Under the pieces are notes generated by a model, which was not told the DNA's origin, did no database searches, and saw only the letters and a list, made by a program, of their open reading frames with translations. From NCBI GenBank assembly GCA_030686115.1, contig CP131612.1, forward strand, positions 62,001 to 126,000: 64,000 nucleotides of DNA, given 5' to 3'. Source of the DNA: Psychrobacter cibarius. Its GTDB lineage: Bacteria > Pseudomonadota > Gammaproteobacteria > Pseudomonadales > Moraxellaceae. Both the position numbers and the translations under genes were made by a program. Positions 1 to 64,000 of this stretch are shown piece by piece (the stretch's first letter is position 1; every line of letters starts with the position of its first letter).

Positions 1-1925
1 CGGGCAACAACGGCACCGGCAAATCCACCTTATTTGCCTTATTGTTGACGCGAATGGGCAGAGGAGATACCGAGGTCACGCTTGATAGAGGTGAAGTCAG
101 TATTCCTGATAGCTGGCATGTGGCACACATGGCTCAGGAAGTCGGCGCTACGACGCAGTCTGCAATCGATTATGTATTGAGCGGTGATGAGCAGTGGTAT
201 GAGATTAATGCTTCTTTGAATGATTTGAGTAGCGTCAGTGATGAGCAGATCGGGATATTGCATCAGCAGTTTGATGAAATTGATGGCTATCGTACGCCGA
301 CTAAAGCGGCACAAATTATGGCAGGTCTTGGTTTTAATACCAGCCAGCATGAATTGCCCGTAGAAGGGTTTTCGGGTGGTTGGCGCATGCGTCTAAACCT
401 TGCCAAAACCTTGATGAGCCGTGCGGACTTAATGTTACTCGATGAGCCGACCAACCATTTGGATTTGGATGCGATTTTGTGGCTTGAGACTTGGATCAAT
501 GCCTATACTGGTCTGGTTATCGTCATCTCGCATGACCAAGCCTTTTTAGATGCCACGGTTGGTCATATCTTGCATGTCGAACAACAAAAAATCACCCTTT
601 ATACCGGTAACTATCAGCAATTTATCCGCACCCGTCACGAGCGTATGGCGCAGCAGCAGCAAGCGTTTGAAAAACAAGAAGCGACTAAAGCACACTTGGA
701 TGACTTTATTCGTCGTTTCCGTGCTAAAGCCAGTAAAGCTAAGCAAGCACAAAGCCGTATCAAGCAGCTTGAGCGCATGGCTGAGCTGTCACCGATGATG
801 GCGGACAACCCGTTCTCTTTCCGCTTTTATGAGCCAGCAAATATGAGCTCACCACTGATTGAGCTGACCAAAGCGGATATTGGCTATAGCGATACGCCAC
901 TTCTATATAATGCCAATGTGCAAGTAACGCCGGATACGCGTCTTGGCTTGCTAGGTATGAATGGCGCAGGTAAATCAACACTGATTAAAGCACTGGTCGG
1001 CGAGCTTGGCGTATTAACAGGGACGTATCGTGTTTCGGATACCCTAAAATTAGGCTACTTCAACCAGCATCAAATGGATATCTTGGATGCCAAAGCCACG
1101 CCGATAGAGATGTTGCGTCGTCTAGCCGGTAAAACCTCTGATGCGATGCTACGCTCATTTTTAGGCAGTTTTGACTTCCGCGGTGAGCGTATTGATACGC
1201 CGAGTGAGCTATTCTCTGGGGGCGAGCGTGCGCGTTTGACGCTGGCATTGATTGTTTGGCAACGTCCCAACGTTCTGGTACTCGATGAGCCGACCAACCA
1301 TTTGGACTTACAAATGCGCCAAGCGTTGACCATCGCCTTGCAAGGATTTGAGGGGGCAGTGGTACTGGTTTCGCATGATCGTGAGTTGATTGCCAACGTC
1401 TGTGATGAGCTGTTTTTGGTACATGATGGTCAAATCGAGGAGTTCGATGGTGACATCAGCGACTACGGTAAGTGGTTGGCAGAGAAGCGTAAACAAGAGA
1501 ACTCATCAGATAAAAGTACCAGTAAGAAGAAAAGTAAAAAAGAGAGTAAGAAATTCGTTTCACGTGAAACAGATAATGGTCAAGTGAATAATAAAGCACC
1601 TGATAATTCATCAAAAAGTAAAGCGACGACGCCTACGCTTAGTAAAGATGCGCAGCGCAAATTGGCGGCTGAACAACGCAAACTCACCGCGCCTATTCGC
1701 CGTGAGATAGAAGAGATAGAAAAAGCATTGGCTAAAATTGATGGACAGCTCGTGACGCTTGAAGAAAAACTGGCTGATACGGATTTATATGAAGAAGGTC
1801 GCAAGTCTGATTTGCTGTTATTACTTAACGAGCAAACGGCATTGCAGCAGCAGCACAGTGACAATGAAGAAAAACTATTGCTTTTGATGACGACATTAGA
1901 AGAAATGGAAGTGGGTTTTGAGTAG
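1..1925 (+). CDS. ABC-F family ATPase, YheS-like (5' end cut off by window)
   Basis: Soluble ABC-F protein with two ATPase cassettes and no membrane domain; the family acts on ribosomes. The reading frame is open from base 3, which lies inside the first Walker A (GNNGTGKST), so roughly 30-40 N-terminal residues are missing. Visible in order: signature SGGWRMRLNLA, Walker B LMLLDEPTNHLD, the inter-domain linker, second Walker A GMNGAGKST, signature SGGERARLTLA and Walker B VLVLDEPTNHLD. The C-terminal tail is Lys-rich and then coiled-coil, with an LYEEGRKSDL stretch resembling the end of E. coli YheS, which favours YheS over Uup or EttA. The exact cellular role of YheS is not firmly established. 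A strong hairpin terminator follows at 2012. Confidence 0.9.
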   Translation, partial: GNNGTGKSTLFALLLTRMGRGDTEVTLDRGEVSIPDSWHVAHMAQEVGATTQSAIDYVLSGDEQWYEINASLNDLSSVSDEQIGILHQQFDEIDGYRTPTKAAQIMAGLGFNTSQHELPVEGFSGGWRMRLNLAKTLMSRADLMLLDEPTNHLDLDAILWLETWINAYTGLVIVISHDQAFLDATVGHILHVEQQKITLYTGNYQQFIRTRHERMAQQQQAFEKQEATKAHLDDFIRRFRAKASKAKQAQSRIKQLERMAELSPMMADNPFSFRFYEPANMSSPLIELTKADIGYSDTPLLYNANVQVTPDTRLGLLGMNGAGKSTLIKALVGELGVLTGTYRVSDTLKLGYFNQHQMDILDAKATPIEMLRRLAGKTSDAMLRSFLGSFDFRGERIDTPSELFSGGERARLTLALIVWQRPNVLVLDEPTNHLDLQMRQALTIALQGFEGAVVLVSHDRELIANVCDELFLVHDGQIEEFDGDISDYGKWLAEKRKQENSSDKSTSKKKSKKESKKFVSRETDNGQVNNKAPDNSSKSKATTPTLSKDAQRKLAAEQRKLTAPIRREIEEIEKALAKIDGQLVTLEEKLADTDLYEEGRKSDLLLLLNEQTALQQQHSDNEEKLLLLMTTLEEMEVGFE

Positions 1926-2003
1926 AGAGCTGTTCGCTATAGTAAATAGTAAATAACAGGTTTTGATTGTTTTTTAAGCTATTTTCACTTGATAAAGACA
2001 GTC

Positions 2004-2037
2004 AAAAAAAAGGGAGAGCGCTGGCTCTCCCTTTTTT
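2004..2037. terminator. Bidirectional intrinsic terminator
   Basis: A perfect 8-bp stem (GGGAGAGC 2012-2019 with GCTCTCCC 2024-2031, loop GCTG) has an A-run on the left and a T-run on the right. It lies between the convergent yheS-like gene (+) and the RlpA-like gene (-) and can serve both. Confidence 0.9.
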
Positions 2038-2043
2038 ATTACG

Positions 2044-2406
2044 TTATTCCTTACGGTATTTACCATCACCATAAGACAGTATTTCCATTGTGGTCGTACA
2101 TAACTGACAGTTTATTTGACCAGCAGCGGCTTTCGATAAATCCAAAATACGACCCCGAATGAAAGGGCCTCTATCGGTAATTTTTACGATTACACTCTGC
2201 TTTGTCTTCTTGTTGGTCACTTGTACCTTCGTACCAAACGGCAACGTGCGATGCGCAGCGGTCAAAGAGTTCATGTTGAAGATACTACCACTAGCAGTGC
2301 GTTTACCGTGGAACTGACTACCGTAATAACTGGTGTTTCCAGCAAAAACGGTGGTACTCAGCAATAGTGATAATGTGATAACCAAAGACTTGATTAAATA
2401 AGACAT
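2044..2406 (-). CDS. RlpA-like double-psi beta-barrel secreted protein
   Basis: A 120-residue protein with a Sec signal peptide (hydrophobic residues ~5-22, cleavage likely after VFA). The rest is a single RlpA/DPBB domain, with the family hallmarks YYG.QFHGKRTASG, LTAAHRTLPFGTKVQVTN and ITDRGPFIRGRILDLSKAAA. RlpA proteins are septal or peptidoglycan-associated, and some are lytic transglycosylases acting on glycan strands lacking peptide stems. This version has neither the SPOR domain nor the lipobox of E. coli RlpA, so it is probably a free periplasmic protein. Enzymatic activity is inferred from the family only. It is a single gene, convergent with the yheS-like gene. Confidence 0.85.
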   Translation of the reverse strand: MSYLIKSLVITLSLLLSTTVFAGNTSYYGSQFHGKRTASGSIFNMNSLTAAHRTLPFGTKVQVTNKKTKQSVIVKITDRGPFIRGRILDLSKAAAGQINCQLCTTTMEILSYGDGKYRKE

Positions 2407-2978
2407 TTAATACCTTTAAGCAATTTATAAAATAGACAGATATACTTGCCTATGTTATTCATACTCCCTATGAGTACAAATATTATATTCATTTTACAAC
2501 ACATACTTTGTCATATTCTTACGGTTCTGTAAAAGAACTACCAAGGTCAAAACGCTCATTTCTGCACGCTAGCTACTAAATACCAGTGATTTATATGTAA
2601 TTGTTTTAAATAATGATTTACATTGTTAATGGGGTTTTTGGCTTGACTCTCTATTTTTTCATTAGGGCGAGTGTTAAATTGATATGACGTCTGTGGTTCT
2701 CAAAGAATAATAATGTCAGAATCATAGAGAAACACATCACTACCGTGGCACAAGTGAATAACAATGTATTAAGTGCCTCAAACAACCTAAACACTGCTGT
2801 TGTTCAGCACTATTACTGGTAATATTTGTATAACGGTATTGAATTTTTATATTACTATCATTATTAGATAGACTATCGTTACCACCTGTTATGTCGCAGT
2901 TGAATAAATTTCCGTACCATATCGTTTAAAATGGGCATACCAGTATCATTAACATGCTTTTATGTTGAGGACAAAAAC
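2407..2978. other. Intergenic region upstream of cbpA
   Basis: A 572-bp AT-rich spacer between divergent genes (RlpA-like - and cbpA +). No convincing ORF or strong hairpin was seen. It should hold the promoters for both genes, but no clean sigma-70 pair stood out by eye. Confidence 0.6.
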
Positions 2979-3962
2979 ATGGCAGAGAAAAATTACTATG
3001 ACATTTTAGGGGTCAAAAAAGACGCGTCAGCTGCAGATATTAAAAAAAGATACCGTAAGCTTGTCCGTCAATATCACCCTGATGTGAGCGATGATCCAGA
3101 TGCAGATAATAAGATTGCTGAGATTAATAATGCTTACGAAACCATTAGAGATAAAGAAAAGCGTGCCGAATATGACGCCATGCTAGACAATCCCTTTGCT
3201 GGTCAAAGTGGTGGTTTTGGTGGTCAATCTGCAAGTGGCGGGCAAGGCGGCTATCGCTGGGAAGATATCAAAGATCAGTTCGGTGAAGGTGAAGCTTATG
3301 GCGATGGTGGCTTCCGCTTCGATGATATCTTTTCGGCATTTGGTCGCGGTGCACGTGGTTCAGCGGGTGGACAATCACAGCGTGGTGGTTTTGGCTCGCA
3401 AGATAGCAAAGGTCAAGATCAACATGCAGAGATTACGGTTGATTTGGCGTCCGTTTATAACGGCGATGACTACAGCATTAAGTTGAATGTCCCTATTCGT
3501 CAACCGAATGGCAGTGTCGAGTATGACAACAAAACGCTGAAAATTAAAATCCCTAAAGGCATTACTGATGGCAAGCAAATTCGCCTAGCAGGGCAAGGTG
3601 CCGCTGGTATTGGTGGCGGTAAAAACGGCGATTTATTTTTAAAAGTAAAAATCCGTCATGCAGACAATATCCGTATCGAAGGCGCTGATGTTTATCAAAC
3701 CGTCAATATAGCGCCATGGGAAGCGGCGTTGGGTGAAAAAATCAACGTCAGTACACCAGCTGGTACGCTTGCTGTGACTGTGCCTAAGAACAGTAAGTCT
3801 GGCAGCAATTTACGCCTAAAAGGTAAAGGTATCCCTGCTAAGCAAGCGGGTGATTTGTATCTAACCTTAAACATCGTGAACCCTGATATCAGCACTGAGG
3901 CTGCGACCCAAGCTTATGAGCAACTAAAACAAGCCTTTGCCGATATCAATATTAGTCGTTAA
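2979..3962 (+). CDS. cbpA: DnaJ-class co-chaperone CbpA
   Basis: A 327-residue type II J-domain protein. The J domain (~residues 4-68) carries the HPD motif (QYHPDV). A Gly/Phe-rich segment (~70-140) follows, then the two C-terminal peptide-binding barrels without the zinc-finger module, which separates CbpA from DnaJ. It stimulates DnaK ATPase and in E. coli also binds curved DNA in stationary phase. I chose the ATG at 2979 (MAEKNYYDILG) because it has GAGG eight bases upstream and matches the family N-terminus; an in-frame ATG at 2931 would add 16 unrelated residues. Its modulator cbpM follows 92 bp downstream. Confidence 0.93.
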   Translation: MAEKNYYDILGVKKDASAADIKKRYRKLVRQYHPDVSDDPDADNKIAEINNAYETIRDKEKRAEYDAMLDNPFAGQSGGFGGQSASGGQGGYRWEDIKDQFGEGEAYGDGGFRFDDIFSAFGRGARGSAGGQSQRGGFGSQDSKGQDQHAEITVDLASVYNGDDYSIKLNVPIRQPNGSVEYDNKTLKIKIPKGITDGKQIRLAGQGAAGIGGGKNGDLFLKVKIRHADNIRIEGADVYQTVNIAPWEAALGEKINVSTPAGTLAVTVPKNSKSGSNLRLKGKGIPAKQAGDLYLTLNIVNPDISTEAATQAYEQLKQAFADINISR

Positions 3963-4054
3963 TGGCCGCCAAAAATTACTCACATTGAAACACTGTAATA
4001 GAGATGAAGACCATACGATAACGATGAAATAAAGAGCAAACGAGGATAATAGCT

Positions 4055-4378
4055 ATGAAACACTCGCCTGAATTTACCGACATTATCATGAGCTTGGATG
4101 AGCTGGTATCTGCCTGTGGCCAAGAGCGCCAATGGGTCATCGAATTGATTGAAGAGGACATCATCGAATATGATGTGCCGGAACGTGAGCAGTTCACTGG
4201 TTATCAGCTGACGACAGTGCGCCGCGCCTCGCGCCTTAGCCGCGACTTTGAAGCCAGTGTTCCTGCGATTGGCTTGATACTTGAGTTATTGGATGAGCTC
4301 GAACAATTACGCCAATTTAAACGCCAATTAGACATGCAGACACCAGTGATTGAAATTGAAATCGATCCTTTAAAATAA
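4055..4378 (+). CDS. cbpM: Chaperone modulator CbpM (MerR-like)
   Basis: A 107-residue protein with an N-terminal MerR-like winged-helix segment (LVSACGQERQWVIELIEEDII) and a C-terminal helical region (ILELLDELEQLRQFKRQL). CbpM binds the J domain of CbpA and blocks its co-chaperone and DNA-binding activity. Its position directly downstream of cbpA on the same strand is the usual arrangement, so the two probably share a transcript. GAGG lies upstream of the ATG. The gene ends at a strong terminator at 4423. Confidence 0.9.
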   Translation: MKHSPEFTDIIMSLDELVSACGQERQWVIELIEEDIIEYDVPEREQFTGYQLTTVRRASRLSRDFEASVPAIGLILELLDELEQLRQFKRQLDMQTPVIEIEIDPLK

Positions 4379-4414
4379 TTTTTTCCCCTTTAGTCAGTAC
4401 ATAAAAAATCAGCA

Positions 4415-4449
4415 CAAAAAAAGGGTCTCTAAAATGAGACCCTTTTTTT
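4415..4449. terminator. Bidirectional terminator between cbpM and sstT copy 1
   Basis: GGGTCTC (4423-4429) pairs with GAGACCC (4436-4442) around a 6-nt loop, with an A7 run before and a T7 run after. It serves cbpM on + and the first sstT on -. Confidence 0.9.
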
Positions 4450-4469
4450 GCAAATAATATATTTAGCGT

Positions 4470-5672
4470 TTAACGCGCATATTTTGGATCAGCTGCTGCG
4501 GTAAACAGTACATCCGTTGAAGAGTTCAACGCCGTTTCTGCTGAATCCTGTATCACACCAATGATAAAGCCAATCGCAACCACTTGCATGGCGATATCGT
4601 TTGGAATGCTAAATAAGCTCGCTGCCAATGGAATTAAAAGTAATGAACCACCAGCGACACCAGAGGCACCGCAGGCACTAATGGTTGCAACCAAACTGAG
4701 TAGCAGTGCTGAGGCAAAGGTCACTTCAATACCGAGTGTATGCGCGGCTGCAAGCGTTAAGACGTTAATCGTAATCGCCGCGCCGGCCATATTAATGGTC
4801 GCACCTAGTGGAATCGTCACCGAATAAGTATCTTCGTGTAGACCCAATTTGCGGGCAAGGTTCATATTGACGGGAATGTTGGCAGCCGAGCTACGCGTAA
4901 AGAATGCGGTAATCCCTGACTCACGCAAGCATTTGAATACTAGCGGATAAGGGTTTTTGCCGGTTTTGATCAGTACAATAATAGGGTTAGCAATCAAAGC
5001 GATAAATAGCATACAACCAACCAGTACCATCAAGATACGCGCATAACCTGCCAAAGCCGCAAAGCCTGTCTCAGCGACGGTGTTGGCGACCAAACCCAAG
5101 ATACCAAAAGGTGCTAGGGCAATGACCCACTTCACCACTTGGGAGATGGCGTCAGAAAAATCACCGACCACAGCGCGTGTGGTATCACTGGCTTGGCGCA
5201 GTGCGAAACCGATGATAATTGCCCACGCTAAAATACCAATATAGTTGGCTTCAGCGATGGCATTAACTGGGTTTGCGACCAGATTTAGTAGTAGATTGGT
5301 CAGTACTTCTTTGAGGTTGGCTGGTGGGACTTGCTCAATTGTGGCGTTGACCAATACCAGTTCTGTTGGAAATAAAAAGCTCGCACCGACAGCAGTCAGT
5401 GCGGCTAAAAAAGTGCCAAACATATACATGATAAGCACAGGCTTGACGTAAACTTCATTACCGCTGCGATGTTGGCTAATGGCCGCCATGACCAACACAA
5501 ATACCAGTATCGGTGCAACGGCTTTTAGTGCTCCTACAAATAAGGTACCCAATAATCCTAAGGCAATACCGATATCTGGTGCCAACCAACCTATCAATAC
5601 TCCCGCTATCAAACCGATAATAATAAGTGGTACTAGACCAATGCGCTTATACATCGCAAAAAATGAATACAT
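4470..5672 (-). CDS. sstT: Serine/threonine:Na+ symporter SstT, copy 1
   Basis: A 400-residue inner-membrane protein of the dicarboxylate/amino acid:cation symporter family (TC 2.A.23), importing serine and threonine with Na+. It has multiple hydrophobic helices, the serine-rich hairpin region [13 protein letters not shown], the [17 protein letters not shown] motif, and [19 protein letters not shown] near the C-terminus. A near-identical-length paralogue lies directly upstream on the same strand (5888-7090); by eye about four residues in five agree, without gaps. Each copy has its own terminator, so they are probably separate transcripts. Confidence 0.93.
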
Positions 5673-5800
5673 CCTTACCCCGACAATCTAATGAATAATG
5701 AAAGAGAACAAGCCATTTTATGTTTTTTGCTTTACTAGTCTCATACTCATATACAGGTAAGATTCGTAAAACAGAATAAAAATGGGTAAATTATAACCAA

Positions 5801-5827
5801 AAAAAGGGCAGTTAAGCCCTTTTTTTA
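5801..5827 (-). terminator. Terminator of sstT copy 2
   Basis: GGGC (5806-5809) and GCCC (5816-5819) form a short stem flanked by A- and T-runs. On the minus strand it lies 60-80 bases past the stop of the upstream sstT copy. The stem is short, so strength is uncertain. Confidence 0.65.
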
Positions 5828-5887
5828 TTTTTATACCTATCAATTAAGGTGATTGGTTTGTTATGGTCGTCTTTAACACACCCAACA

Positions 5888-7090
5888 TTAGCGTGCATAT
5901 TTTGGATCAGCAGCGGCAGTAAACAAGACGTCTGTTGATGAGTTCAATGCGGTCTCTGCGGAGTCTTGCAGCACACTAATAATAAAGCCAATAGCCACCA
6001 CTTGTAGCGCAATATCATCAGGAATATTGAATAAACTGGCCGCCAAAGGAATGAGTAGTAATGAGCCACCAGCGACGCCAGAGGTGCCGCCAGCACTGAT
6101 TGTAGCGACTATACTTAGCAGTAATGCTGAGCCAAAGGTCACTTCAATACCGAGTGTATTCGCGGCTGCAAGGGTTAACACATTAATAGTAATAGCGGCA
6201 CCTGCCATATTAATAGTGGCGCCTAATGGCAGGGTGACTGAATAAGTATTTTCATGTAACCCTAATTTGCTAGCAAGGTTCATATTGATAGGAATGTTGG
6301 CAGCAGAGCTACGGGTAAAAAACGCAGTAATACCAGATTCGCGTAAGCAGGTGAATACCAGTGGATAAGGGTTTTTACCCGTTTTTAAGTATACGAGGAG
6401 AGGGTTAGTCACCAAAGCAATAAACAACATACAGCCTATCAGTACTAGCAAAATTCGTGCATAGCCCAATAACGCAGCAAAGCCAGTATCAGCGACGGTA
6501 TTGGCGACTAATCCCAAAATACCAAAAGGTGCTAGCGCGATGACCCATTTGACTACTTTTGAGATGGCATCTGCAATGTCATTGACAGTGCTGCGAGTCG
6601 TCTCGCCAGCTTGTCGTAGCGCAATGCCGATGATAACGGCCCAAGCTAATATACCGATATAATTAGCATTGGCTAGGGCAGCAACTGGATTGGCGACGAG
6701 ACTGAGTAATAAATTGTTCAATACTTCTTTTAAGTTTGCTGGCGGTACTTGCTCGATGGTCGCATTCACTAACGTCAATTCGGTTGGGAACAAAAAGCTG
6801 GCACCAACAGCGACCAAAGCGGCTATAAAAGTGCCTATCAGATATAAAAACAGCACCGGTTTTACATAGACCTTATTACCGCTACGATGTTGACAGATAG
6901 CTGCCATCACTAAAAAAAACACCAGTATCGGGGCAACGGCTTTTAGGGCACCTACGAACAGAGTCCCCAAAATCCCTAAGGCAATACCCACACTTGGCGC
7001 CAGCCATCCTATCAAAGTACCTAGTACTAAGCCGATAACAATCAGCGTTACCAATCCGATTCGTTGGTACATCGCTATTAATGAATGCAT
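5888..7090 (-). CDS. sstT: Serine/threonine:Na+ symporter SstT, copy 2
   Basis: A 400-residue paralogue of the sstT gene at 4470-5672, same orientation, with the same landmark motifs ([49 protein letters not shown]). The copies are collinear but differ at many positions throughout the membrane helices and in many synonymous positions, so this is an established duplication rather than a recent or assembly-generated one. Its upstream region carries a tandem 15-bp repeat that the other copy lacks, suggesting different control. Substrate divergence cannot be read from sequence alone. Confidence 0.92.
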
Positions 7091-7122
7091 TTTTACCCCT
7101 TTAGTCCATTTGGAAATAAATA

Positions 7123-7152
7123 TTAGCTTAACAATCGTTAGCTTAACGACCG
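7123..7152. repeat. Tandem 15-bp direct repeat upstream of sstT copy 2
   Basis: Two adjacent 15-mers, TTAGCTTAACAATCG and TTAGCTTAACGACCG (13 of 15 identical), lie 33-62 bp upstream of the start of sstT copy 2, where a promoter or operator would be. No regulator is recognised. Confidence 0.7.
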
Positions 7153-7261
7153 AAGGATGTTAGCATTTTTTGTGATGAGCGCCTACTGACAGATTTTATG
7201 AAGCAGTAGGCAATAACTTACTTATAAGCCTCTAAGAATTTTAAAAGTCGACATTTAAGCA

Positions 7262-7290
7262 CAAAAAAACGCCATGACTGGCGTTTGATT
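7262..7290 (-). terminator. Terminator of holC
   Basis: AACGCCA (7268-7274) pairs with TGGCGTT (7279-7285) around loop TGAC, with an A-run on the left that becomes the U-tract on the minus strand, 14 bp past the holC stop. Confidence 0.8.
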
Positions 7291-7303
7291 TTGTAATAGA
7301 AGA

Positions 7304-7789
7304 TTAAACTTTGAAATGGGTAAGCTCATAGCCGAGTTGCTGGTAATGCTTATATTTAGCGCGTCCTGCCTCAGTGCTGACTGTATCAGGTTTGATAAGC
7401 TCTAAAATACGAGTTGGCAATGTATTGCTGGTAGCATTTATATAGTCATTAACGGGACGTATCGTAGTATTGAGTACGATCCCTTTAAAATCGGCTGGCA
7501 TATAGCTGGCAAGCAACACTGGTGCTAATAATTGATTATTAATATCAGTATTAGCAACATCCATATCAGCGCCTTCTGTATTAGAATCTAAAAGGCGTTG
7601 ATGTGGTATAAAGCTCGTATCGTCTTGTGCCCAAAGCGCTTTATCAAGCTCACCAATTAACGTTTCATCCTCAGCAAGGATTAATAACGACTGGCTGCTT
7701 TTATTAAGCGCCGTCTGGGTCAGCTGACAAATAAAGCCCAAGAAATCTTGAGCTTTATTCTCAGTTAATACATAAAAGCTAACTTTCAT
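7304..7789 (-). CDS. holC: DNA polymerase III chi subunit HolC
   Basis: A 161-residue protein resembling HolC: it opens with the family pattern (KVSFYVL.....DFLGFICQLTQTALNKSSQSLLILAEDE), followed by LDKALWAQDDTSFIPHQ and the conserved Rossmann-like core. Chi links the clamp-loader complex to single-stranded DNA-binding protein at the replication fork. About 20 residues in the middle (around NTEGADMDVANTDINN) look like a lineage insertion. It lies 36 bp downstream of pepA on the same strand; pepA-holC adjacency is typical of gammaproteobacteria. No clear Shine-Dalgarno sequence precedes the ATG. Confidence 0.85.
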   Translation of the reverse strand: MKVSFYVLTENKAQDFLGFICQLTQTALNKSSQSLLILAEDETLIGELDKALWAQDDTSFIPHQRLLDSNTEGADMDVANTDINNQLLAPVLLASYMPADFKGIVLNTTIRPVNDYINATSNTLPTRILELIKPDTVSTEAGRAKYKHYQQLGYELTHFKV

Positions 7790-7825
7790 AAAGTGGTTTT
7801 CATTGAATGGTGATTCATCAATAGA

Positions 7826-9505
7826 TTATGCCATATTTGCGCTATTTTTTAGGTATTGCATGAATAATGGCACAGGGCGACCAGTTGCGGCTTTGTCTTG
7901 ACCTGAAATCCATGCCGTACCAGCGATGTCTAAATGCGCCCATGCTTGACCTTCTTCGATGAAGCGCGATAAGAAACAGGCAGCAGTCACAGCGCCAGCG
8001 CCTTTACCACCGATATTTTGAATATCAGCGATAGGCGAGTCAATCTGCGCTTGATATTCGTCATCCATCGGCATGTGCCAGATAAGGTCGCCTGATAAGT
8101 TACTGGCGTTTTCTAAGTCAAACAACACGTCTTCGTCATTACTAAAGACTGCCGAGCGTACATGACCCAATGCAACCACACAAGCACCAGTCAAGGTTGC
8201 GACATCAATGATGGCTTTTGGCTGATAATACTTCTGCACGTAGCACAAGGTATCACACAATACTAAACGACCTTCAGCATCAGTATTTAGGATTTCAACT
8301 GACTTACCGTTCATTGCTCTGATGATATCGCCTGGACGCGTCGCCTCTCCTGATGGCATATTTTCAGCACAAGCGAGTGCACCGACAACATTGATAGGTA
8401 GACGCGCTTCGCATAGCGCTTTTAGAGTACCGAGTACCGCAGCAGAACCGCCCATATCAAATTTCATCTCATCCATCGCCGCACCCGGCTTGATTGAGAT
8501 ACCACCTGAATCGAAGGTAACACCTTTACCGACTAAGACGATAGGCGCATCATTATTTGCAGCATTGGCATTGTCTTCGCTATTCTGTTCAGCATTTTTA
8601 GCGGCTTTTTTGCTAGCAGCTTTGGTTGGTAATTTATCAGCCAAGGCTTTGAGACCGCCAGCTACTTTTGCGCTGTTGGTAATGGTTTTGTTAGTATCAC
8701 CATCAGTATTGACGCTAAAATTAGACTTGCCACGATACTCCATCAGTACCAGTTTGCCTTCTTTGGTAGAGCCTTGCGCGACCGATAAGAAGCAGTTCAT
8801 ACCCAGTGCTGACATCTCGTCTTCGCCAAGTACCGTTACTTTTAATAGGTCAGGATAAGTGGCTGCCAATTCCTGTGCTTGCTCAGCCATATATGCTGGG
8901 AAACAGATATTACCCGGCTCATTGGCAACATCACGGGTCAAGCTTTGACCAGTAAAGACCGCTTGTGCAAAGTCTAATGAGTCTTCTAAAGACGACTCTG
9001 CCAGTAAGTAGATATCCGTTAAAACAGGTGTTTGCTGCTCAGATTTGTACTTGTCAAAACGATAGCTTGCTGCCAGTAGGCTCAGCGCAAATTGGCTAAA
9101 CTGGTTTTCTTCTAAGCTATCGCCCAGCGCAACAGTGATAGAATTGACGCGTTTTTGGGTGCTCTTATAAATGGTATTGGCAATTTTTTCTAGAACGCTA
9201 TGACGCAATTTATCAACATTACCCACACCGACCAATAAGAGCTGTACTGGGTTTTCTTTGGTGGTTTTCTTATCACCCGCTAGCGCATAGTCAGCAACCG
9301 TTTCACAAGCTTTGCCGTTAAAGTGTGATACTTCAATCAATTGCTCAATGCGGGTTTGATAATCGCTCAAGACTGACTCAGCTAAGATATTTTTCTTATC
9401 ATCAATTAAGACGACAAGGCAGGCCGCGTCTTTACTTTTCGCTTCTTTTTTGAGGATTTTTTGCGTATGGGTTTTTGGCAGTGTTTGGGTTAATTTAATA
9501 TTCAT
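7826..9505 (-). CDS. pepA: Leucyl aminopeptidase PepA (M17) with internal insertion
   Basis: A 559-residue cytosolic M17 metallopeptidase removing N-terminal residues from peptides; E. coli PepA also acts as a DNA-binding accessory factor in Xer recombination at cer. The catalytic domain shows GKGVTFDSGGISIKPG, MKFDMGGSAAVLG and the signature NTDAEGRLVL, which carry the two-metal ligands. It is about 55 residues longer than usual because of a low-complexity Ala/Lys/Asn/Glu-rich insert (~residues 262-318, including KAASKKAAKNAEQNSEDNA) between the two domains, just before the catalytic VLVGKGV strand. AGGA precedes the ATG. Confidence 0.93.
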   Translation of the reverse strand: MNIKLTQTLPKTHTQKILKKEAKSKDAACLVVLIDDKKNILAESVLSDYQTRIEQLIEVSHFNGKACETVADYALAGDKKTTKENPVQLLLVGVGNVDKLRHSVLEKIANTIYKSTQKRVNSITVALGDSLEENQFSQFALSLLAASYRFDKYKSEQQTPVLTDIYLLAESSLEDSLDFAQAVFTGQSLTRDVANEPGNICFPAYMAEQAQELAATYPDLLKVTVLGEDEMSALGMNCFLSVAQGSTKEGKLVLMEYRGKSNFSVNTDGDTNKTITNSAKVAGGLKALADKLPTKAASKKAAKNAEQNSEDNANAANNDAPIVLVGKGVTFDSGGISIKPGAAMDEMKFDMGGSAAVLGTLKALCEARLPINVVGALACAENMPSGEATRPGDIIRAMNGKSVEILNTDAEGRLVLCDTLCYVQKYYQPKAIIDVATLTGACVVALGHVRSAVFSNDEDVLFDLENASNLSGDLIWHMPMDDEYQAQIDSPIADIQNIGGKGAGAVTAACFLSRFIEEGQAWAHLDIAGTAWISGQDKAATGRPVPLFMQYLKNSANMA

Positions 9506-9695
9506 ATATTTATCCTTATTGGGGTTATGACATTATAGTTATGACGTTAACGCTATGAAAATGGCAGATTTTTTTAATTGCTGATACCTGTTAAATTATC
9601 AGATTGTTTGGCCAGTCAAGCAATCGCAATAGTGTAGCATATTGCGAGGTGAGTGCGCAGTGAGCAAGGTTTAGGTCATGGGTTCGAACTGCTTA

Positions 9696-10316
9696 TTAGC
9701 TATTAACTAACTCATCGGTTGCTACTAAAGCGGCAAATCTATCTTGAAGTGCAGCCATCGCACTGTCATGCACAGTACTAGCTGTTATGACTTGTCCTGC
9801 AACACTAGGCAGATCGCGCGTGGCACAAGCATCATGACACACGAAATTTTCAAAACCCAAATCAAAGGCTGCTCTGACGCTTGAGCTGACGCACATATGG
9901 CTCATAAAGCCTGCAAAAATAATTTGCTGTTTTTGCGCAGCTGAAATAAGTGCTTGCAGCTGGGTATCATGGAACGCATTGGGATTTTTTTTGACGATGA
10001 CGGTTTCGCTATCCTTTGGTTGTAATTCAGCGATAATCTCGACGTTAGATGATAGAGGATCAAAAACGTTGCCATTATCTGCGCCGTGATGGGCGATATG
10101 GAAGACAGGAGCGTTCTGTTTACGAGCTTTGTCTAGCAATAGTCGCGCATTTGCAATGGCGTTCGTACCAGCTTGCCCCAATGGCATCGCCCCATCGACA
10201 TATTCGTTTTGATAGTCAATAAAAACCACGGCGCAATTTGACCAATCGAGCGTATCAAATTGACCGCCAGCAAGTTCAAGTAAAGTAGAAGGGGTAGAAC
10301 CGAGTTTATTTGTCAT
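9696..10316 (-). CDS. Isochorismatase-family cysteine hydrolase
   Basis: A 206-residue single-domain hydrolase. The family Asp-Lys-Cys triad is visible: Asp in VVFIDYQNEY, Lys in VIVKKNPNAF and Cys in GFMSHMCVSSSVRAAFDLG. Members hydrolyse isochorismate, nicotinamide or other amides and ureas; the substrate here cannot be assigned. GGAG lies seven bases before the ATG. The gene sits between pepA and the divergent lptF, a place where most gammaproteobacteria have only a promoter region, so it may be an insertion into a conserved locus. Confidence 0.85.
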   Translation of the reverse strand: MTNKLGSTPSTLLELAGGQFDTLDWSNCAVVFIDYQNEYVDGAMPLGQAGTNAIANARLLLDKARKQNAPVFHIAHHGADNGNVFDPLSSNVEIIAELQPKDSETVIVKKNPNAFHDTQLQALISAAQKQQIIFAGFMSHMCVSSSVRAAFDLGFENFVCHDACATRDLPSVAGQVITASTVHDSAMAALQDRFAALVATDELVNS

Positions 10317-10862
10317 TAATATTCTCCATTGGGCGAGCTAATTAGGAATTTTTAGTTTTCTCAGTTTAACAAGTAATCCTAATGGTGCGAGGGCAGTGAT
10401 ACGAATGACACACAAAGGTTTCCAAATGACATCAAGTAAAAAGGTCGTGCAAAGACTTAATAAAAAGGCTTCTTAGATAAGACAAACTAATGAGTTAAAT
10501 GCTCGTTATCCTTTTCATATCTTATCTATTATTAGTGAGCCATACAGCGTTATAGCAAGATGGACGCAATGTTTGCAAACACATTTCACAGCCATTTTTG
10601 AGCAAAATATGCTAGGATTAGCGGTTATCTTTATCGCTAATTTTTACAGCATGTCGCTAACCCGTCTCGCAGATGTTTTCATATCTTTTGCCGTTGCTTT
10701 TAGGGCTGTTTAAGTATCTGATTGAGCAGCACGGTCTTGTATTTCTATGGTTCAGTTATCGGTATCAGCTATTGTATTTAGAGCTATCCATAATTGTCAG
10801 TGTTTGCCAATAAAGCTGCGATAAATCGTGCGACTATCAACCTTTTTAAAAGAGTGCCCATT
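10317..10862. other. Intergenic region upstream of lptF
   Basis: About 546 bp between divergent genes. It holds a perfect 12-bp palindrome TGTTTGCAAACA (10570-10581), a possible operator, and a weak hairpin TTAGCG/CGCTAA (10618-10640) followed by TTTTT. No ORF is supported. An in-frame TTG at 10794 would extend lptF into this region. Confidence 0.5.
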
Positions 10863-12176
10863 GTGATATTACGCCGCTATATGACTCAACAAGTTGCCTC
10901 AACGACCGCATTGGTTTTGGGGTTTTTAGTGGTGATGATGCTGGGCGGTCGTTTGATCCGTTACTTTGGTATTGCCGCAGAAGGCAATCTAGATATCAGC
11001 TTGTTATTTACCATCATTGGTTATAATTTGCCGTACTTTTTAGAGCTTATCCTGCCATTAGCATTTTTTATCGCTCTAATGCTGGTATTCGGGCGGCTGT
11101 ATGTCGATCAAGAAATGGCGGTGATTAATGCCAGTGGGGTGTCGCGTGGTAAACTTGCCCGTTTGATGACGCCGTTAATATTGGCGTTGTTCGTTGGTGA
11201 AGCGGCTTTATCTATCGTTGGTAAACCGTGGGGCGTACGCTCATCAGAAAGTGTCTGGCAACAGCAGGCATTGACCAGCGCTTTTGATTTAATTCGTCCC
11301 AATGAATTTATTAGTAGTGGCAATTATCATTTGTATGTGGGCAGCTTGAGCGATGATAAAAAGCAATTGCAAGATGTGATATTGATTCAATCTGAGCCTG
11401 AAAAAAAGGGCAGTGCCGCTAAAAATAACACTGCTAAAGAGGCTGCTGTCGATGTTAAAAACACCATCGATCCCGAAACAGCTGAGCAATTAAATATTTC
11501 AGACATACCAAATATGCCAACGGCGATTACTAATAATACCAACATCAGCAAAGATACTATTACGTTGGCTAAGCGTGCCGAGCAAGTAGACACGGGTAAT
11601 AGCGGTGTGACCCAATTGGACTTGTTCCAAGGGCGTCGTTATGAAGTCGGTGCTGGCAGTCTGAAATACAATCAAGTGGGCTTTGATCGTTACCGCATTA
11701 CTTTGACAGAATCCTCAAAAGAAGTCATCACCGAAGATAATATCGAAACGCAAGCGATTGGACCATTATGGCAAGCCGCGACGGGTGGTACGGCAAGTAG
11801 TGGCAACTCGCTGCGTGTGGCACAAAGTGAGCTTGGCTATCGTCTAGCATTGCCGTGGTTGATGATCATTGCACCAATGCTCGCTGTACCACTGGCGCAA
11901 GTACGTCCGCGCCAAGGTCGCTGGTTACGCCTATTTCCTTCGATTTTATTGTTTGTCAGCTGTGCGCTGGGTATTATTTCACTTAAAAATGCTGTTAGCA
12001 AAGGCAGCGTGAGCGTTTGGGCATATGCGTGGCTCATTTTGGGATTTATGGCATTGGCGCTTTATATGAATTGGGGTAGCCGTGTGCAGCATCGATTACG
12101 TTTTCGCAAACCGAAGAACACGCCTTTAACGGTTGCCGATCATCAGAGCAGTGGCTCACAAGGAGGGCAGTCCTAA
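10863..12176 (+). CDS. lptF: LPS export ABC transporter permease LptF
   Basis: Inner-membrane permease of the LptB2FGC complex, which extracts lipopolysaccharide and drives it across the periplasm. N-terminal helices (~12-120), a periplasmic jellyroll, and C-terminal helices from LGYRLALPWLMIIAPMLAVPLAQVRPRQGR are visible. I favour the GTG at 10863 (reads MILRRYMTQQV, aligning with known LptF starts, with AAAAGAG ~9 bases upstream), giving 437 residues; a TTG at 10794 would add 23. It is ~70 residues longer than E. coli LptF because of a polar, Lys/Asn/Thr-rich insert (window ~11395-11600) in the periplasmic domain. Its stop overlaps the lptG start. Confidence 0.9.
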   Translation: MILRRYMTQQVASTTALVLGFLVVMMLGGRLIRYFGIAAEGNLDISLLFTIIGYNLPYFLELILPLAFFIALMLVFGRLYVDQEMAVINASGVSRGKLARLMTPLILALFVGEAALSIVGKPWGVRSSESVWQQQALTSAFDLIRPNEFISSGNYHLYVGSLSDDKKQLQDVILIQSEPEKKGSAAKNNTAKEAAVDVKNTIDPETAEQLNISDIPNMPTAITNNTNISKDTITLAKRAEQVDTGNSGVTQLDLFQGRRYEVGAGSLKYNQVGFDRYRITLTESSKEVITEDNIETQAIGPLWQAATGGTASSGNSLRVAQSELGYRLALPWLMIIAPMLAVPLAQVRPRQGRWLRLFPSILLFVSCALGIISLKNAVSKGSVSVWAYAWLILGFMALALYMNWGSRVQHRLRFRKPKNTPLTVADHQSSGSQGGQS

Positions 12177-13402
12177 TGAGTGTCTTATCTTCTAAACCGT
12201 CCAATCCTGACTCGCAAAACGCTCATGCTAAGCACGCTCGCAAACCTGCCAAACTAAAAGTGCTTAGCCGTTACGTCAAGCTGAACGCTTTGCTCGCAAT
12301 CGTCGGAGCTGTTATAGGCTTGTGGGCATTACAGCTGGTATTCTCTTATTTGTCTGAGCTGGATTCGTTAGATGATAGCTATACGATGGGCGAGGCGATT
12401 AAGTATATTTTTTATCGCTCGCCTTATTTTTTAGAGCAATTTATTCCCACTGGCGCATTGCTAGGTGCAGTGGTCGGCTTGGGCTTGCTTGCCAATAAAA
12501 GTGAGCTGGTCGTGATGCGTGCCGCTGGCGTCAGCGTTTATCGTATCGTCGGTTGGGTATTGCAGCCTGCTTTGATTTTTGTGTTGCTCGCATTGATTAT
12601 CAATCAGTTCGTGCTGCCGCACTCTAATCAATTGGCAAAAGAAATCAACGATGAAGACAGCAGTTCATTAGTCACATCGGTACGCGGTTATTGGACGTTG
12701 CAGCCACGCTTTGAGAGTACAAAAGACGGCAGTGCCAAGCCAGATGGTAGCGATATTTTGTATATCGACTATGCTGATGTGCAAGGCAATATCGGCGAAG
12801 TCAAACGTTGGCATTTAGACAATAATGGCAATCTGCAAACGGCCATTCACGCTGAGGGTGGTAAATATATTGGTCGTGAACCTGTTAATCCTGCCAGCAG
12901 CAAACCGAGCGAGCAATATCGCTATGAGTGGCAGCTGAACAACATGACCAAGCTGATGATTAACCAAGGCTTTGAGAGTAGCCAAGCCATCTCACCGTCA
13001 GATACCTTAAGCCTGCCCTTTGCCCCTGAATCGGTATATCTGCTTACCCGTAAGGCAGAGGATTTATCATTGACTCAGCTGTATGAGCATCGTCAATTTA
13101 TGCGCCAACAAGGCACACGCTCGTTAAGTCATGAGCTGGCTTTTTGGCAAAAACTGCTCTCACCGCTATCGATTTTATCGCTGGTGATTGTTGCCTGCTC
13201 ATTCGTCTTTGGCTCACTGCGGACGCATAGCTTAGGCTTGCGTATCGTCGTAGCATTATTGTTTGGCTTGCTGTTTAGTTATGTGCAAGACTTGGTTGGC
13301 TTTGTCTCATTGGCGACTGGATTTTCGCCATTATTAATGGTGATATTACCGATTATCGCCAGTGCGATATTGGGTGGCTATTTGCTTAAACGGCAGATGT
13401 AA
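12176..13402 (+). CDS. lptG: LPS export ABC transporter permease LptG
   Basis: A 408-residue partner of LptF. The ATG shares its A with the lptF stop (TAATG), preceded by AAGGAGG, so the two are translationally coupled and probably made in equal amounts. The N-terminus carries a ~25-residue polar extension before LSRYVKLNALLAIVGAV. Transmembrane helices flank a periplasmic domain, and the C-terminal half has the LptG pattern ELAFWQKLLSPLSILSLV and a glycine-rich last helix. A terminator follows immediately. Confidence 0.93.
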   Translation: MSVLSSKPSNPDSQNAHAKHARKPAKLKVLSRYVKLNALLAIVGAVIGLWALQLVFSYLSELDSLDDSYTMGEAIKYIFYRSPYFLEQFIPTGALLGAVVGLGLLANKSELVVMRAAGVSVYRIVGWVLQPALIFVLLALIINQFVLPHSNQLAKEINDEDSSSLVTSVRGYWTLQPRFESTKDGSAKPDGSDILYIDYADVQGNIGEVKRWHLDNNGNLQTAIHAEGGKYIGREPVNPASSKPSEQYRYEWQLNNMTKLMINQGFESSQAISPSDTLSLPFAPESVYLLTRKAEDLSLTQLYEHRQFMRQQGTRSLSHELAFWQKLLSPLSILSLVIVACSFVFGSLRTHSLGLRIVVALLFGLLFSYVQDLVGFVSLATGFSPLLMVILPIIASAILGGYLLKRQM

Positions 13403-13420
13403 TTTTAGAAATTTAGCCAT

Positions 13421-13461
13421 AAAAAAAGCCCGCTAGATCATGACGATTTAGCGGGCTTTTT
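13421..13461. terminator. Bidirectional terminator between lptG and methyltransferase gene
   Basis: AAAAAGCCCGCTA (13423-13435) pairs perfectly with TAGCGGGCTTTTT (13449-13461) around a 13-nt loop, lying between convergent genes. Confidence 0.9.
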
Positions 13462-13496
13462 GTTTACGCAGCTTTTAATACATAAGCTTTTAAAGC

Positions 13497-14105
13497 TTAG
13501 TCTTTGGTCGCCATGGTAATGGTATAAGTTTTACCTTGTTTGATCTTTTCGCTGTTGCCAAACACTTCGGTAAACGAGCGCTTCATAAACTGACGCAAGC
13601 CATTGATCGTCACCACGTAAAAACGCCCACCTTTACGCATGCGTGCATAAGCATCGAGGAAATACAGATAATGCTGCTCCTTACCTACTTTGGCTGGTAA
13701 GTTCGACATCACAAGGCTAAAGTCTTTGTCTTTTGCTACGTGATTGAAGCCATTTGATAAATGCACATCGACGTTTTTTAGACCGTTTTTCTCACAATTT
13801 AGGCGGGCATATTCGACTGCCATAAAATCTTTATCAATCAAAGTATGCAGGCCGTTTGGACATTCACGCGCTGCCGTCATACCGAGTACGCCGTAACCAC
13901 AGCCCAAATCGATCGAGTCATCGTCCGCTTCAAAATCAATATAATCAAGCAGCATCAAGCTACCATCATCAAGCTTTTGCGGTGAAAAAATACCCCACGT
14001 GGTCGCAAAATCAAATGGCTTACCCAGTACGTCTTGGCGAAAATTAATGTCTTCGCGCCAATGTTGGGCGTTTTTTAATAGGTCAGCAGGTGGTCTATGG
14101 CTCAT
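13497..14105 (-). CDS. Class I SAM-dependent methyltransferase, RsmC-like
   Basis: A 202-residue single-domain methyltransferase. Motif I is IDLGCGYGVLGMTAA and the acidic ribose-binding strand follows at HTLIDKDFMAVEYA. The substrate loop reads MSNLPA, close to the NPPF-type loop of RNA and DNA amino-methyltransferases. The upstream FATTWGIFSPQKLDDGS and the overall pattern match the MTS domain of 16S rRNA m2G1207 methyltransferase RsmC, but the N-terminal pseudo-domain of RsmC is absent, so RsmC function is only suggested. It is the last gene of a long minus-strand run. Confidence 0.8.
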   Translation of the reverse strand: MSHRPPADLLKNAQHWREDINFRQDVLGKPFDFATTWGIFSPQKLDDGSLMLLDYIDFEADDDSIDLGCGYGVLGMTAARECPNGLHTLIDKDFMAVEYARLNCEKNGLKNVDVHLSNGFNHVAKDKDFSLVMSNLPAKVGKEQHYLYFLDAYARMRKGGRFYVVTINGLRQFMKRSFTEVFGNSEKIKQGKTYTITMATKD

Positions 14106-14332
14106 GAGATTCTCGGATAATGGATAAGTAAAAGGCGGTGCATTGCTCAGTTATGCAGCGTGCACATCATACGCGTATTGTAACGAGAAAAGAGGGAGTT
14201 TGCAGTATGTTGTAAGAATTATAGCGATGTTTGAATAAGAGCAGGGTATACCTTGCATCTCTCAATCAAGATAATATTTATCATTAGTACACTTATACTA
14301 AGCGTGTCTTACGATTGGATAAACGATTAATT

Positions 14333-14956
14333 TTAAAACCCAAAATTGGACAGTTCTTTCTTATGTTCTTTTAGCACTTGCGCAACGAAGTCAGGGTCAA
14401 CTTTTAAGAACAGTTCAATAACATCATGAATTCTCCAATAATTATCTTCTGGATTCTTAATTATGATTTGAAGATGTTCTTTTAGTAATGGAATATATTC
14501 AACAAAGTCTTTTTTGCTTACCAGTCTGAACAATCCTGCGATTTGGAAAGATTGCATATTAGATGCTTTAATAATAATAGATATAGGATTACAGATCGCT
14601 TTTCTTGCTTGTTCTCCTTTACCTATATCTGATCGATTTGCCCAATAGCTAATAAATGCATATAGAACGTGTTTATAAGTCTCATCATATCCATGTAGAC
14701 GATGTTGTATCATACCTCGTAGCTTATTCTCTACCAGCAATTTTTCTAAAATATGGAAGCCTTTTTCAACACCCCAAGAAGTTAATAATCGTGCTGCCTG
14801 AAAAACGATATAATCATCCTCATGTACTAAAAGAGTTTTAACCTTTTCGATACGCTCAAGAGGTAAGTCCTCAAGGTCTATATCTTCAGGCAACTCTGTA
14901 TAATCAACATTGGACGGAATATCACGTAGTAATGAGTTAATGTAAGCTTCAGTCAT
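14333..14956 (-). CDS. Orphan alpha-helical (HEAT-like) protein
   Basis: I do not recognise a named family. The 207-residue protein is acidic and predicted almost wholly helical, with repeated helix pairs (for example ERIEKVKTLLVHEDDYIVFQ then AARLLTSWGVEKGFHILEKL, and later EYIPLLKEHLQIII) reminiscent of HEAT/ARM repeats. The start at 14956 is supported by AGGA overlapping the stop codon of the upstream gene, indicating translational coupling; an upstream in-frame ATG at 15001 would overlap that gene. The pair is clearly more AT-rich than the adjoining xerD gene. HEAT-like singletons paired with small partners are often immunity or defence accessory proteins, but that is inference. Confidence 0.75.
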   Translation of the reverse strand: MTEAYINSLLRDIPSNVDYTELPEDIDLEDLPLERIEKVKTLLVHEDDYIVFQAARLLTSWGVEKGFHILEKLLVENKLRGMIQHRLHGYDETYKHVLYAFISYWANRSDIGKGEQARKAICNPISIIIKASNMQSFQIAGLFRLVSKKDFVEYIPLLKEHLQIIIKNPEDNYWRIHDVIELFLKVDPDFVAQVLKEHKKELSNFGF

Positions 14957-14960
14957 TGTA

Positions 14961-15224
14961 TTATCCTGACATAAAAAAAGATTTTTCAGGTAACTTACCA
15001 TTTTTCTTATAACTTTTCATGACGGCTACCATTGCTCTTTGATAGTGTGCCTCAGGAGCATAACCATCAATAGGCTTAATCAACCGACACGACATATCAA
15101 AGGTAAATGGCTCCATTCTATCCTTGTATAGTACAAAAATTCCATTAGAGACACATGACCCATTAAAAAACTCATATGTTATCTCATTACCATCTTCTTT
15201 AATGTTTTTGACTTCAACGTACAT
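14961..15224 (-). CDS. Small orphan protein coupled to the HEAT-like gene
   Basis: An 87-residue protein without recognisable family. It looks like a small beta-rich fold (VEVKNIKEDGNEITYEFF, IFVLYKDRMEPFTFDMS) followed by a helix containing YQRAMVAVMKSYKKNG; it has no signal peptide or membrane helix. It precedes the HEAT-like gene by four bases, with the next gene's ribosome-binding site inside its stop region. It lies 41 bp downstream of xerD on the same strand, but its AT-rich composition and lack of recognisable relatives mark it as accessory. Confidence 0.7.
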   Translation of the reverse strand: MYVEVKNIKEDGNEITYEFFNGSCVSNGIFVLYKDRMEPFTFDMSCRLIKPIDGYAPEAHYQRAMVAVMKSYKKNGKLPEKSFFMSG

Positions 15225-15265
15225 AGCATAACTCTTTGTTTATCAATATTACTATGATAAAAACC

Positions 15266-16204
15266 CTAACCTCGCGGATGATGCTCCGCATGCAATTTCT
15301 GCAATCTCGCCGTCGCCACATGGGTATAGATTTGCGTGGTTGATAAATCACTGTGCCCAAGTAATAACTGCACGCTACGCAAATCTGCGCCATGATTCAG
15401 CAAATGCGTGGCAAAAGCGTGACGCAGTGTATGCGGTGATAGCTCTTTATCGATACTGGCGACTTTGGCGTGTTTCTTTAACAAATACCAAAAGTTCTGC
15501 CGTGTCATATAGCCACCTTGCGCCGTCAAAAATACCGCTTGGCAATTTCCTGATTTTAAATGGGCAATCAAATCACCACGAGCATGCGTTAGATAATCTT
15601 CTAGCGCATCGCTGGCATATTCGCCTAATGGCACCAGTCGAGTTTTATTGCCTTTCCCCGTGATTTGTAGCCAGCCAGCGTTTAGATTCACTTGCTCTAA
15701 TGAGAGATTAATCAATTCGCTCACCCGCAGACCGCAGGCGTATAGCACCTCTAACATGGCTTTATCACGCAGTCCGAGCGCGGTGCTGGTATCAGGCGCG
15801 GCAAGTAGATTGTCGACATCTGCTTCTGCTAAGTCTTTGGGTAATGGGCGACCTAGCTTTGGGCTTTTGATACGCTCGCAAGGATTGTCTTCACGCAGAT
15901 TACTGGCAATCATCCACAGATAAAACTGACGCAAGCTTGAGAGCATACGTGCTTGGGTACGTGGGGTTTTGTCTTCTTGAGTCAGGGTTGATAAGCAGTG
16001 CAGCACATCATCAGGCTGCCAGCGTGTCAGGGCAATAGGATTGGTCAGCTCGCAAGAGCGCAGGTCGCGGACATACGCATTACGAGTACGCGTCGCTAGA
16101 CCACGTGCCAGCATGGCTTGACGAAACTCAGTCATATAACTGGGTTCGTCATCTACTGCCAGCGCCTTAGGTTGGCGCTGTTGCACGGCACGATCACGGC
16201 TCAT
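15266..16204 (-). CDS. xerD: Site-specific tyrosine recombinase XerD
   Basis: A 312-residue tyrosine recombinase that, with XerC, resolves chromosome dimers at dif under FtsK control. It has an N-terminal SAM-like core-binding domain (~residues 24-110) and a catalytic domain with R (CGLRVSELI), K (ITGKGNKTRLVPL), HxxR (SPHTLRHAFATH), H (LLGHSDLSTTQIYTH) and the Tyr nucleophile in the same motif. The end HVATARLQKLHAEHHPRG matches XerD rather than XerC. It has a ~20-residue N-terminal extension relative to E. coli XerD. It sits 24 bp downstream of a methyltransferase gene and directly upstream of an AT-rich orphan pair. Confidence 0.93.
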   Translation of the reverse strand: MSRDRAVQQRQPKALAVDDEPSYMTEFRQAMLARGLATRTRNAYVRDLRSCELTNPIALTRWQPDDVLHCLSTLTQEDKTPRTQARMLSSLRQFYLWMIASNLREDNPCERIKSPKLGRPLPKDLAEADVDNLLAAPDTSTALGLRDKAMLEVLYACGLRVSELINLSLEQVNLNAGWLQITGKGNKTRLVPLGEYASDALEDYLTHARGDLIAHLKSGNCQAVFLTAQGGYMTRQNFWYLLKKHAKVASIDKELSPHTLRHAFATHLLNHGADLRSVQLLLGHSDLSTTQIYTHVATARLQKLHAEHHPRG

Positions 16205-16228
16205 AACTCAGTACTCGATGGTTGAATG

Positions 16229-17431
16229 TTAGATAAGCGTTAAGCACCATAACGAGGTAACTTCAGCACTGCGCGCGATATGTAGCGGGTCTGTATCATC
16301 TTGACTGCGACCATGCTTAGGTTGGGTGTCCAGACGATATTTTACCGCCAATCCAGCATCGGCAAACAAGCCTAATAACTCATCACGGGTGCGCAGTTGC
16401 AGGTGCTCTGCCAAGTCCGACATTATCAACCAAAGCTCGCCGTGCTCAGCTAAGTGCTGTTTGGCACCTTGTAGAACGCCACGTAGCATCGCGCTCTTGG
16501 CATCATAGACGGCATACTCAAGAGACGAGCTTGGCTTAGCAGGTAACCAAGGTGGATTACAGACAATCAGATTGGCGAGTGGTGCATCAGTCGGATATAA
16601 ATCCGCTTGCTGCAATTGTACGGCAGGTAATTCTAACCGTGTAAAGTTCTCGTTGGCACAGGCCAAAGCACGTGGATTCAAGTCAGTTGCTATCACTTGT
16701 GGAACACCGCGCTGAGCTAAGATAATAGCCAGCAATCCCGTTCCGGTACCGATGTCATAGGCGACATCATGGCTTGCTGGTAGCGGTGCATCGAGCAATA
16801 GCTGTACATACTCATGACGGGTTGGTGCAAAGACGCCATAATGCGGGAAAATTGATAACCCTAAGCTGTCTATTGGGACGCCTTTTTCGCGCCATCCTGC
16901 CGCGCCGAGTGCGCCTTGCAAGTCACTAAACGACAGCACGCAAGACTCATCCACCGCTTTATCTAACGGGCCAAAAGCGGCTGTGCAGGCTGCACTGACA
17001 TCGGGCGCGCGGCGTAGTTGGCTGACATAATTGGCATCAAGCTCTAGTAGCAAACGGCTTAATATGCGCGAACGCTGCGCTTGCAGTTGGCGCTGCTGAT
17101 GAAATAGATTAGGTATTTCTTTAGAGCTGACTGAATCAGATTCTATTGTAGATTTAGCCGCTTTTTTTGCTTTACGCAGCTCAGAGCGCTCATTGGTACG
17201 ATCTATGCGACGACCAAGCGCTTGTAGCAACTGGCGTGCATTATGAAAATCACCGCGCCACAGCAGTGAGCTGCCTTCGCAAGCTAAGCGGTAAGCGTCA
17301 TCTGCGGTCGTTGTATCATCGACCAACACAATGCGCGCAGGTGGCATATGATTGCTTTCAGACAACCAAAGAGCATTACGTAGAGTCTCGTTTTCTTGCC
17401 ATTGTACATACTGCTTTTCTGTTTGTAACAC
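16229..17431 (-). CDS. Class I SAM-dependent methyltransferase with N-terminal extension
   Basis: A 400-residue protein. The C-terminal half is a Rossmann methyltransferase: motif I VAYDIGTGTGLLAIILAQRG, ribose-binding ATDLNPRALACANENF, and catalytic VCNPPWLP. The NPPW loop is typical of enzymes methylating amide or base nitrogens (HemK/PrmC, RsmC, RlmG types). The N-terminal ~200 residues, including a Lys-rich segment and LQGALGAAGWREKGVPIDSLG, do not match a domain I can name. The target (rRNA, tRNA or protein) cannot be decided from sequence. Confidence 0.8.
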   Translation of the reverse strand: MLQTEKQYVQWQENETLRNALWLSESNHMPPARIVLVDDTTTADDAYRLACEGSSLLWRGDFHNARQLLQALGRRIDRTNERSELRKAKKAAKSTIESDSVSSKEIPNLFHQQRQLQAQRSRILSRLLLELDANYVSQLRRAPDVSAACTAAFGPLDKAVDESCVLSFSDLQGALGAAGWREKGVPIDSLGLSIFPHYGVFAPTRHEYVQLLLDAPLPASHDVAYDIGTGTGLLAIILAQRGVPQVIATDLNPRALACANENFTRLELPAVQLQQADLYPTDAPLANLIVCNPPWLPAKPSSSLEYAVYDAKSAMLRGVLQGAKQHLAEHGELWLIMSDLAEHLQLRTRDELLGLFADAGLAVKYRLDTQPKHGRSQDDTDPLHIARSAEVTSLWCLTLI

Positions 17432-17568
17432 GTAATAGCCTACCTTTTGTGAAAGATACTTCGCTTAAAATACAAAGATACCTTTATATTGTTTATTGCG
17501 CTGTCATTGTTTTACTGTGATTAACGCCTTGCTGTGATCAATGCTTTGCTGCGGTAACTTGAGTGCAT

Positions 17569-17904
17569 TTAAGCGCTTTTTTTCTTAACCAGATAACGAT
17601 AAAGCGTGGCGCTGATTGGTGCATCCTCATCGCCAGCGACCATTATTTCATCGGGATCGACGTTTAGATTTATATTTTCAGCAAGCGTTTCTTGCTGCAC
17701 AAGCTCATGTCCCAAATGACGACAAAAATTAGGAATGTCACGAGTGGTGGCTGGGTCGGTGGCGAGTATTTCAATCACCTCGCCAGCATCAGCGTTACGG
17801 ATGGTTCGATGCAGCATCATGACAGGCTCAGGGCAAATCAGCCCTTGCGTATCTAAATGATGATTGATCGTCGTCTGCGTGGTAAAAGTGCTCATAGTAG
17901 TCAT
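17569..17904 (-). CDS. tusA: TusA-family sulfur carrier protein
   Basis: A 111-residue member of the TusA/SirA family, with the persulfide-carrying cysteine in [17 protein letters not shown], followed by [27 protein letters not shown]. TusA relays sulfur from IscS toward 2-thiouridine synthesis in tRNA and other acceptors. It is ~30 residues longer than E. coli TusA, with a C-terminal tail ending in Lys residues. An ATG at 17895 is an alternative start. No tusBCDE genes are nearby, so a different TusA-like role is possible. Confidence 0.85.
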
Positions 17905-17955
17905 TTAAATCGATAGTATAAGGTAAAAGTTTTTTGCGTCATTTATAAGTATGCT

Positions 17956-18435
17956 TTACGTTTCTTCAGCGGTTTCAGTGTCTTTTTCTGCTTCTAGAAA
18001 ATTAAAAAAGCGCTTAAAGCTCACTTTAAATAAAAACGCCACACCTAGCCAACAAGATAAGCCTAACCAGGCGGTATCAGCGAATAATAAGCCACCAACC
18101 AATATGATGGTCGATACGCCAATGCTCATGGCAATCATCGACGCTTGGTTTAATCGATAACGATAAATCACCAGCGCATCATAAATAGTAATAGGAATCG
18201 TAAGCGCAACCAAGGCATAAGGCAAGTTATAGAAAAGTTGATAAAGCAGTTGATTGTCATGAAAGGCTTTGATACTGGCAATGGTGCCAAAGACCATAAA
18301 GGCGAGAATAGCGGCATAAATGAGATAAATCGCTATTTGATTCGCTCGCTGTGCGCCTTTTATACGGGCGATGGCAAGCGGCGCAAAACCATGTTGCGAT
18401 TTGTTTTGCAGGGAGTGGTCTGAGACAGTGGTCAT
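17956..18435 (-). CDS. Uncharacterised four-helix membrane protein
   Basis: A 159-residue protein with about four hydrophobic helices (IAIYLIYAAILAFMVFGTIA, LPYALVALTIPITIYDALVI, MIAMSIGVSTIILVGGLLFA, LSCWLGVAFLFKVSF) and a short acidic C-terminal tail. I recognise no family. It lies between ruvX and tusA on the same strand, with spacings of 92 and 51 bp, and may be co-transcribed. Confidence 0.75.
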   Translation of the reverse strand: MTTVSDHSLQNKSQHGFAPLAIARIKGAQRANQIAIYLIYAAILAFMVFGTIASIKAFHDNQLLYQLFYNLPYALVALTIPITIYDALVIYRYRLNQASMIAMSIGVSTIILVGGLLFADTAWLGLSCWLGVAFLFKVSFKRFFNFLEAEKDTETAEET

Positions 18436-18527
18436 AATAATCAGGTATTTATCCGTGTAGAGTGACGATATGTCAGAATTGGCAGTGTTTTAATTGAGAG
18501 TGCTTTAACAGCAGGTTTATCGCTGAT

Positions 18528-19058
18528 TTAATCGGCTTTGATAGCGTCGATGGCGATACTGCTACTAGGGTCAGCGAAATAAGTCGACATCAGAATGCAG
18601 GCAGAGATGTCATCAATTGGGTCGCGTTCGTGCTTAATCCAACCATTATCCCATGCAATCTCACGCGCTGCCACTGAGGTTAGACGCTCATCACAAAGGC
18701 TCACGATCACTGGTAGATGCTGTTCCATGACCCTATGTGCTAGACGACGAGCGAATTTGTGCGCACGCTTAGACAGCATTGAGCTGCTGCCATCCATATT
18801 AAGTGGCAACCCAACCACCACTTTTGACACGCCCCAGACTTTAATAATACCGAGCAGATTGTCCCAATCAGGCTGACCATTATTCATCGCCAAAATATCA
18901 AAAGCACGCGCAGTCTCGGTAATGGTGTTACCTAACGCCATGCCCATCTTTTTTACCCCGTAATCGAGCGCCAAAATAAGATGAGGCTTAATAGCAGGTT
19001 CCGCCACAGTAGTGTCAGCAGTTTCGATTTTAACGCTCGTATCAGACTCTACCATCAT
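18528..19058 (-). CDS. ruvX: YqgF/RuvX family putative pre-16S rRNA nuclease
   Basis: A 176-residue RNase H-fold protein. The three acidic motifs are LALDYGVKKMGMALGN, KVVVGLPLNMDGSSS and VSLCDERLTSVAARE, plus the late DDISACILMSTYF. YqgF is implicated in 5' maturation of 16S rRNA; the older name is putative Holliday junction resolvase. It lies 105 bp downstream of yqgE, an adjacency conserved in many gammaproteobacteria. The N-terminal ~25 residues are a non-conserved extension. Confidence 0.92.
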   Translation of the reverse strand: MMVESDTSVKIETADTTVAEPAIKPHLILALDYGVKKMGMALGNTITETARAFDILAMNNGQPDWDNLLGIIKVWGVSKVVVGLPLNMDGSSSMLSKRAHKFARRLAHRVMEQHLPVIVSLCDERLTSVAAREIAWDNGWIKHERDPIDDISACILMSTYFADPSSSIAIDAIKAD

Positions 19059-19163
19059 TATGCATACTTCCTATTTCTATTGGGCATGATTCATTTAGCT
19101 TAACGGCTTTAATTTAAATGCATCTTTAGTTTAAATGGATAATTTAACAATCATAACCAATCA

Positions 19164-19727
19164 TTAAGCATGACCGATATCGCTACTAAGGTAATCAAAG
19201 TTCACCCCAATCTTATCCGCGGCAATTTGCCAGCGTTCTTCGAATGGCGTATCAAACAATAAATTCAGATCAGCCGGGCAGACGAGCCAATCGCCATTAT
19301 TTAGTTCTTGATCGAGCTGTTTTTTACCCCAGCTGGCATGACCCAAGCACAGCTGATAATGACCGACGCCTTGACCTGCGGCGATACGCTTAAGGATATC
19401 TTGACTGGTGGTAATACAGACGTTTTCTGAGATTGCAAAAGACGATGCCCATTCTGGTTGACCCGTATGCAGCACAAAGCCAACCTCTGGATACATCGGG
19501 CCACCCTCTAATGCCACATCTTCCATCACTTGCGCATCCGTCACTTCAATGTCTAAATCTTCTAGCAATTTGCCCACGCGTGCCTGCTCTAATGGACGAT
19601 TGACCATCAGACCAAGTGCGCCGTGTTTATCATGACGACAGATATAAATCAGCGCCTGCTCAAACCTTGGGTCTGACAGTTCTGGTGCCGCGATTAAAAA
19701 ATGATGGGTCAAATTGGCTTTAGACAT
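19164..19727 (-). CDS. YqgE/AlgH family protein
   Basis: A 187-residue YqgE/AlgH protein, with the hallmark opening [28 protein letters not shown], then [13 protein letters not shown] and the core [25 protein letters not shown]. The molecular function is unknown; AlgH affects alginate and other traits in Pseudomonas. It sits directly upstream of ruvX on the same strand, the usual neighbour. Confidence 0.93.
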
Positions 19728-19874
19728 AGAGACAAACGCACCCTAATATTGAAGGTAAAATAACAGAAATGACACACCACTATATGGCGATACTGAGGTA
19801 AAAATCAACCAAAGCAAATATTTAGCAGTGATGAGACACAGCGCTGCACAACTGGTTGGTGAATGACCAAGCCT

Positions 19875-21557
19875 TTATTTCACATCGGTCAATAAACTAC
19901 GCGCATGGTCGCGGGTGACATCAGTAATGATCACACCGCCAGACATGCGTGCCAGCTCGTCGACTTGTGCGCTATCAGTCAGTATTAATAGCTCGCTTTC
20001 GGTCTGCTCGTCATGATGTTTTTGTACCAAGATATGCTGATGCGCTTGCGCCGCGACTTGTGCTTGGTGGGTAATGGCCAGTAGCTGCTGCGTCTGCCCA
20101 AGTGCGCGCAGTAGCTCACCGACCACTTGCGCAGTACCGCCACTGATACCAACATCGACTTCATCAAATACTAGCATCGGCTTAGCGGCATTATTATCGG
20201 CATTGGTTGCTTGCAGTACTTGCATCACCAGTGCCATTCGTGACAGCTCACCGCCTGAGGCAATCTTATGTAGCGGCTGCATCGGCATACCGACATTGGC
20301 GCTAAATAATAAATCAATATCATAGCAACCTTGCGCACTATATTGGCTAGCATCGGCTTTTTTGGTAAAGACAAACTCGCAGCGGGCATTGGGTAGCGCG
20401 AGCGGTTGTAGTTGCTGCATTAATTGTTTGCTGACGATCGGCGCGGCTTTCGAGCGCTCTTTATTTAACTGAGTGGCGAGTGCAAGATAGTCTTGCCAAG
20501 CTTGTTCAATTTGTGCCGCCATCGCATCACTGCTTGGCTCGTTTTCTAGCTGCTCTAATTGCGCTTCCCAGCCCTTTGCTTCATCGATTAAGTCGCTCGT
20601 TGGCAAGCTATGCTTACGTGATAAACGATGTCCTAAGCTGATAAGACTGTCTAATGTCTGCAAACGCTCAGGATCAGGCAACTGTTGCTCAGCATAATCT
20701 GACAGTAAGCCTGTTACCTCAGTAATTTGTTGCTGTGCTAAATGCAGCTGCTCGGAGGCTTGCTCAAAGGTTTGGCTGACACTCATTTGGTTATCACAAA
20801 GCTTAATCGCCTGCCCAAGCAAGGTCATAACATCTGGCTCATCCGTGTCATTGTCGAGCAGATGCAAGCCATGACTGGCCTCTATCATGAGGGCTTCGAT
20901 ATTAGACAGCTCTTCGTGCTCTGCTTCAACTTCTGCATAATCAACCGCCAATAACGGCGCAATATCAGCAAGTTGGCTTTGCAATAGTTGAATACGGTCT
21001 TGGCGCTGAGCCTCACGGCTCGCAATATCGTCAGCACGGCGTTTGAGCTGCTGGTAAGCTTGATAGCTACTGGCAGTTTGTATGGCTAGTGGCGTGATTT
21101 GTGCCATCTCGTCGAGCCATTGCACCACAAACTGCGGCTTGAGGAGCGCTTGCTGAGCATGTTGACTATGGATATTGACCAGCAATGCACCTAAGCTTTT
21201 GAGCTCCGCCAAACTGACAGGCGTGCCATTTAACCAAGCTTTTGAGCGTCCGGTATTGCTGAGCTGACGGCGAATCAGTACTTCAGGTTCTTCTAGTACT
21301 CTATCATTTTTGGCAAACCAATCAGCAATGACGGTATTGTTTTCTACATCAAACTGCGCATAAATATCGGCTTGCGCCGCCCCGTGTCTGACCATCGCAC
21401 TGTCTGCGCGCTCACCAACACATAAAGACAGTGCATCGAGTAATAGCGATTTGCCAGCACCGGTCTCACCCGTGATGACATTGAAGCCTTCAGCCACACT
21501 CAGCTCATGCTGAGCGATCAACGCAAACTGATGTAAAGTTAATGATACTAGCATCAA
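19875..21557 (-). CDS. recN: DNA repair protein RecN
   Basis: A 560-residue SMC-like ATPase for double-strand-break repair. N-terminal ATPase half with Walker A VITGETGAGKSLLLDALSL; two coiled-coil arms (roughly residues 150-370, rich in Gln, Leu and Glu); then the signature KIASGGELSRMALVMQ and Walker B MLVFDEVDVGISGG, followed by LLAITHQAQVAAQAHQHI. Length matches the family (~553). In many bacteria recN is SOS-induced; I did not find a convincing LexA box upstream by eye. Confidence 0.95.
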   Translation of the reverse strand: MMLVSLTLHQFALIAQHELSVAEGFNVITGETGAGKSLLLDALSLCVGERADSAMVRHGAAQADIYAQFDVENNTVIADWFAKNDRVLEEPEVLIRRQLSNTGRSKAWLNGTPVSLAELKSLGALLVNIHSQHAQQALLKPQFVVQWLDEMAQITPLAIQTASSYQAYQQLKRRADDIASREAQRQDRIQLLQSQLADIAPLLAVDYAEVEAEHEELSNIEALMIEASHGLHLLDNDTDEPDVMTLLGQAIKLCDNQMSVSQTFEQASEQLHLAQQQITEVTGLLSDYAEQQLPDPERLQTLDSLISLGHRLSRKHSLPTSDLIDEAKGWEAQLEQLENEPSSDAMAAQIEQAWQDYLALATQLNKERSKAAPIVSKQLMQQLQPLALPNARCEFVFTKKADASQYSAQGCYDIDLLFSANVGMPMQPLHKIASGGELSRMALVMQVLQATNADNNAAKPMLVFDEVDVGISGGTAQVVGELLRALGQTQQLLAITHQAQVAAQAHQHILVQKHHDEQTESELLILTDSAQVDELARMSGGVIITDVTRDHARSLLTDVK

Positions 21558-22293
21558 TGCCTCTCATGACAGACAATAGACTTCATATACATCTCAAGAA
21601 GCCATATATAAAATAGGGTAGATAAGGGAGTGAAATTATTCATTTAACCGTATTAATGAGATAACTATTATAGGCAAATAGTATGGTGTTAAACGCGATT
21701 AAATACAAACTTTCAAGCGATGTATAATAGATTTTATTGTTGGAAGATTACCATAAAACTGTCAAAAACTGGCTATGAGTCATCATCATAATATTCACAA
21801 TATCAATCATTAAGATGATTAAGCCTGTCAAAATGATGGCTGTGTACTAAGCATGGTTGCGGATTAGACTTATAAAAATAGTCTAATTGTAGCGATCAGG
21901 TGCTGACTCAAAAAAGGTGAGTAAGTAAGTTTAAGATTCGCATCAAACAGCATTTTCCTAGTCGCTTTAACAAACTTTATAGATATAATGTGGTAGCATA
22001 ATCTCACATAATGATAAACTCTTCTGATTAGATTAGTGCAGTGTAATACATGATAACGAGTCATAATTTTGTAAAATGATAGGCGTATAGTTGGAAGAGT
22101 ATGCCACTCGGTCATTATTCTAAAGTATTTTCATAGAACCTGTAGCTAGCTTTAAGCTTTAGCGTACAGATATCTAATATAGAAGGATACAGTACGTAGT
22201 ACAGAGGTGTCGGTTAACGACGCAACTCTGGCGGTACTCTAACCAATTACTTATTTTTTAGTTTCGTAATGATTATTTGATAAGGAAGCCACT
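21558..22293. other. Long intergenic region between recN and ppnP
   Basis: About 736 bp separating divergent genes. It holds a small hairpin ATTAGACT/AGTCTAAT (21863-21887) and two TATAAT strings (21723 and 21984) without good -35 partners. An 81-codon ORF on the minus strand (21870-22115) has no coding character. I see no gene or recognisable repeat; a small RNA is possible but unsupported. Confidence 0.5.
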
Positions 22294-22629
22294 ATGACAG
22301 CGGCGCAATTTACTAATGTAACAGTCAATGCTCAAGCGACGGTATCTTATGATGGTCGTTGTTCAAGCCACACTATTATGTTCGAAGATGGTCGACATAA
22401 AACATTGGGCGTTATCTTGCCTTGTGATAATTTGGTTGAGCATTATCATTTTAGCACCAATACCTCCGAGCGTATCGAAATCACGGGCGGTGAGTGTGAG
22501 GTCAAAATTAATGGTGACGAAGAATTCAGCTATTACCGCGCTGGTCAATCATTCGTGGTTGAAGGCAATAGTGGTTTTAATCTGCGGACAGAAGAAATTG
22601 TTCAATATATCTGTCACTTAGAAGGGTAA
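22294..22629 (+). CDS. ppnP: Pyrimidine/purine nucleoside phosphorylase PpnP
   Basis: A 111-residue cupin-fold protein of the DUF1255/YaiE family. Conserved cupin features are visible: the KTLGVILPC strand, then HYHFSTNTSERIEITGGECEVKING, and the second motif YRAGQSFVVEGNSGFNLRT. PpnP phosphorolyses several nucleosides to free base and ribose-1-phosphate, a nucleoside-salvage role in the cytosol. AAGGAAG sits ~7 bases upstream of the ATG. It is a single gene with its own terminator. Confidence 0.9.
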   Translation: MTAAQFTNVTVNAQATVSYDGRCSSHTIMFEDGRHKTLGVILPCDNLVEHYHFSTNTSERIEITGGECEVKINGDEEFSYYRAGQSFVVEGNSGFNLRTEEIVQYICHLEG

Positions 22630-22687
22630 GTTTGCTAAAGCTGTTATTCAGTGATTGATGACAGCAAAAAGCCTTTTACTCAAAAAA

Positions 22688-22724
22688 AGAAAAACCTTAT
22701 CGGATTGGTAAGGTTTTTCTTTTT
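22688..22724 (+). terminator. Terminator of ppnP
   Basis: AGAAAAACCTTA (22688-22699) pairs with TAAGGTTTTTCT (22709-22720) around a 9-nt loop, followed by TTTT. Confidence 0.85.
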
Positions 22725-22841
22725 CTGCTGATATTATTTATATGCAGATATCCATTTATTGATACAATTACTGTCATATCTTTTTATCGCCTAGTTTTTA
22801 TCATATAGCGCGATACCCACTTTATAATCAATAGGCCTATT

Positions 22842-23612
22842 ATGGCAAAACCTACCTATTTTTATGGCATTCATGCGATTGATGCCTTACTCGAATATCG
22901 TCCTTTAGATGGGCTAAGCTTGTTTGTACAGCAAGGTCGTGAGACTGATAGCCATGTACAAGCGATTATGGCGCAAGCACGTGACAATGGTATCAGTATC
23001 CAACCCACGCAAAAAGACAAGCTCACGCAATTGTGTGGCAGTCCGCAGCACCAAGGTGTGGTGCTAAATGCGCGTCCTTTAGGATTTGCTGATGAAGGCT
23101 TGCTTGCTACCCTTGCTGGGCGTGACCAATGCTTATTACTGGTCTTGGATCAAATTACTGATGCACATAACTTTGGTGCTTGCTTGCGTACCGCAGTGGC
23201 GATGGGTGTGGATGCCGTGGTTTGTCCGAAACATCATGCGGCAAGTCTGACACCAACAGTGGCTAAAGTATCGGTCGGTGCAGCAGAGATGATGCCGATT
23301 ATTAGTGTTACGAATTTGGCACGTACGCTCACGCAAATCAAAAATGCTGGGGTGTTTGTGTTTGGTACAGCGCTTAATGCAGATGCCAAACCGATTCATG
23401 CCGCTGATCTGACTGGCAAAACAGCCATTATCATGGGTTCAGAAGGTGAGGGGATGCGTCGCCTGACTATGGAGAGCTGTGATGAGCTGGTGTATATTCC
23501 GATGTCAGGAAATGAGCATGGCAACCTTCAAAGTCTAAATGTGAGTGTTGCCACTGGTATGGCGCTGTATGAAGTCAATCGACAGCGTACTTTAGCTGCT
23601 GGGCAAGCTTAA
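22842..23612 (+). CDS. rlmB: 23S rRNA (guanosine2251-2'-O)-methyltransferase RlmB
   Basis: A 256-residue SPOUT (TrmH-type) methyltransferase. An N-terminal substrate-binding domain (YFYGIHAIDALLEYRP) is followed by the knotted catalytic domain, with motif 1 LDQITDAHNFGACLRTA, motif 2 IIMGSEGEGMRRL and motif 3 IPMSGNEHGNLQSLNVSVA. It 2'-O-methylates G2251 in the peptidyl-transferase P loop. Its 3' end overlaps the 3' end of convergent coaE by 38 bases. Confidence 0.93.
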   Translation: MAKPTYFYGIHAIDALLEYRPLDGLSLFVQQGRETDSHVQAIMAQARDNGISIQPTQKDKLTQLCGSPQHQGVVLNARPLGFADEGLLATLAGRDQCLLLVLDQITDAHNFGACLRTAVAMGVDAVVCPKHHAASLTPTVAKVSVGAAEMMPIISVTNLARTLTQIKNAGVFVFGTALNADAKPIHAADLTGKTAIIMGSEGEGMRRLTMESCDELVYIPMSGNEHGNLQSLNVSVATGMALYEVNRQRTLAAGQA

Positions 23613-24261
23613 GATATTCTTGGTGTAATGGCGCTAATTGCACATACAGAGCCGCAAGATCACCTTCGTTGAGCACCACATCATCTGCATGACGATTACG
23701 CTCTTCGCGGCTCAGCTGATTCACCATGATGGCTTTGATTTTTTGTATGCTTTGTTCGTCACGCTGACTGGCACGCGCAATCTGCGTATCCTCGGTGGCA
23801 TCCATTACTAAGATACGTTGGCATAAATTGGCAAGCCCTGCTTCTGCTGCTTCAATAAGTAGAGGCGCTGACAATATCACGTAAGGCGAAGTACTGGTTG
23901 CCAACTGTGCTTTTGCTGCTTCGCGTATCGCTGGATGAGTGATGGCTTCTAACTCAATCAATGCCTCAGGATGTGAAAAGACGTGCGTTCTTACTGCCAC
24001 TCGATCCATTGATCCATCGCCATTCAACACCCAATCACCAAATTTTTTCTGGATTTTGTGCAGAGTGGTGCTACCTTTAGCGACGACTTCATGGGCAATC
24101 ACATCCGCATCGATAATATCAATGCCTTGCTCAGCGAACCAAGCACTCGCAGCGGACTTACCACTACCGATACCACCCGTTAAGCCAACTACTAAGGTTT
24201 TACTTTTCTTTTGCGGGGTCTGGGGCTTATGAGAATAAGGTGAAGATGATTGTTTTGACAT
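23575..24261 (-). CDS. coaE: Dephospho-CoA kinase CoaE
   Basis: A 228-residue P-loop kinase catalysing the last step of coenzyme A synthesis. Walker A is VVGLTGGIGSGKSAAS; the lid and CoA-binding region includes ITHPAIREAAKAQL and YVILSAPLLIEA; RASQRDEQS follows. There is a Lys/Ser-rich N-terminal extension of ~20 residues. It follows pilD on the same strand, the pilB-pilC-pilD-coaE order known from Pseudomonas and Acinetobacter. The last 12 codons overlap rlmB tail-to-tail. Confidence 0.93.
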   Translation of the reverse strand: MSKQSSSPYSHKPQTPQKKSKTLVVGLTGGIGSGKSAASAWFAEQGIDIIDADVIAHEVVAKGSTTLHKIQKKFGDWVLNGDGSMDRVAVRTHVFSHPEALIELEAITHPAIREAAKAQLATSTSPYVILSAPLLIEAAEAGLANLCQRILVMDATEDTQIARASQRDEQSIQKIKAIMVNQLSREERNRHADDVVLNEGDLAALYVQLAPLHQEYLKLAQQLKYAVD

Positions 24262-24385
24262 AATAATGACTTATCTGCTCGATATAATGACAGTGATGGT
24301 TATAAGCTAAGGAAGTATTTTGGTGTCTATTTTAAGATTTGGTGTCTGCTTGAAAAGGAGCGACCGAAATACTTTCTAGGACAAT

Positions 24386-25294
24386 TTAGTAAGTATACAT
24401 GCCGAGATACCAGTTGACGATATCTGAGCCATATAATAAAGCAACAATACCAGCGATAGCGATATAAGGACCAAAGGCAAACGGCTTGCTTTCACCCTGC
24501 TTCTTCATCAAAATAATCCCAACAATTGAGCCTAATAGAGAAGACAATAAAATAATCAATGGCAACATCATGGGCCCAAGCCAAGCACCTAATACTGCCA
24601 ATAATTTGAAATCTCCCTGCCCCATACCATGCTTTTTAGTGAGTAGATAAAATATCTTAACCACTATCCACAATGACAAAAATCCTAGCAATAAGCCCCA
24701 AATTGACTGAGTAGGTGAGACAAACCAGCCTTGTGAATTCACTGCTAATCCTAAACCTGCTAATGGAAAGGTCAAGCGATCAGGCAGTAATTGGGTATCA
24801 AAATCAATACCGGTTAAGGCGACCAGCGTCCATACCAAAATTAGGGCTGACAAGCCAGCTGCAGTTACGCCAAACTGATAAATTACTAACATTGATAGTA
24901 GGGCTGTTGCTAGCTCAACCAGTGGATAACGCAGTCCAATCGCAGCTTTACATTCTGAGCAACGGCCACGTAGTATTAACCAGCTAATTAACGGTATGTT
25001 TTCGTACCACTTTATTTTGTGGGCGCAATGAGGGCAGCGTGAGGCTGGTCGACTCAAAGTAATCGGCTGGTCAGCCGCTACGATATTTGTTAGGGGCAGA
25101 GTGTGTTCTCGAGGCATGTCTGCTTGTTCTGACATAAACTGGCTGCACTCTTGTCGCCAGCTATAAACCATCATCAGCGGAATACGGTGAATCACCACAT
25201 TTAAAAAACTGCCAACACAAAGACCTAATAGGCCAAATATGCCTAAAGCGATAGGCATATTATCTTGTAATAACTCTATAAATTGCATGAACAA
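24386..25294 (-). CDS. pilD: Type IV prepilin peptidase/N-methyltransferase PilD
   Basis: A 302-residue polytopic membrane aspartyl protease that cleaves and N-methylates prepilins. The tetracysteine zinc site (CPHCAHKIKWYENIPLISW followed by CSEC) is present. The two catalytic aspartates lie in LTGIDFDTQLLPDRLT and in the GxGD motif GMGQGDFKLLA. About seven hydrophobic helices are visible. The cytoplasmic loop before the first CXXC is longer than in Pseudomonas, with an extra stretch around QADMPREHTLPLTN. It lies 19 bp downstream of pilC. Confidence 0.94.
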   Translation of the reverse strand: MFMQFIELLQDNMPIALGIFGLLGLCVGSFLNVVIHRIPLMMVYSWRQECSQFMSEQADMPREHTLPLTNIVAADQPITLSRPASRCPHCAHKIKWYENIPLISWLILRGRCSECKAAIGLRYPLVELATALLSMLVIYQFGVTAAGLSALILVWTLVALTGIDFDTQLLPDRLTFPLAGLGLAVNSQGWFVSPTQSIWGLLLGFLSLWIVVKIFYLLTKKHGMGQGDFKLLAVLGAWLGPMMLPLIILLSSLLGSIVGIILMKKQGESKPFAFGPYIAIAGIVALLYGSDIVNWYLGMYTY

Positions 25295-25313
25295 GCTGTC
25301 CTTTAGTTAGCTT

Positions 25314-26537
25314 TTAGCCTACTACTGCGCCCATCTGGAAAATCGGTAAATACATGGCAATCACCAAGCCACCGATCAATACGCCTAAGACTGCCATAAT
25401 CAAAGGTTCCATCAAGCTGGTCAATCCATCAACAGCGTTATCTACTTCATTTTCATAGTAGACGGCAACTTTGTCTAACATCTCTTCCAAACTACCGGAT
25501 TCTTCACCAATGCCAACCATTTGAATGGCTAAGCTTGGGAAAAGGTTGGTCGAGCGTATTGAAAACTGTAATTGTTGACCAGTAGAAACATCATTTTTGA
25601 TTTGCTGAGTGGCATTATAAAATACAACATTATTAGTGGCACCAGCTGTAGAGTCGAGGGCATCAATAAGTGGCACGCCCGCAGCAAAGGTCGTCGATAG
25701 TGTACGAGCAAAACGAGCAATAATAGCTTGATAGGCAATATTGCCAAATATTGGTGCTTTTAAAACCGCACGGTCTAAGAAGTCACGGAATTTCTTAGAG
25801 CGTTTTTTCGTCTCTGAAAAGCCAATGATAGTACCGCCGATAATGATGATTAAAATAAACCACCACGCCTGCATCCACTCAGACATATTGACAACCATTT
25901 GGGTAAAAGCAGGCAGCTCTGCACCAAAAGATTCAAATAAACCAGAAAATACAGGTACTACTTTAATCAGCAGGATGATAGTCACAATAATAGCAACAAC
26001 GATAACCGCGATAGGGTACTTCATTGCTTTCTTAATTTTGGCTTTAAGCAACTCACTTTTTTCTTTATAGGTAGCAACGCGTTCAAGCATGGTTTCCAGT
26101 GCACCTGACTGCTCACCAGAATCGATGAGTGAACAAAACAGATCGTCAAAATAACGCGGGTGCTTGCGTAATGCTGAAGCAAAAGTCCCACCCGCTTCAA
26201 TGTCCGATTTTATTTGTAATACCAAGTCTTTCATACTGGGATTGTCAAGTGAGTCAGCAACAATCTCAAAGGATTGGGTCAATGGCACGCCCGCTTTCAT
26301 CATGGTCGCCATTTGCCGAGAAAAAATAGCAATATCAATAGGTTTGATGGATTTCTTGAAAGTGTAAAGCGGCTTCGGTTTTTTCTTGATACCTTTGACG
26401 CTGATACCTTGTTTGCGTAAAGTGGCTTTTGCTAACTCTAAACTACGGCTAGTGGTCTCCCCTTTTACTTTTTGTCCGCGTCGATTCACCCCATCATAGA
26501 CAAAGTCTAACAGCATGTCGGTCTTCGCTTTTGCCAT
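25314..26537 (-). CDS. pilC: Type IV pilus inner-membrane platform protein PilC
   Basis: A 407-residue protein with two GspF/PilC domains (first around MATMMKAGVPLTQSFEIVAD, second around FARTLSTTFAAGVPLIDALDS) and three hydrophobic helices, one ending the protein. It forms the platform on which the PilB motor acts. I set the start at 26537 (MAKAKTDMLLDF) because GAGG lies 8 bases upstream; an in-frame ATG at 26618 adds 27 residues with no family match. It is followed closely by pilD. Confidence 0.93.
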   Translation of the reverse strand: MAKAKTDMLLDFVYDGVNRRGQKVKGETTSRSLELAKATLRKQGISVKGIKKKPKPLYTFKKSIKPIDIAIFSRQMATMMKAGVPLTQSFEIVADSLDNPSMKDLVLQIKSDIEAGGTFASALRKHPRYFDDLFCSLIDSGEQSGALETMLERVATYKEKSELLKAKIKKAMKYPIAVIVVAIIVTIILLIKVVPVFSGLFESFGAELPAFTQMVVNMSEWMQAWWFILIIIIGGTIIGFSETKKRSKKFRDFLDRAVLKAPIFGNIAYQAIIARFARTLSTTFAAGVPLIDALDSTAGATNNVVFYNATQQIKNDVSTGQQLQFSIRSTNLFPSLAIQMVGIGEESGSLEEMLDKVAVYYENEVDNAVDGLTSLMEPLIMAVLGVLIGGLVIAMYLPIFQMGAVVG

Positions 26538-26929
26538 GTTACTACCCTCAAAATATTGTCTAATATAGATATTGCAAAGATGTACAACGATGCCTGACTC
26601 ATTACATAAAAAAGGCATACTTTATTTTAACGTAAAAAACCAGTATAACTCTGTTTTATATTTAAGTATATCTGGTAGAGATTATTGCTGATTTATAAAA
26701 GTCCGTACAATTAACGCCCATCATATAAGTCCTCATATAAATAATGGCATTATTCATATAAGAGTGATTCTGAACTTTCGACTATACTTTTCACCATCGC
26801 ACTGACAAAGACTGCTTTTTAGATAGCTAAAGATTAAAAAGTAGTTGGTTAGTCGCTTTGAACGTTCCCTTTCAGCAATCAGCAGTGCTTTTTTCTGTGC
26901 GTATTTGACCTGTAAAAAAGCAAACATAC
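26538..26929. other. Spacer between pilB and pilC
   Basis: A 392-bp non-coding gap between two genes normally adjacent in the same operon. I see no terminator or ORF. It is AT-rich and may hold a separate promoter for pilC-pilD-coaE. Confidence 0.5.
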
Positions 26930-28639
26930 TTACTCGGAAGTAACGCGCATCATTTCTTGAATACTGGTTACGCCTTGTAAGACTTTTAAAATGCCAGAGC
27001 GACGCAGGTCTCGGAAGCCATTTTTGAGTGCAGCGTCTTTGATATCTATCGCGTTACCATCTTCCATAATGATACGTGAGATATCAGGGCTGACTTTCAT
27101 GACTTCGTAGATACCGACTCGTCCTTTATAACCTTCACGGCATTCATTACAGCCTACTGGCTCGTGAATGATATTGTCTGGATTGTCCAAATCAGCGTCT
27201 GTAAAGCCGAGCTCAAGCAGACTTTGCTTAGGGATATTAATAGGTTTTTTGCAGTTTTTACACAAACGTCGTGCTAAGCGCTGGGCGATAACCAAGTTCA
27301 CTGAAGTCGCGATATTAAAGGAGGCCACACCCATGTTCCGCAGCCGCGTCAGTGTTTCAGGTGCTGAGTTGGTATGTAGGGTTGAGAGCACCATATGCCC
27401 TGTTTGCGCTGCTTTAATTGCAATTTCAGCAGTCTCAAGGTCACGAATCTCACCAACCATGACGATATCAGGATCTTGGCGTAAAAAAGATTTGAGGGCA
27501 TTTGCGAAAGTTAGACCCACTTTTGGATTGACGTTGACTTGATTGATCCCCTCCAGGTTAATCTCCACCGGATCTTCAGCAGTGGATATGTTGGTCGCGC
27601 CAGTATTTAAAATATTAATACCAGTATAAAGCGACACGGTCTTACCAGAACCAGTTGGTCCCGTGATAAGCAACATACCTTGTGGTTTATGCAGTGCCTC
27701 TAAAAACATATCTTTCTGATCAGGTTCATAGCCGAGCGCTTCAATACCCAACATCGCTGAAGAAGGATCCAAAATACGAAGTACAAGTTTTTCGCCAAAT
27801 AGGGTAGGCAGACAGCTTACTCGAAAGTCGATGGCTTTATCTTTAGATATCTTGAGCTTGATACGTCCATCTTGTGGCACACGGCGCTCTGAAATATCCA
27901 TCTGCGACATTACTTTTAAGCGGGCTGCAATTTTCCCAGCCAGTTGTACAGGTGGATTGGCCATTTTTTGCATCACCCCATCGACACGAAAGCGAACGCG
28001 ATAGGTTTTTTCATAGGGCTCAAAGTGCAAGTCAGAGGCACCCATACGAATGGCATCAACCAGCATTTTATTAACAAATTTTACAACGGGTGCTTCCTCG
28101 ACACCATCACTAAGCTTGGTCTCGCCTTCCTCTTCTTCACCTTCATCAAAGCCAACATTTAAATCGCTATCAGAGAAGCTATCAAAATTTTGCATGGCAT
28201 CAGCGTAAAGACTCTCAATACGCTTTTTTAACTTGTCTTCTTCGACGACAATAGTTTCAATAGACAGCCGTGAATTAAAAGCAATAGCGTCAATTGCATC
28301 CACACGAGTTGGATCACTTAATGCGACGAATAAACGCTGTCCTCGTTTAAATAATGGCAACGCATTAAATTTACGAATGATTTTTTCATCTACTAAGTCT
28401 TTTGGAATGACATCAACATGTAAAGAATCAAGATCGAAAAGAGGATCACCAAAAGCTTGTGACAACATCTGTGCAAGATGATAAGCATCTGCCAATTTAT
28501 TATCGACTAGGTAGGGCACTAGTCCTACTTGTTGCTGTTGCGATTCGGTCTGCGCGATTTTCATATTCGCTTCGCTGACGATACCTTCGCTGATTAGCTG
28601 GTGCGCTAAACCACCATACTTGCTCGTGGTGATAGACAT
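26930..28639 (-). CDS. pilB: Type IV pilus extension ATPase PilB
   Basis: A 569-residue GspE/PilB ATPase that powers pilus assembly and is required for twitching and usually for natural transformation. The N-terminal MshEN-type domain (~1-160) is followed by an acidic linker (DEGEEEEGE), Walker A LITGPTGSGKTVSLYT, the Asp box around STAEDPVEI, Walker B RQDPDIVMVGEIRD, the His box QTGHMVLSTLHTNSA, and the tetracysteine zinc motif (RLCKNCKKPI and CNECREGYKGR). Length and domain order match complete family members. Confidence 0.95.
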   Translation of the reverse strand: MSITTSKYGGLAHQLISEGIVSEANMKIAQTESQQQQVGLVPYLVDNKLADAYHLAQMLSQAFGDPLFDLDSLHVDVIPKDLVDEKIIRKFNALPLFKRGQRLFVALSDPTRVDAIDAIAFNSRLSIETIVVEEDKLKKRIESLYADAMQNFDSFSDSDLNVGFDEGEEEEGETKLSDGVEEAPVVKFVNKMLVDAIRMGASDLHFEPYEKTYRVRFRVDGVMQKMANPPVQLAGKIAARLKVMSQMDISERRVPQDGRIKLKISKDKAIDFRVSCLPTLFGEKLVLRILDPSSAMLGIEALGYEPDQKDMFLEALHKPQGMLLITGPTGSGKTVSLYTGINILNTGATNISTAEDPVEINLEGINQVNVNPKVGLTFANALKSFLRQDPDIVMVGEIRDLETAEIAIKAAQTGHMVLSTLHTNSAPETLTRLRNMGVASFNIATSVNLVIAQRLARRLCKNCKKPINIPKQSLLELGFTDADLDNPDNIIHEPVGCNECREGYKGRVGIYEVMKVSPDISRIIMEDGNAIDIKDAALKNGFRDLRRSGILKVLQGVTSIQEMMRVTSE

Positions 28640-28976
28640 TACGACTTCTCCTTAATACCCAATATGCTATATATTTGTCTGAAATCCATATACTTCTGAG
28701 AGCCACTTACTATTATAATTTTTAACAGAGACCTGCTATAAGTCATTGTTAGCCTTTAGGCTATCATTAATAACAGTCAATGCAGAGATGCTCTTACAAG
28801 AGATCTAGCAGAGAAAGCGTTTTAATAGTGTAGGTCATCAGTAGCTTGGTCGTTAGATTGGTGATAATGTTCTGTTATATATAGACACAATACTATAAAA
28901 CATTACTTTAGTTTAAAGATTTTATATGGACGATTGAGTGCTTGACCCAAAAAATCATAGCTTGAGACAATGTCTA

Positions 28977-29147
28977 GAGCGTATCCTCAATTTAATAGAC
29001 TATCCTCTAAATAAGTTGAAAATGGTTGAATTTTGCCAAACATCGTCAAATAGCTTATCAATATCTCGATAATATTTGCGCTACTTTCCTTGTTTAACAG
29101 TAATTTATCTCATTTTTATCATAATTTTTTAGAGTGAGGACACGCCT
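28977..29147. mobile_element. MITE-like element, copy A
   Basis: A 171-bp non-coding element. The left end reads GAGCGTATCCTC; the right end, on the other strand, reads AGGCGTGTCCTC: imperfect terminal inverted repeats. It is flanked on both sides by TA (28975-28976 and 29148-29149). The second copy at 51385-51552 shares the ends and most of the right two-thirds, including CTTGTTT and TTTATCTCATTTTTATCA. TA duplication with GAGC-type ends resembles IS5-family (IS427-like) elements, but no transposase is present, so it would be non-autonomous. Confidence 0.75.
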
Positions 29148-29216
29148 TAGTAAATATTCGCACTGACTGTCTGTTTTTCTGCTGGTGGCAGCATACTATA
29201 GCACTTGAGAATTATT

Positions 29217-29225
29217 TGTTATACT
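29217..29225 (+). promoter_or_regulatory. Candidate extended -10 promoter of tpiA
   Basis: TGTTATACT matches the extended -10 form (TGnTATAAT) at five of six -10 positions, about 45 bp before the tpiA start. No good -35 is seen. Confidence 0.4.
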
Positions 29226-29277
29226 GGCGCGCATATTAGCCAAATTGGCAAGAATAGATGAAACAAGGTAGATGAGT

Positions 29278-30090
29278 ATGCAAGCTTGGGTAATTGGTAA
29301 TTGGAAACAAAATCCAGCAACGAGTCACGACGTCGATTTATTGTTGAATAATTTGTTGACTACGATTGATGCTAAAGAGCAAGCCGACACAGAACGGTCA
29401 AGTAGTCGCTGTCAGTTGATGGTGGCACCAAGCTGTATTCATCTGGCAGCTGTCAGTGCGCGTTTAGCTGGTAGTTCGATATTGAGTGCAGCGCAAGACG
29501 TCAGTGCGCATAGTGCCAGTGTTGGCGCTTATACGGGTGATTGCTCAGCACAGCAAATAGCAGACGCTGGGGCAACTTGGACGATACTGGGTCATTCTGA
29601 GCGTCGCCAGTATCATAGCGAGTCTCACGATACGTTATTGCAGAAAGTGACTCACGCACTCACCCAAGGTTTGGGCGTGGTATTTTGTATTGGCGAAACT
29701 CAGGCTCAATATGATGATAAGCAAACCCTTGACGTAATTGACACTCAGTTATCAGTAATAAAAGAAGTGATTACTATCCAACCAGATCTCATGTCATCAC
29801 TATCTAATCGACTGATCATTGCTTATGAGCCAGTGTGGGCGATTGGTACTGGCAAAGTCCCAACCGTGAGCGAAGTCAGTCAAACGCATCAGCATATTAA
29901 GCAAACCATCACAGGCTTTGCAGAATCACTAAAGATAATGAGTGTGCTATATGGTGGTAGTGTCAATGCGGACAATGCCGATAGCTTCGCTGCAGATCCT
30001 ATGATTGATGGGGCATTGGTTGGCGGCGCATCATTAAAGGTAGAGAGTTTTTTGGCAATTGCCAATGCCTTTAGTCGAGCTAAAGACTAG
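29278..30090 (+). CDS. tpiA: Triose-phosphate isomerase TpiA
   Basis: A 270-residue TIM-barrel glycolytic enzyme interconverting glyceraldehyde-3-phosphate and dihydroxyacetone phosphate. The active-site Lys is in GNWKQNP, His in ILGHSERRQ, the catalytic Glu and loop 6 in [13 protein letters not shown], and the phosphate-binding end in VLYGGSVN and GALVGGASL. The ATG at 29278 is preferred because AAGG lies nine bases upstream; the ATG at 29272 is only three bases from it. It is slightly longer than the usual ~250 residues because of polar inserts, for example [15 protein letters not shown]. Confidence 0.94.
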
Positions 30091-30163
30091 TCAATAAAGA
30101 TAAAACGTGCATTTCATGGCGGTCTCGATTATAAAATGTCTTTATCAGTTGGCAAAAGTAGGT

Positions 30164-30192
30164 TTAACAGTGCCCTTGCAATCGTGTACAAT
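30164..30192 (+). promoter_or_regulatory. Sigma-70 promoter upstream of secG
   Basis: TTAACA (30164-30169) and TACAAT (30187-30192) are separated by 17 bp, about 110 bp before the secG ATG. Five of six bases match consensus in each box. Confidence 0.6.
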
Positions 30193-30304
30193 GCGCCTTA
30201 TTTATATAATCGATTTGGCAGCATTACCCGTCAATTGCTATTCCTATTAACCGTAAGATTTATTTTCCGTTATCAGTCGTCATTACGCGGCAAAAGAGGC
30301 CACC

Positions 30305-30613
30305 ATGTTTACGTTTATATTAGCCCTGCATATTATCGTGGCGATTGCCATGATCGGCTTGATTTTGATACAGCATGGTAAAGGGGCAGACGCTGGAGCT
30401 TCTTTTGGCGCTGGCTCGTCAGGTACGGTCTTTGGTGCGGCAGGAACAGCGAACTTTTTAACGCGTGCGACAGCAGTATTAACAGTGATATTTTTTATCA
30501 CCAGTATGACGCTAGCCGTTCATGCGCGCAAACAGGCTGAAGATCAGTTCCGTTTAGATGCACCTGTGTCAGCACCACAAACGCCGCGTCCATTGACACA
30601 GAATCCTCAATAA
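30305..30613 (+). CDS. secG: Protein translocase subunit SecG
   Basis: A 102-residue inner-membrane protein of the SecYEG translocon with two hydrophobic helices (residues ~2-21 and ~52-71) joined by the Gly-rich loop GKGADAGASFGAGSSGTVFG, the SecG signature. The C-terminal tail is polar and Pro-rich. AGAGG precedes the ATG. It lies between tpiA and the tRNA-Leu gene, as in E. coli-type secG-leuU organisation. Confidence 0.93.
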   Translation: MFTFILALHIIVAIAMIGLILIQHGKGADAGASFGAGSSGTVFGAAGTANFLTRATAVLTVIFFITSMTLAVHARKQAEDQFRLDAPVSAPQTPRPLTQNPQ

Positions 30614-30799
30614 CTGTACTTTAAAGACACTTGCCTTTACTAGCTGTCTTTAGTCATTGCCTTTTAATTGAGGCAGCTCTTGCTATTTTAAGGCGTTAGA
30701 TTTACAATGCTTTTCTGTTTTAGCAGTCTGATTCTATCGATGCCTACCTTAAGCATCTATTATGATAGATTAGATAGTAATAGTAGAGCAGTGAAAAAT

Positions 30800-30883
30800 G
30801 CGATTGTGGTGGAATGGTAGACACGCCATCTTGAGGGGGTGGTGGCGCAAGCTGTGGGGGTTCAAGTCCCCCCAATCGCACCA
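30800..30883 (+). tRNA. tRNA-Leu (anticodon GAG)
   Basis: The acceptor arms GCGATTG (30800-30806) and CAATCGC (30873-30879) pair fully, with A73 and an encoded CCA. The anticodon loop TTGAGGG sits between CCATC and GGTGG arms and gives GAG. There is a long variable arm as expected for a class II tRNA. Reads CUU/CUC codons. Same position as leuU upstream of the metY-nusA cluster in E. coli. Confidence 0.95.
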
Positions 30884-30963
30884 AGTTTTTAAAGTTGTAA
30901 CGTATTAAGTACGGCGTTAGTAATATAGGTAAGAAATTTAGTTTAATTTATTTAAAATAAAGA

Positions 30964-30992
30964 TTGACACTTATATAAAACCCCCATATAAT
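30964..30992 (+). promoter_or_regulatory. Consensus sigma-70 promoter of the tRNA-fMet gene and downstream cluster
   Basis: TTGACA (30964-30969) and TATAAT (30987-30992) are separated by exactly 17 bp, 16 bp upstream of the tRNA. A perfect match to both boxes suggests a very strong promoter that may also feed rimP-nusA-infB. Confidence 0.92.
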
Positions 30993-31008
30993 ACGCACCA
31001 TAGATTGA

Positions 31009-31085
<77 letters not shown>

Positions 31086-31531
31086 CTTTTTATACTGATG
31101 TTTTGTACACTAAATTTGTCAGTAACGATTAGCCCACCATTATGTTTGTGGGTTTTTTTGTATCTGACGGTCAGTGGTATCGCGGTATCTATCCTACTTA
31201 TGCTAAGCTCTAGTTCTATAGAGTGCGATATTATTCGTTATTGGTTGTCACCTGCCGCTATCGGCGCGCTGCTTCTTAAGCACACTATCCTTTATTCCTC
31301 ACTCCTTTATCGATAGTACTGCTTTGTGAATAATAAAAGCATTGTCTGGCTGAGCTTGATGTTTTTTGTGCTCATCCCTATATAAGCGCATATCATATAA
31401 AATAATATGTTTGTGATTTAAGATAATATAATGACTGTGTCTCTTACTAATAAATAAATTTCATGAGTGAGCGACAATTACGCGGTTTACTAAGTACGAT
31501 AGATACGTGAATAGGAAAAGATAAATAGATT
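31086..31531. other. Spacer between tRNA-fMet and rimP
   Basis: 446 bp, AT-rich, with no terminator obvious right after the tRNA. A TATAAT at 31427 lacks a -35 partner. A weak ORF overlapping the tRNA gene is not credible. It is probably the transcribed leader of the rimP-nusA-infB operon. Confidence 0.5.
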
Positions 31532-32032
31532 ATGAAGCTTTCAACCAAAGTTACAGAACTGACCAATATTATTGCTCCTGCCGTCGCGGCTTGCGATGTG
31601 GCATTATGGGGTATCGAGTTTGCACCGCAAGGCAATCGCTCTTTATTACGCATTTATATTGAAGCATTGCCAGAAGAGCAGGCCCAAAATAAACAAGTAA
31701 CCATTGAAAACTGTGCAGCAGTGAACCATCAAGTGAGCGGTATTCTTGAGGTTCATGATCCGATTGCTGGTGAGTTTATCTTAGAAGTTTCTTCACCAGG
31801 TTTCGACCGTGCATTCTTTTCCGATGAGCAGATGCATGCCTATGTTGGTCAAACCGTCAGCTTGCGTTTAATACAAGCGATTGGTGAAGGTGATCAAAAA
31901 CGTCGCAAAGCGACAGGTACTTTAGATAGTATCGATGCAAATGTCTTAAATCTGACATCAAGCGATGGTCAGCAGTTTGAGATTGCACTGAGTAATATTG
32001 ATAAAGCCAATTTGATTTATGAAGATGCCTAA
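31532..32032 (+). CDS. rimP: Ribosome maturation factor RimP
   Basis: A 166-residue cytosolic factor needed for 30S maturation. The family pattern is clear: VALWGIEFAPQGNRSLLRIYIE, VTIENCAAVNHQVSGILEVHDPI, YILEVSSPG-type segment (EFILEVSSPGFDRAFF) and the C-terminal SH3-like domain ending in IALSNIDKANLIYE. It is followed by nusA after 158 bp, the standard order. Confidence 0.94.
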   Translation: MKLSTKVTELTNIIAPAVAACDVALWGIEFAPQGNRSLLRIYIEALPEEQAQNKQVTIENCAAVNHQVSGILEVHDPIAGEFILEVSSPGFDRAFFSDEQMHAYVGQTVSLRLIQAIGEGDQKRRKATGTLDSIDANVLNLTSSDGQQFEIALSNIDKANLIYEDA

Positions 32033-32190
32033 GCTTTTGTACAGCTTGGTTTGATTTGACAACTTGAAGTAACAAATCATTCATCAATATTTTAATATCC
32101 AAACAGCTTATATAGCTTACGGTGAAAATATAATAGTAATACACAAATTATAAAATTTAAGTCAATTAAAAATGATAGGACAGGTATAGC

Positions 32191-33675
32191 ATGAGTCGTG
32201 AAATCTTAACGGTAGTAGAAACTGTCAGTAATGAAAAGGGCTTAAATCCTGAAGATATCTTTGAAGCGATAGAAGATGCTTTGGTGGTATCGACTAAGAA
32301 AAAAGTATACACCGAACAGCCAGAAGTGGCAGTACGGGTTGCTATCGACCGTACAACGGGCGATTACGATACTTATCGTTACTGGACAGTGGTTGCAGAT
32401 GAAGACCATGAAATGCCTGCTTGTCAGCTAGCCATCAGCGATCTTGATCCAGAAGAATGGTCAATCGGCGATGTCAAAGAAGAACAGATTGAATCGATTG
32501 AGTTTGGTCGTATTGCTGCGACTCAAGCCAAACAAGTCATCATCCAAAAGATTCGTGAAGCTGAGCGTAATTTAGTAGCAGATGCTTTTGAGCCACGTGT
32601 TGGCGAGATGATGTATGGCGAAGTCAAAAAGCAGACTCGTGATGGCTATATCATTGATCTAGGTGACAATGCCGAAGGCTATTTGTCACGTGATCAGATG
32701 CTGCCGCGTGAGCAATTACGTGCAAAATCACGTATCAATGCCATTTTGTATCATGTAAACCGTGAAAACCGCGGCGCTCAGTTGCTACTGTCTCGTACTC
32801 ATCCTGAAATGCTTTCAGCATTGATGCAAAAAGAAGTGCCTGAAATTGCCGAACAAATTATTGAAATCCGCAACGTCGCGCGCTTGCCGGGTACTCGTGC
32901 TAAAATAGCTGTGAAAACCAACGATCATCGTATCGATCCAGTTGGCGCTTGTATTGGTATGCGTGGTACACGTATCCAAGCCGTCCAGCAGGAGCTTGAT
33001 GGCGAACGCATTGATGTTGTGGTGTGGTCAGATGATCCAGCACAGTTCATTATCAGTGCTTTAGAGCCAGCTGACGTCAGTAGCATCATCTTGGATGAAG
33101 ATACGCAGACAGCTGATATTATCTTTAGCACCAACGATCAGTTGGCGCGTGCGATCGGTTCACAAGGTCAAAACGTACGTTTGGCGTCTGAGCTAACTGG
33201 TTATAAGCTTAATATGATGCTAGAAGAAGAATATCAGCAGCGTCAACAAAACGAATCGAAAGCCTTTATCGAATTATTCTATGAACGTTTAGAAGTGGAT
33301 AAAGACTTAGCACAAGCACTTGTCGATATTGGTTTTACCAGTATTGAAGAAGTGGCTTACGTACCAGTTGAAACCTTTTATGATATTGAAGGTCTAGACG
33401 ATGAAGCAATTGAGATGATTCAAGAGCGTGCAAAAGAAGTGGTCATCGCTGATGAGCTGGTCAAACAACAGAACATGAAAGAGCCAAGTCAAGAGCTACA
33501 AGAGCTTGAAGGTATGACAGTCAATTGGGCCTATAAAATGGCACAAAAAGACATTATTACCGTTGATGATTTGGCAGAACAAGCAGTCTTCGATCTCGAA
33601 GATATCGAAGGTTTAGACTCTGAAACCGCAGGAAAACTCATCATGAAAGCTCGGGAATCTTGGTTCAATGAATAA
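32191..33675 (+). CDS. nusA: Transcription termination/antitermination factor NusA
   Basis: A 494-residue RNA polymerase-associated factor controlling pausing, termination and antitermination. Order: N-terminal RNAP-binding domain (~1-125), S1 domain (GEVKKQTRDGYIIDLGDNAEGYLS), KH domains (DPVGACIGMRGTRIQAVQQEL and ARAIGSQGQNVRLASELTG), and two C-terminal acidic-repeat (helix-hairpin-helix) modules as in E. coli. Length matches E. coli NusA (495). Confidence 0.96.
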   Translation: MSREILTVVETVSNEKGLNPEDIFEAIEDALVVSTKKKVYTEQPEVAVRVAIDRTTGDYDTYRYWTVVADEDHEMPACQLAISDLDPEEWSIGDVKEEQIESIEFGRIAATQAKQVIIQKIREAERNLVADAFEPRVGEMMYGEVKKQTRDGYIIDLGDNAEGYLSRDQMLPREQLRAKSRINAILYHVNRENRGAQLLLSRTHPEMLSALMQKEVPEIAEQIIEIRNVARLPGTRAKIAVKTNDHRIDPVGACIGMRGTRIQAVQQELDGERIDVVVWSDDPAQFIISALEPADVSSIILDEDTQTADIIFSTNDQLARAIGSQGQNVRLASELTGYKLNMMLEEEYQQRQQNESKAFIELFYERLEVDKDLAQALVDIGFTSIEEVAYVPVETFYDIEGLDDEAIEMIQERAKEVVIADELVKQQNMKEPSQELQELEGMTVNWAYKMAQKDIITVDDLAEQAVFDLEDIEGLDSETAGKLIMKARESWFNE

Positions 33676-33826
33676 GCGGTAACTGCATATCGCTGTCTTT
33701 TAGTGATATGCTATCGATAATAAAGTGCTGGTGTCAAAGCAGTACCAATACCAGCCTTACCCCAATCATTTGTAGCCAACAACTGAATTGAACATATAGC
33801 AAATAATAGACAGTAGGTGATAATAA

Positions 33827-36553
33827 ATGGCAGATAAGACCGTCAAAGAACTGGCAGATATGGTAGGCAAAACCGCAAGTGCTGTACAACAGCAATTGGT
33901 AGATGCTGGACTGCCTGCTCGTGCAGAGGGTGACCTAGTCACTGAGCTTGAGCAAGAGAAGTTGGTGACGTATTTAAAGCAAAGTCATGGTCAGCAAGAA
34001 AAGCGTCGTATTAGTCTTAAATCTAAGACAACTAGCACTGCGCGCGTGACCGGCTCTTCAGGTAAATCTAAGAGCGTCAATGTGGAAGTGCGTAAAAAGA
34101 AAGTATTTGAAAAGCCTGATCCAGAAAAAATGGCTGAAGAGTTGGCTGCGCGTGAGCAAGCGATGATTGAGTCGCAAGAACGTGCTGCTAAAGATGCTGA
34201 AGAGCGTGCTGCTACCAAGAAAAAATCTGAAGAACGTCAAGCTGCAACCTTGGCTGCAATGCGTGCAAGCTTAGGCTCTAGCAAAAAGTCAGATGATAAA
34301 AACGACGATATCTCAACCTCAGTGGTTGTGAAAAAAGGTGGCAAAACCACTGTCGAAGTCAAACCTAAAGACCAACCGAAGAAAAAAGTTGCAGCGACGA
34401 AACCGAAAGTTGAAACGGCGGTTGAGCGTAAAGCGCGCGAAATGCGTGAGAAAGAAGAAGCTCGTTTACGTGAAATCGAAACAGAAACACGCCGTGCTCA
34501 AGCTGAAGAAGCACAGAAACGTACGCTTGAACAAATGCGTAAAATGGCTGGAAAATATACAGATCAGCCTGCTTCTGAAGTTCGTAAAGATGAGCCACTC
34601 GCTGAAGGTTTGGTTGGTGATGCCTTAGAAGAATCATTTGAAAAAGAACGTCGTGAAATCAAGCGTGGCACCAGTAGTACTAGTGCTCGTGGCCGTGGTC
34701 GTCGTAAGAATCAAGATGAGCGTGAAATCAAAAACCGTAAAAACGGTTTGCGTTCAACGCAAGCATCACAGCATAAGTTCGAAAAACCTGTTGAAAAAAT
34801 TGTTTACGATGTTGAGATTAGTGAACAAATTACCGTCGCAGATCTTGCTCAACGTATGGCAGTTAAAGCGCGCGAAGTCACCAAATTGCTTATGAAAATG
34901 GGTGAGATGGCTCGTGAGTCAGATACGATTGATCAAGCGACAGCAAGTTTGCTCGTTGAAGAGATGGGTCACAATCCAGTACTAGTTAGTGATACTAAGG
35001 TTGAAGACGATCTACAAGACGCCGTTGATGAGCGTAGCAGTAACGTTCAAACTCGTCCGCCAGTAGTCACGATCATGGGTCACGTCGATCACGGTAAGAC
35101 ATCATTACTTGATAAAATTCGTGAAACAAAAGTGGCAACTGGTGAAGCGGGTGGTATTACTCAGCATATCGGTGCTTATCACGTTAAAACCGATCGTGGT
35201 GTGATTACCTTCCTTGATACTCCAGGTCACGCGGCCTTTAGTGCTATGCGTTCACGCGGTGCACAGGCGACTGATATTGTTGTGTTAGTTGTTGCCGCTG
35301 ATGATGGTATGATGCCGCAAACAGCAGAAGCTATTGATCATGCCCGTGCTGCTGGTACGCCAATTATCGTTGCAATCAATAAAATGGATAAGCCAAGCGC
35401 TGATCCAGATCGCGTCCTTAATGAATTGACTGCTAAAGAAGTCGTCTCAGAAGAGTGGGGCGGCGATACCCCAATGGCTCGCATCTCAGCCAAAACCGGC
35501 GATGGTATTGATGAGCTGTTAGAACTTATTAGCCTACAAGCTGAACTAATGGAGCTAGAAGCACCGTTAGATGGCGCTGCTCAAGGTGTGGTCATTGAAT
35601 CAAGACTTGAAAAAGGGCGCGGTCCTGTTGTTAGTGTCTTAGTTAAAAAAGGCACATTGAAGCAAGGCGACTTGGTCTTGGCAGGCGAGCATTATGGTAA
35701 AGTTCGTGCGATGACTGATGAACATGGTAAGCGTATTCAATCAGCGGGTCCTTCTATCCCTGTAGAAATTTTAGGCCTACCTGAAACGCCAGCAGCTGGC
35801 AGCGAGTTCTTAGTCTTAACTGACGAGAAAAAAGCTCGTGAAGTGGCAGAGTTTAGAAGTAACCGTGAGCGTGAGCGTCAACTTGAACGTCAGAATGCCA
35901 TGCGTTTAGAAAGCATGTTTGATCAGATGGAACAAGGTGATGTGTCATTCTTGAATATCGTATTGAAAACCGATGTTCGTGGTTCGCTTGAAGCACTACT
36001 TTCTGCATTGAATGAGCTATCAACTGATGAAGTTAAAGTCAGAGTAATCAGCTCAGGCGTCGGTCCTATCTCTGAATCTGATGTGACACTTGCAGAATCT
36101 AGCGAAGCGGTATTGTTAGGTTTCAACGTTCGTGCTGATGCGACCGCGCGTCGCAAAGCAGACGCCGCTAACATGGATATCCGTTATTACAGCGTTATCT
36201 ATGGTTTGATTGATGATGTCAAAGCAGCTATGAGTGGTATGCTTGCGCCAGAACATCGTGAGAAAATTCTTGGTGTTGCAGACGTTCGTGAAGTATTCCG
36301 TTCTAGTAAGTTCGGTGCTGCTGCTGGTTGTATGGTGGTTGAAGGTACAATTTATCGCAACAAACCTATCCGCGTATTGCGTGATGACCAAGTTATCTTT
36401 ACCGGTCAATTGCAATCATTGCGTCGCTATAAAGAAGACGTTAATGAAGTACGTACTGGTATGGAATGTGGTATGGCTGTTCGTGGCTATGATGTCGAAG
36501 CTGGCGATAAGATCGAAGTCTTTGAAATCCAAGAGTTTGCACGTACTATCTAA
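33827..36553 (+). CDS. infB: Translation initiation factor IF-2
   Basis: A 908-residue GTPase that delivers fMet-tRNA to the 30S P site and promotes subunit joining. IF2_N domain at residues ~1-50, then a long, charged, Lys/Glu/Ala-rich helical region (~50-330) and a second IF2_N-like domain (~325-380). The G domain has GHVDHGKTS (~418), [12 protein letters not shown] and ISAKTGDG; domains II-IV follow to EIQEFARTI. Variability is confined to the linker. An internal start for a shorter IF2 isoform, known in E. coli, cannot be judged here. Confidence 0.96.
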
Positions 36554-36641
36554 CGTTACAGTTCGATAGCAGGATATCTAATCATGCAATATGCTTAATC
36601 AGCTGAGCAGATTAGTATCTTCTTAATATCTAGCTGTACTT

Positions 36642-36675
36642 AGGCCTAACAGGTACATCCTGCTAGGCCTTTTTT
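36642..36675 (+). terminator. Hairpin terminator between infB and rbfA
   Basis: AGGCCTA (36642-36648) pairs with TAGGCCT (36664-36670), extended by CAGG/CCTG across one internal mismatch; loop TACAT; followed by TTTTTT. As rbfA-truB lie beyond it, it probably acts as a partial terminator. Confidence 0.8.
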
Positions 36676-36756
36676 ACCAACTATTAGTCCTAAAATTTGT
36701 TAATAAGCCAATATATCAATCAGTGAAAATAAGCCATATTAAAGTAAGGTAACAAT

Positions 36757-37161
36757 ATGAACCAACGTCTACAACGCTTAGCCGACCAAATTCAGCGTGA
36801 GCTTGCTGTTCTCATTCGTGATGCAGTCAATGACCCTCGTTTGACTGGTTTTGTCACTATTTCTAGTGTCAAGGTTAGTCCTGACCTAGGATATGCTGAT
36901 GTCTATGTCACCATCATGGAGCCTGAGCTTAATGATTCCATGAATAAGACCAATCATGAAGAGAGTATCAAAGTACTTAATAAAGCGGCGGGTTTTTTGC
37001 GCACCGAATTAAGCCACAGCCTAAAAACACGTACCACACCACGCTTGCGTTTTCATTATGACGAAGTGACTGCTCGTGGTAATTACATGATGGATTTAAT
37101 CAGTAAAGCAGTTATTAAGACTGAAGAAAATGAGTCTGACGAGCAAGAAAACGAAGAGTAG
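36757..37161 (+). CDS. rbfA: 30S ribosome-binding factor RbfA
   Basis: A 134-residue KH-fold protein for late 16S processing and cold adaptation. Family landmarks: RLADQIQRELAVLIRDAVNDPRL, TISSVKVSPDLGYADVYVT, and the C-terminal LRFHYDEVTARGNYM. It has an acidic tail (EENESDEQENEE). AAGGTAAC precedes the ATG. truB begins 16 bp beyond its stop. Confidence 0.94.
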   Translation: MNQRLQRLADQIQRELAVLIRDAVNDPRLTGFVTISSVKVSPDLGYADVYVTIMEPELNDSMNKTNHEESIKVLNKAAGFLRTELSHSLKTRTTPRLRFHYDEVTARGNYMMDLISKAVIKTEENESDEQENEE

Positions 37162-37177
37162 AAGGGTAAAAGTCGTT

Positions 37178-38257
37178 ATGTCTATCGCATCTACGCAAGC
37201 GGATAAAAAGTCTAGTAATCACCCTAACAAGATTAAAGTCTCGGGTGTTATTTTAGTTGATAAACCCAAAGGCATGACTTCACAGCAAGTGGTGTCAAAG
37301 GTGAAGTATCTTTTTAAGTCGCCAAATCATGAAAGTAAAAAAGCGGGGCACACAGGGACACTTGATCCAATGGCAACCGGTCTATTGCCGATTTGTATGG
37401 GTGAAGCGACGAAATTTAGTCATTATCAGCTAGATGCAGATAAATCTTATCAAGCAACTATTCTACTTGGTGGTCAAACTGATACGGGTGATGCCGATGG
37501 TCAAATCGTTGCACAAGCACCCATTCCAAAATTTGATGATGTGCTTTTAGACAAAGTCGCCCAGCAGTTTTTAGGTGCTCAGCAGCAGATACCACCGATG
37601 TATTCTGCACTAAAAAAAGATGGCAAAAAACTCTATGAGTATGCTCGTGCGGGAATTGAGGTAGAACGAGCGCCTAGAGGTATTGTAATCAAGGCCATTG
37701 ATTTAAAAGCGCTTGATCATGAGAAAATTCAATTGACAGTGACCTGTACTAAAGGGACTTATGTGCGTGTACTCGGTGAAGACATCGCTAAAGCGATGGG
37801 TACATTAGGGCATTTGACTGCATTACGCCGTACGCAGGTTGGTGATTTTAAAATCAATGATGCGATTACTTTGTCAGACTTGGAAGTATTAGCGTTTGAT
37901 AACAGGCAAGAGCAATTAATGCCGGTAGATGCTTGCATTAATATTGAAGCTGAGATGGTATTGACGGTTGAGCAGTGTGAGCGTATACACATGGGTCAAC
38001 GTTTGAATGTATTTGAGCAACTGACAGACAGTCTGCGCGACTATATTTCAACTAGTATCAGTCATCAGTCGTCTGTGTCAGAAAACAACGATATTCAACT
38101 AGATAGTGATATGGTTAATAGTGAAGATGACCAACAACCCTTGATCCATGAGATTCCAGCTGATATTCGTTTGATAAATCAGCAAGGTCAGTTTCTTGGA
38201 TTGGGTGCCGTAAGTCTCAACGGTAGATTGCAGCCTAAAAAATTAATCCAGCGTTAA
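37178..38257 (+). CDS. truB: tRNA pseudouridine(55) synthase TruB
   Basis: A 359-residue enzyme making pseudouridine 55 in the T arm of tRNAs. Visible: SGVILVDKPKGMTSQQVV, the catalytic GHTGTLDPMATGLLPI with Asp, YQATILLGGQTDTGDADG, and TCTKGTYVRVLGEDIA. It is ~45 residues longer than E. coli TruB owing to a polar insertion near the C-terminus (around SSVSENNDIQLDSDMVNSED). ATG 37178 with AGAAGGG upstream is preferred over the in-frame ATG at 37130 that overlaps rbfA. Confidence 0.94.
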   Translation: MSIASTQADKKSSNHPNKIKVSGVILVDKPKGMTSQQVVSKVKYLFKSPNHESKKAGHTGTLDPMATGLLPICMGEATKFSHYQLDADKSYQATILLGGQTDTGDADGQIVAQAPIPKFDDVLLDKVAQQFLGAQQQIPPMYSALKKDGKKLYEYARAGIEVERAPRGIVIKAIDLKALDHEKIQLTVTCTKGTYVRVLGEDIAKAMGTLGHLTALRRTQVGDFKINDAITLSDLEVLAFDNRQEQLMPVDACINIEAEMVLTVEQCERIHMGQRLNVFEQLTDSLRDYISTSISHQSSVSENNDIQLDSDMVNSEDDQQPLIHEIPADIRLINQQGQFLGLGAVSLNGRLQPKKLIQR

Positions 38258-38633
38258 TGTTACGGTTCTTATATAACCCTCGTTTAAACACGATTTAGCT
38301 TACTAATAGTTTACACTAATCACATATCCTCACATTTTATTGCAGGTTTCACCTATGGTGGAACCTGTTTTTTTTGTACTTTAGATCTACCGGATAGGAA
38401 GTCTGGATAGAAAAATAAATCGAACTAAGACTCTAAGAATAAGAACATAAAAAAATAATAAGATAAAAAGTCATATATCAAAAATAAAAACTAGGTTCGA
38501 AAGAGAATATTTAATAGGAACAAGATGGGTCAGAGGAAGACTCTACAGCCAATAATAACAACGACTCATAAAAATAAAGTATGAATAATAAAACAACTAA
38601 AATAAAATCACTCATAACGAAAAAAGGAATATC
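38258..38633. other. Terminator plus A-rich leader upstream of the pfpI-like gene
   Basis: A 376-bp gap. The first part carries the truB terminator. From ~38400 to 38630 the + strand is strikingly A- and purine-rich with few C residues, suggesting an unstructured leader. No ORF or clear promoter was found. Confidence 0.5.
38343..38375 (+). terminator. Terminator after truB
   Basis: An 11-bp stem, 38343-38353 with 38357-38367, with loop TAT and one G-U pair, followed by T8. Strong intrinsic terminator. Confidence 0.9.
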
Positions 38634-39158
38634 ATGAAAACCATCGCTTTTTTACTACACAATAACTTCGAGCAAGCAGAATACGAAGAGGTTAATAATC
38701 AACTCAAAAATAAAGGTTACAAGACACTTCTTATAACCACAAATAAAGAAAAAGAAGTGCAAGCCATGCAGCAAGATGTAGACAAAGGCGACACCTTTAT
38801 TGCTGATATTTTTGCAAAAGACGCAAGCATTTCTGATTATGATGCGTTGGTACTACCAGGTGGTACTGTCAATGCGGATACGATTCGTGGCAATGAAGAG
38901 GCTCATAGTATTATCAATGCTATCAATGATGCAGGCAAGCCATTAGCTGTCATTTGCCATGCTCCTTGGGCACTTATCAATACAGGTATTGCCAAAGGTA
39001 AAACACTCACTGCTTATCATACGCTACAGATAGATTTAGAAAATGCTGGTGCAAAATTTGTAGATCAAACAGTACAGGTAGACGGTAATTTGATTACCTC
39101 ACGTAATCCAGATGATATCAGCAATTTCGTTGATGCTATTGATAAGGCATTATCTTAA
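38634..39158 (+). CDS. DJ-1/PfpI family protein
   Basis: A 174-residue class I glutamine-amidotransferase-like protein of the PfpI/YhbO group. The nucleophile elbow is LAVICHAPW with Cys followed by His; ALVLPGG (as DALVLPGGTVNADTIRG) forms the preceding strand, and the C-terminal NLITSRNPDDISNF is typical. Members are stress-protective, with reported glyoxalase or deglycase activity whose physiological relevance is debated. It interrupts the truB-rpsO neighbourhood; two small hydrophilic-protein genes follow, which suggests a stress-response insert. Confidence 0.88.
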   Translation: MKTIAFLLHNNFEQAEYEEVNNQLKNKGYKTLLITTNKEKEVQAMQQDVDKGDTFIADIFAKDASISDYDALVLPGGTVNADTIRGNEEAHSIINAINDAGKPLAVICHAPWALINTGIAKGKTLTAYHTLQIDLENAGAKFVDQTVQVDGNLITSRNPDDISNFVDAIDKALS

Positions 39159-39233
39159 TTTTTCTACCCACTTACTGAGTAATTAATTATTTATATTTCT
39201 TAAACATTCACAACTGTAACCGAGGAAAACATT

Positions 39234-39395
39234 ATGTCAAACTCTAACCCAAACGATACCAAGCTTGAGCAACAACGTTCTGAGTCAGCAACTGCAGCAC
39301 TTAAAAGCCAAACTGAGAACAATCATACTGCAGATAGTGGAGCCGCAGCAGAGCGTATTGCGGACAACCTAGGAAATGCTAAAGAAGACAAGTAG
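39234..39395 (+). CDS. Small hydrophilic protein (53 residues)
   Basis: An ORF of 53 codons with GAGG 8 bases before its ATG. The product starts MSNSNPNDTKLEQQRSESA, ends NLGNAKEDK, and is rich in Asn, Ala, Glu and Ser with no hydrophobic core, so it is probably disordered, hydrophilin-like. No family is recognised. It lies 75 bp after the pfpI-like gene on the same strand. The good ribosome-binding site and amino-acid composition like the next small gene support it as real. Confidence 0.6.
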   Translation: MSNSNPNDTKLEQQRSESATAALKSQTENNHTADSGAAAERIADNLGNAKEDK

Positions 39396-39538
39396 AGTAT
39401 GTAAAGTGTCATCCATAATAAGGTGATACTGATATATTTGCTGATCATCTCTACATCTCAATGCCACTGACGATATTTGCATTTCAATGTAAAAAGTATA
39501 AAACAGCTACTTCAAAAAATAATAATTCAGGAGCTAAT

Positions 39539-39715
39539 ATGAGTAATTCATTGAATAACATGGATGAGCAAGAAAAAGAGATTGAAAGGCTCGCAGAAGA
39601 CATGAATCCTAGCGAGCATGCTACTCCTGATAGTTTAGCAGAAGTTACCACAGCTGCACCGCTTGAAGATGAGGAACTAGGCGGTAACGCGACGGAATAT
39701 GAGGTCAAGAAATAA
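39539..39715 (+). CDS. Small acidic hydrophilic protein (58 residues)
   Basis: A 58-residue, strongly acidic, probably disordered protein beginning MSNSLNNMDEQEKEIE and ending ATEYEVKK. The ATG at 39539 has CAGGAG six bases upstream; the in-frame ATG at 39461 would add 26 unlikely residues. Composition and the MSNS start resemble the 53-residue gene just upstream. No family recognised. A terminator follows at 39784. Confidence 0.65.
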   Translation: MSNSLNNMDEQEKEIERLAEDMNPSEHATPDSLAEVTTAAPLEDEELGGNATEYEVKK

Positions 39716-39783
39716 GCAAATTCTATTGCCTATTGACGGATGATTTAACTATAAAAAATAAATCTGACTTTACAAGTATTGTG

Positions 39784-39812
39784 AAAAACTGCTGCTAGTT
39801 CAGCAGTTTTTT
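39784..39812 (+). terminator. Terminator after small-protein genes
   Basis: AAAAACTGCTG (39784-39794) and CAGCAGTTTTT (39801-39811) pair perfectly around loop CTAGTT, with a U-run. Confidence 0.88.
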
Positions 39813-39820
39813 GTTATAAT
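39812..39820 (+). promoter_or_regulatory. Extended -10 promoter candidate for rpsO
   Basis: TGTTATAAT fits the extended -10 (TG-n-TATAAT) perfectly and begins within the T-run of the preceding terminator. No -35 match at 17 bp, as tolerated for this promoter type. Confidence 0.6.
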
Positions 39821-40082
39821 CACCGTCACATTTACATTAGGTTGAGATAAGACATCGTGCTTTATAGGCTGTCCAAAACGGATAGTTATATTAAGTGCTC
39901 TCTCATCGCAACTTATCCTAAATGGTCGTTATGACTAATTAGCTTGTCGTACACTAGGTCAACTCTAGTAATGCAGGGTTGTCCTGAATGACGTGCAGGC
40001 TATTTTATTTACTATTCTACTGCTTTAGATCTTACTCAAATTCGAGAATGTCTTAAAGCTTTTAGCATTGCCGGAGATATTT

Positions 40083-40349
40083 ATGCTAACTAATACCGAT
40101 CGCGAACAAATCATTGCTCAATACCAACGTGGCGAAAATGACACTGGTTCTCCAGAAGTTCAAGTAGCTCTATTGAGTGCTCGTATCAACGATTTGCAGA
40201 ACCACTTTAAAGCACACAAAGCTGATCATCATAGCCGTCGCGGTCTTATCCGTATGGTTAACACGCGTCGTAAATTGCTTGATTACCTAAAAGGTAAAGA
40301 TCTTGGTCGTTACACCACGCTTATCAGCCAGTTAGGTCTACGTCGTTAA
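40083..40349 (+). CDS. rpsO: 30S ribosomal protein S15
   Basis: An 88-residue ribosomal protein binding the 16S central domain. It contains [41 protein letters not shown] and the ending LISQLGLRR. The start at 40083 (MLTNTDRE) matches the family and has CCGGAG upstream; the ATG at 40068 would add five residues. Its usual partner pnp follows, although 748 bp downstream. Confidence 0.96.
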
Positions 40350-40470
40350 TCTAACGACAATAGTACGAGTGGATGCTAAAATAAAAGAAGCCATCATATG
40401 GTGCTATTTTAGAATTTTTGCTGAATCGCTTGGAACTTGCTTGTTGCTATCGATAAAATAGATTTTTCTA

Positions 40471-40507
40471 AAAACGGTGTGGAATAGTTTCACGCCGTTT
40501 TTTTATG
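40471..40507 (+). terminator. Terminator after rpsO
   Basis: AAAACGGTGTG (40471-40481) pairs with CACGCCGTTTT (40491-40501) with one G-U, 9-nt loop, then T-run. Confidence 0.85.
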
Positions 40508-41038
40508 CTTATTCATTTTCAAGATTGATTTTGGATAGCATTGGTTATAAAGACCAATTCAAAGTAGGTAATAGAATTTTTCGTGAAAACAGTAATACTA
40601 GAGCCTAGAGCTAAGTGTTTTCTATCGATAATTGCTGTGTTCGGCAATTCATTGGTCAATGGCTATAAATCACTGTAAAATAATGCCTTGTGAGTTTGAT
40701 AATATATCTACTATATATATGGTGACTATTTATAAAATACCTGTTTCTGAGCTTATAGAATAGCTAGCTGCGCTAATATCCAACTCTCAGAAGCGCAGAA
40801 AAATAGCCTATAGGGTTTTTAGCACCGAAGTCTTTTGACTTAAGGTCTTTTTGATAGTATTTATAGTAAAGCCAAAATTGAATGACAAAATATACACAAT
40901 AGTACGATGTCTAGCACGGATAGGCATATGGAATAACTAGGTAATGTTATTGGCACTGGTTGAGATGATTTCTGAGAGAAAGACTGTCAATTATTAGTCA
41001 TATACACTAGTAGTCACATACATAGAATTTTAATGAAA

Positions 41039-41067
41039 AATATCAGCATTTTTATAATGCTGATATT
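41039..41067 (+). promoter_or_regulatory. Hairpin in the pnp leader
   Basis: AATATCAGCAT (41039-41049) and ATGCTGATATT (41057-41067) form a perfect 11-bp stem with a 7-nt loop, 30 bases upstream of the pnp start. In E. coli the pnp leader is folded, cut by RNase III and used by PNPase for autoregulation; this hairpin is a candidate analogue. It lacks a T-run, so it is not a terminator. Confidence 0.6.
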
Positions 41068-41097
41068 ACTTTCGTCAGTCAACATTAGGAAGATTAT

Positions 41098-43200
41098 ATG
41101 ACAATGTTTAACACCATTAAGCGTGAATTTCAGTATGGCAACCAACAGGTTGTGATCGAGACAGGTCGTATTGCTCGTCAAGCAAACTCTATCTTAGTAC
41201 ATATGGGCGGCGTTACGGTACTTGTCGCAGCAGTGGTAAAGTCAGAGGCTAAAGAAGGTCAAAACTTCTTTCCGCTAACGGTCAACTATCAAGAAAAAAT
41301 GTATGCAGCGGGCAAAATTCCAGGTGCCTATGGCAAACGTGAAGGTCGTGCAAGCGAGTTCGAAACCCTAACCTCGCGCTTAATCGATCGTCCGATTCGT
41401 CCTCTATTCCCTGAAGGTTACGTTAACGAAATTCAGATCACTGCGACAGTTGTTTCATCAGATAAGACTCAGTCTGCAGATATCGCTGCCCTAATCGGTG
41501 CTTCAGCGGCATTGGCCATCTCTGATGCGCCATTCAATGGTCCAGTTGCAGCGGCACGTGTTGGCTTTATCAACGGCGAGTACATCCTGAACCCAACGAT
41601 TGAGCAGCTTAAAGAGAGTGATCTTGATTTGGTTGTGGCTGGTACGAAATCTGCGGTACTAATGGTTGAGTCAGAAGCAGCTGAGTTGTCAGAAGATCAA
41701 ATGCTAGGCGCGGTATTATATGGTCATCAGCAACAGCAAATCGTTATTGATAACATTGCTTCAATGGCAGAAGAAATCGGTACTGCTAAGCAGCAGTATA
41801 CTGCCCCTGAGCGTGATCAAGCGCTTACCAGCAGCATGAAAGAGCAGTTTGGCGAGCAAGTTGCTGACGCTTATACGATTACTGATAAGCAAGCGCGCTA
41901 CACTAAGCTTGATGAAATCAAGCAGTCAATTATTGATGCACTTGCTGGTGATGCTGAGTCAGAAACTTACGCTGATACAGTATCTGAGCTTAAAGAAATC
42001 TATAACGATCTTAAATATCGTACGGTTCGTGACAATATCTTGTCAGGTAAGCCGCGTATTGATGGTCGCGATCTTGAGACTGTTCGTGCCCTTGACGTAC
42101 AAGTTGGTGTATTGCCATACACGCATGGTTCAGCATTGTTCACACGCGGTGAAACGCAAGCATTGGTTACGACCACGCTTGGTAACAGCCGTGACGTCAA
42201 CATGATTGACTCATTAGGTGGCACGATTCGTGACCATTTCATGCTGCATTACAACTTCCCACATTTCTCAGTTGGTGAAACAGGTCGTGAAGGTATTCCA
42301 AAACGTCGTGAAATCGGTCATGGCCGTTTAGCACGTCGCGGTGTACAAGCGATGCTACCGGATAGCGAACGCTTCCCGTATGTCATCCGTGTAGTATCAG
42401 AGATTACTGAGTCAAATGGTTCATCTTCTATGGCGTCTGTTTGTGGTGCAAGTTTGGCATTGATGGATGCTGGTGTTCCACTAAAAGCACCAGTTGCTGG
42501 TATCGCGATGGGTCTAGTTAAAGAAGGTGAGCGTTTCGCTGTATTATCAGACATCTTAGGTGATGAAGACCATCTTGGCGATATGGATTTTAAAGTTGCT
42601 GGTTCTAAAGATGGTATCACTGCGCTGCAGATGGACATCAAAATCGAAGGTATTACCCCTGACATCATGGAGCAAGCGCTTAAGCAAGCCCATGCTGGTC
42701 GTATCCACATCTTAGATGCGATGAATAAAGTATTGCCTGAGAGTCGTACTGAAATCAACGCTCATGCACCAAACTATGCGGTTATCGAAATCAATCCGGA
42801 TAAAATCCGTGACGTAATCGGTAAAGGCGGCGCGATGATTCGTCAGTTAACTGAAGAGACTGGTGCAGTTATCGATATCGATGATGGCGGCACGATTCGT
42901 ATCTTTGGTGAAAACAAAGCGGCAACTAAAGCAGCTATCGGTAGAATCGAAGCGTTGACTGCAGAAGTTGAAGTGGGCAAAACGTATGAAGGTACGGTTG
43001 CTCGTATCGTTGATTTTGGCGCGTTTATTAACGTCTTGCCAAACACTGATGGCTTGGTACATATCTCACAAATCGCTGAAGAGCGCGTTGAGAATGTTTC
43101 TGACTACCTAAAAGAAGGTCAGATCGTTAAAGTCTTCGTCCAAGACGTCGATAACCGTGGTCGTATTAAATTGACTATGAAAGGTATCGAACAAAGCTAA
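41098..43200 (+). CDS. pnp: Polyribonucleotide nucleotidyltransferase (PNPase)
   Basis: A 700-residue trimeric 3'-5' phosphorolytic exoribonuclease of the RNA degradosome, important for cold growth. Two RNase PH domains (first around [19 protein letters not shown], second around [13 protein letters not shown] and [19 protein letters not shown]), an alpha linker, then KH ([20 protein letters not shown]) and S1 ([19 protein letters not shown]). Length matches E. coli (711). AGGAAG lies 8 bases before the ATG at 41098. Confidence 0.96.
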
Positions 43201-43226
43201 TCGATATCTAATGTAGTCAACATCTA

Positions 43227-43273
43227 AAAACCGCTTTAAGTCTCTCGTCATGAGTGCTTAAGGCGGTTTTTTT
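43227..43273. terminator. Bidirectional terminator between pnp and macro-domain-like gene
   Basis: AAAACCGCTTTAAG (43227-43240) pairs with CTTAAGGCGGTTTT (43257-43270), 14 bp with one G-U; A-run before, T-run after. Confidence 0.9.
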
Positions 43274-43328
43274 ATGGGTGTAAAATCTTGTTTTCAGTAG
43301 AATATCTTATTAAAGTAAATGGCCTATA

Positions 43329-43919
43329 TCAAAGTGATTGGTCTATATTAAAGTCTTTAGGAAGATGAATATCGATTCGAACTTTAGGCAAATCTTGTAG
43401 GTGCTGTAAGAGTAACGGTAAGATATCAGCGTGCCAGTCTAACGCAAGTGAGCCTGCGTTTGCTAAATTGGCTGCGTTGGAAACGTTAGCTGTCTCATTT
43501 CGTGAGTGGTTATGAATAAGTGGGCGTGCGAGGAGGGCAATTCTACGAATACCTTGATAACGGATGAGCGGGATAAGCTGCTCAGATAAATCATTCAACG
43601 CGGCAATCAACCATTGTGACCGTGTGGGGTGGTAAGGATGATTTGATACCACAAGATTAGCGATATAACTGGGCTGATTGCCATTACTGCTGATGCTTAA
43701 ACCAGCTTGCTCAAGCGCACGTTTATGCAGTAAGCAACTACCTACACGTAAACTGCCATCACGGCATGCGCGATAGTAACGTTGATAATTATCAGCAAAT
43801 AAAGTCTTAGCTTTTGTGAGAACAGGGTCTAAAAGAATCCCTGCAGTATTGACTGGTAGAATAAGCAGCTGCGCGCTACTATTTAAGATAGGGGCGTGGG
43901 TAAGTTGCAAAGTCGCCAT
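43329..43919 (-). CDS. Macro-domain-like protein
   Basis: A 196-residue protein that I read as a divergent macro domain (ADP-ribose-binding fold). The opening strand-loop LLILPVNTAGILLDPVLTKAKTLF replaces the usual VNxxGxMGxGIAxxF; then NYQRYYRACRDGSLRVGSCLL and VSNHPYHPTRSQWLIAALNDLSEQL match the DarG/Poa1p pattern, including the shared TR.S-W element. The glycine-rich loop is degenerate, so binding or hydrolase activity is uncertain. AAGGGG precedes the ATG. It lies 33 bp downstream of a coiled-coil membrane protein gene on the same strand. No DarT-like toxin is present. Confidence 0.55.
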   Translation of the reverse strand: MATLQLTHAPILNSSAQLLILPVNTAGILLDPVLTKAKTLFADNYQRYYRACRDGSLRVGSCLLHKRALEQAGLSISSNGNQPSYIANLVVSNHPYHPTRSQWLIAALNDLSEQLIPLIRYQGIRRIALLARPLIHNHSRNETANVSNAANLANAGSLALDWHADILPLLLQHLQDLPKVRIDIHLPKDFNIDQSL

Positions 43920-43952
43920 TGTCAGCCCCTTGATAAAAGTCTAAATAATGAG

Positions 43953-44477
43953 CTACTGTTTGTCGCCGTTTGTCTCGGCTTCTAATTGCGCTATTTGTTG
44001 TTCAAGTAGGGTGATTTGCTCTGCTTTCATATCAGTTAATTGCTTGTTCATCGTCAGTTGTTCAGCAGCCAGTTTTTCTTGTTCGGCTAAGCGCTTACGC
44101 TCGTCTTCTAAGCGATCTATTTCTTCTTTAGCAAGACTATCTGTTTCTGGTAAAGCCGCATTTAAGATCGCATCAGCATTAGGTATTTGATTAACTGTGG
44201 TTGTCTCATTAGTATTTGACGTTAAGTCACTATTGTTTGAACTATTGTCATTATTACCTAAGGGCGTAGCATCTAATTGAGTAGCGCTATCTGGTTCGGT
44301 AGTCGACGGTGTACTTTCGATAGGCGCAGTATTAGTGTCTATTGAATTGTTTTTCCAGACCAAGTAGCCAATCAGTAATGCCGCTAATATAATAATTGAC
44401 CACCATTTCTGGCGTGACTTAGTGGGCTTTTTTTTCAGTGATTTGGTTGACAGAGGACGCATTTTTTGGCTTTTCAT
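43953..44477 (-). CDS. Membrane-anchored coiled-coil protein
   Basis: A 174-residue protein with a very basic N-terminus (KSLKKKPTKSRQKWW), one transmembrane helix (~residues 25-42, SIIILAALLIGYLVW), a long Ser/Thr/Asn/Asp-rich linker, and a C-terminal Glu/Gln/Leu coiled coil (~115-170, heptads such as LEDERKRLAEQEKLAAEQL). It is likely a type II inner-membrane protein with a periplasmic coiled coil. No family recognised. Start uncertain: a second ATG five codons in (44462) is an alternative; neither has a strong ribosome-binding site. Confidence 0.65.
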   Translation of the reverse strand: MKSQKMRPLSTKSLKKKPTKSRQKWWSIIILAALLIGYLVWKNNSIDTNTAPIESTPSTTEPDSATQLDATPLGNNDNSSNNSDLTSNTNETTTVNQIPNADAILNAALPETDSLAKEEIDRLEDERKRLAEQEKLAAEQLTMNKQLTDMKAEQITLLEQQIAQLEAETNGDKQ

Positions 44478-44529
44478 ACTATAGTCGATTTATGTTAGAA
44501 ATATAAGTAGCCATACTATAGCAAACTCA

Positions 44530-44561
44530 AAATAAAAAGCCTATCTATTGCTAGATAGGCT
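44530..44561 (-). terminator. Terminator of the yheV-like gene
   Basis: AGCCTATCTA (44538-44547) pairs perfectly with TAGATAGGCT (44552-44561) around TTGC; the A-rich left flank gives the U-tract on the minus strand. Confidence 0.85.
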
Positions 44562-44590
44562 GGTAGCTATTAAGACTTAACGCTTAATAT

Positions 44591-44848
44591 TTAAGGTTTG
44601 AATTTTACTGTGCCGCTGGTACCAGTAGCCATAGCATCACGTATAAGCTGATCTTCGGCATGGTTTTTGGCACTGATGGCATCAGGGTCAGGGCGATGTT
44701 CGCTATGTCCACATAATGTGCATTCAATATACTCATCAGGTTCTGGAGTGACGACGTTGATTTGTACCACCGCATCCATCGCTTGACACTTAGGGCAGCG
44801 AACACCAGATAAAAACTGCCGCTTTGGTCGCGTTGATTGATAGCGCAT
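44591..44848 (-). CDS. YheV-family zinc-ribbon protein
   Basis: An 85-residue protein with two CXXC pairs, GVRCPKCQAMDAV and IECTLCGHSEH, forming a probable zinc ribbon. The YheV family has no established function. The ATG starts directly after the prlC stop codon (no gap), so the two are translationally coupled. A terminator follows. Confidence 0.85.
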   Translation of the reverse strand: MRYQSTRPKRQFLSGVRCPKCQAMDAVVQINVVTPEPDEYIECTLCGHSEHRPDPDAISAKNHAEDQLIRDAMATGTSGTVKFKP

Positions 44849-47044
44849 TTAGATAACCTCGTGCGTCGTTTGGGCATTGCTTTCAATATTGGCAGCATCG
44901 TCATTTTTAGCGTTATCAAAACCGCTATGACGTAATAACGCATCAATGCTGGCGCTACGACCACGGAAGTTTTCAAAGTTGGTCTTGGCAGGGAAGCTAC
45001 CACCGACTGATAGGATAGTCTCACGGAAGGCTTTACCAGTGACAGGGTTAAAAATACCTTCTTCTTCAAACTTGCTAAAGGCATCTGCCGATAGCAACTC
45101 TGCCCATTTATACGAGTAATAACCTGCTGCATAGCCGCCTGCAAAGATATGACTAAAGCCGTTGGCAAAACGGTTGTAGTCAGGTGTCTGCATGATAGCA
45201 ATGTCGTCTCGAACGGTATTTAGCGTGGCTAATATACCGTCATAATCTAGCGCTGGCGTATGCGCATGAATCAATAAGTCAAACAGTGCGAATTCGATTT
45301 GACGTAGGGTTTGCATGCCGCTTTGGAAATTCTTCACCGCCAATAACGCTGCAAGTTTATCTTTAGGCAAGGGCGCACCCGTTTTGACGTGGCTACTAAT
45401 CAGCACAATACCTTCGGCATCCCACGCCCAGTTTTCCATAAATTGACTGGGCAGCTCGACCGCATCCCACTCAACGCCATTGACACCAGCGACATCACCG
45501 ACCGTCACTTGGGTTAATAAATGATGCAAGCCGTGACCAAACTCATGGAATAGAGTCAATACTTCATCATGCGTCAATAAGCTTGGTTTGCCATCGAGGG
45601 CAGGGGTAAAGTTACCCACCATAAAGCATACTGGTAGCTGCTGATGATTTTGTTCACTGTAAGTATAACGTGACTGAAAACCACTCATCCAAGCGCCGCC
45701 GCGTTTACCACTGCGTGCAAATAAGTCAAAGTAAAAGCCACCAAGCAAGTTATCATCAGCATCAAACAACTGATAAAAGCTGACATCGTCGTGCCAGCGT
45801 GATACGGATTCACTTTGCTCTTGGACTTTGATACCGTACAGACGCTCAACGATGGCAAATAATCCGCTAATCACTTTTGGTAAGGGAAAGTACGGGCGGA
45901 TTTCTTCTTGCGATAAGCTGAACTCGCTTTGTTTGACTTTTTCAGCGATATACGCACTGTCCCATGCCTGTAACTCATCTATACCATAATCTTGCGCATA
46001 CTTTTGCAACTGAGCTAAGTCTTGCTTAGCCGCTGGAGTTGCTTGCGTGGCCAAACTCCGTAAAAAGGTTTCTACTTCTGCCACGTTATCTGCCATTTTA
46101 GTCGATAGTGAGACTTCTGCATAATTGTCAAAACCCAATAGCTTGGCTTTTTGCTCACGTAGTTGCAGGATTTGACTCATGATATCGGCGTTATTTAGCG
46201 ACTCACCTTTGGCATTGGTATGCGCATCAAACTCAGAAGCACGCGTGACATAAGCGCGGTATAGGGTCTCACGCAGCTCGCGGTCATCCGCATGGGTCAT
46301 GATGGCAAGATAAACAGGGATGTTTAAGCTTGCCACGTAATAAGGACTTGGCAACGCATCGAATTCTACTTGCGTAAGCGTACCGTTGGCAAGCGCGCGC
46401 GCTTTATACTGTTCGCCAGCATCTGCGAGTAGCGCCAGTCCACTTTCGGTTAGACCTGCTAATTGCTCTTGCTGCAGCGGTAAGGCATAAGCTTGGGTGG
46501 CATCCAATACGTTATCTGAAAAGGTCGCTGATAAGGTAGAAAGCTGACTTTGAATAGCTGCAAACTTTTCCTGTTTATCTTTTGGTAATGCGACACCTGA
46601 CAGCTCAAAACTGCGTAGCGCAAGCTCAATAGCCCGCGCTCGTGCAGGCTCAAGCGCCGCAAAAAATGCTGTGTCATTGACGATAGTTTGATAACGATTA
46701 AATAGCGGCTGATGCTGTCCCACTCGTGTGCTATAAGCAGATAATTTAGGTAGCAGTTCATGATGGACATGACGAATGTCGTCATTGCTCATGACGCTAT
46801 TCAGGTGCGATAAAATGCCCCAACTGCGATCCAATGCCAGATTAATATGATCAAAAGTCATCACATCGGCCAGCGCTTGCTCAGCACTGATATTAGCAGC
46901 GCTATCATGGTTGTCAGTATCTGCACTCATCTCATCTAAAAATGTATTGGCTGCATCGATGGCACTGATGACATGGCTTTGTAATGTACTTGGCGAAACG
47001 TTGTCAAAATCGACAAGGCGTAAATCTGCAGGAAGGGTTTTCAT
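44849..47044 (-). CDS. prlC: Oligopeptidase A (M3 family)
   Basis: A 731-residue cytosolic zinc metallopeptidase degrading oligopeptides such as cleaved signal peptides. The active site is LFHEFGHGLHHLLTQV (HEXXH), with the downstream Glu in VELPSQFMENWAW. Other family landmarks: FRGRSASIDALLRHSGF at the C-terminus and YYSYKWAELLSADAF. It is ~50 residues longer than E. coli PrlC (680), mainly through N-terminal polar inserts and an acidic Asn-rich tail. It is immediately followed by the YheV-like gene. Confidence 0.94.
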   Translation of the reverse strand: MKTLPADLRLVDFDNVSPSTLQSHVISAIDAANTFLDEMSADTDNHDSAANISAEQALADVMTFDHINLALDRSWGILSHLNSVMSNDDIRHVHHELLPKLSAYSTRVGQHQPLFNRYQTIVNDTAFFAALEPARARAIELALRSFELSGVALPKDKQEKFAAIQSQLSTLSATFSDNVLDATQAYALPLQQEQLAGLTESGLALLADAGEQYKARALANGTLTQVEFDALPSPYYVASLNIPVYLAIMTHADDRELRETLYRAYVTRASEFDAHTNAKGESLNNADIMSQILQLREQKAKLLGFDNYAEVSLSTKMADNVAEVETFLRSLATQATPAAKQDLAQLQKYAQDYGIDELQAWDSAYIAEKVKQSEFSLSQEEIRPYFPLPKVISGLFAIVERLYGIKVQEQSESVSRWHDDVSFYQLFDADDNLLGGFYFDLFARSGKRGGAWMSGFQSRYTYSEQNHQQLPVCFMVGNFTPALDGKPSLLTHDEVLTLFHEFGHGLHHLLTQVTVGDVAGVNGVEWDAVELPSQFMENWAWDAEGIVLISSHVKTGAPLPKDKLAALLAVKNFQSGMQTLRQIEFALFDLLIHAHTPALDYDGILATLNTVRDDIAIMQTPDYNRFANGFSHIFAGGYAAGYYSYKWAELLSADAFSKFEEEGIFNPVTGKAFRETILSVGGSFPAKTNFENFRGRSASIDALLRHSGFDNAKNDDAANIESNAQTTHEVI

Positions 47045-47500
47045 AAAAGTATCCGATATCTGATCGTAGTGAATGAATTATTATTGAGTAAACGTCGCTT
47101 TATATAAGAGATTGGCTTGCCGTGACATTTAGAACGTTATTAGCTTTGTGTTATTTTTCTTTTTTTGCTGTCTTATCGATAAGCTATATAAAAGATGGGT
47201 TCGTTTGACGAAAATGCAACCTAATCATTGACTATATAAAAAGTGAAGCGAGAAGATAGTGAATATTAAACGGGTTTAAAGCCGATCAGCTAGACTTTTA
47301 GAACAATACAGAGTGTTCTACTTACAAAGCGCTATCATTTGCTTGCAAATTAACCCTACAGCGAGTGAGGTTTGACTGCTAGCATCAAGGCAATGGAATA
47401 GAAATATTAAGTGCTGCTGATAGTAAAAACTATGAATCAGTTGATTAATAGTAAAAATCACAATGTTAAAAGTAAATGATAATAAAACAAGGAGCAATAA
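47045..47500. other. Long leader region upstream of the Balon-like gene
   Basis: 456 bp between divergent genes, AT-rich. It contains a perfect inverted repeat TAGAACA-N8-TGTTCTA (47299-47320), which could be an operator or a hairpin. A TTGACT at 47372 lacks a good -10. No ORF. Confidence 0.55.
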
Positions 47501-48613
47501 ATGAAAGCGACTCTCAAAAGTTTACGTGAAACCAAAGCCAACCCTGCGGTTAGTATCTTTGTTAAGACTCATCGCGAGCATCCTGCTAATGATCAAGATC
47601 CCATTGCCCTGAAGAACCAATTAAAAGTGGCTGAAGAACGCTTAACCAACGAATACGATAAGCGCACAGCGACTACAATACTTGATAAGATTCATGATAA
47701 GACCAAAGAGCTAAATCACAACTTAAATCTTGATACCTTAGCTATTTTTGCCAGTACCGACGATGTGCAAGTTATCCGTATGCCGATTGACACCACGGAG
47801 CGTGTGGTGATTTCACATCGTTTTGCGACTCGAGATTTGGTGCGTGATATGGCAAGTGCGGTGCACTATTACACCTTGGTGCTCACTCGTGATAATGCTC
47901 GCTTGATTGAAGCGTCTAATGATCGTGTGGTGAGAGAGTTCGATAAGGACGATGACTTACAAAAAAACATGGATAATATTCCATTTCCTATTGAAAACAA
48001 TGGTCTATATACGACAGGCGACGGTGGCTCAGATCGCTCATCTAATAATGAAAGCAGCTATCTAAAAGAGTTTTTTAATCAGGTGGATAAAAGTGTCCAA
48101 GAGCTGTGGGGTGAGCATAAAATGCCTTTGGTTGTCGTTGGCGATGCTAAAAATATCGGCTACTATAAAGAAGTTTGTGATCGTCCAGACAACATCATTG
48201 CCACAGTGTCAAATGCGACCAATCTAGAAGATGGTAGTGCTCAGCATATTATCAATAGTGTGCAAGAGGCGGTGGAAGGCTATCGTACATCACTGCATCA
48301 AGCAGCCATGGGTGAGATTGATAAAGCACGCGGTGCTAATATGTTGCAAACAGATCTACAAGAAGTCTACCGCAGTGCCTTCCAAGGTGCAGGCGAGACA
48401 CTTTATGTCCGTCGTGGTTATATACAATCGGCTAAAATTGATGAAAAGGCACAGACTTTGAGTCCTGCAGATGATGCGGCTTCAGAAGGTGTCACCGATG
48501 ATGCCATTGGCGAAATCATTGAGCATGTCATTCATAATGGTGGCGAAGCAGTATTTATGCCACAAGATATTATGGGTGAAGATCAACCAATTGCTTTGGT
48601 GACACGCTATTAG
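47501..48613 (+). CDS. Balon-like ribosome hibernation factor (bacterial aeRF1-family protein)
   Basis: A 370-residue protein I recognise as the AOC03_06830/Balon family. Balon is a distant homologue of archaeal/eukaryotic RF1 and Pelota found on dormant ribosomes of cold-shocked Psychrobacter urativorans, where it occupies the A site with EF-Tu (recalled, not looked up). Seen here: an N-terminal domain (~1-110), a middle segment VHYYTLVLTRDNARLIEASNDRVVREF, a poorly conserved Gly/Ser-rich loop (GDGGSDRSSNNESS) where release factors have other elements, and a C-terminal eRF1-like end EAVFMPQDIMGEDQPIALVTRY. No GGQ motif, so no peptide release is expected. AAGGAGC precedes the ATG; the gene is monocistronic with its own terminator. 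Confidence 0.78.
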   Translation: MKATLKSLRETKANPAVSIFVKTHREHPANDQDPIALKNQLKVAEERLTNEYDKRTATTILDKIHDKTKELNHNLNLDTLAIFASTDDVQVIRMPIDTTERVVISHRFATRDLVRDMASAVHYYTLVLTRDNARLIEASNDRVVREFDKDDDLQKNMDNIPFPIENNGLYTTGDGGSDRSSNNESSYLKEFFNQVDKSVQELWGEHKMPLVVVGDAKNIGYYKEVCDRPDNIIATVSNATNLEDGSAQHIINSVQEAVEGYRTSLHQAAMGEIDKARGANMLQTDLQEVYRSAFQGAGETLYVRRGYIQSAKIDEKAQTLSPADDAASEGVTDDAIGEIIEHVIHNGGEAVFMPQDIMGEDQPIALVTRY

Positions 48614-48683
48614 TTGATAGATAGTGCCTATTGATGACAATCCTTTGCGAATTCGCCATTGATAGAAGATAGGTATAATATGG

Positions 48684-48717
48684 GAGCATTGGTTCGATAA
48701 GAATCAATGCTCTTTTT
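48684..48717 (+). terminator. Terminator after the Balon-like gene
   Basis: A 12-bp stem: GAGCATTG (48684-48691) with CAATGCTC (48705-48712), continued by GTTC/GAAT to a GATAA loop, followed by TTTTT. Confidence 0.85.
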
Positions 48718-48777
48718 ACATTGATGATATATTAAGCCTTTATCTAAAAATTATACTTGATTGCTTTAGGTTGTTAA

Positions 48778-49530
48778 ATGATGCGAAATAACATACCAAA
48801 TACTCTCATGCTATTTAGCGTCACAGCAATGATAGCCTTTAGCTCCAGTCTCAGTATGGCAGAGACAGATGTGAATAATATATCTGTGAGCCATTTATCA
48901 TGGGGTCAATTGCCGCCTTCTATTCAAAACTATTATCAAATAGACTCTAAAAAAAATAAAATGAGGCTAAAGACCAAAGATATTGTTGCTATTCGTTCTT
49001 GGATTGGCACAGTAGGAGAACAGTATTTGGTTCAATTACAGCGTTTCAATTCAACCAATAGCCCTGACGAGCCAGCAGGAGAGGTCTTCACGCATTTATA
49101 TGTTATAGATGAACAAGAGGCTTTACGTGTATGGCAAATATATGATTATGTACCCTGCGATGGGTTAGATGTAATCGCAGAATTCGCTAAAAACACCGCC
49201 GTAGTGACTGATATTAATAATAACGGTGTTATCGAAGTGAGTGTGCCTTATTATCTCGGTTGTCGTGGTGACGTAAGTTATGATGAGATGAAAGTAATCA
49301 TGTACGAAGGGCAGCAAAAATTTGCTGTACGTGGTAACTCTGCAATTTGTAACGCCAAGACAGACCAGCCAGTTGATGCTACTGGTTATTACGGTGGTGA
49401 CTACAAGATTGATGAAAAATTACTACAGCAATCAGCGCTATCAGCTACTCAAAAATCAGTATTTAGGCGTCACTTGCAATCAGTGTGGCGAGATAACCAA
49501 TGTTCCATTTATTTTAAGTATGATGACTAA
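48778..49530 (+). CDS. Secreted protein of unknown function
   Basis: A 250-residue protein with an N-terminal signal peptide (hydrophobic ~9-26, cleavage probably after SLSMA). The mature part is mixed alpha/beta with four cysteines (positions in VPCDGLD, YLGCRGDV, AICNAKT, DNQCSIYF), likely two periplasmic disulfides. The segment TDINNNGVIEVSVPYYLGC followed by MKVIMYEGQQKFAVRG recalls a family labelled M949_RS01915-type surface polysaccharide proteins, but I am not sure. Its 3' end overlaps the start of the next gene. Confidence 0.7.
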   Translation: MMRNNIPNTLMLFSVTAMIAFSSSLSMAETDVNNISVSHLSWGQLPPSIQNYYQIDSKKNKMRLKTKDIVAIRSWIGTVGEQYLVQLQRFNSTNSPDEPAGEVFTHLYVIDEQEALRVWQIYDYVPCDGLDVIAEFAKNTAVVTDINNNGVIEVSVPYYLGCRGDVSYDEMKVIMYEGQQKFAVRGNSAICNAKTDQPVDATGYYGGDYKIDEKLLQQSALSATQKSVFRRHLQSVWRDNQCSIYFKYDD

Positions 49531-50293
49531 TTCTATGACTACCACAACCTCTTTTGTGCTAACCAGCTATAACATTCATAAAGGCATGTCGCCGATGAAT
49601 CGCCAAGTTAAAATACAAGGTATCGCCCAAGCGCTCGATATTATTGGCTCCGATGTACTGTGTCTCCAAGAAGTGCAAGGTCAGAATCTTAAGCGCAATA
49701 TGCAGTACAACGAATACCCTGACCAATCGCAACATGAATGGTTTGGTGAGTATTTACAGCTGCAAAATAGCTATGGTAAAAATTCAGAGTATGAAAACGG
49801 TCATCATGGCAATGCGGTATTGAGCCGTTTTCCATTGGATCCTAAACATAACGTCAATATCACCGTTAATAAGCTTGAGCAGCGTGGCGTCTTGCACTGC
49901 GAAGTACAACCAGTTGGATGGGATGTACCAGTGGTTGTACTGTGTGCACACCTAAATTTGTTTGAGCGTGATCGCATCAAGCAATATGAAGCCATTGCCA
50001 ACTATGTTCGTAATGAGATTGCACCTGATCAACCACTGATTTTGGCAGGAGATTTTAATGATTGGAAAAAAATGTCTTGTGATAAGCTTGCTACTAGCTT
50101 GGGTATGACCGAAGCTTTCAAGCATTGTCATGGCAAACTGCTGCCAACTTTCCCAGCCAAGCTTCCTGTGCTTAGCTTAGATCGTATTTATGTGCGTAAT
50201 CTAAGAGTGAAAAATGCCTGGGTGCATACGGGCAAACCATGGTCGACACTGTCTGATCATCTGCCGCTCAGTGCGGAATTGGCACATTTATAA
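49520..50293 (+). CDS. Endonuclease/exonuclease/phosphatase-family protein
   Basis: A 257-residue EEP-fold metal-dependent phosphodiesterase or nuclease. Catalytic landmarks: Asn/His in LTSYNIHKGM, Glu in VLCLQEVQGQ, NAVLSRFPLD, HLNLFERDR, AGDFNDW with Asp/Asn, LDRIYVR and SDHLPLSAEL with the terminal His. Substrate (DNA, phospholipid head group or other) cannot be told. Possible ATGs at 49520, 49523 and 49535; the first two overlap the previous gene's stop, suggesting translational coupling. No strong ribosome-binding site is visible. Confidence 0.85.
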   Translation: MMTNSMTTTTSFVLTSYNIHKGMSPMNRQVKIQGIAQALDIIGSDVLCLQEVQGQNLKRNMQYNEYPDQSQHEWFGEYLQLQNSYGKNSEYENGHHGNAVLSRFPLDPKHNVNITVNKLEQRGVLHCEVQPVGWDVPVVVLCAHLNLFERDRIKQYEAIANYVRNEIAPDQPLILAGDFNDWKKMSCDKLATSLGMTEAFKHCHGKLLPTFPAKLPVLSLDRIYVRNLRVKNAWVHTGKPWSTLSDHLPLSAELAHL

Positions 50294-50380
50294 ATGATTA
50301 TTAGATAAGCTTAAGTTATTCACTAAAAATAAAATTGAATGCAAAAATAAAGCAATAGATACCTATAAGGATATATAACG

Positions 50381-51385
50381 ATGTCTACTCTTTCTCATAA
50401 CCCGCTACCAACGACCCAACATGCCGTACTCATACGTGAGTTTGGCGAACCTAAAGTGATGAGCTATCAAGAGGATGTGGCCATTCCTGTGTTAACAGAT
50501 AATCAGGTATTGGTCAAAGTTGCTTACGTGGGTATCAATCCTGTCGATTACAAAACGCGTCAAGGCAAAGGCTGGGGCGCTGATGCCATTCAAAAAGACA
50601 AGTTTGATAAAAATGAGCCTGCAATTTTGGGGTTTGATATGTCAGGCACTGTGGTCGATAGTCGTAGTGAGCAGTTTACTATCGGTACACAGGTCGCTGC
50701 CCTGACTTTTCATGGTGGCTGTTATGCAGAGTATGTAGCAGTCGATGCTGACATGCTGGCAAAAGTACCGGATTCTGTCACGTTACAGCAAGCAGGTGCG
50801 CTGCCTTGTATTGGACAGACGGCGATACAGTTTGTAGAGTTTGCAGATATTCAAAATGGTGAGCATGTGGTGATAAACGCGCCAGCAGGCGGCGTGGGTC
50901 ACTTGTTGATTCAGCTGCTCATGGATAAAGTGGCTAAAAACAATATCAAGGTGACCGTCATTTGCTCACCAGAAAAATATGCCAAGCTTGATGAAATAAT
51001 AGATACCAATCAGCTTACAGGTTGGATTGATTATACCAAAGACGATGAATTCCCTGAGTTACAGGCAGATGTGCTACTGGATTTGGTCGGTAATGAAGCA
51101 GGCGTGCGAGCGCTTAGCGTGCTCAAATCTGGTGGTCGCGTCAATGTATTACCAACGATTTGGGTGGATAAACTCAAAGAGGCGGGTAGCCAGAAGCAGT
51201 TAAAGGTAGCGGGTTATAAGGCGCAGCGTAGTGGTGAAGATATGGCGCGAGTTTTACAGCTCGTTGCTGATGGCAAGCTAACGCTACGTATTCAGCAAAC
51301 CTATCCATTGTCTGAAGTGGTCGCGGCTCATCATGAGCTGCAAAAAGGTGCTGCTTTTGGCAAGATCGTTTTAAAAGTGAGCTAG
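50381..51385 (+). CDS. Zinc-independent MDR-family NADP-dependent oxidoreductase
   Basis: A 334-residue quinone oxidoreductase-like member of the medium-chain dehydrogenase/reductase family. GroES-like N-terminal domain with VKVAYVGINPVDYKTRQGKG and AILGFDMSGTVVD; nucleotide-binding domain with HVVINAPAGGVGHLLIQ and VLLDLVGNEAGV; end HHELQKGAAFGKIVLKV. The zinc-ligand pattern of classic alcohol dehydrogenases is absent. The TAG stop straddles the left junction of a MITE-like element: TA belongs to the target duplication and G is the first element base. Confidence 0.88.
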   Translation: MSTLSHNPLPTTQHAVLIREFGEPKVMSYQEDVAIPVLTDNQVLVKVAYVGINPVDYKTRQGKGWGADAIQKDKFDKNEPAILGFDMSGTVVDSRSEQFTIGTQVAALTFHGGCYAEYVAVDADMLAKVPDSVTLQQAGALPCIGQTAIQFVEFADIQNGEHVVINAPAGGVGHLLIQLLMDKVAKNNIKVTVICSPEKYAKLDEIIDTNQLTGWIDYTKDDEFPELQADVLLDLVGNEAGVRALSVLKSGGRVNVLPTIWVDKLKEAGSQKQLKVAGYKAQRSGEDMARVLQLVADGKLTLRIQQTYPLSEVVAAHHELQKGAAFGKIVLKVS

Positions 51386-51552
51386 GGCATGTCCTCAATC
51401 TGAAGGCATGCGACTAAACGGGCTAAAAGTGGTTAAATCTTTCTAGACTGCATCAAATAGCTGGTTAATATCCCGATATCAATCAGCTATTTTCCTTGTT
51501 TGGCTACCGTTTATCTCATTTTTATCACCATTTTCAAAACGAGGACGCGCTC
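51385..51552. mobile_element. MITE-like element, copy B
   Basis: A 168-bp non-coding element. Left end GGGCATGTCCTC; right end on the other strand GAGCGCGTCCTC; flanking TA on both sides (51383-51384 and 51553-51554). It aligns along most of its length with copy A at 28977-29147 (for example CAAATAGCT, CTTGTTT, TTTATCTCATTTTTATCA). It lies between an oxidoreductase gene and the convergent alkB-like gene. No transposase is encoded. Confidence 0.75.
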
Positions 51553-51576
51553 TAGCTTATATTAAGTTGCATTAAT

Positions 51577-52212
51577 TTAATGCGATAGCACTTTTCGAAA
51601 CGTGAGGCTGATGCGCCCTGATGCGACAGTTTTGGTTTTTGTAATGGTGTGCTTCCAAAAATCCTGCGTATCGCCATGCATAACGATAAGCTGACCGGAC
51701 TCAAGATATAGCTCAACTTTGACGGGCTTGTTCTCTTGTCTAATAGTTTTATGCTTAAAAACAAATTTTCGCCTAGCACCGAGCGATAAAGAAGCGATGA
51801 TCGGCTGCGCGCCCAGCTCTTTTTCATCATCGGCATGATAACCCATGCCATCAGCACCAGAGGGATAGTGGTTAAGTAAGCAAGAATTAAAATCAACGTT
51901 GATTCCACTGCTTGATAACTGCTGCTCAATATGTCGTTTTACGTGCAACATCTGCTTTGACCATGGAATGGCTCGACGCGTCTGTCCAGAGTAATAATAA
52001 CTGACATCGTGGTCACCCATCCAGACGATTTGGCGAGTGGTAACATGTGTTTTACCAAACAACGTCACGATGTCAGACTGCCAAGGTAGCTCATTTAGTA
52101 AATTCTCATACAGAGCGTTAGCCTCATTGATAACTACCCCTAAGTCATTGACCTGACCATCGTAAGGCAATAGGTTATCAGTCGGTTTAGGGGCAAAGAG
52201 GTCAGTCATCAC
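51577..52212 (-). CDS. AlkB-like 2-oxoglutarate/Fe(II) dioxygenase
   Basis: A 211-residue AlkB-family protein. The iron ligands are visible as HxD in GMGYHADDEKELG and His in DFWKHTITK, with 2-oxoglutarate-binding arginines in GRISLTFRKV; NHYPSGADGMGYH and ASLSLGARRKFVFKH are family-typical. The layout resembles human ALKBH2/3-type and bacterial group 2B repair enzymes that demethylate alkylated DNA bases. It lies 14 bp downstream of an alpha/beta-hydrolase gene, on the same strand. Confidence 0.9.
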   Translation of the reverse strand: MMTDLFAPKPTDNLLPYDGQVNDLGVVINEANALYENLLNELPWQSDIVTLFGKTHVTTRQIVWMGDHDVSYYYSGQTRRAIPWSKQMLHVKRHIEQQLSSSGINVDFNSCLLNHYPSGADGMGYHADDEKELGAQPIIASLSLGARRKFVFKHKTIRQENKPVKVELYLESGQLIVMHGDTQDFWKHTITKTKTVASGRISLTFRKVLSH

Positions 52213-52226
52213 TTAGACAGCTCAGC

Positions 52227-53117
52227 TTATTTATAACTATGATAATGCTCATTGATAACTTGAGCACATAATTCAGGTGCTTCCATCGGCAGTAGATGAC
52301 CGTAATCTAACAAAGATATGATGCTGTCATCAGGGACGAATTTTTGCCATTGTTGTCGCACTTTATGGTTAATAAACAACGTCGGCTTGCCAGTGATAAG
52401 CGTATAAGGACAGCTTAATTGCTTGAGGGCGGTATCGATATGCGGCGCGCCAAAATAGTTGGCGAGCTCTTGTTCAGGCGCAAATATCAGCGTGTAACAG
52501 CCATTGGTATCTTTGGATAAACTTTGCTCTGCAAATACCCGCAAATGCGCATCACTCATGCGCCTATAAGCACGTTGAGCGCGTAAGTTCTCATAATAAT
52601 CATCGATGCTTGCCCAAGTAGATTGTTTGGTGAGAGTGCTTTTAAACGGTTCGCGACTGAGTAGAAGCTTACGCGGCAATAGATTATAGAGTCGGGCTTG
52701 TGGTTTGGTAAACGTCACAGGCTCTATTAAATATAGCTGTGAAAACAGATCTGGGCGCTGGGCTGCAGCGATGGCAGTGGCAGTGGCTCCTTGCGAATGA
52801 CCAATACCAACGATGGGTTTGTCTTGCGTTTTTTCTAAAAATTCAATAAGTATCTCAGCATCCTGCTCGCGCATAAGACGACGGCGCTGCGGCTTGTCAT
52901 ACCAATAGCCACGAAGCGCAAGCGAGCTGATTTTGAAGTCAGTTGCCAGCGCACTTAATAAGGGACTATAAGTACCAACGGTAAAACTATTGCCACCATA
53001 AAAGTGTGCTGGTACGCGAGAGGCAGTACTTGACTGTATCGATGGCGTAAGCTGGCTAAGGTTATAGTAGCGCGCTTGTTTTCCACTAATATTAATATTT
53101 TTTGCAAATGCTTTCAT
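52227..53117 (-). CDS. Alpha/beta-hydrolase family protein
   Basis: A 296-residue hydrolase. The nucleophile elbow is GIGHSQGATAT (G-x-S-x-G) and a late His is in LDYGHLLPMEAPELC; the opening HFYGGNSFTVGTYSPLL provides the oxyanion region. A cap segment lies roughly in residues 130-220. Substrate unknown. I chose the ATG at 53117 because a strong AAGGAGGT lies nine bases upstream; an ATG at 53126 abuts that motif. It lies between the ABC exporter and alkB-like genes, likely one operon. Confidence 0.85.
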   Translation of the reverse strand: MKAFAKNINISGKQARYYNLSQLTPSIQSSTASRVPAHFYGGNSFTVGTYSPLLSALATDFKISSLALRGYWYDKPQRRRLMREQDAEILIEFLEKTQDKPIVGIGHSQGATATAIAAAQRPDLFSQLYLIEPVTFTKPQARLYNLLPRKLLLSREPFKSTLTKQSTWASIDDYYENLRAQRAYRRMSDAHLRVFAEQSLSKDTNGCYTLIFAPEQELANYFGAPHIDTALKQLSCPYTLITGKPTLFINHKVRQQWQKFVPDDSIISLLDYGHLLPMEAPELCAQVINEHYHSYK

Positions 53118-53168
53118 AATGTACACACCTCCTTGTGTCTGATTTTCAATGAAAATTAATGATTGTAC

Positions 53169-55076
53169 TTAGCTGTCTTCGCCTAAAAATCCGCCACTTT
53201 GACGGTGCCACAAGCGAGCATAAACACCGTATAGATTTAATAATTCATCATGGCTGCCTTGTTCGATAATTTTACCTTTATCCATGACCACCAATCGATC
53301 AAGTGCGGCAATGGTAGAGAGACGATGGGCAATCGCAATAACCGTTTTACCTGTCATGATGTCATTCAGGCTTTCGGTAATGGCAAATTCAATCTCAGAG
53401 TCAAGGGCGCTGGTCGCTTCGTCCAATAGTAAGATGGGCGCATTTTTTAGCATAACACGTGAGATGGCGATACGCTGACGTTGACCGCCAGAGAGTTTGA
53501 CGCCGCGCTCACCGACTTGGGTATCAAGCCCTGTATTGCCTTTATCATCATATAAGTCTTTGATAAAGTCCCATGCTTGCGCTTGCTTGGCAGCCGTAAT
53601 AATTTCTTCATCGGTTGCGTCAGGACGACCGTAAGCGATATTTTCACGTACTGTCCGATGTAGCAAAGACGTATCTTGCGTCACCATACCTATCTGCTGG
53701 CGCAAGGACTCTTGGGTGACTTCATCAATTGCTTGTCCATCGATTAGGATTTTACCGCTATCAACATCAAAGAAGCGTAACAATAAATTAACCAAGGTAG
53801 ATTTGCCAGCACCTGAGCGCCCAACCAAGCCTATCTTTTCGCCAGGTTTAATGTCCAAATAAAAGTTATCGAGTAGTTTAGTCTTCGTAGTAGGCGTTGC
53901 TGATGTTTTCACTGTATCTAAGCTATCGCCTTCGATCGCATCGCTATCATTCTCATAACTAAAATCAACATGATCGAAAACGATACGACCTTCGGTGACT
54001 TTCAAAGCGGGTGCATTGGGCTTATCAATGATTTTTTGCGGCGCTGATAAGGTACGCATGCCATCTTGTACGGTTCCGATACTTTCAAATAGGCTGGCAG
54101 TTTGCCACATGATCCAACGAGTCAAACCGTTCAAACGTAGTGCCATGGCTGTCGCGGCAGCAATCGCACCGACACCGACCGCGCCTTGTTGCCATAAATA
54201 TAAGCCAATAGCCGCAGTGCCACTAACCAAAATCACACTGATTAGATGGGTTGATACTTCTAAATAACTGACCCAGCGCATCTGTGCATGGACGGTACCT
54301 AAAAATTGCCCCATGGCGTTTTTGGCATAACTCAGCTCACGGCGTGAATGGCTAAACAGTTTGACGGTCATGATATTGGCATAAGCATCGGTAATGCGGC
54401 CAGTCATTAAAGCACGGGCATCTGCTTGCACAATGGCAGTTTGTTTGAGCTTAGGGATAAAGTACCAAATGGTCAGCGCAACCAAGACCAGCCAAACGAT
54501 AAACGGGATTAATAATAGGCTGTCCAGATTAAATAAAATGACACCTGACGTAATAAAATAAACGGTGACATACATAAACATGTCGGTGACGGTCATGACT
54601 GTATCACGTACGGCCAGTGCGGTTTGCATTACTTTGGCTGAGACACGTCCAGAAAATTCATCTTGATAAAACTGCATCGATTGCCCAAGCATCCGCTGGT
54701 GAAAGCGCCAGCGCATTTGCATAGGAAAGACGCCTTGCAAGGTCTGAAAATGGATGAATGATGACAATGCAATCCATAGCGGACTCACGATCATGACAGC
54801 TAGCATGAGCAGTAGCATATCGCCTTTTTCTAACCACAGATTCTGAGGTGTATAGACGCCTAGCCAGTCAACGATATTCCCAATCCAAGCAAATAGCATC
54901 GCTTCATAGATGCCAATGCCCGCAGACAAAATCATAAATATCAATAGCCAGCCACGTAAACCGTTGGTACACGCCCACAAGAACTTTAGCATGCCATCAC
55001 GGGGTGAAGGTAGCGGCATAGGGGTTTCAGGAAAGGCAGGGAGGCGAGTTTCAAAAAATCGAAATAGAGCATTCAT
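53169..55076 (-). CDS. ABC exporter (fused membrane and ATPase domains)
   Basis: A 635-residue half-transporter with six predicted transmembrane helices (~25-340) and a nucleotide-binding domain: Walker A VGRSGAGKSTLVNLL, Q-loop GMVTQDTSLLHRTV, signature VKLSGGQRQRIAIS, Walker B ILLLDEATSALDS and H-loop IAIAHRLST. It would function as a homodimer or heterodimer. The substrate is not identifiable; the pattern resembles MsbA/ATM-type multidrug exporters. A ~20-residue acidic insert (DSDAIEGDSLDTVKTSATP) precedes Walker A. Confidence 0.9.
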   Translation of the reverse strand: MNALFRFFETRLPAFPETPMPLPSPRDGMLKFLWACTNGLRGWLLIFMILSAGIGIYEAMLFAWIGNIVDWLGVYTPQNLWLEKGDMLLLMLAVMIVSPLWIALSSFIHFQTLQGVFPMQMRWRFHQRMLGQSMQFYQDEFSGRVSAKVMQTALAVRDTVMTVTDMFMYVTVYFITSGVILFNLDSLLLIPFIVWLVLVALTIWYFIPKLKQTAIVQADARALMTGRITDAYANIMTVKLFSHSRRELSYAKNAMGQFLGTVHAQMRWVSYLEVSTHLISVILVSGTAAIGLYLWQQGAVGVGAIAAATAMALRLNGLTRWIMWQTASLFESIGTVQDGMRTLSAPQKIIDKPNAPALKVTEGRIVFDHVDFSYENDSDAIEGDSLDTVKTSATPTTKTKLLDNFYLDIKPGEKIGLVGRSGAGKSTLVNLLLRFFDVDSGKILIDGQAIDEVTQESLRQQIGMVTQDTSLLHRTVRENIAYGRPDATDEEIITAAKQAQAWDFIKDLYDDKGNTGLDTQVGERGVKLSGGQRQRIAISRVMLKNAPILLLDEATSALDSEIEFAITESLNDIMTGKTVIAIAHRLSTIAALDRLVVMDKGKIIEQGSHDELLNLYGVYARLWHRQSGGFLGEDS

Positions 55077-55394
55077 AGGCAGTCATAAAACATCAATAGC
55101 AGTACGCCAAAATCAACGACATTACTCGTTATTTTGAATCTTTACTTTTGTTATTAGGATTGAGTGCTATTTTAGCAAACTTCCCAATCAGACCTGCATG
55201 CTAATTGTAAATTGACCGCTAAAGAGCCACTTATTACCAGTCGAATAAAAGCCAATAAATAGATTGCTGTGTAAGAAATACTTTGTTACATTCTATGGCT
55301 TTATCCTAATTGGCGGTTCGCGCTTTATCTTCAGTATATGAATGATGAGCGAATAATGTCCCCATAAAGCGGCAGTTTAACAAGGTAATAGCTC
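55077..55394. other. Divergent promoter region
   Basis: 318 bp between the ABC exporter (-) and the EamA gene (+). No ORF, repeat or clear promoter motif was identified. Confidence 0.45.
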
Positions 55395-56243
55395 ATGATA
55401 TATTTGACGATTGCGGTGCTTTGTAGTGTCGCCGTTTCAGTATTGCTAAAAGTGTTACGACAGAAAAATATAGACATACGCCAGACCATCGTCTCAGGCT
55501 ATCCGGTGGCTTTTCTGCTGACGTGGTTTTTATTGAAGCCAGACGTCAGTGGCATGAATGCACTTGGCGTTGCATGGGGCATTATTATCGCGCTTGGTAT
55601 CCTGCTTCCCGCCGTGTTTATTATCCTTGGAAGGGCGATTGAATCTGTGGGAATGGTAGCAACCGATGCGGCTCAGCGGCTATCGTTGATTATTCCTATC
55701 GTCGCGGCTTTTTTATTGTTTGGTGAAGTACTGACCAGCACGCGAATATTTGGGCTGTTATTAGGCTTTCTAGCACTCGGAGCGTTGATTTATCGTCCAC
55801 AGCAGGGTCAGATTAGCAGACAAGCGAAGCATACACCGCTATGGTTGTTTGGCGTCTGGGCAGGCTATGGCATCATTGATATCTTGTTCAAGCAAGTTGC
55901 CAAGCAGGGCACTGCTTTTCCTCTTACATTATTTGTCAGTTTTGGTTTAGCAGGATTATTGCTGTTTATTTATTTGCTGATTACGCGGGTGCGCTGGCAA
56001 AGGAATGCGCTGATCGCAGGATTGTTATTAGGTGCGCTCAATATAGGCAATATTTATGCTTATGTACGTGCGCATCAATTAATGTCCGAGTCGCCTAGCA
56101 TCGTCTTTACCGGTATGAATGTCGGTGTCATTGCAGTGGCAACTTTGATAGGGGTCGGTGTGTTTAAAGAGTCGCTTAACCGTATTAATGTATTGGGTTT
56201 ATTATTAGCCATTTGCTGTGTGGCAGTGCTGTTTTTAGCATAA
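55395..56243 (+). CDS. EamA/DMT-family transporter
   Basis: A 282-residue polytopic membrane protein with about nine or ten hydrophobic helices arranged as two EamA repeats (first ending RIFGLLLGFLALGALIY, second ending RINVLGLLLAICCVAVLFLA). It resembles drug/metabolite transporters; substrate unknown. It is a single gene between the ABC exporter region and the aldolase gene. Confidence 0.82.
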   Translation: MIYLTIAVLCSVAVSVLLKVLRQKNIDIRQTIVSGYPVAFLLTWFLLKPDVSGMNALGVAWGIIIALGILLPAVFIILGRAIESVGMVATDAAQRLSLIIPIVAAFLLFGEVLTSTRIFGLLLGFLALGALIYRPQQGQISRQAKHTPLWLFGVWAGYGIIDILFKQVAKQGTAFPLTLFVSFGLAGLLLFIYLLITRVRWQRNALIAGLLLGALNIGNIYAYVRAHQLMSESPSIVFTGMNVGVIAVATLIGVGVFKESLNRINVLGLLLAICCVAVLFLA

Positions 56244-56435
56244 ACGTTTAGCCTAGTGAGTTCGCTCATAGGATAGGTGATAATTATTTTATCAACGCGT
56301 TAACTTATCAGATATAGGCACAAAGAGCGTCCTATGATAAGGTTGTCTACAAACAGTAAGGCTGATATAAGCTAATAAAAAGCGATTTACTTTGTGACAC
56401 TTGACCTCAACAAATAACAATAGGACTCACTCTCA

Positions 56436-57338
56436 ATGGAATATCAAAACCAATATAACAAACAGCTACAACGTATCAAAAATGGTTCAGGGTTCATTGC
56501 GGCACTTGATCAAAGTGGCGGCAGCACGCCAAAAGCGTTAGAGAATTATGGTGTCACAGGCGATGATTATGACAACGATGAAGCCATGTTCGACCAAGTG
56601 CATGAGATGCGAGCGCGTATCATGACTTGTGATGCCTTTGATAATGAGCGTGTGCTTGGGGCGATTTTGTTCGAAGATACTATGGAACGTGAGGTCAATG
56701 GCAAATCGACGGCCAATTATCTATGGGAAGATAAAAATATTGTGCCATTTTTAAAAGTGGATAAGGGTTTGGCTGAGCAAATGAATGGCGTCCAAGTGAT
56801 GCGTCCGATGCCAAATTTAGATTTGTTACTCGATAAAGCCAAAAACTATCCAGTATTTGGTACCAAAATGCGCTCAGTAATTTATGAGCCGAATGTCGAT
56901 GGCATTGAGCTGGTCGTGCAACAGCAATTCGATGTGGCAAAACAGATACTCTCAAAAGGCCTGATGCCAATCGTAGAGCCTGAAGTCGATATCAACAGTA
57001 GCAAAAAACATGAATGTGAAGTCATACTAAAGACCAGCATTTTGCACAATCTGGATCGTTTGACTGACGACCAGCAAGTCATGCTAAAACTGACTTTGCC
57101 AGAAGAAGCGGGTTTTTACCAAGAGCTGATTGATCATCCAAAAGTATTAAAAGTCGTGGCGTTATCGGGCGGCTACAGCCGTGGCGATGCTTGTGCTAAG
57201 CTCAAGCAAAACCCCGGTATGATAGCCAGCTTCTCACGTGCCTTTACCGAAGGATTGAGCAAACAGCAAAGTGATGATGAGTTTGCTAATACTATCAACA
57301 CATCTATCGAAGAGATTTATGAGGCGTCGAAAGTGTAG
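56436..57338 (+). CDS. Class I fructose-bisphosphate aldolase
   Basis: A 300-residue aldolase of the Staphylococcus-type class I family (Schiff-base enzyme, no metal). Landmarks: GFIAALDQSGGSTPKAL, AILFEDTMERE, PFLKVDKGL, MRSVIYEPN, MPIVEPEVDI and VMLKLTLPEEAG, with Lys residues for substrate binding and Schiff base; KVVALSGGYSRGDAC binds phosphate. Cleaves fructose-1,6-bisphosphate into triose phosphates. Length matches the family (~296). A terminator follows. Confidence 0.93.
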   Translation: MEYQNQYNKQLQRIKNGSGFIAALDQSGGSTPKALENYGVTGDDYDNDEAMFDQVHEMRARIMTCDAFDNERVLGAILFEDTMEREVNGKSTANYLWEDKNIVPFLKVDKGLAEQMNGVQVMRPMPNLDLLLDKAKNYPVFGTKMRSVIYEPNVDGIELVVQQQFDVAKQILSKGLMPIVEPEVDINSSKKHECEVILKTSILHNLDRLTDDQQVMLKLTLPEEAGFYQELIDHPKVLKVVALSGGYSRGDACAKLKQNPGMIASFSRAFTEGLSKQQSDDEFANTINTSIEEIYEASKV

Positions 57339-57375
57339 GTTGTCCCGAATGCTATTAGCTTATAAGTTATTATTT

Positions 57376-57412
57376 AACCTCAGAAAGCGCCAAGCTTGCT
57401 GAGGTTTTTTAT
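57376..57412 (+). terminator. Terminator after the aldolase gene
   Basis: AACCTCAG (57376-57383) pairs with CTGAGGTT (57399-57406), with inner AAGC/GCTT pairing, then a T-run. Strong. Confidence 0.88.
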
Positions 57413-57432
57413 TATAAAAGACTAGGATTATC

Positions 57433-58173
57433 ATGGATAAGGTGATAGAAAAAATTAGAACCCTAAGTAAAGACATTGATTTAGAGCAGAGGTTTACTGA
57501 TAATTTTAATACTAATGTTAGTATTTTCGACTCTTTAAACTTAGAAAAGATTGACAATGCGATCACTATATTTGAGAAAAATATAGAGCTTAAAAATGAA
57601 TTGGAATATCAATATCAGTCTAAAGGAGACAGTTCAGAGTTAGATTTTTGGATTATTAATCATTGGGGCGGTATTCATGGATTTAAAAACACTGAAAATA
57701 ATATTGATAAAACTAAAAAGTTCAAACAACAGCTAAATGTAGGTAAGTTAACAAAAGACAGCTTTAGTACTATTTCCTCTCTTTCTAAAATTGCATCCTT
57801 CATGTATCCAGAAGAGTTTTTCATCTATGATTCTAGAGTAATATATGCGTTAAACTGGTTAATTCTAACTTGTGAAAACAGGCACGAGTTATGCTATTCA
57901 TACTTTCCTATACCAACCAGTAGAAATAAAATTCTAGTAAACTTTGACATACAAACTATTCTAAATATATATCATTCAGGACAATACACTGATTTTTCAG
58001 CCATGTATTATGACCAACAGATAGCATATTTCACTTACTGCAACTTTATAAAAAAAGCGGCTCAAAGCATATATGGAGAATCTGAAAAACCATATCTCAT
58101 TGAAATGCTGTTGTTTGTTTTAGCTGATGAAGAGATATTTAGTGAGATAAAAAAGGTAAAATTAGTATTTTAA
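57433..58173 (+). CDS. AT-rich orphan protein of unknown function
   Basis: A 246-residue, mainly helical cytosolic protein; no family recognised. A well-ordered centre LDFWIINHWGGIHGFK and ISSLSKIASFMYPEEFFIYDSRVIYALNWLI looks like an enzyme or nucleic-acid-binding core; the pattern SKIASF-YP--FFIYDSRV is shared with hypothetical proteins I associate with defence loci, but that is recollection only. Coding DNA is much more AT-rich than the flanking aldolase and thiC genes. It is enclosed by terminators on both sides, a free-standing accessory gene. TAGGA precedes the ATG. Confidence 0.8.
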   Translation: MDKVIEKIRTLSKDIDLEQRFTDNFNTNVSIFDSLNLEKIDNAITIFEKNIELKNELEYQYQSKGDSSELDFWIINHWGGIHGFKNTENNIDKTKKFKQQLNVGKLTKDSFSTISSLSKIASFMYPEEFFIYDSRVIYALNWLILTCENRHELCYSYFPIPTSRNKILVNFDIQTILNIYHSGQYTDFSAMYYDQQIAYFTYCNFIKKAAQSIYGESEKPYLIEMLLFVLADEEIFSEIKKVKLVF

Positions 58174-58194
58174 TAATTATCTGTATTTACTTGA

Positions 58195-58229
58195 TAAAAA
58201 AAGGGGCTCATCTGATGAGTCCCTTTTTT
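58195..58229. terminator. Bidirectional terminator between the orphan gene and thiC
   Basis: GGGGCTCA (58203-58210) with TGAGTCCC (58216-58223), one G-U, with A-run left and T-run right. It serves the orphan gene on + and thiC on -. Confidence 0.85.
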
Positions 58230-58258
58230 ATATCTTAAAAGCTATTGTCTATAAAGTT

Positions 58259-60217
<1,959 letters not shown>

Positions 60218-60395
60218 TCAGCTCATGAGCATCAGCCTACGACCAAAAAACATAGTCGCGGATGATGCTCATCAAACGTTGGACGCAGCTTTATATCAGT
60301 CTTCACTACTTAATAGTACATCAGGCACATTAAGGGAGTAATGAGGATAAAAAAGGCATTTCTGCACGTCCTTTGCCATAAATAACAAAGTGCTT

Positions 60396-60524
60396 AAGAC
60401 TTCCCTGCGTCGGTACTAACCGCATCAGGTTCGGCGGGTGATCTCTCAGCGAATGTATAAAGGCGACTACTTTAATAAAGCAAGCTTAAAAGTGAGTCGA
60501 TAATACACCGCACCCCGAGTCTGT
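60396..60524 (-). promoter_or_regulatory. TPP riboswitch (THI box)
   Basis: Read on the minus strand: GACT-C-GGGGTG (ends at 60510), then a long ~60-nt extended P3 arm, CTGAGAGATCACCC, GAACCTGATGCGGTTAGTACC, and GCAGGGAAGTC closing P1. All conserved blocks of the thiamine pyrophosphate aptamer are present and it precedes thiC. Binding of TPP would lower thiC expression. I see no classic terminator with U-tract after it, so control may be at translation via the hairpin near the thiC start. Confidence 0.93.
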
Positions 60525-60727
60525 CAGTGTTGTAAATCAACTTAATACTAACAAAGTTCTGCAATGAGGGCTAATGATATTTAGATGAAAATATCAGGCT
60601 TTGAGTTTGAGGTTCGATGTTTTTATGAGAACGACTCTAGAGTACCAGTGATTGAAATCACTTGATATTACTGAGCTGTAGATAGCTTATCTAAATATTA
60701 TGTAAAGCGAATGAAAGATTCTGGAGG

Positions 60728-60745
60728 TTGTCATTAAACTGTCAT
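60728..60745 (+). promoter_or_regulatory. Pho box upstream of pstS
   Basis: TTGTCATTAAACTGTCAT is an 18-bp Pho box: two direct repeats (TTGTCAT and CTGTCAT) spaced 4 bp, matching the consensus CTGTCATA-A-A-CTGTCA closely. It lies ~75 bp before the pstS ATG, so PhoB activation under phosphate starvation is expected. Confidence 0.85.
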
Positions 60746-60819
60746 AAAGATTTGGCAAGATAGCACGCATGTCACAAACAATGCTTTTTTGTATCGTTGT
60801 TAAACTTTAGGAGTCCTAC

Positions 60820-61983
60820 ATGCGTTATTCGTTATTAGCAGTGGCCGTTAGTTGTACATTAGTGCTTACGGCATGTAATAAATCGACTGAAACGACAGAG
60901 CCAGCTGCGGATAGCAGTAGCGCTGTCACCACCACTGAAGCAACTACTCAGACAACATCTGCTTCTGCAGCAGGTTTTAAATCTGCTGAGAATATCGCTA
61001 TGAACATCACGGGTGCAGGGGCATCGTTCCCGCAGCCTATCTATGCTAAATGGTCTTACGACTACAACGCTGCTACCGGTGGTCAAGTCAATTACCAGTC
61101 GATTGGCTCTTCTGGTGGTATCAAACAAATCGAATCAAAAACAGTCGATTTTGGGGCGTCTGACGCGCCGATGACGCCTGAAGAGCTAGACGCAGCAGGC
61201 TTGATTCAGTTTCCGACGGTTATCGGTGGCGTAGTGCCAATCGTCAACATCGATGGTATTGAGCCGGGCGCGTTGAAATTAGACGGTGCAATGTTGGCAG
61301 ACATCTATTTGGGTAAGATTAGCAACTGGAATGACCCTGCTATCAAAGCCATGAACCCAGATTTGACCTTGCCAGATGCAGCAATCACCACGGTATTCCG
61401 CTCAGATGGTTCAGGCACGACTTTTAACTTTACGGATTATCTAGCCAAAGTCTCACCAGACTGGAAAGACACAGTTGGTGTTGATAAAACAGTCAAATGG
61501 CCAACGTCTGCGACTGGCGCAGGTGGTAAAGGTAACGAAGGCGTATCAAGCTATGTAAATCGTATGAAAAACTCTATCGGCTACGTTGAGTATGCTTATG
61601 CCAAGCAAAACAACATGTCACATACTGCGTTGAAAAACGCTGCTGGCAACATCGTTCAGCCATCTGCTGAGACATTTGCTGCGGCAGGTGATATCGACTG
61701 GTCACAGCAAGCAGGCTTTTATAAAGTCATCACCAACTCTGAGACTGAGCAAGCATGGCCGATAGCTGCTGCGACCTTTATCTTGGTACATAAGCAGCCA
61801 GAGAATCCTCAGCAAGTGGCTGGCGTGTTGAACTTCTTTGATTGGGCTTATACCCAAGGCGACGATGATGCCATGGCACTCGATTACGTACCATTCTCTG
61901 ATACGGCCGTTGCCTTATTCAAGGAAAAATGGAATGAGGTAAAAGGCAGTGATGGACAGCCTGTTTATAAGCCTGCTCAGTAA
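60820..61983 (+). CDS. pstS: Phosphate-binding protein PstS
   Basis: A 387-residue phosphate-binding component of the high-affinity PstSCAB importer. The signal sequence ends in a lipobox (VLTACNKS), so it is a lipoprotein with a Ser/Thr-rich tether (~residues 20-55). The binding domain contains ITGAGASFPQPIYAKW, the phosphate-contacting SIGSSGGIKQI, DFGASDAPM and FRSDGSGTTFNFTDYL. GGAG precedes the ATG. Its gene is preceded by a Pho box and followed by a hairpin before pstC. Confidence 0.95.
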   Translation: MRYSLLAVAVSCTLVLTACNKSTETTEPAADSSSAVTTTEATTQTTSASAAGFKSAENIAMNITGAGASFPQPIYAKWSYDYNAATGGQVNYQSIGSSGGIKQIESKTVDFGASDAPMTPEELDAAGLIQFPTVIGGVVPIVNIDGIEPGALKLDGAMLADIYLGKISNWNDPAIKAMNPDLTLPDAAITTVFRSDGSGTTFNFTDYLAKVSPDWKDTVGVDKTVKWPTSATGAGGKGNEGVSSYVNRMKNSIGYVEYAYAKQNNMSHTALKNAAGNIVQPSAETFAAAGDIDWSQQAGFYKVITNSETEQAWPIAAATFILVHKQPENPQQVAGVLNFFDWAYTQGDDDAMALDYVPFSDTAVALFKEKWNEVKGSDGQPVYKPAQ

Positions 61984-62023
61984 CCTATCCATGCTAATCA
62001 TGAGTCAATAATTTTCTAATTAT

Positions 62024-62067
62024 CCTCTCGAATAACTATTCTCCGGTAGTTATTTGAGAGGTTTTAT
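62024..62067 (+). terminator. Hairpin between pstS and pstC
   Basis: CCTCTCGAATAACT (62024-62037) pairs with AGTTATTTGAGAGG (62048-62061), 14 bp with one G-U, followed by TTTTA. As pstC follows, it probably acts as a leaky terminator or mRNA-stabilising structure giving excess PstS. Confidence 0.8.
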
Positions 62068-62157
62068 CACAGCAAGTTTGATGACAAGTTTGTTGTGATA
62101 AAACCGAATGAATGCTTCTACTATTTTGACTTGATTCTATTTAATGCTGAGACACTT

Positions 62158-63111
62158 ATGAATGATTTAAGGTCCCAACTGGCTAAACAAAAGCGCTATG
62201 ACTTATTGTTTGTGAATGCTACTAAGGCTTTTGCCATATTAGTACTCTTATCGTTGGGCGGCATTTTAGTCTCCTTGATCATCGGAGCGTGGCCGAGCAT
62301 TCAAACATTTGGTCTTGGATTTTATACCAGTAATAATTGGGATACGGTCGCCAATGAGTACGGGGCTCTTGCCCCTATTTATGGCACGCTAGTAACGTCA
62401 TTTATAGCTATTCTCATTGCAGTACCAATCAGTTTTGGCATTGCCATATTTTTGACCGAGATGTGCCCAACCTTCCTCAAAAAACCACTTGGTATCGCCA
62501 TTGAATTATTAGCGGGTATCCCTTCTATCATTTACGGTATGTGGGGTTTGTTTGTCTTTGCGCCTTTCTTCGGTGATCACATTCAGCCATGGTTCATTGA
62601 ACACGTCGGTCCACTACCCATCATTGGCAAGCTATTTGCGGGCGCGCCAATGGGATTGGGCATGTTTACCGCCTCGCTGGTACTGGCCATCATGATTATT
62701 CCATTTATCGCCGCCACCATGCGCGATGTTTTTTCGGTCGTGCCAGACCTGCTTAAAGAATCAGCCTATGGCATGGGCGCAACGACGTGGGAAGTCATGT
62801 TCAAGATCATTTTGCCGTATACCAAAGCTGGCGTGGTTGGTGGTGTGATCTTAGGACTGGGTCGGGCATTGGGTGAGACGATGGCAGTGACTTTCTTGAT
62901 TGGTAATGCCTTTAACATCAGTCCGAGTTTATTTACCTCTGGTGTCACCATTACCTCAGCATTGGCTAACGAGTTTGCCGAAGCGTCGAGTGAGCTACAT
63001 TTGGCTTCCTTATTACATTTAGGCTTAATCTTATTTGTCATCACCTTCATTGTGCTATCTCTAGCAAAACTCATGCTCATGCGCATGGATCACAAGGCAG
63101 GCAATCGGTAG
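62158..63111 (+). CDS. pstC: Phosphate ABC transporter permease PstC
   Basis: A 317-residue inner-membrane permease with about six transmembrane helices. The BPD-transport signature region is [44 protein letters not shown] (EAA-like loop). The ATG at 62158 (MNDLRSQ) is preferred; an in-frame ATG at 62095 would add 21 residues and overlap the region just after the pstS hairpin. It pairs with PstA. Confidence 0.93.
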
Positions 63112-63202
63112 TCGTTTGACAATCTCGATAGGTCTTTTACGGATTTATTGGACATCAATAAACATTGATAGATATTGATAAAAGATATGGGAAATAAATA
63201 GT

Positions 63203-64000
63203 ATGGCTGCTAACAATGCGATCAATGCACCACTACCGACTCAGCCAAACAGCGCTAGCCGCTACAACCAAAGTCTTTATAACAAGCGCCGTTTGACCAA
63301 CAAGTTAGGTCTAGGCTTTGCCATGTCGGCGATGGTTTTTGGACTGTTTTGGTTGTTTTGGATTTTGCTTACGCTTTTCGTGGAAGGCTTTCAAGGTATT
63401 GTGCAGCTGCCTATTTTTACTGCTGATACACCGCCACCGATGAGTGCGGGCGGGCTGCGTAACGCCATTGTCGGTTCAGTAATGCTCGCGTTTTCAGGAT
63501 TATTCATCGGTGCCCCTATTGGTCTTATGACCGGTATTTATTTATCTGAGTTCGCTCAAGGCAGTATGCTTGGCAAGGTAACGCGTTTCTTAAATGATAT
63601 TTTGCTATCCGCACCCTCGATTGTCATCGGTCTCTTTATTTATGCATTGATGGTAAAAGGTCAAAGTTTCTCTGGTTGGGCAGGCGCGTTAGCATTGGCA
63701 TTAATCGTTATTCCTGTGGTCGTGCGTACCACTGAGAATATGCTCAATCTGGTTCCTAATAGCATTCGTGAAGCGGCCTACGCACTTGGCACACCCAAGT
63801 GGAAAATGGTGACTCAAGTAACGATTAAGGCGGCTAGAGCAGGACTGACCACTGGGGTGTTACTGGCATTTGCTCGAATCACTGGTGAAACAGCACCGTT
63901 GCTATTTACGGCGCTTAACAACCAATATTTCAGTACCGATATGAGCCAGCCTATTGCTAACTTACCCAATACCATCTACCAGTTTGCGATGAGTCCTTAT
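63203..64000 (+). CDS. pstA: Phosphate ABC transporter permease PstA (3' end cut off by window)
   Basis: 266 codons of an open frame running to the window edge. Reads [16 protein letters not shown], then [20 protein letters not shown] (helix 1), [19 protein letters not shown], the permease motif [51 protein letters not shown], matching PstA. Start at ATG 63203. Its partner pstC lies 91 bp upstream on the same strand; pstB presumably follows outside the window. Confidence 0.92.

Follow-up and report, generated by a model that had tools for sequence, protein, structure and literature searches.

Among ribosome hibernation factors, the best described relative of the protein considered here is Balon of Psychrobacter urativorans (AOC03_06830; PDB 8RD8, 8RDV and 8RDW), which was reported on ribosomes after ice shock and, late in stationary phase, on almost every one (PMC10901736). 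On the ribosome, Balon contacts the decoding centre with an HP motif that stays at a distance from the mRNA, the peptidyl-transferase centre is left inert, bL27 is trapped, and EF-Tu is bound in its GDP form (PMC10901736). The evidence for these steps comes from P. urativorans and, for part of them, from the mycobacterial homologues; the knockout phenotypes described for P. arcticus were modest (PMC10901736). The mycobacterial proteins Msmeg1130 and Rv2629 (PDB 8V9J, 8V9L and 8V9K) bind the A site, and their genes are hypoxia-induced (PMC10901736). The aeRF1/eRF1 and Pelota/Dom34 proteins belong to the same superfamily. As for regulation, the available portions of the Balon paper do not state the trigger that switches balon on, and the word "promoter" does not occur in its main text (PMC10901736). 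Judging by title, the papers retrieved in our literature searches include no study of balon regulation in Psychrobacter and none that maps transcription starts in that genus.

The locus described here lies in a 64,000-nucleotide stretch of DNA from Psychrobacter cibarius, hereafter the window. Positions 47501-48613 on the plus strand encode Balon, a protein that is already known and ordinary for Psychrobacter. The protein adds nothing new in kind; the new part is an element upstream of its gene.

The balon gene and its product

A preliminary description of this DNA had placed an open reading frame at 47501-48613 (plus strand), assigned its product to the Balon family and noted that the product lacks GGQ, and all three points were borne out. 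The frame is intact over 370 codons, with an ATG start and a TAG stop, and its translation is a 370-aa protein of 41.4 kDa, annotated here as an aeRF1-superfamily ribosome hibernation factor of baeRF family 3. An AAGGAG ribosome-binding site (47489-47494, plus strand) is situated 6 nt upstream of the ATG, within a conserved stretch at 47463-47500. In the profile search that the preliminary description had proposed, the best matches fell in the Balon/baeRF clan: the NCBIfam equivalog NF052287, "AOC03_06830 family ribosome hibernation factor", matched at 524.1 bits (cut-off 330) across profile positions 1-361 of 361, and Pfam baeRF_family3 (PF18845) matched at 115.6 bits. Against the P. urativorans chain 8rd8_B the product scored 687.7 bits, its residues 1-370 running colinear with residues 1-369. 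Full-length identity to the three solved P. urativorans entries was 81-82% by Foldseek, with lengths within one residue of each other. The solved protein nevertheless comes from another species and differs at about 18% of residues, and ribosome binding by the product studied here is presumed by homology.

A single His-Pro occurs in the product, at residues 27-28, which is the same place as in P. urativorans Balon; across an alignment of 44 proteins P28 was invariant and H27 was kept in at least 90%. We infer that this pair corresponds to the decoding-centre motif described in the Balon paper (PMC10901736). String searches of the 370-aa translation found neither NIKS nor GGQ, the peptidyl-hydrolase motif of class-I release factors (aeRF1/eRF1). 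In contrast to aeRF1/eRF1 and Pelota/Dom34, to which it was 9-17% identical in the RF1 and Pelota rows, the product lacks both motifs and, by homology, would act independently of mRNA while bound to EF-Tu in its GDP form.

When an AlphaFold model of the product was searched with Foldseek, rows 1-5 were P. urativorans Balon (three entries) and M. smegmatis Msmeg1130 (two). From row 6 on the matches were mostly archaeal and eukaryotic RF1, beginning with a chain from a human ribosome complex, aRF1 from archaea and human eRF1; Rv2629 was in row 20 and Pelota in row 25. The mycobacterial proteins were given the same fold with a probability of 1.00, although they were only 11-14% identical to the balon product. 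The model was built from a shallow alignment of 44 Psychrobacter proteins, had a mean pLDDT of 58.4 and reached good confidence for no part but the middle domain. No TM-score, normalised to the model, exceeded 0.46, a value obtained, with large rmsd, even against Balon. For the protein as modelled, the Foldseek ranking therefore supports superfamily membership and does not measure domain arrangement. Because the model is weak outside its middle domain, the three-domain, aeRF1-like fold predicted for the product rests on its identity to the solved structure. A second protein search again found close relatives among the best 120 of its 254 matches. Matches to Cry6Aa, eS12 and inositol-phosphate synthase, at E values of 0.18 and above, were taken as chance. 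NCBI has already given the name Balon to relatives of the product. Public records still label Balon chains, including PDB 8rd8_B, as "Methyl-accepting chemotaxis protein" and one homologue as "alkylhydroperoxidase ... YurZ", and the family is hidden behind such names.

All of the 100 Psychrobacter genomes drawn contained balon. It was a single match in 98 of them, one of which (G032) had a partial match (1-173); G059 and G077 contained two and three balon pieces, respectively, with in-frame stops, and these genomes were 85% and 84% complete. At the family level, 89 of the 199 genomes drawn exceeded the NCBIfam cut-off, and matches at E values up to 0.001 were found in 92 genomes from 5 of 16 genera. 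The P. cibarius genome itself encodes one baeRF3 protein. As with P. urativorans Balon, it co-occurs with RaiA: one RaiA/HPF match was found in the genome (PF02482, 87.4 bits against a cut-off of 23.7), whereas a search for RMF there gave no match. Nothing in the genome exceeded the RpoS cut-off of 378.7 bits, the two sigma-family matches scoring 282 and 145.8 bits. Outside the window, some 1.1 kb separate the RaiA/HPF gene from a gene for a sigma factor (G000:C1:321790-322071 and G000:C1:323180-323983), a 357-codon frame that appears RpoH-like by its length.

Transcription unit and neighbouring genes

On one side, balon is flanked by a divergent gene for a prlC/oligopeptidase A-like M3 peptidase (44849-47044, minus strand; Peptidase_M3 PF01432, 486 bits). 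The preliminary description had given balon a 456-bp leader. The gap does measure exactly 456 bp (47045-47500), but since prlC starts at 47044 on the minus strand, it is a divergent prlC-balon intergenic region and not a 5' UTR; the 5' UTR of balon is probably about 110 nt long. Divergent prlC was found beside balon in 80 of 80 Psychrobacter loci (L001-L030 and L032-L081, a set in which some genomes are represented twice) and in two further loci of the genus.

On the other side, 68 nt past the stop codon, an intrinsic terminator is situated at 48682-48714 (plus strand), comprising a stem of 14 pairs (GAGCATTGGTTC/GAATCAATGCTC), a loop of 5 and a T-run. Two terminator-like sites were found in the 2-kb stretch, compared to 0.9 +/- 0.9 in shuffled sequence. 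A simple scan found a terminator after balon in 37 of 43 diverse relatives, and in L033, L040 and L064, half of the remaining six, one can be made out by eye. The view that balon stands alone with its own terminator was thus upheld, with divergent prlC at one end and the hairpin at the other, and the terminators here and in relatives support a separate balon transcription unit. The stem word belongs to the balon locus. We rejected its reading as a genome-wide or genus repeat, which its apparent conservation among relatives had suggested, AGCATTGGTTC occurring in 3 copies in the genome compared to 4 for the reversed control; the count of GAGCATTGGTTC within the window (9 occurrences at up to 2 mismatches, where 5.8 +/- 2.2 were expected) also spoke against a repeat. 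Among 28 terminator hairpins the left arm took 6 forms and the right arm 12, an asymmetry that is no evidence because the hairpins were picked by a left-arm match and one loop length.

Beyond the terminator, a 250-aa open reading frame (48778-49530, plus strand) had no Pfam match and was present in 12 of the 80 Psychrobacter loci. An endonuclease/exonuclease gene further on was found at varying distance in most of the 80, many of these loci being too short to show it. Elsewhere in the window, a TPP riboswitch at 60385-60527 (minus strand) scored 58.1 bits against an Rfam gathering score of 54.3.

A conserved element in the prlC-balon gap

The intergenic region contains a 28-bp element, TTACAAA-N5-ATCATTTGCTTGCAAA (47322-47349, plus strand), that is conserved in the genus. 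A pattern-free scan, in which every 24-mer of the 456 bp was compared to 42 other spacers, left three blocks exceeding the largest median of 10 shuffle rounds (15): a strong one towards balon at 47313-47371, with medians up to 21 of 24 and the element as its core, 47463-47500 (15.5-17), and a weak block at 47177-47208 (15.5-16). The element pattern had no match in 100 shuffles and occurs once in its own genome. At up to 3 mismatches it was found in 88 of the 100 Psychrobacter genomes, with 90 matches in total compared to one for the reversed control. Of these matches, 88 lay 131-512 bp upstream of balon and on the balon strand, one per genome; the other two were 3-mismatch matches elsewhere. 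A search of the named genome collection with the exact pattern, one position being widened to A or G, returned 62 stretches, all titled Psychrobacter. Balon followed downstream on the same strand in 61 of these, and in the remaining one it falls outside the stretch. One of the 62 (L110) is from P. urativorans; its Balon shares 87% identity with the solved protein, which shows that the structure was obtained from a different strain. Eighteen balon loci from other genera of the Moraxellaceae showed no full element, the best agreement being 16 of 23 positions. Three loci of another genus of the family (L086, L088 and L102), in which prlC was not found beside balon, have balon preceded by TTTTTACAAAGACTTACAAA, a tandem TTACAAA word. 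The information content of the column consensus was 1.27 bits compared to 0.23-0.24 (29 of 43 rows), a figure biased upward because the rows were chosen by a pattern, one with the wrong spacing to the -10 part, and the L061 row is not the element; the claim of conservation is carried by the pattern-free scan and the genome counts.

Within the element, the half-sites TTACAAA ... TTGCAAA (CTTACAAA and CTTGCAAA) lie 21 bp apart, about two helical turns, and are followed by a putative, non-consensus -35 region and then an extended -10-like part with TAGCAT, reading towards balon. The element can accordingly be read as a putative activator-binding region at about -70 to -43. A conserved segment, ACCCTACAG (47353-47361, plus strand; ungapped column consensus), would then lie in the -35 region, and TGCTAGCAT (47377-47385, plus strand; ungapped column consensus tTG.TAg.aT) would be the extended -10-like part, with transcription predicted to start at about 47391-47393. 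Since half-sites, non-consensus -35 and extended -10 lie in the layout of an activator-dependent promoter, we propose an activator-dependent, RpoS-independent balon promoter about 110 nt upstream of the ATG, a reading of the sequence to which we give about an even chance. A scan for sigma-70 promoters gave no hit at 47377-47385. Among 34 element-bearing loci the narrow core matched with N14 in 23 and with N16 in L060; ten had no match, including the P. cibarius locus itself, which reads CTGCTA.

Alternatively, the element might be the promoter or operator of prlC on the minus strand, or an operator shared by the two divergent genes, and have nothing specific to do with balon. Synteny cannot part the two genes, as prlC is divergent in 80 of 80 loci, and a shared operator would be kept as well. 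Against this, a separate, weakly conserved block lies nearer prlC (47177-47208, no strand assigned; median 15.5-16 of 24) and is itself a candidate prlC promoter. The -10-like part is nearer balon and oriented in its direction, no good minus-strand -10 could be made out by eye, and of the seven loci in the clade without the element, six retain the core next to balon. On balance we consider a role in prlC expression unlikely, though it is the strongest competitor of the balon promoter. A function as RNA, whether a structured 5' leader, a thermometer or a small RNA, seems much less probable still. The position between the genes would suit it and cold-responsive leaders are known in other bacteria, but the fold energy of 47300-47420 was equal to that of shuffled sequence (z 0.12), the region had no Rfam match at the gathering score, and the distance to the ATG varies from 131 to 512 bp, as might be expected of a promoter. 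A structured RNA leader was rejected on the first two of these grounds.

Genomes without the element and the proposed role of Balon

Twelve of the 100 Psychrobacter genomes were without the element at up to 3 mismatches. By eye, the element is present in G031 with one base fewer between its halves, a variant with 4 mismatches occurs in G084 and one with 5 in G014, and G021 has none. Seven of the twelve (L033, L040, L043, L045, L049, L050 and L064) form one clade, with a support of 1.0, in a tree built from three concatenated proteins. The core TAYRG-N16-TTGNTA is retained in six of these seven, compared to 2.3% of shuffles. L033, L040 and L049 share another motif, TTGTTACATAACAA, upstream of the core promoter-like part. 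The Balons of P. lutiphocae, P. pasteurii, P. piechaudii and Psychrobacter sp. FDAARGOS_221 are identical over 370 positions to members of this clade. As the element-bearing loci L060 and L063, together with L057, branch off before the clade at nodes with a support of 1.0, a loss is the more economical explanation; L036 and L038 are weakly placed (0.63-0.91). In a tree of Balon alone the seven loci fall deeper inside the genus, beside L039 and L054, which again leads to loss. At least one other, partial loss is indicated by a genome outside the 100 (G213, L104), in which the distal half is missing and the proximal half and core are kept, since it sits among element-bearing species in the tree.

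The host-associated, warm-growing P. lutiphocae suggested that loss of the element might be an adaptation to 37 °C. The available portions of Welter et al. (PMC8546975) describe a basal Psychrobacter clade made up solely of strains that grow at 37 °C, and list P. pacificensis and P. faecalis among strains able to grow at that temperature; the main text of that paper makes no mention of P. pasteurii or P. piechaudii. Genomes titled P. pacificensis and P. faecalis carry the element (L113 and L133). Because these two species grow at 37 °C and yet keep it, there is no simple link to temperature, and the idea of an adaptation to 37 °C was not upheld.

Combining these observations, it is conceivable, if somewhat short of an even bet, that Psychrobacter has a dedicated activator-dependent hibernation promoter (TTACAAA-N5-ATCATTTGCTTGCAAA with ACCNTAYAG and an extended -10), placed essentially once per genome before balon and operating without RpoS. 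Such a promoter would be older than most of the genus and would have been lost in the one clade that holds the P. lutiphocae Balon, the core promoter being left behind, as if one layer of dormancy control had been given up. Our estimate is unaffected by the temperature result, as the dedicated promoter rests on promoter inference.

Taken as a whole, the locus is very probably best explained as a gene for a Balon hibernation factor that is transcribed alone and has its own terminator, the promoter being the less certain part. Given that the product is 81-82% identical to P. urativorans Balon and comes from the same genus, it would be expected to work by the same mechanism. In a chilled or starved cell, Balon would enter the A site of vacant or still-translating ribosomes, where the His-Pro of its N-domain would contact the decoding centre, clear of the mRNA. 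The middle domain, which has no GGQ, would lie next to the peptidyl-transferase centre but leave the peptide unreleased, and the C-domain would hold GDP-bound EF-Tu, Balon acting jointly with RaiA. It is highly improbable that the product is instead a bacterial aeRF1-superfamily protein that acts in release or rescue by freeing stalled peptides. The fold matches do include aRF1, eRF1 and Pelota, and rescue roles were put forward for baeRF proteins by Burroughs and Aravind (PMC6514570), but the product has neither GGQ nor NIKS, the matching NCBIfam equivalog is a hibernation factor, and the 81-82% identical protein was solved on ribosomes with peptidyl-tRNA kept (PMC10901736). Transcription of balon as a hibernation factor would proceed alone and end at its own terminator. 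Induction in the cold or in stationary phase, if transcriptional, would have to run through the putative activator, because no RpoS scored above the curated cut-off in the genome.

The upstream element, common to most of the Psychrobacter genomes searched and rare elsewhere in them, may be the stress switch of balon. An element of 28 bp at a single locus, which most of the genus has and one clade lacks, offers a handle on how balon is switched, and might help to identify a regulator of ribosome hibernation in bacteria that have no RpoS.
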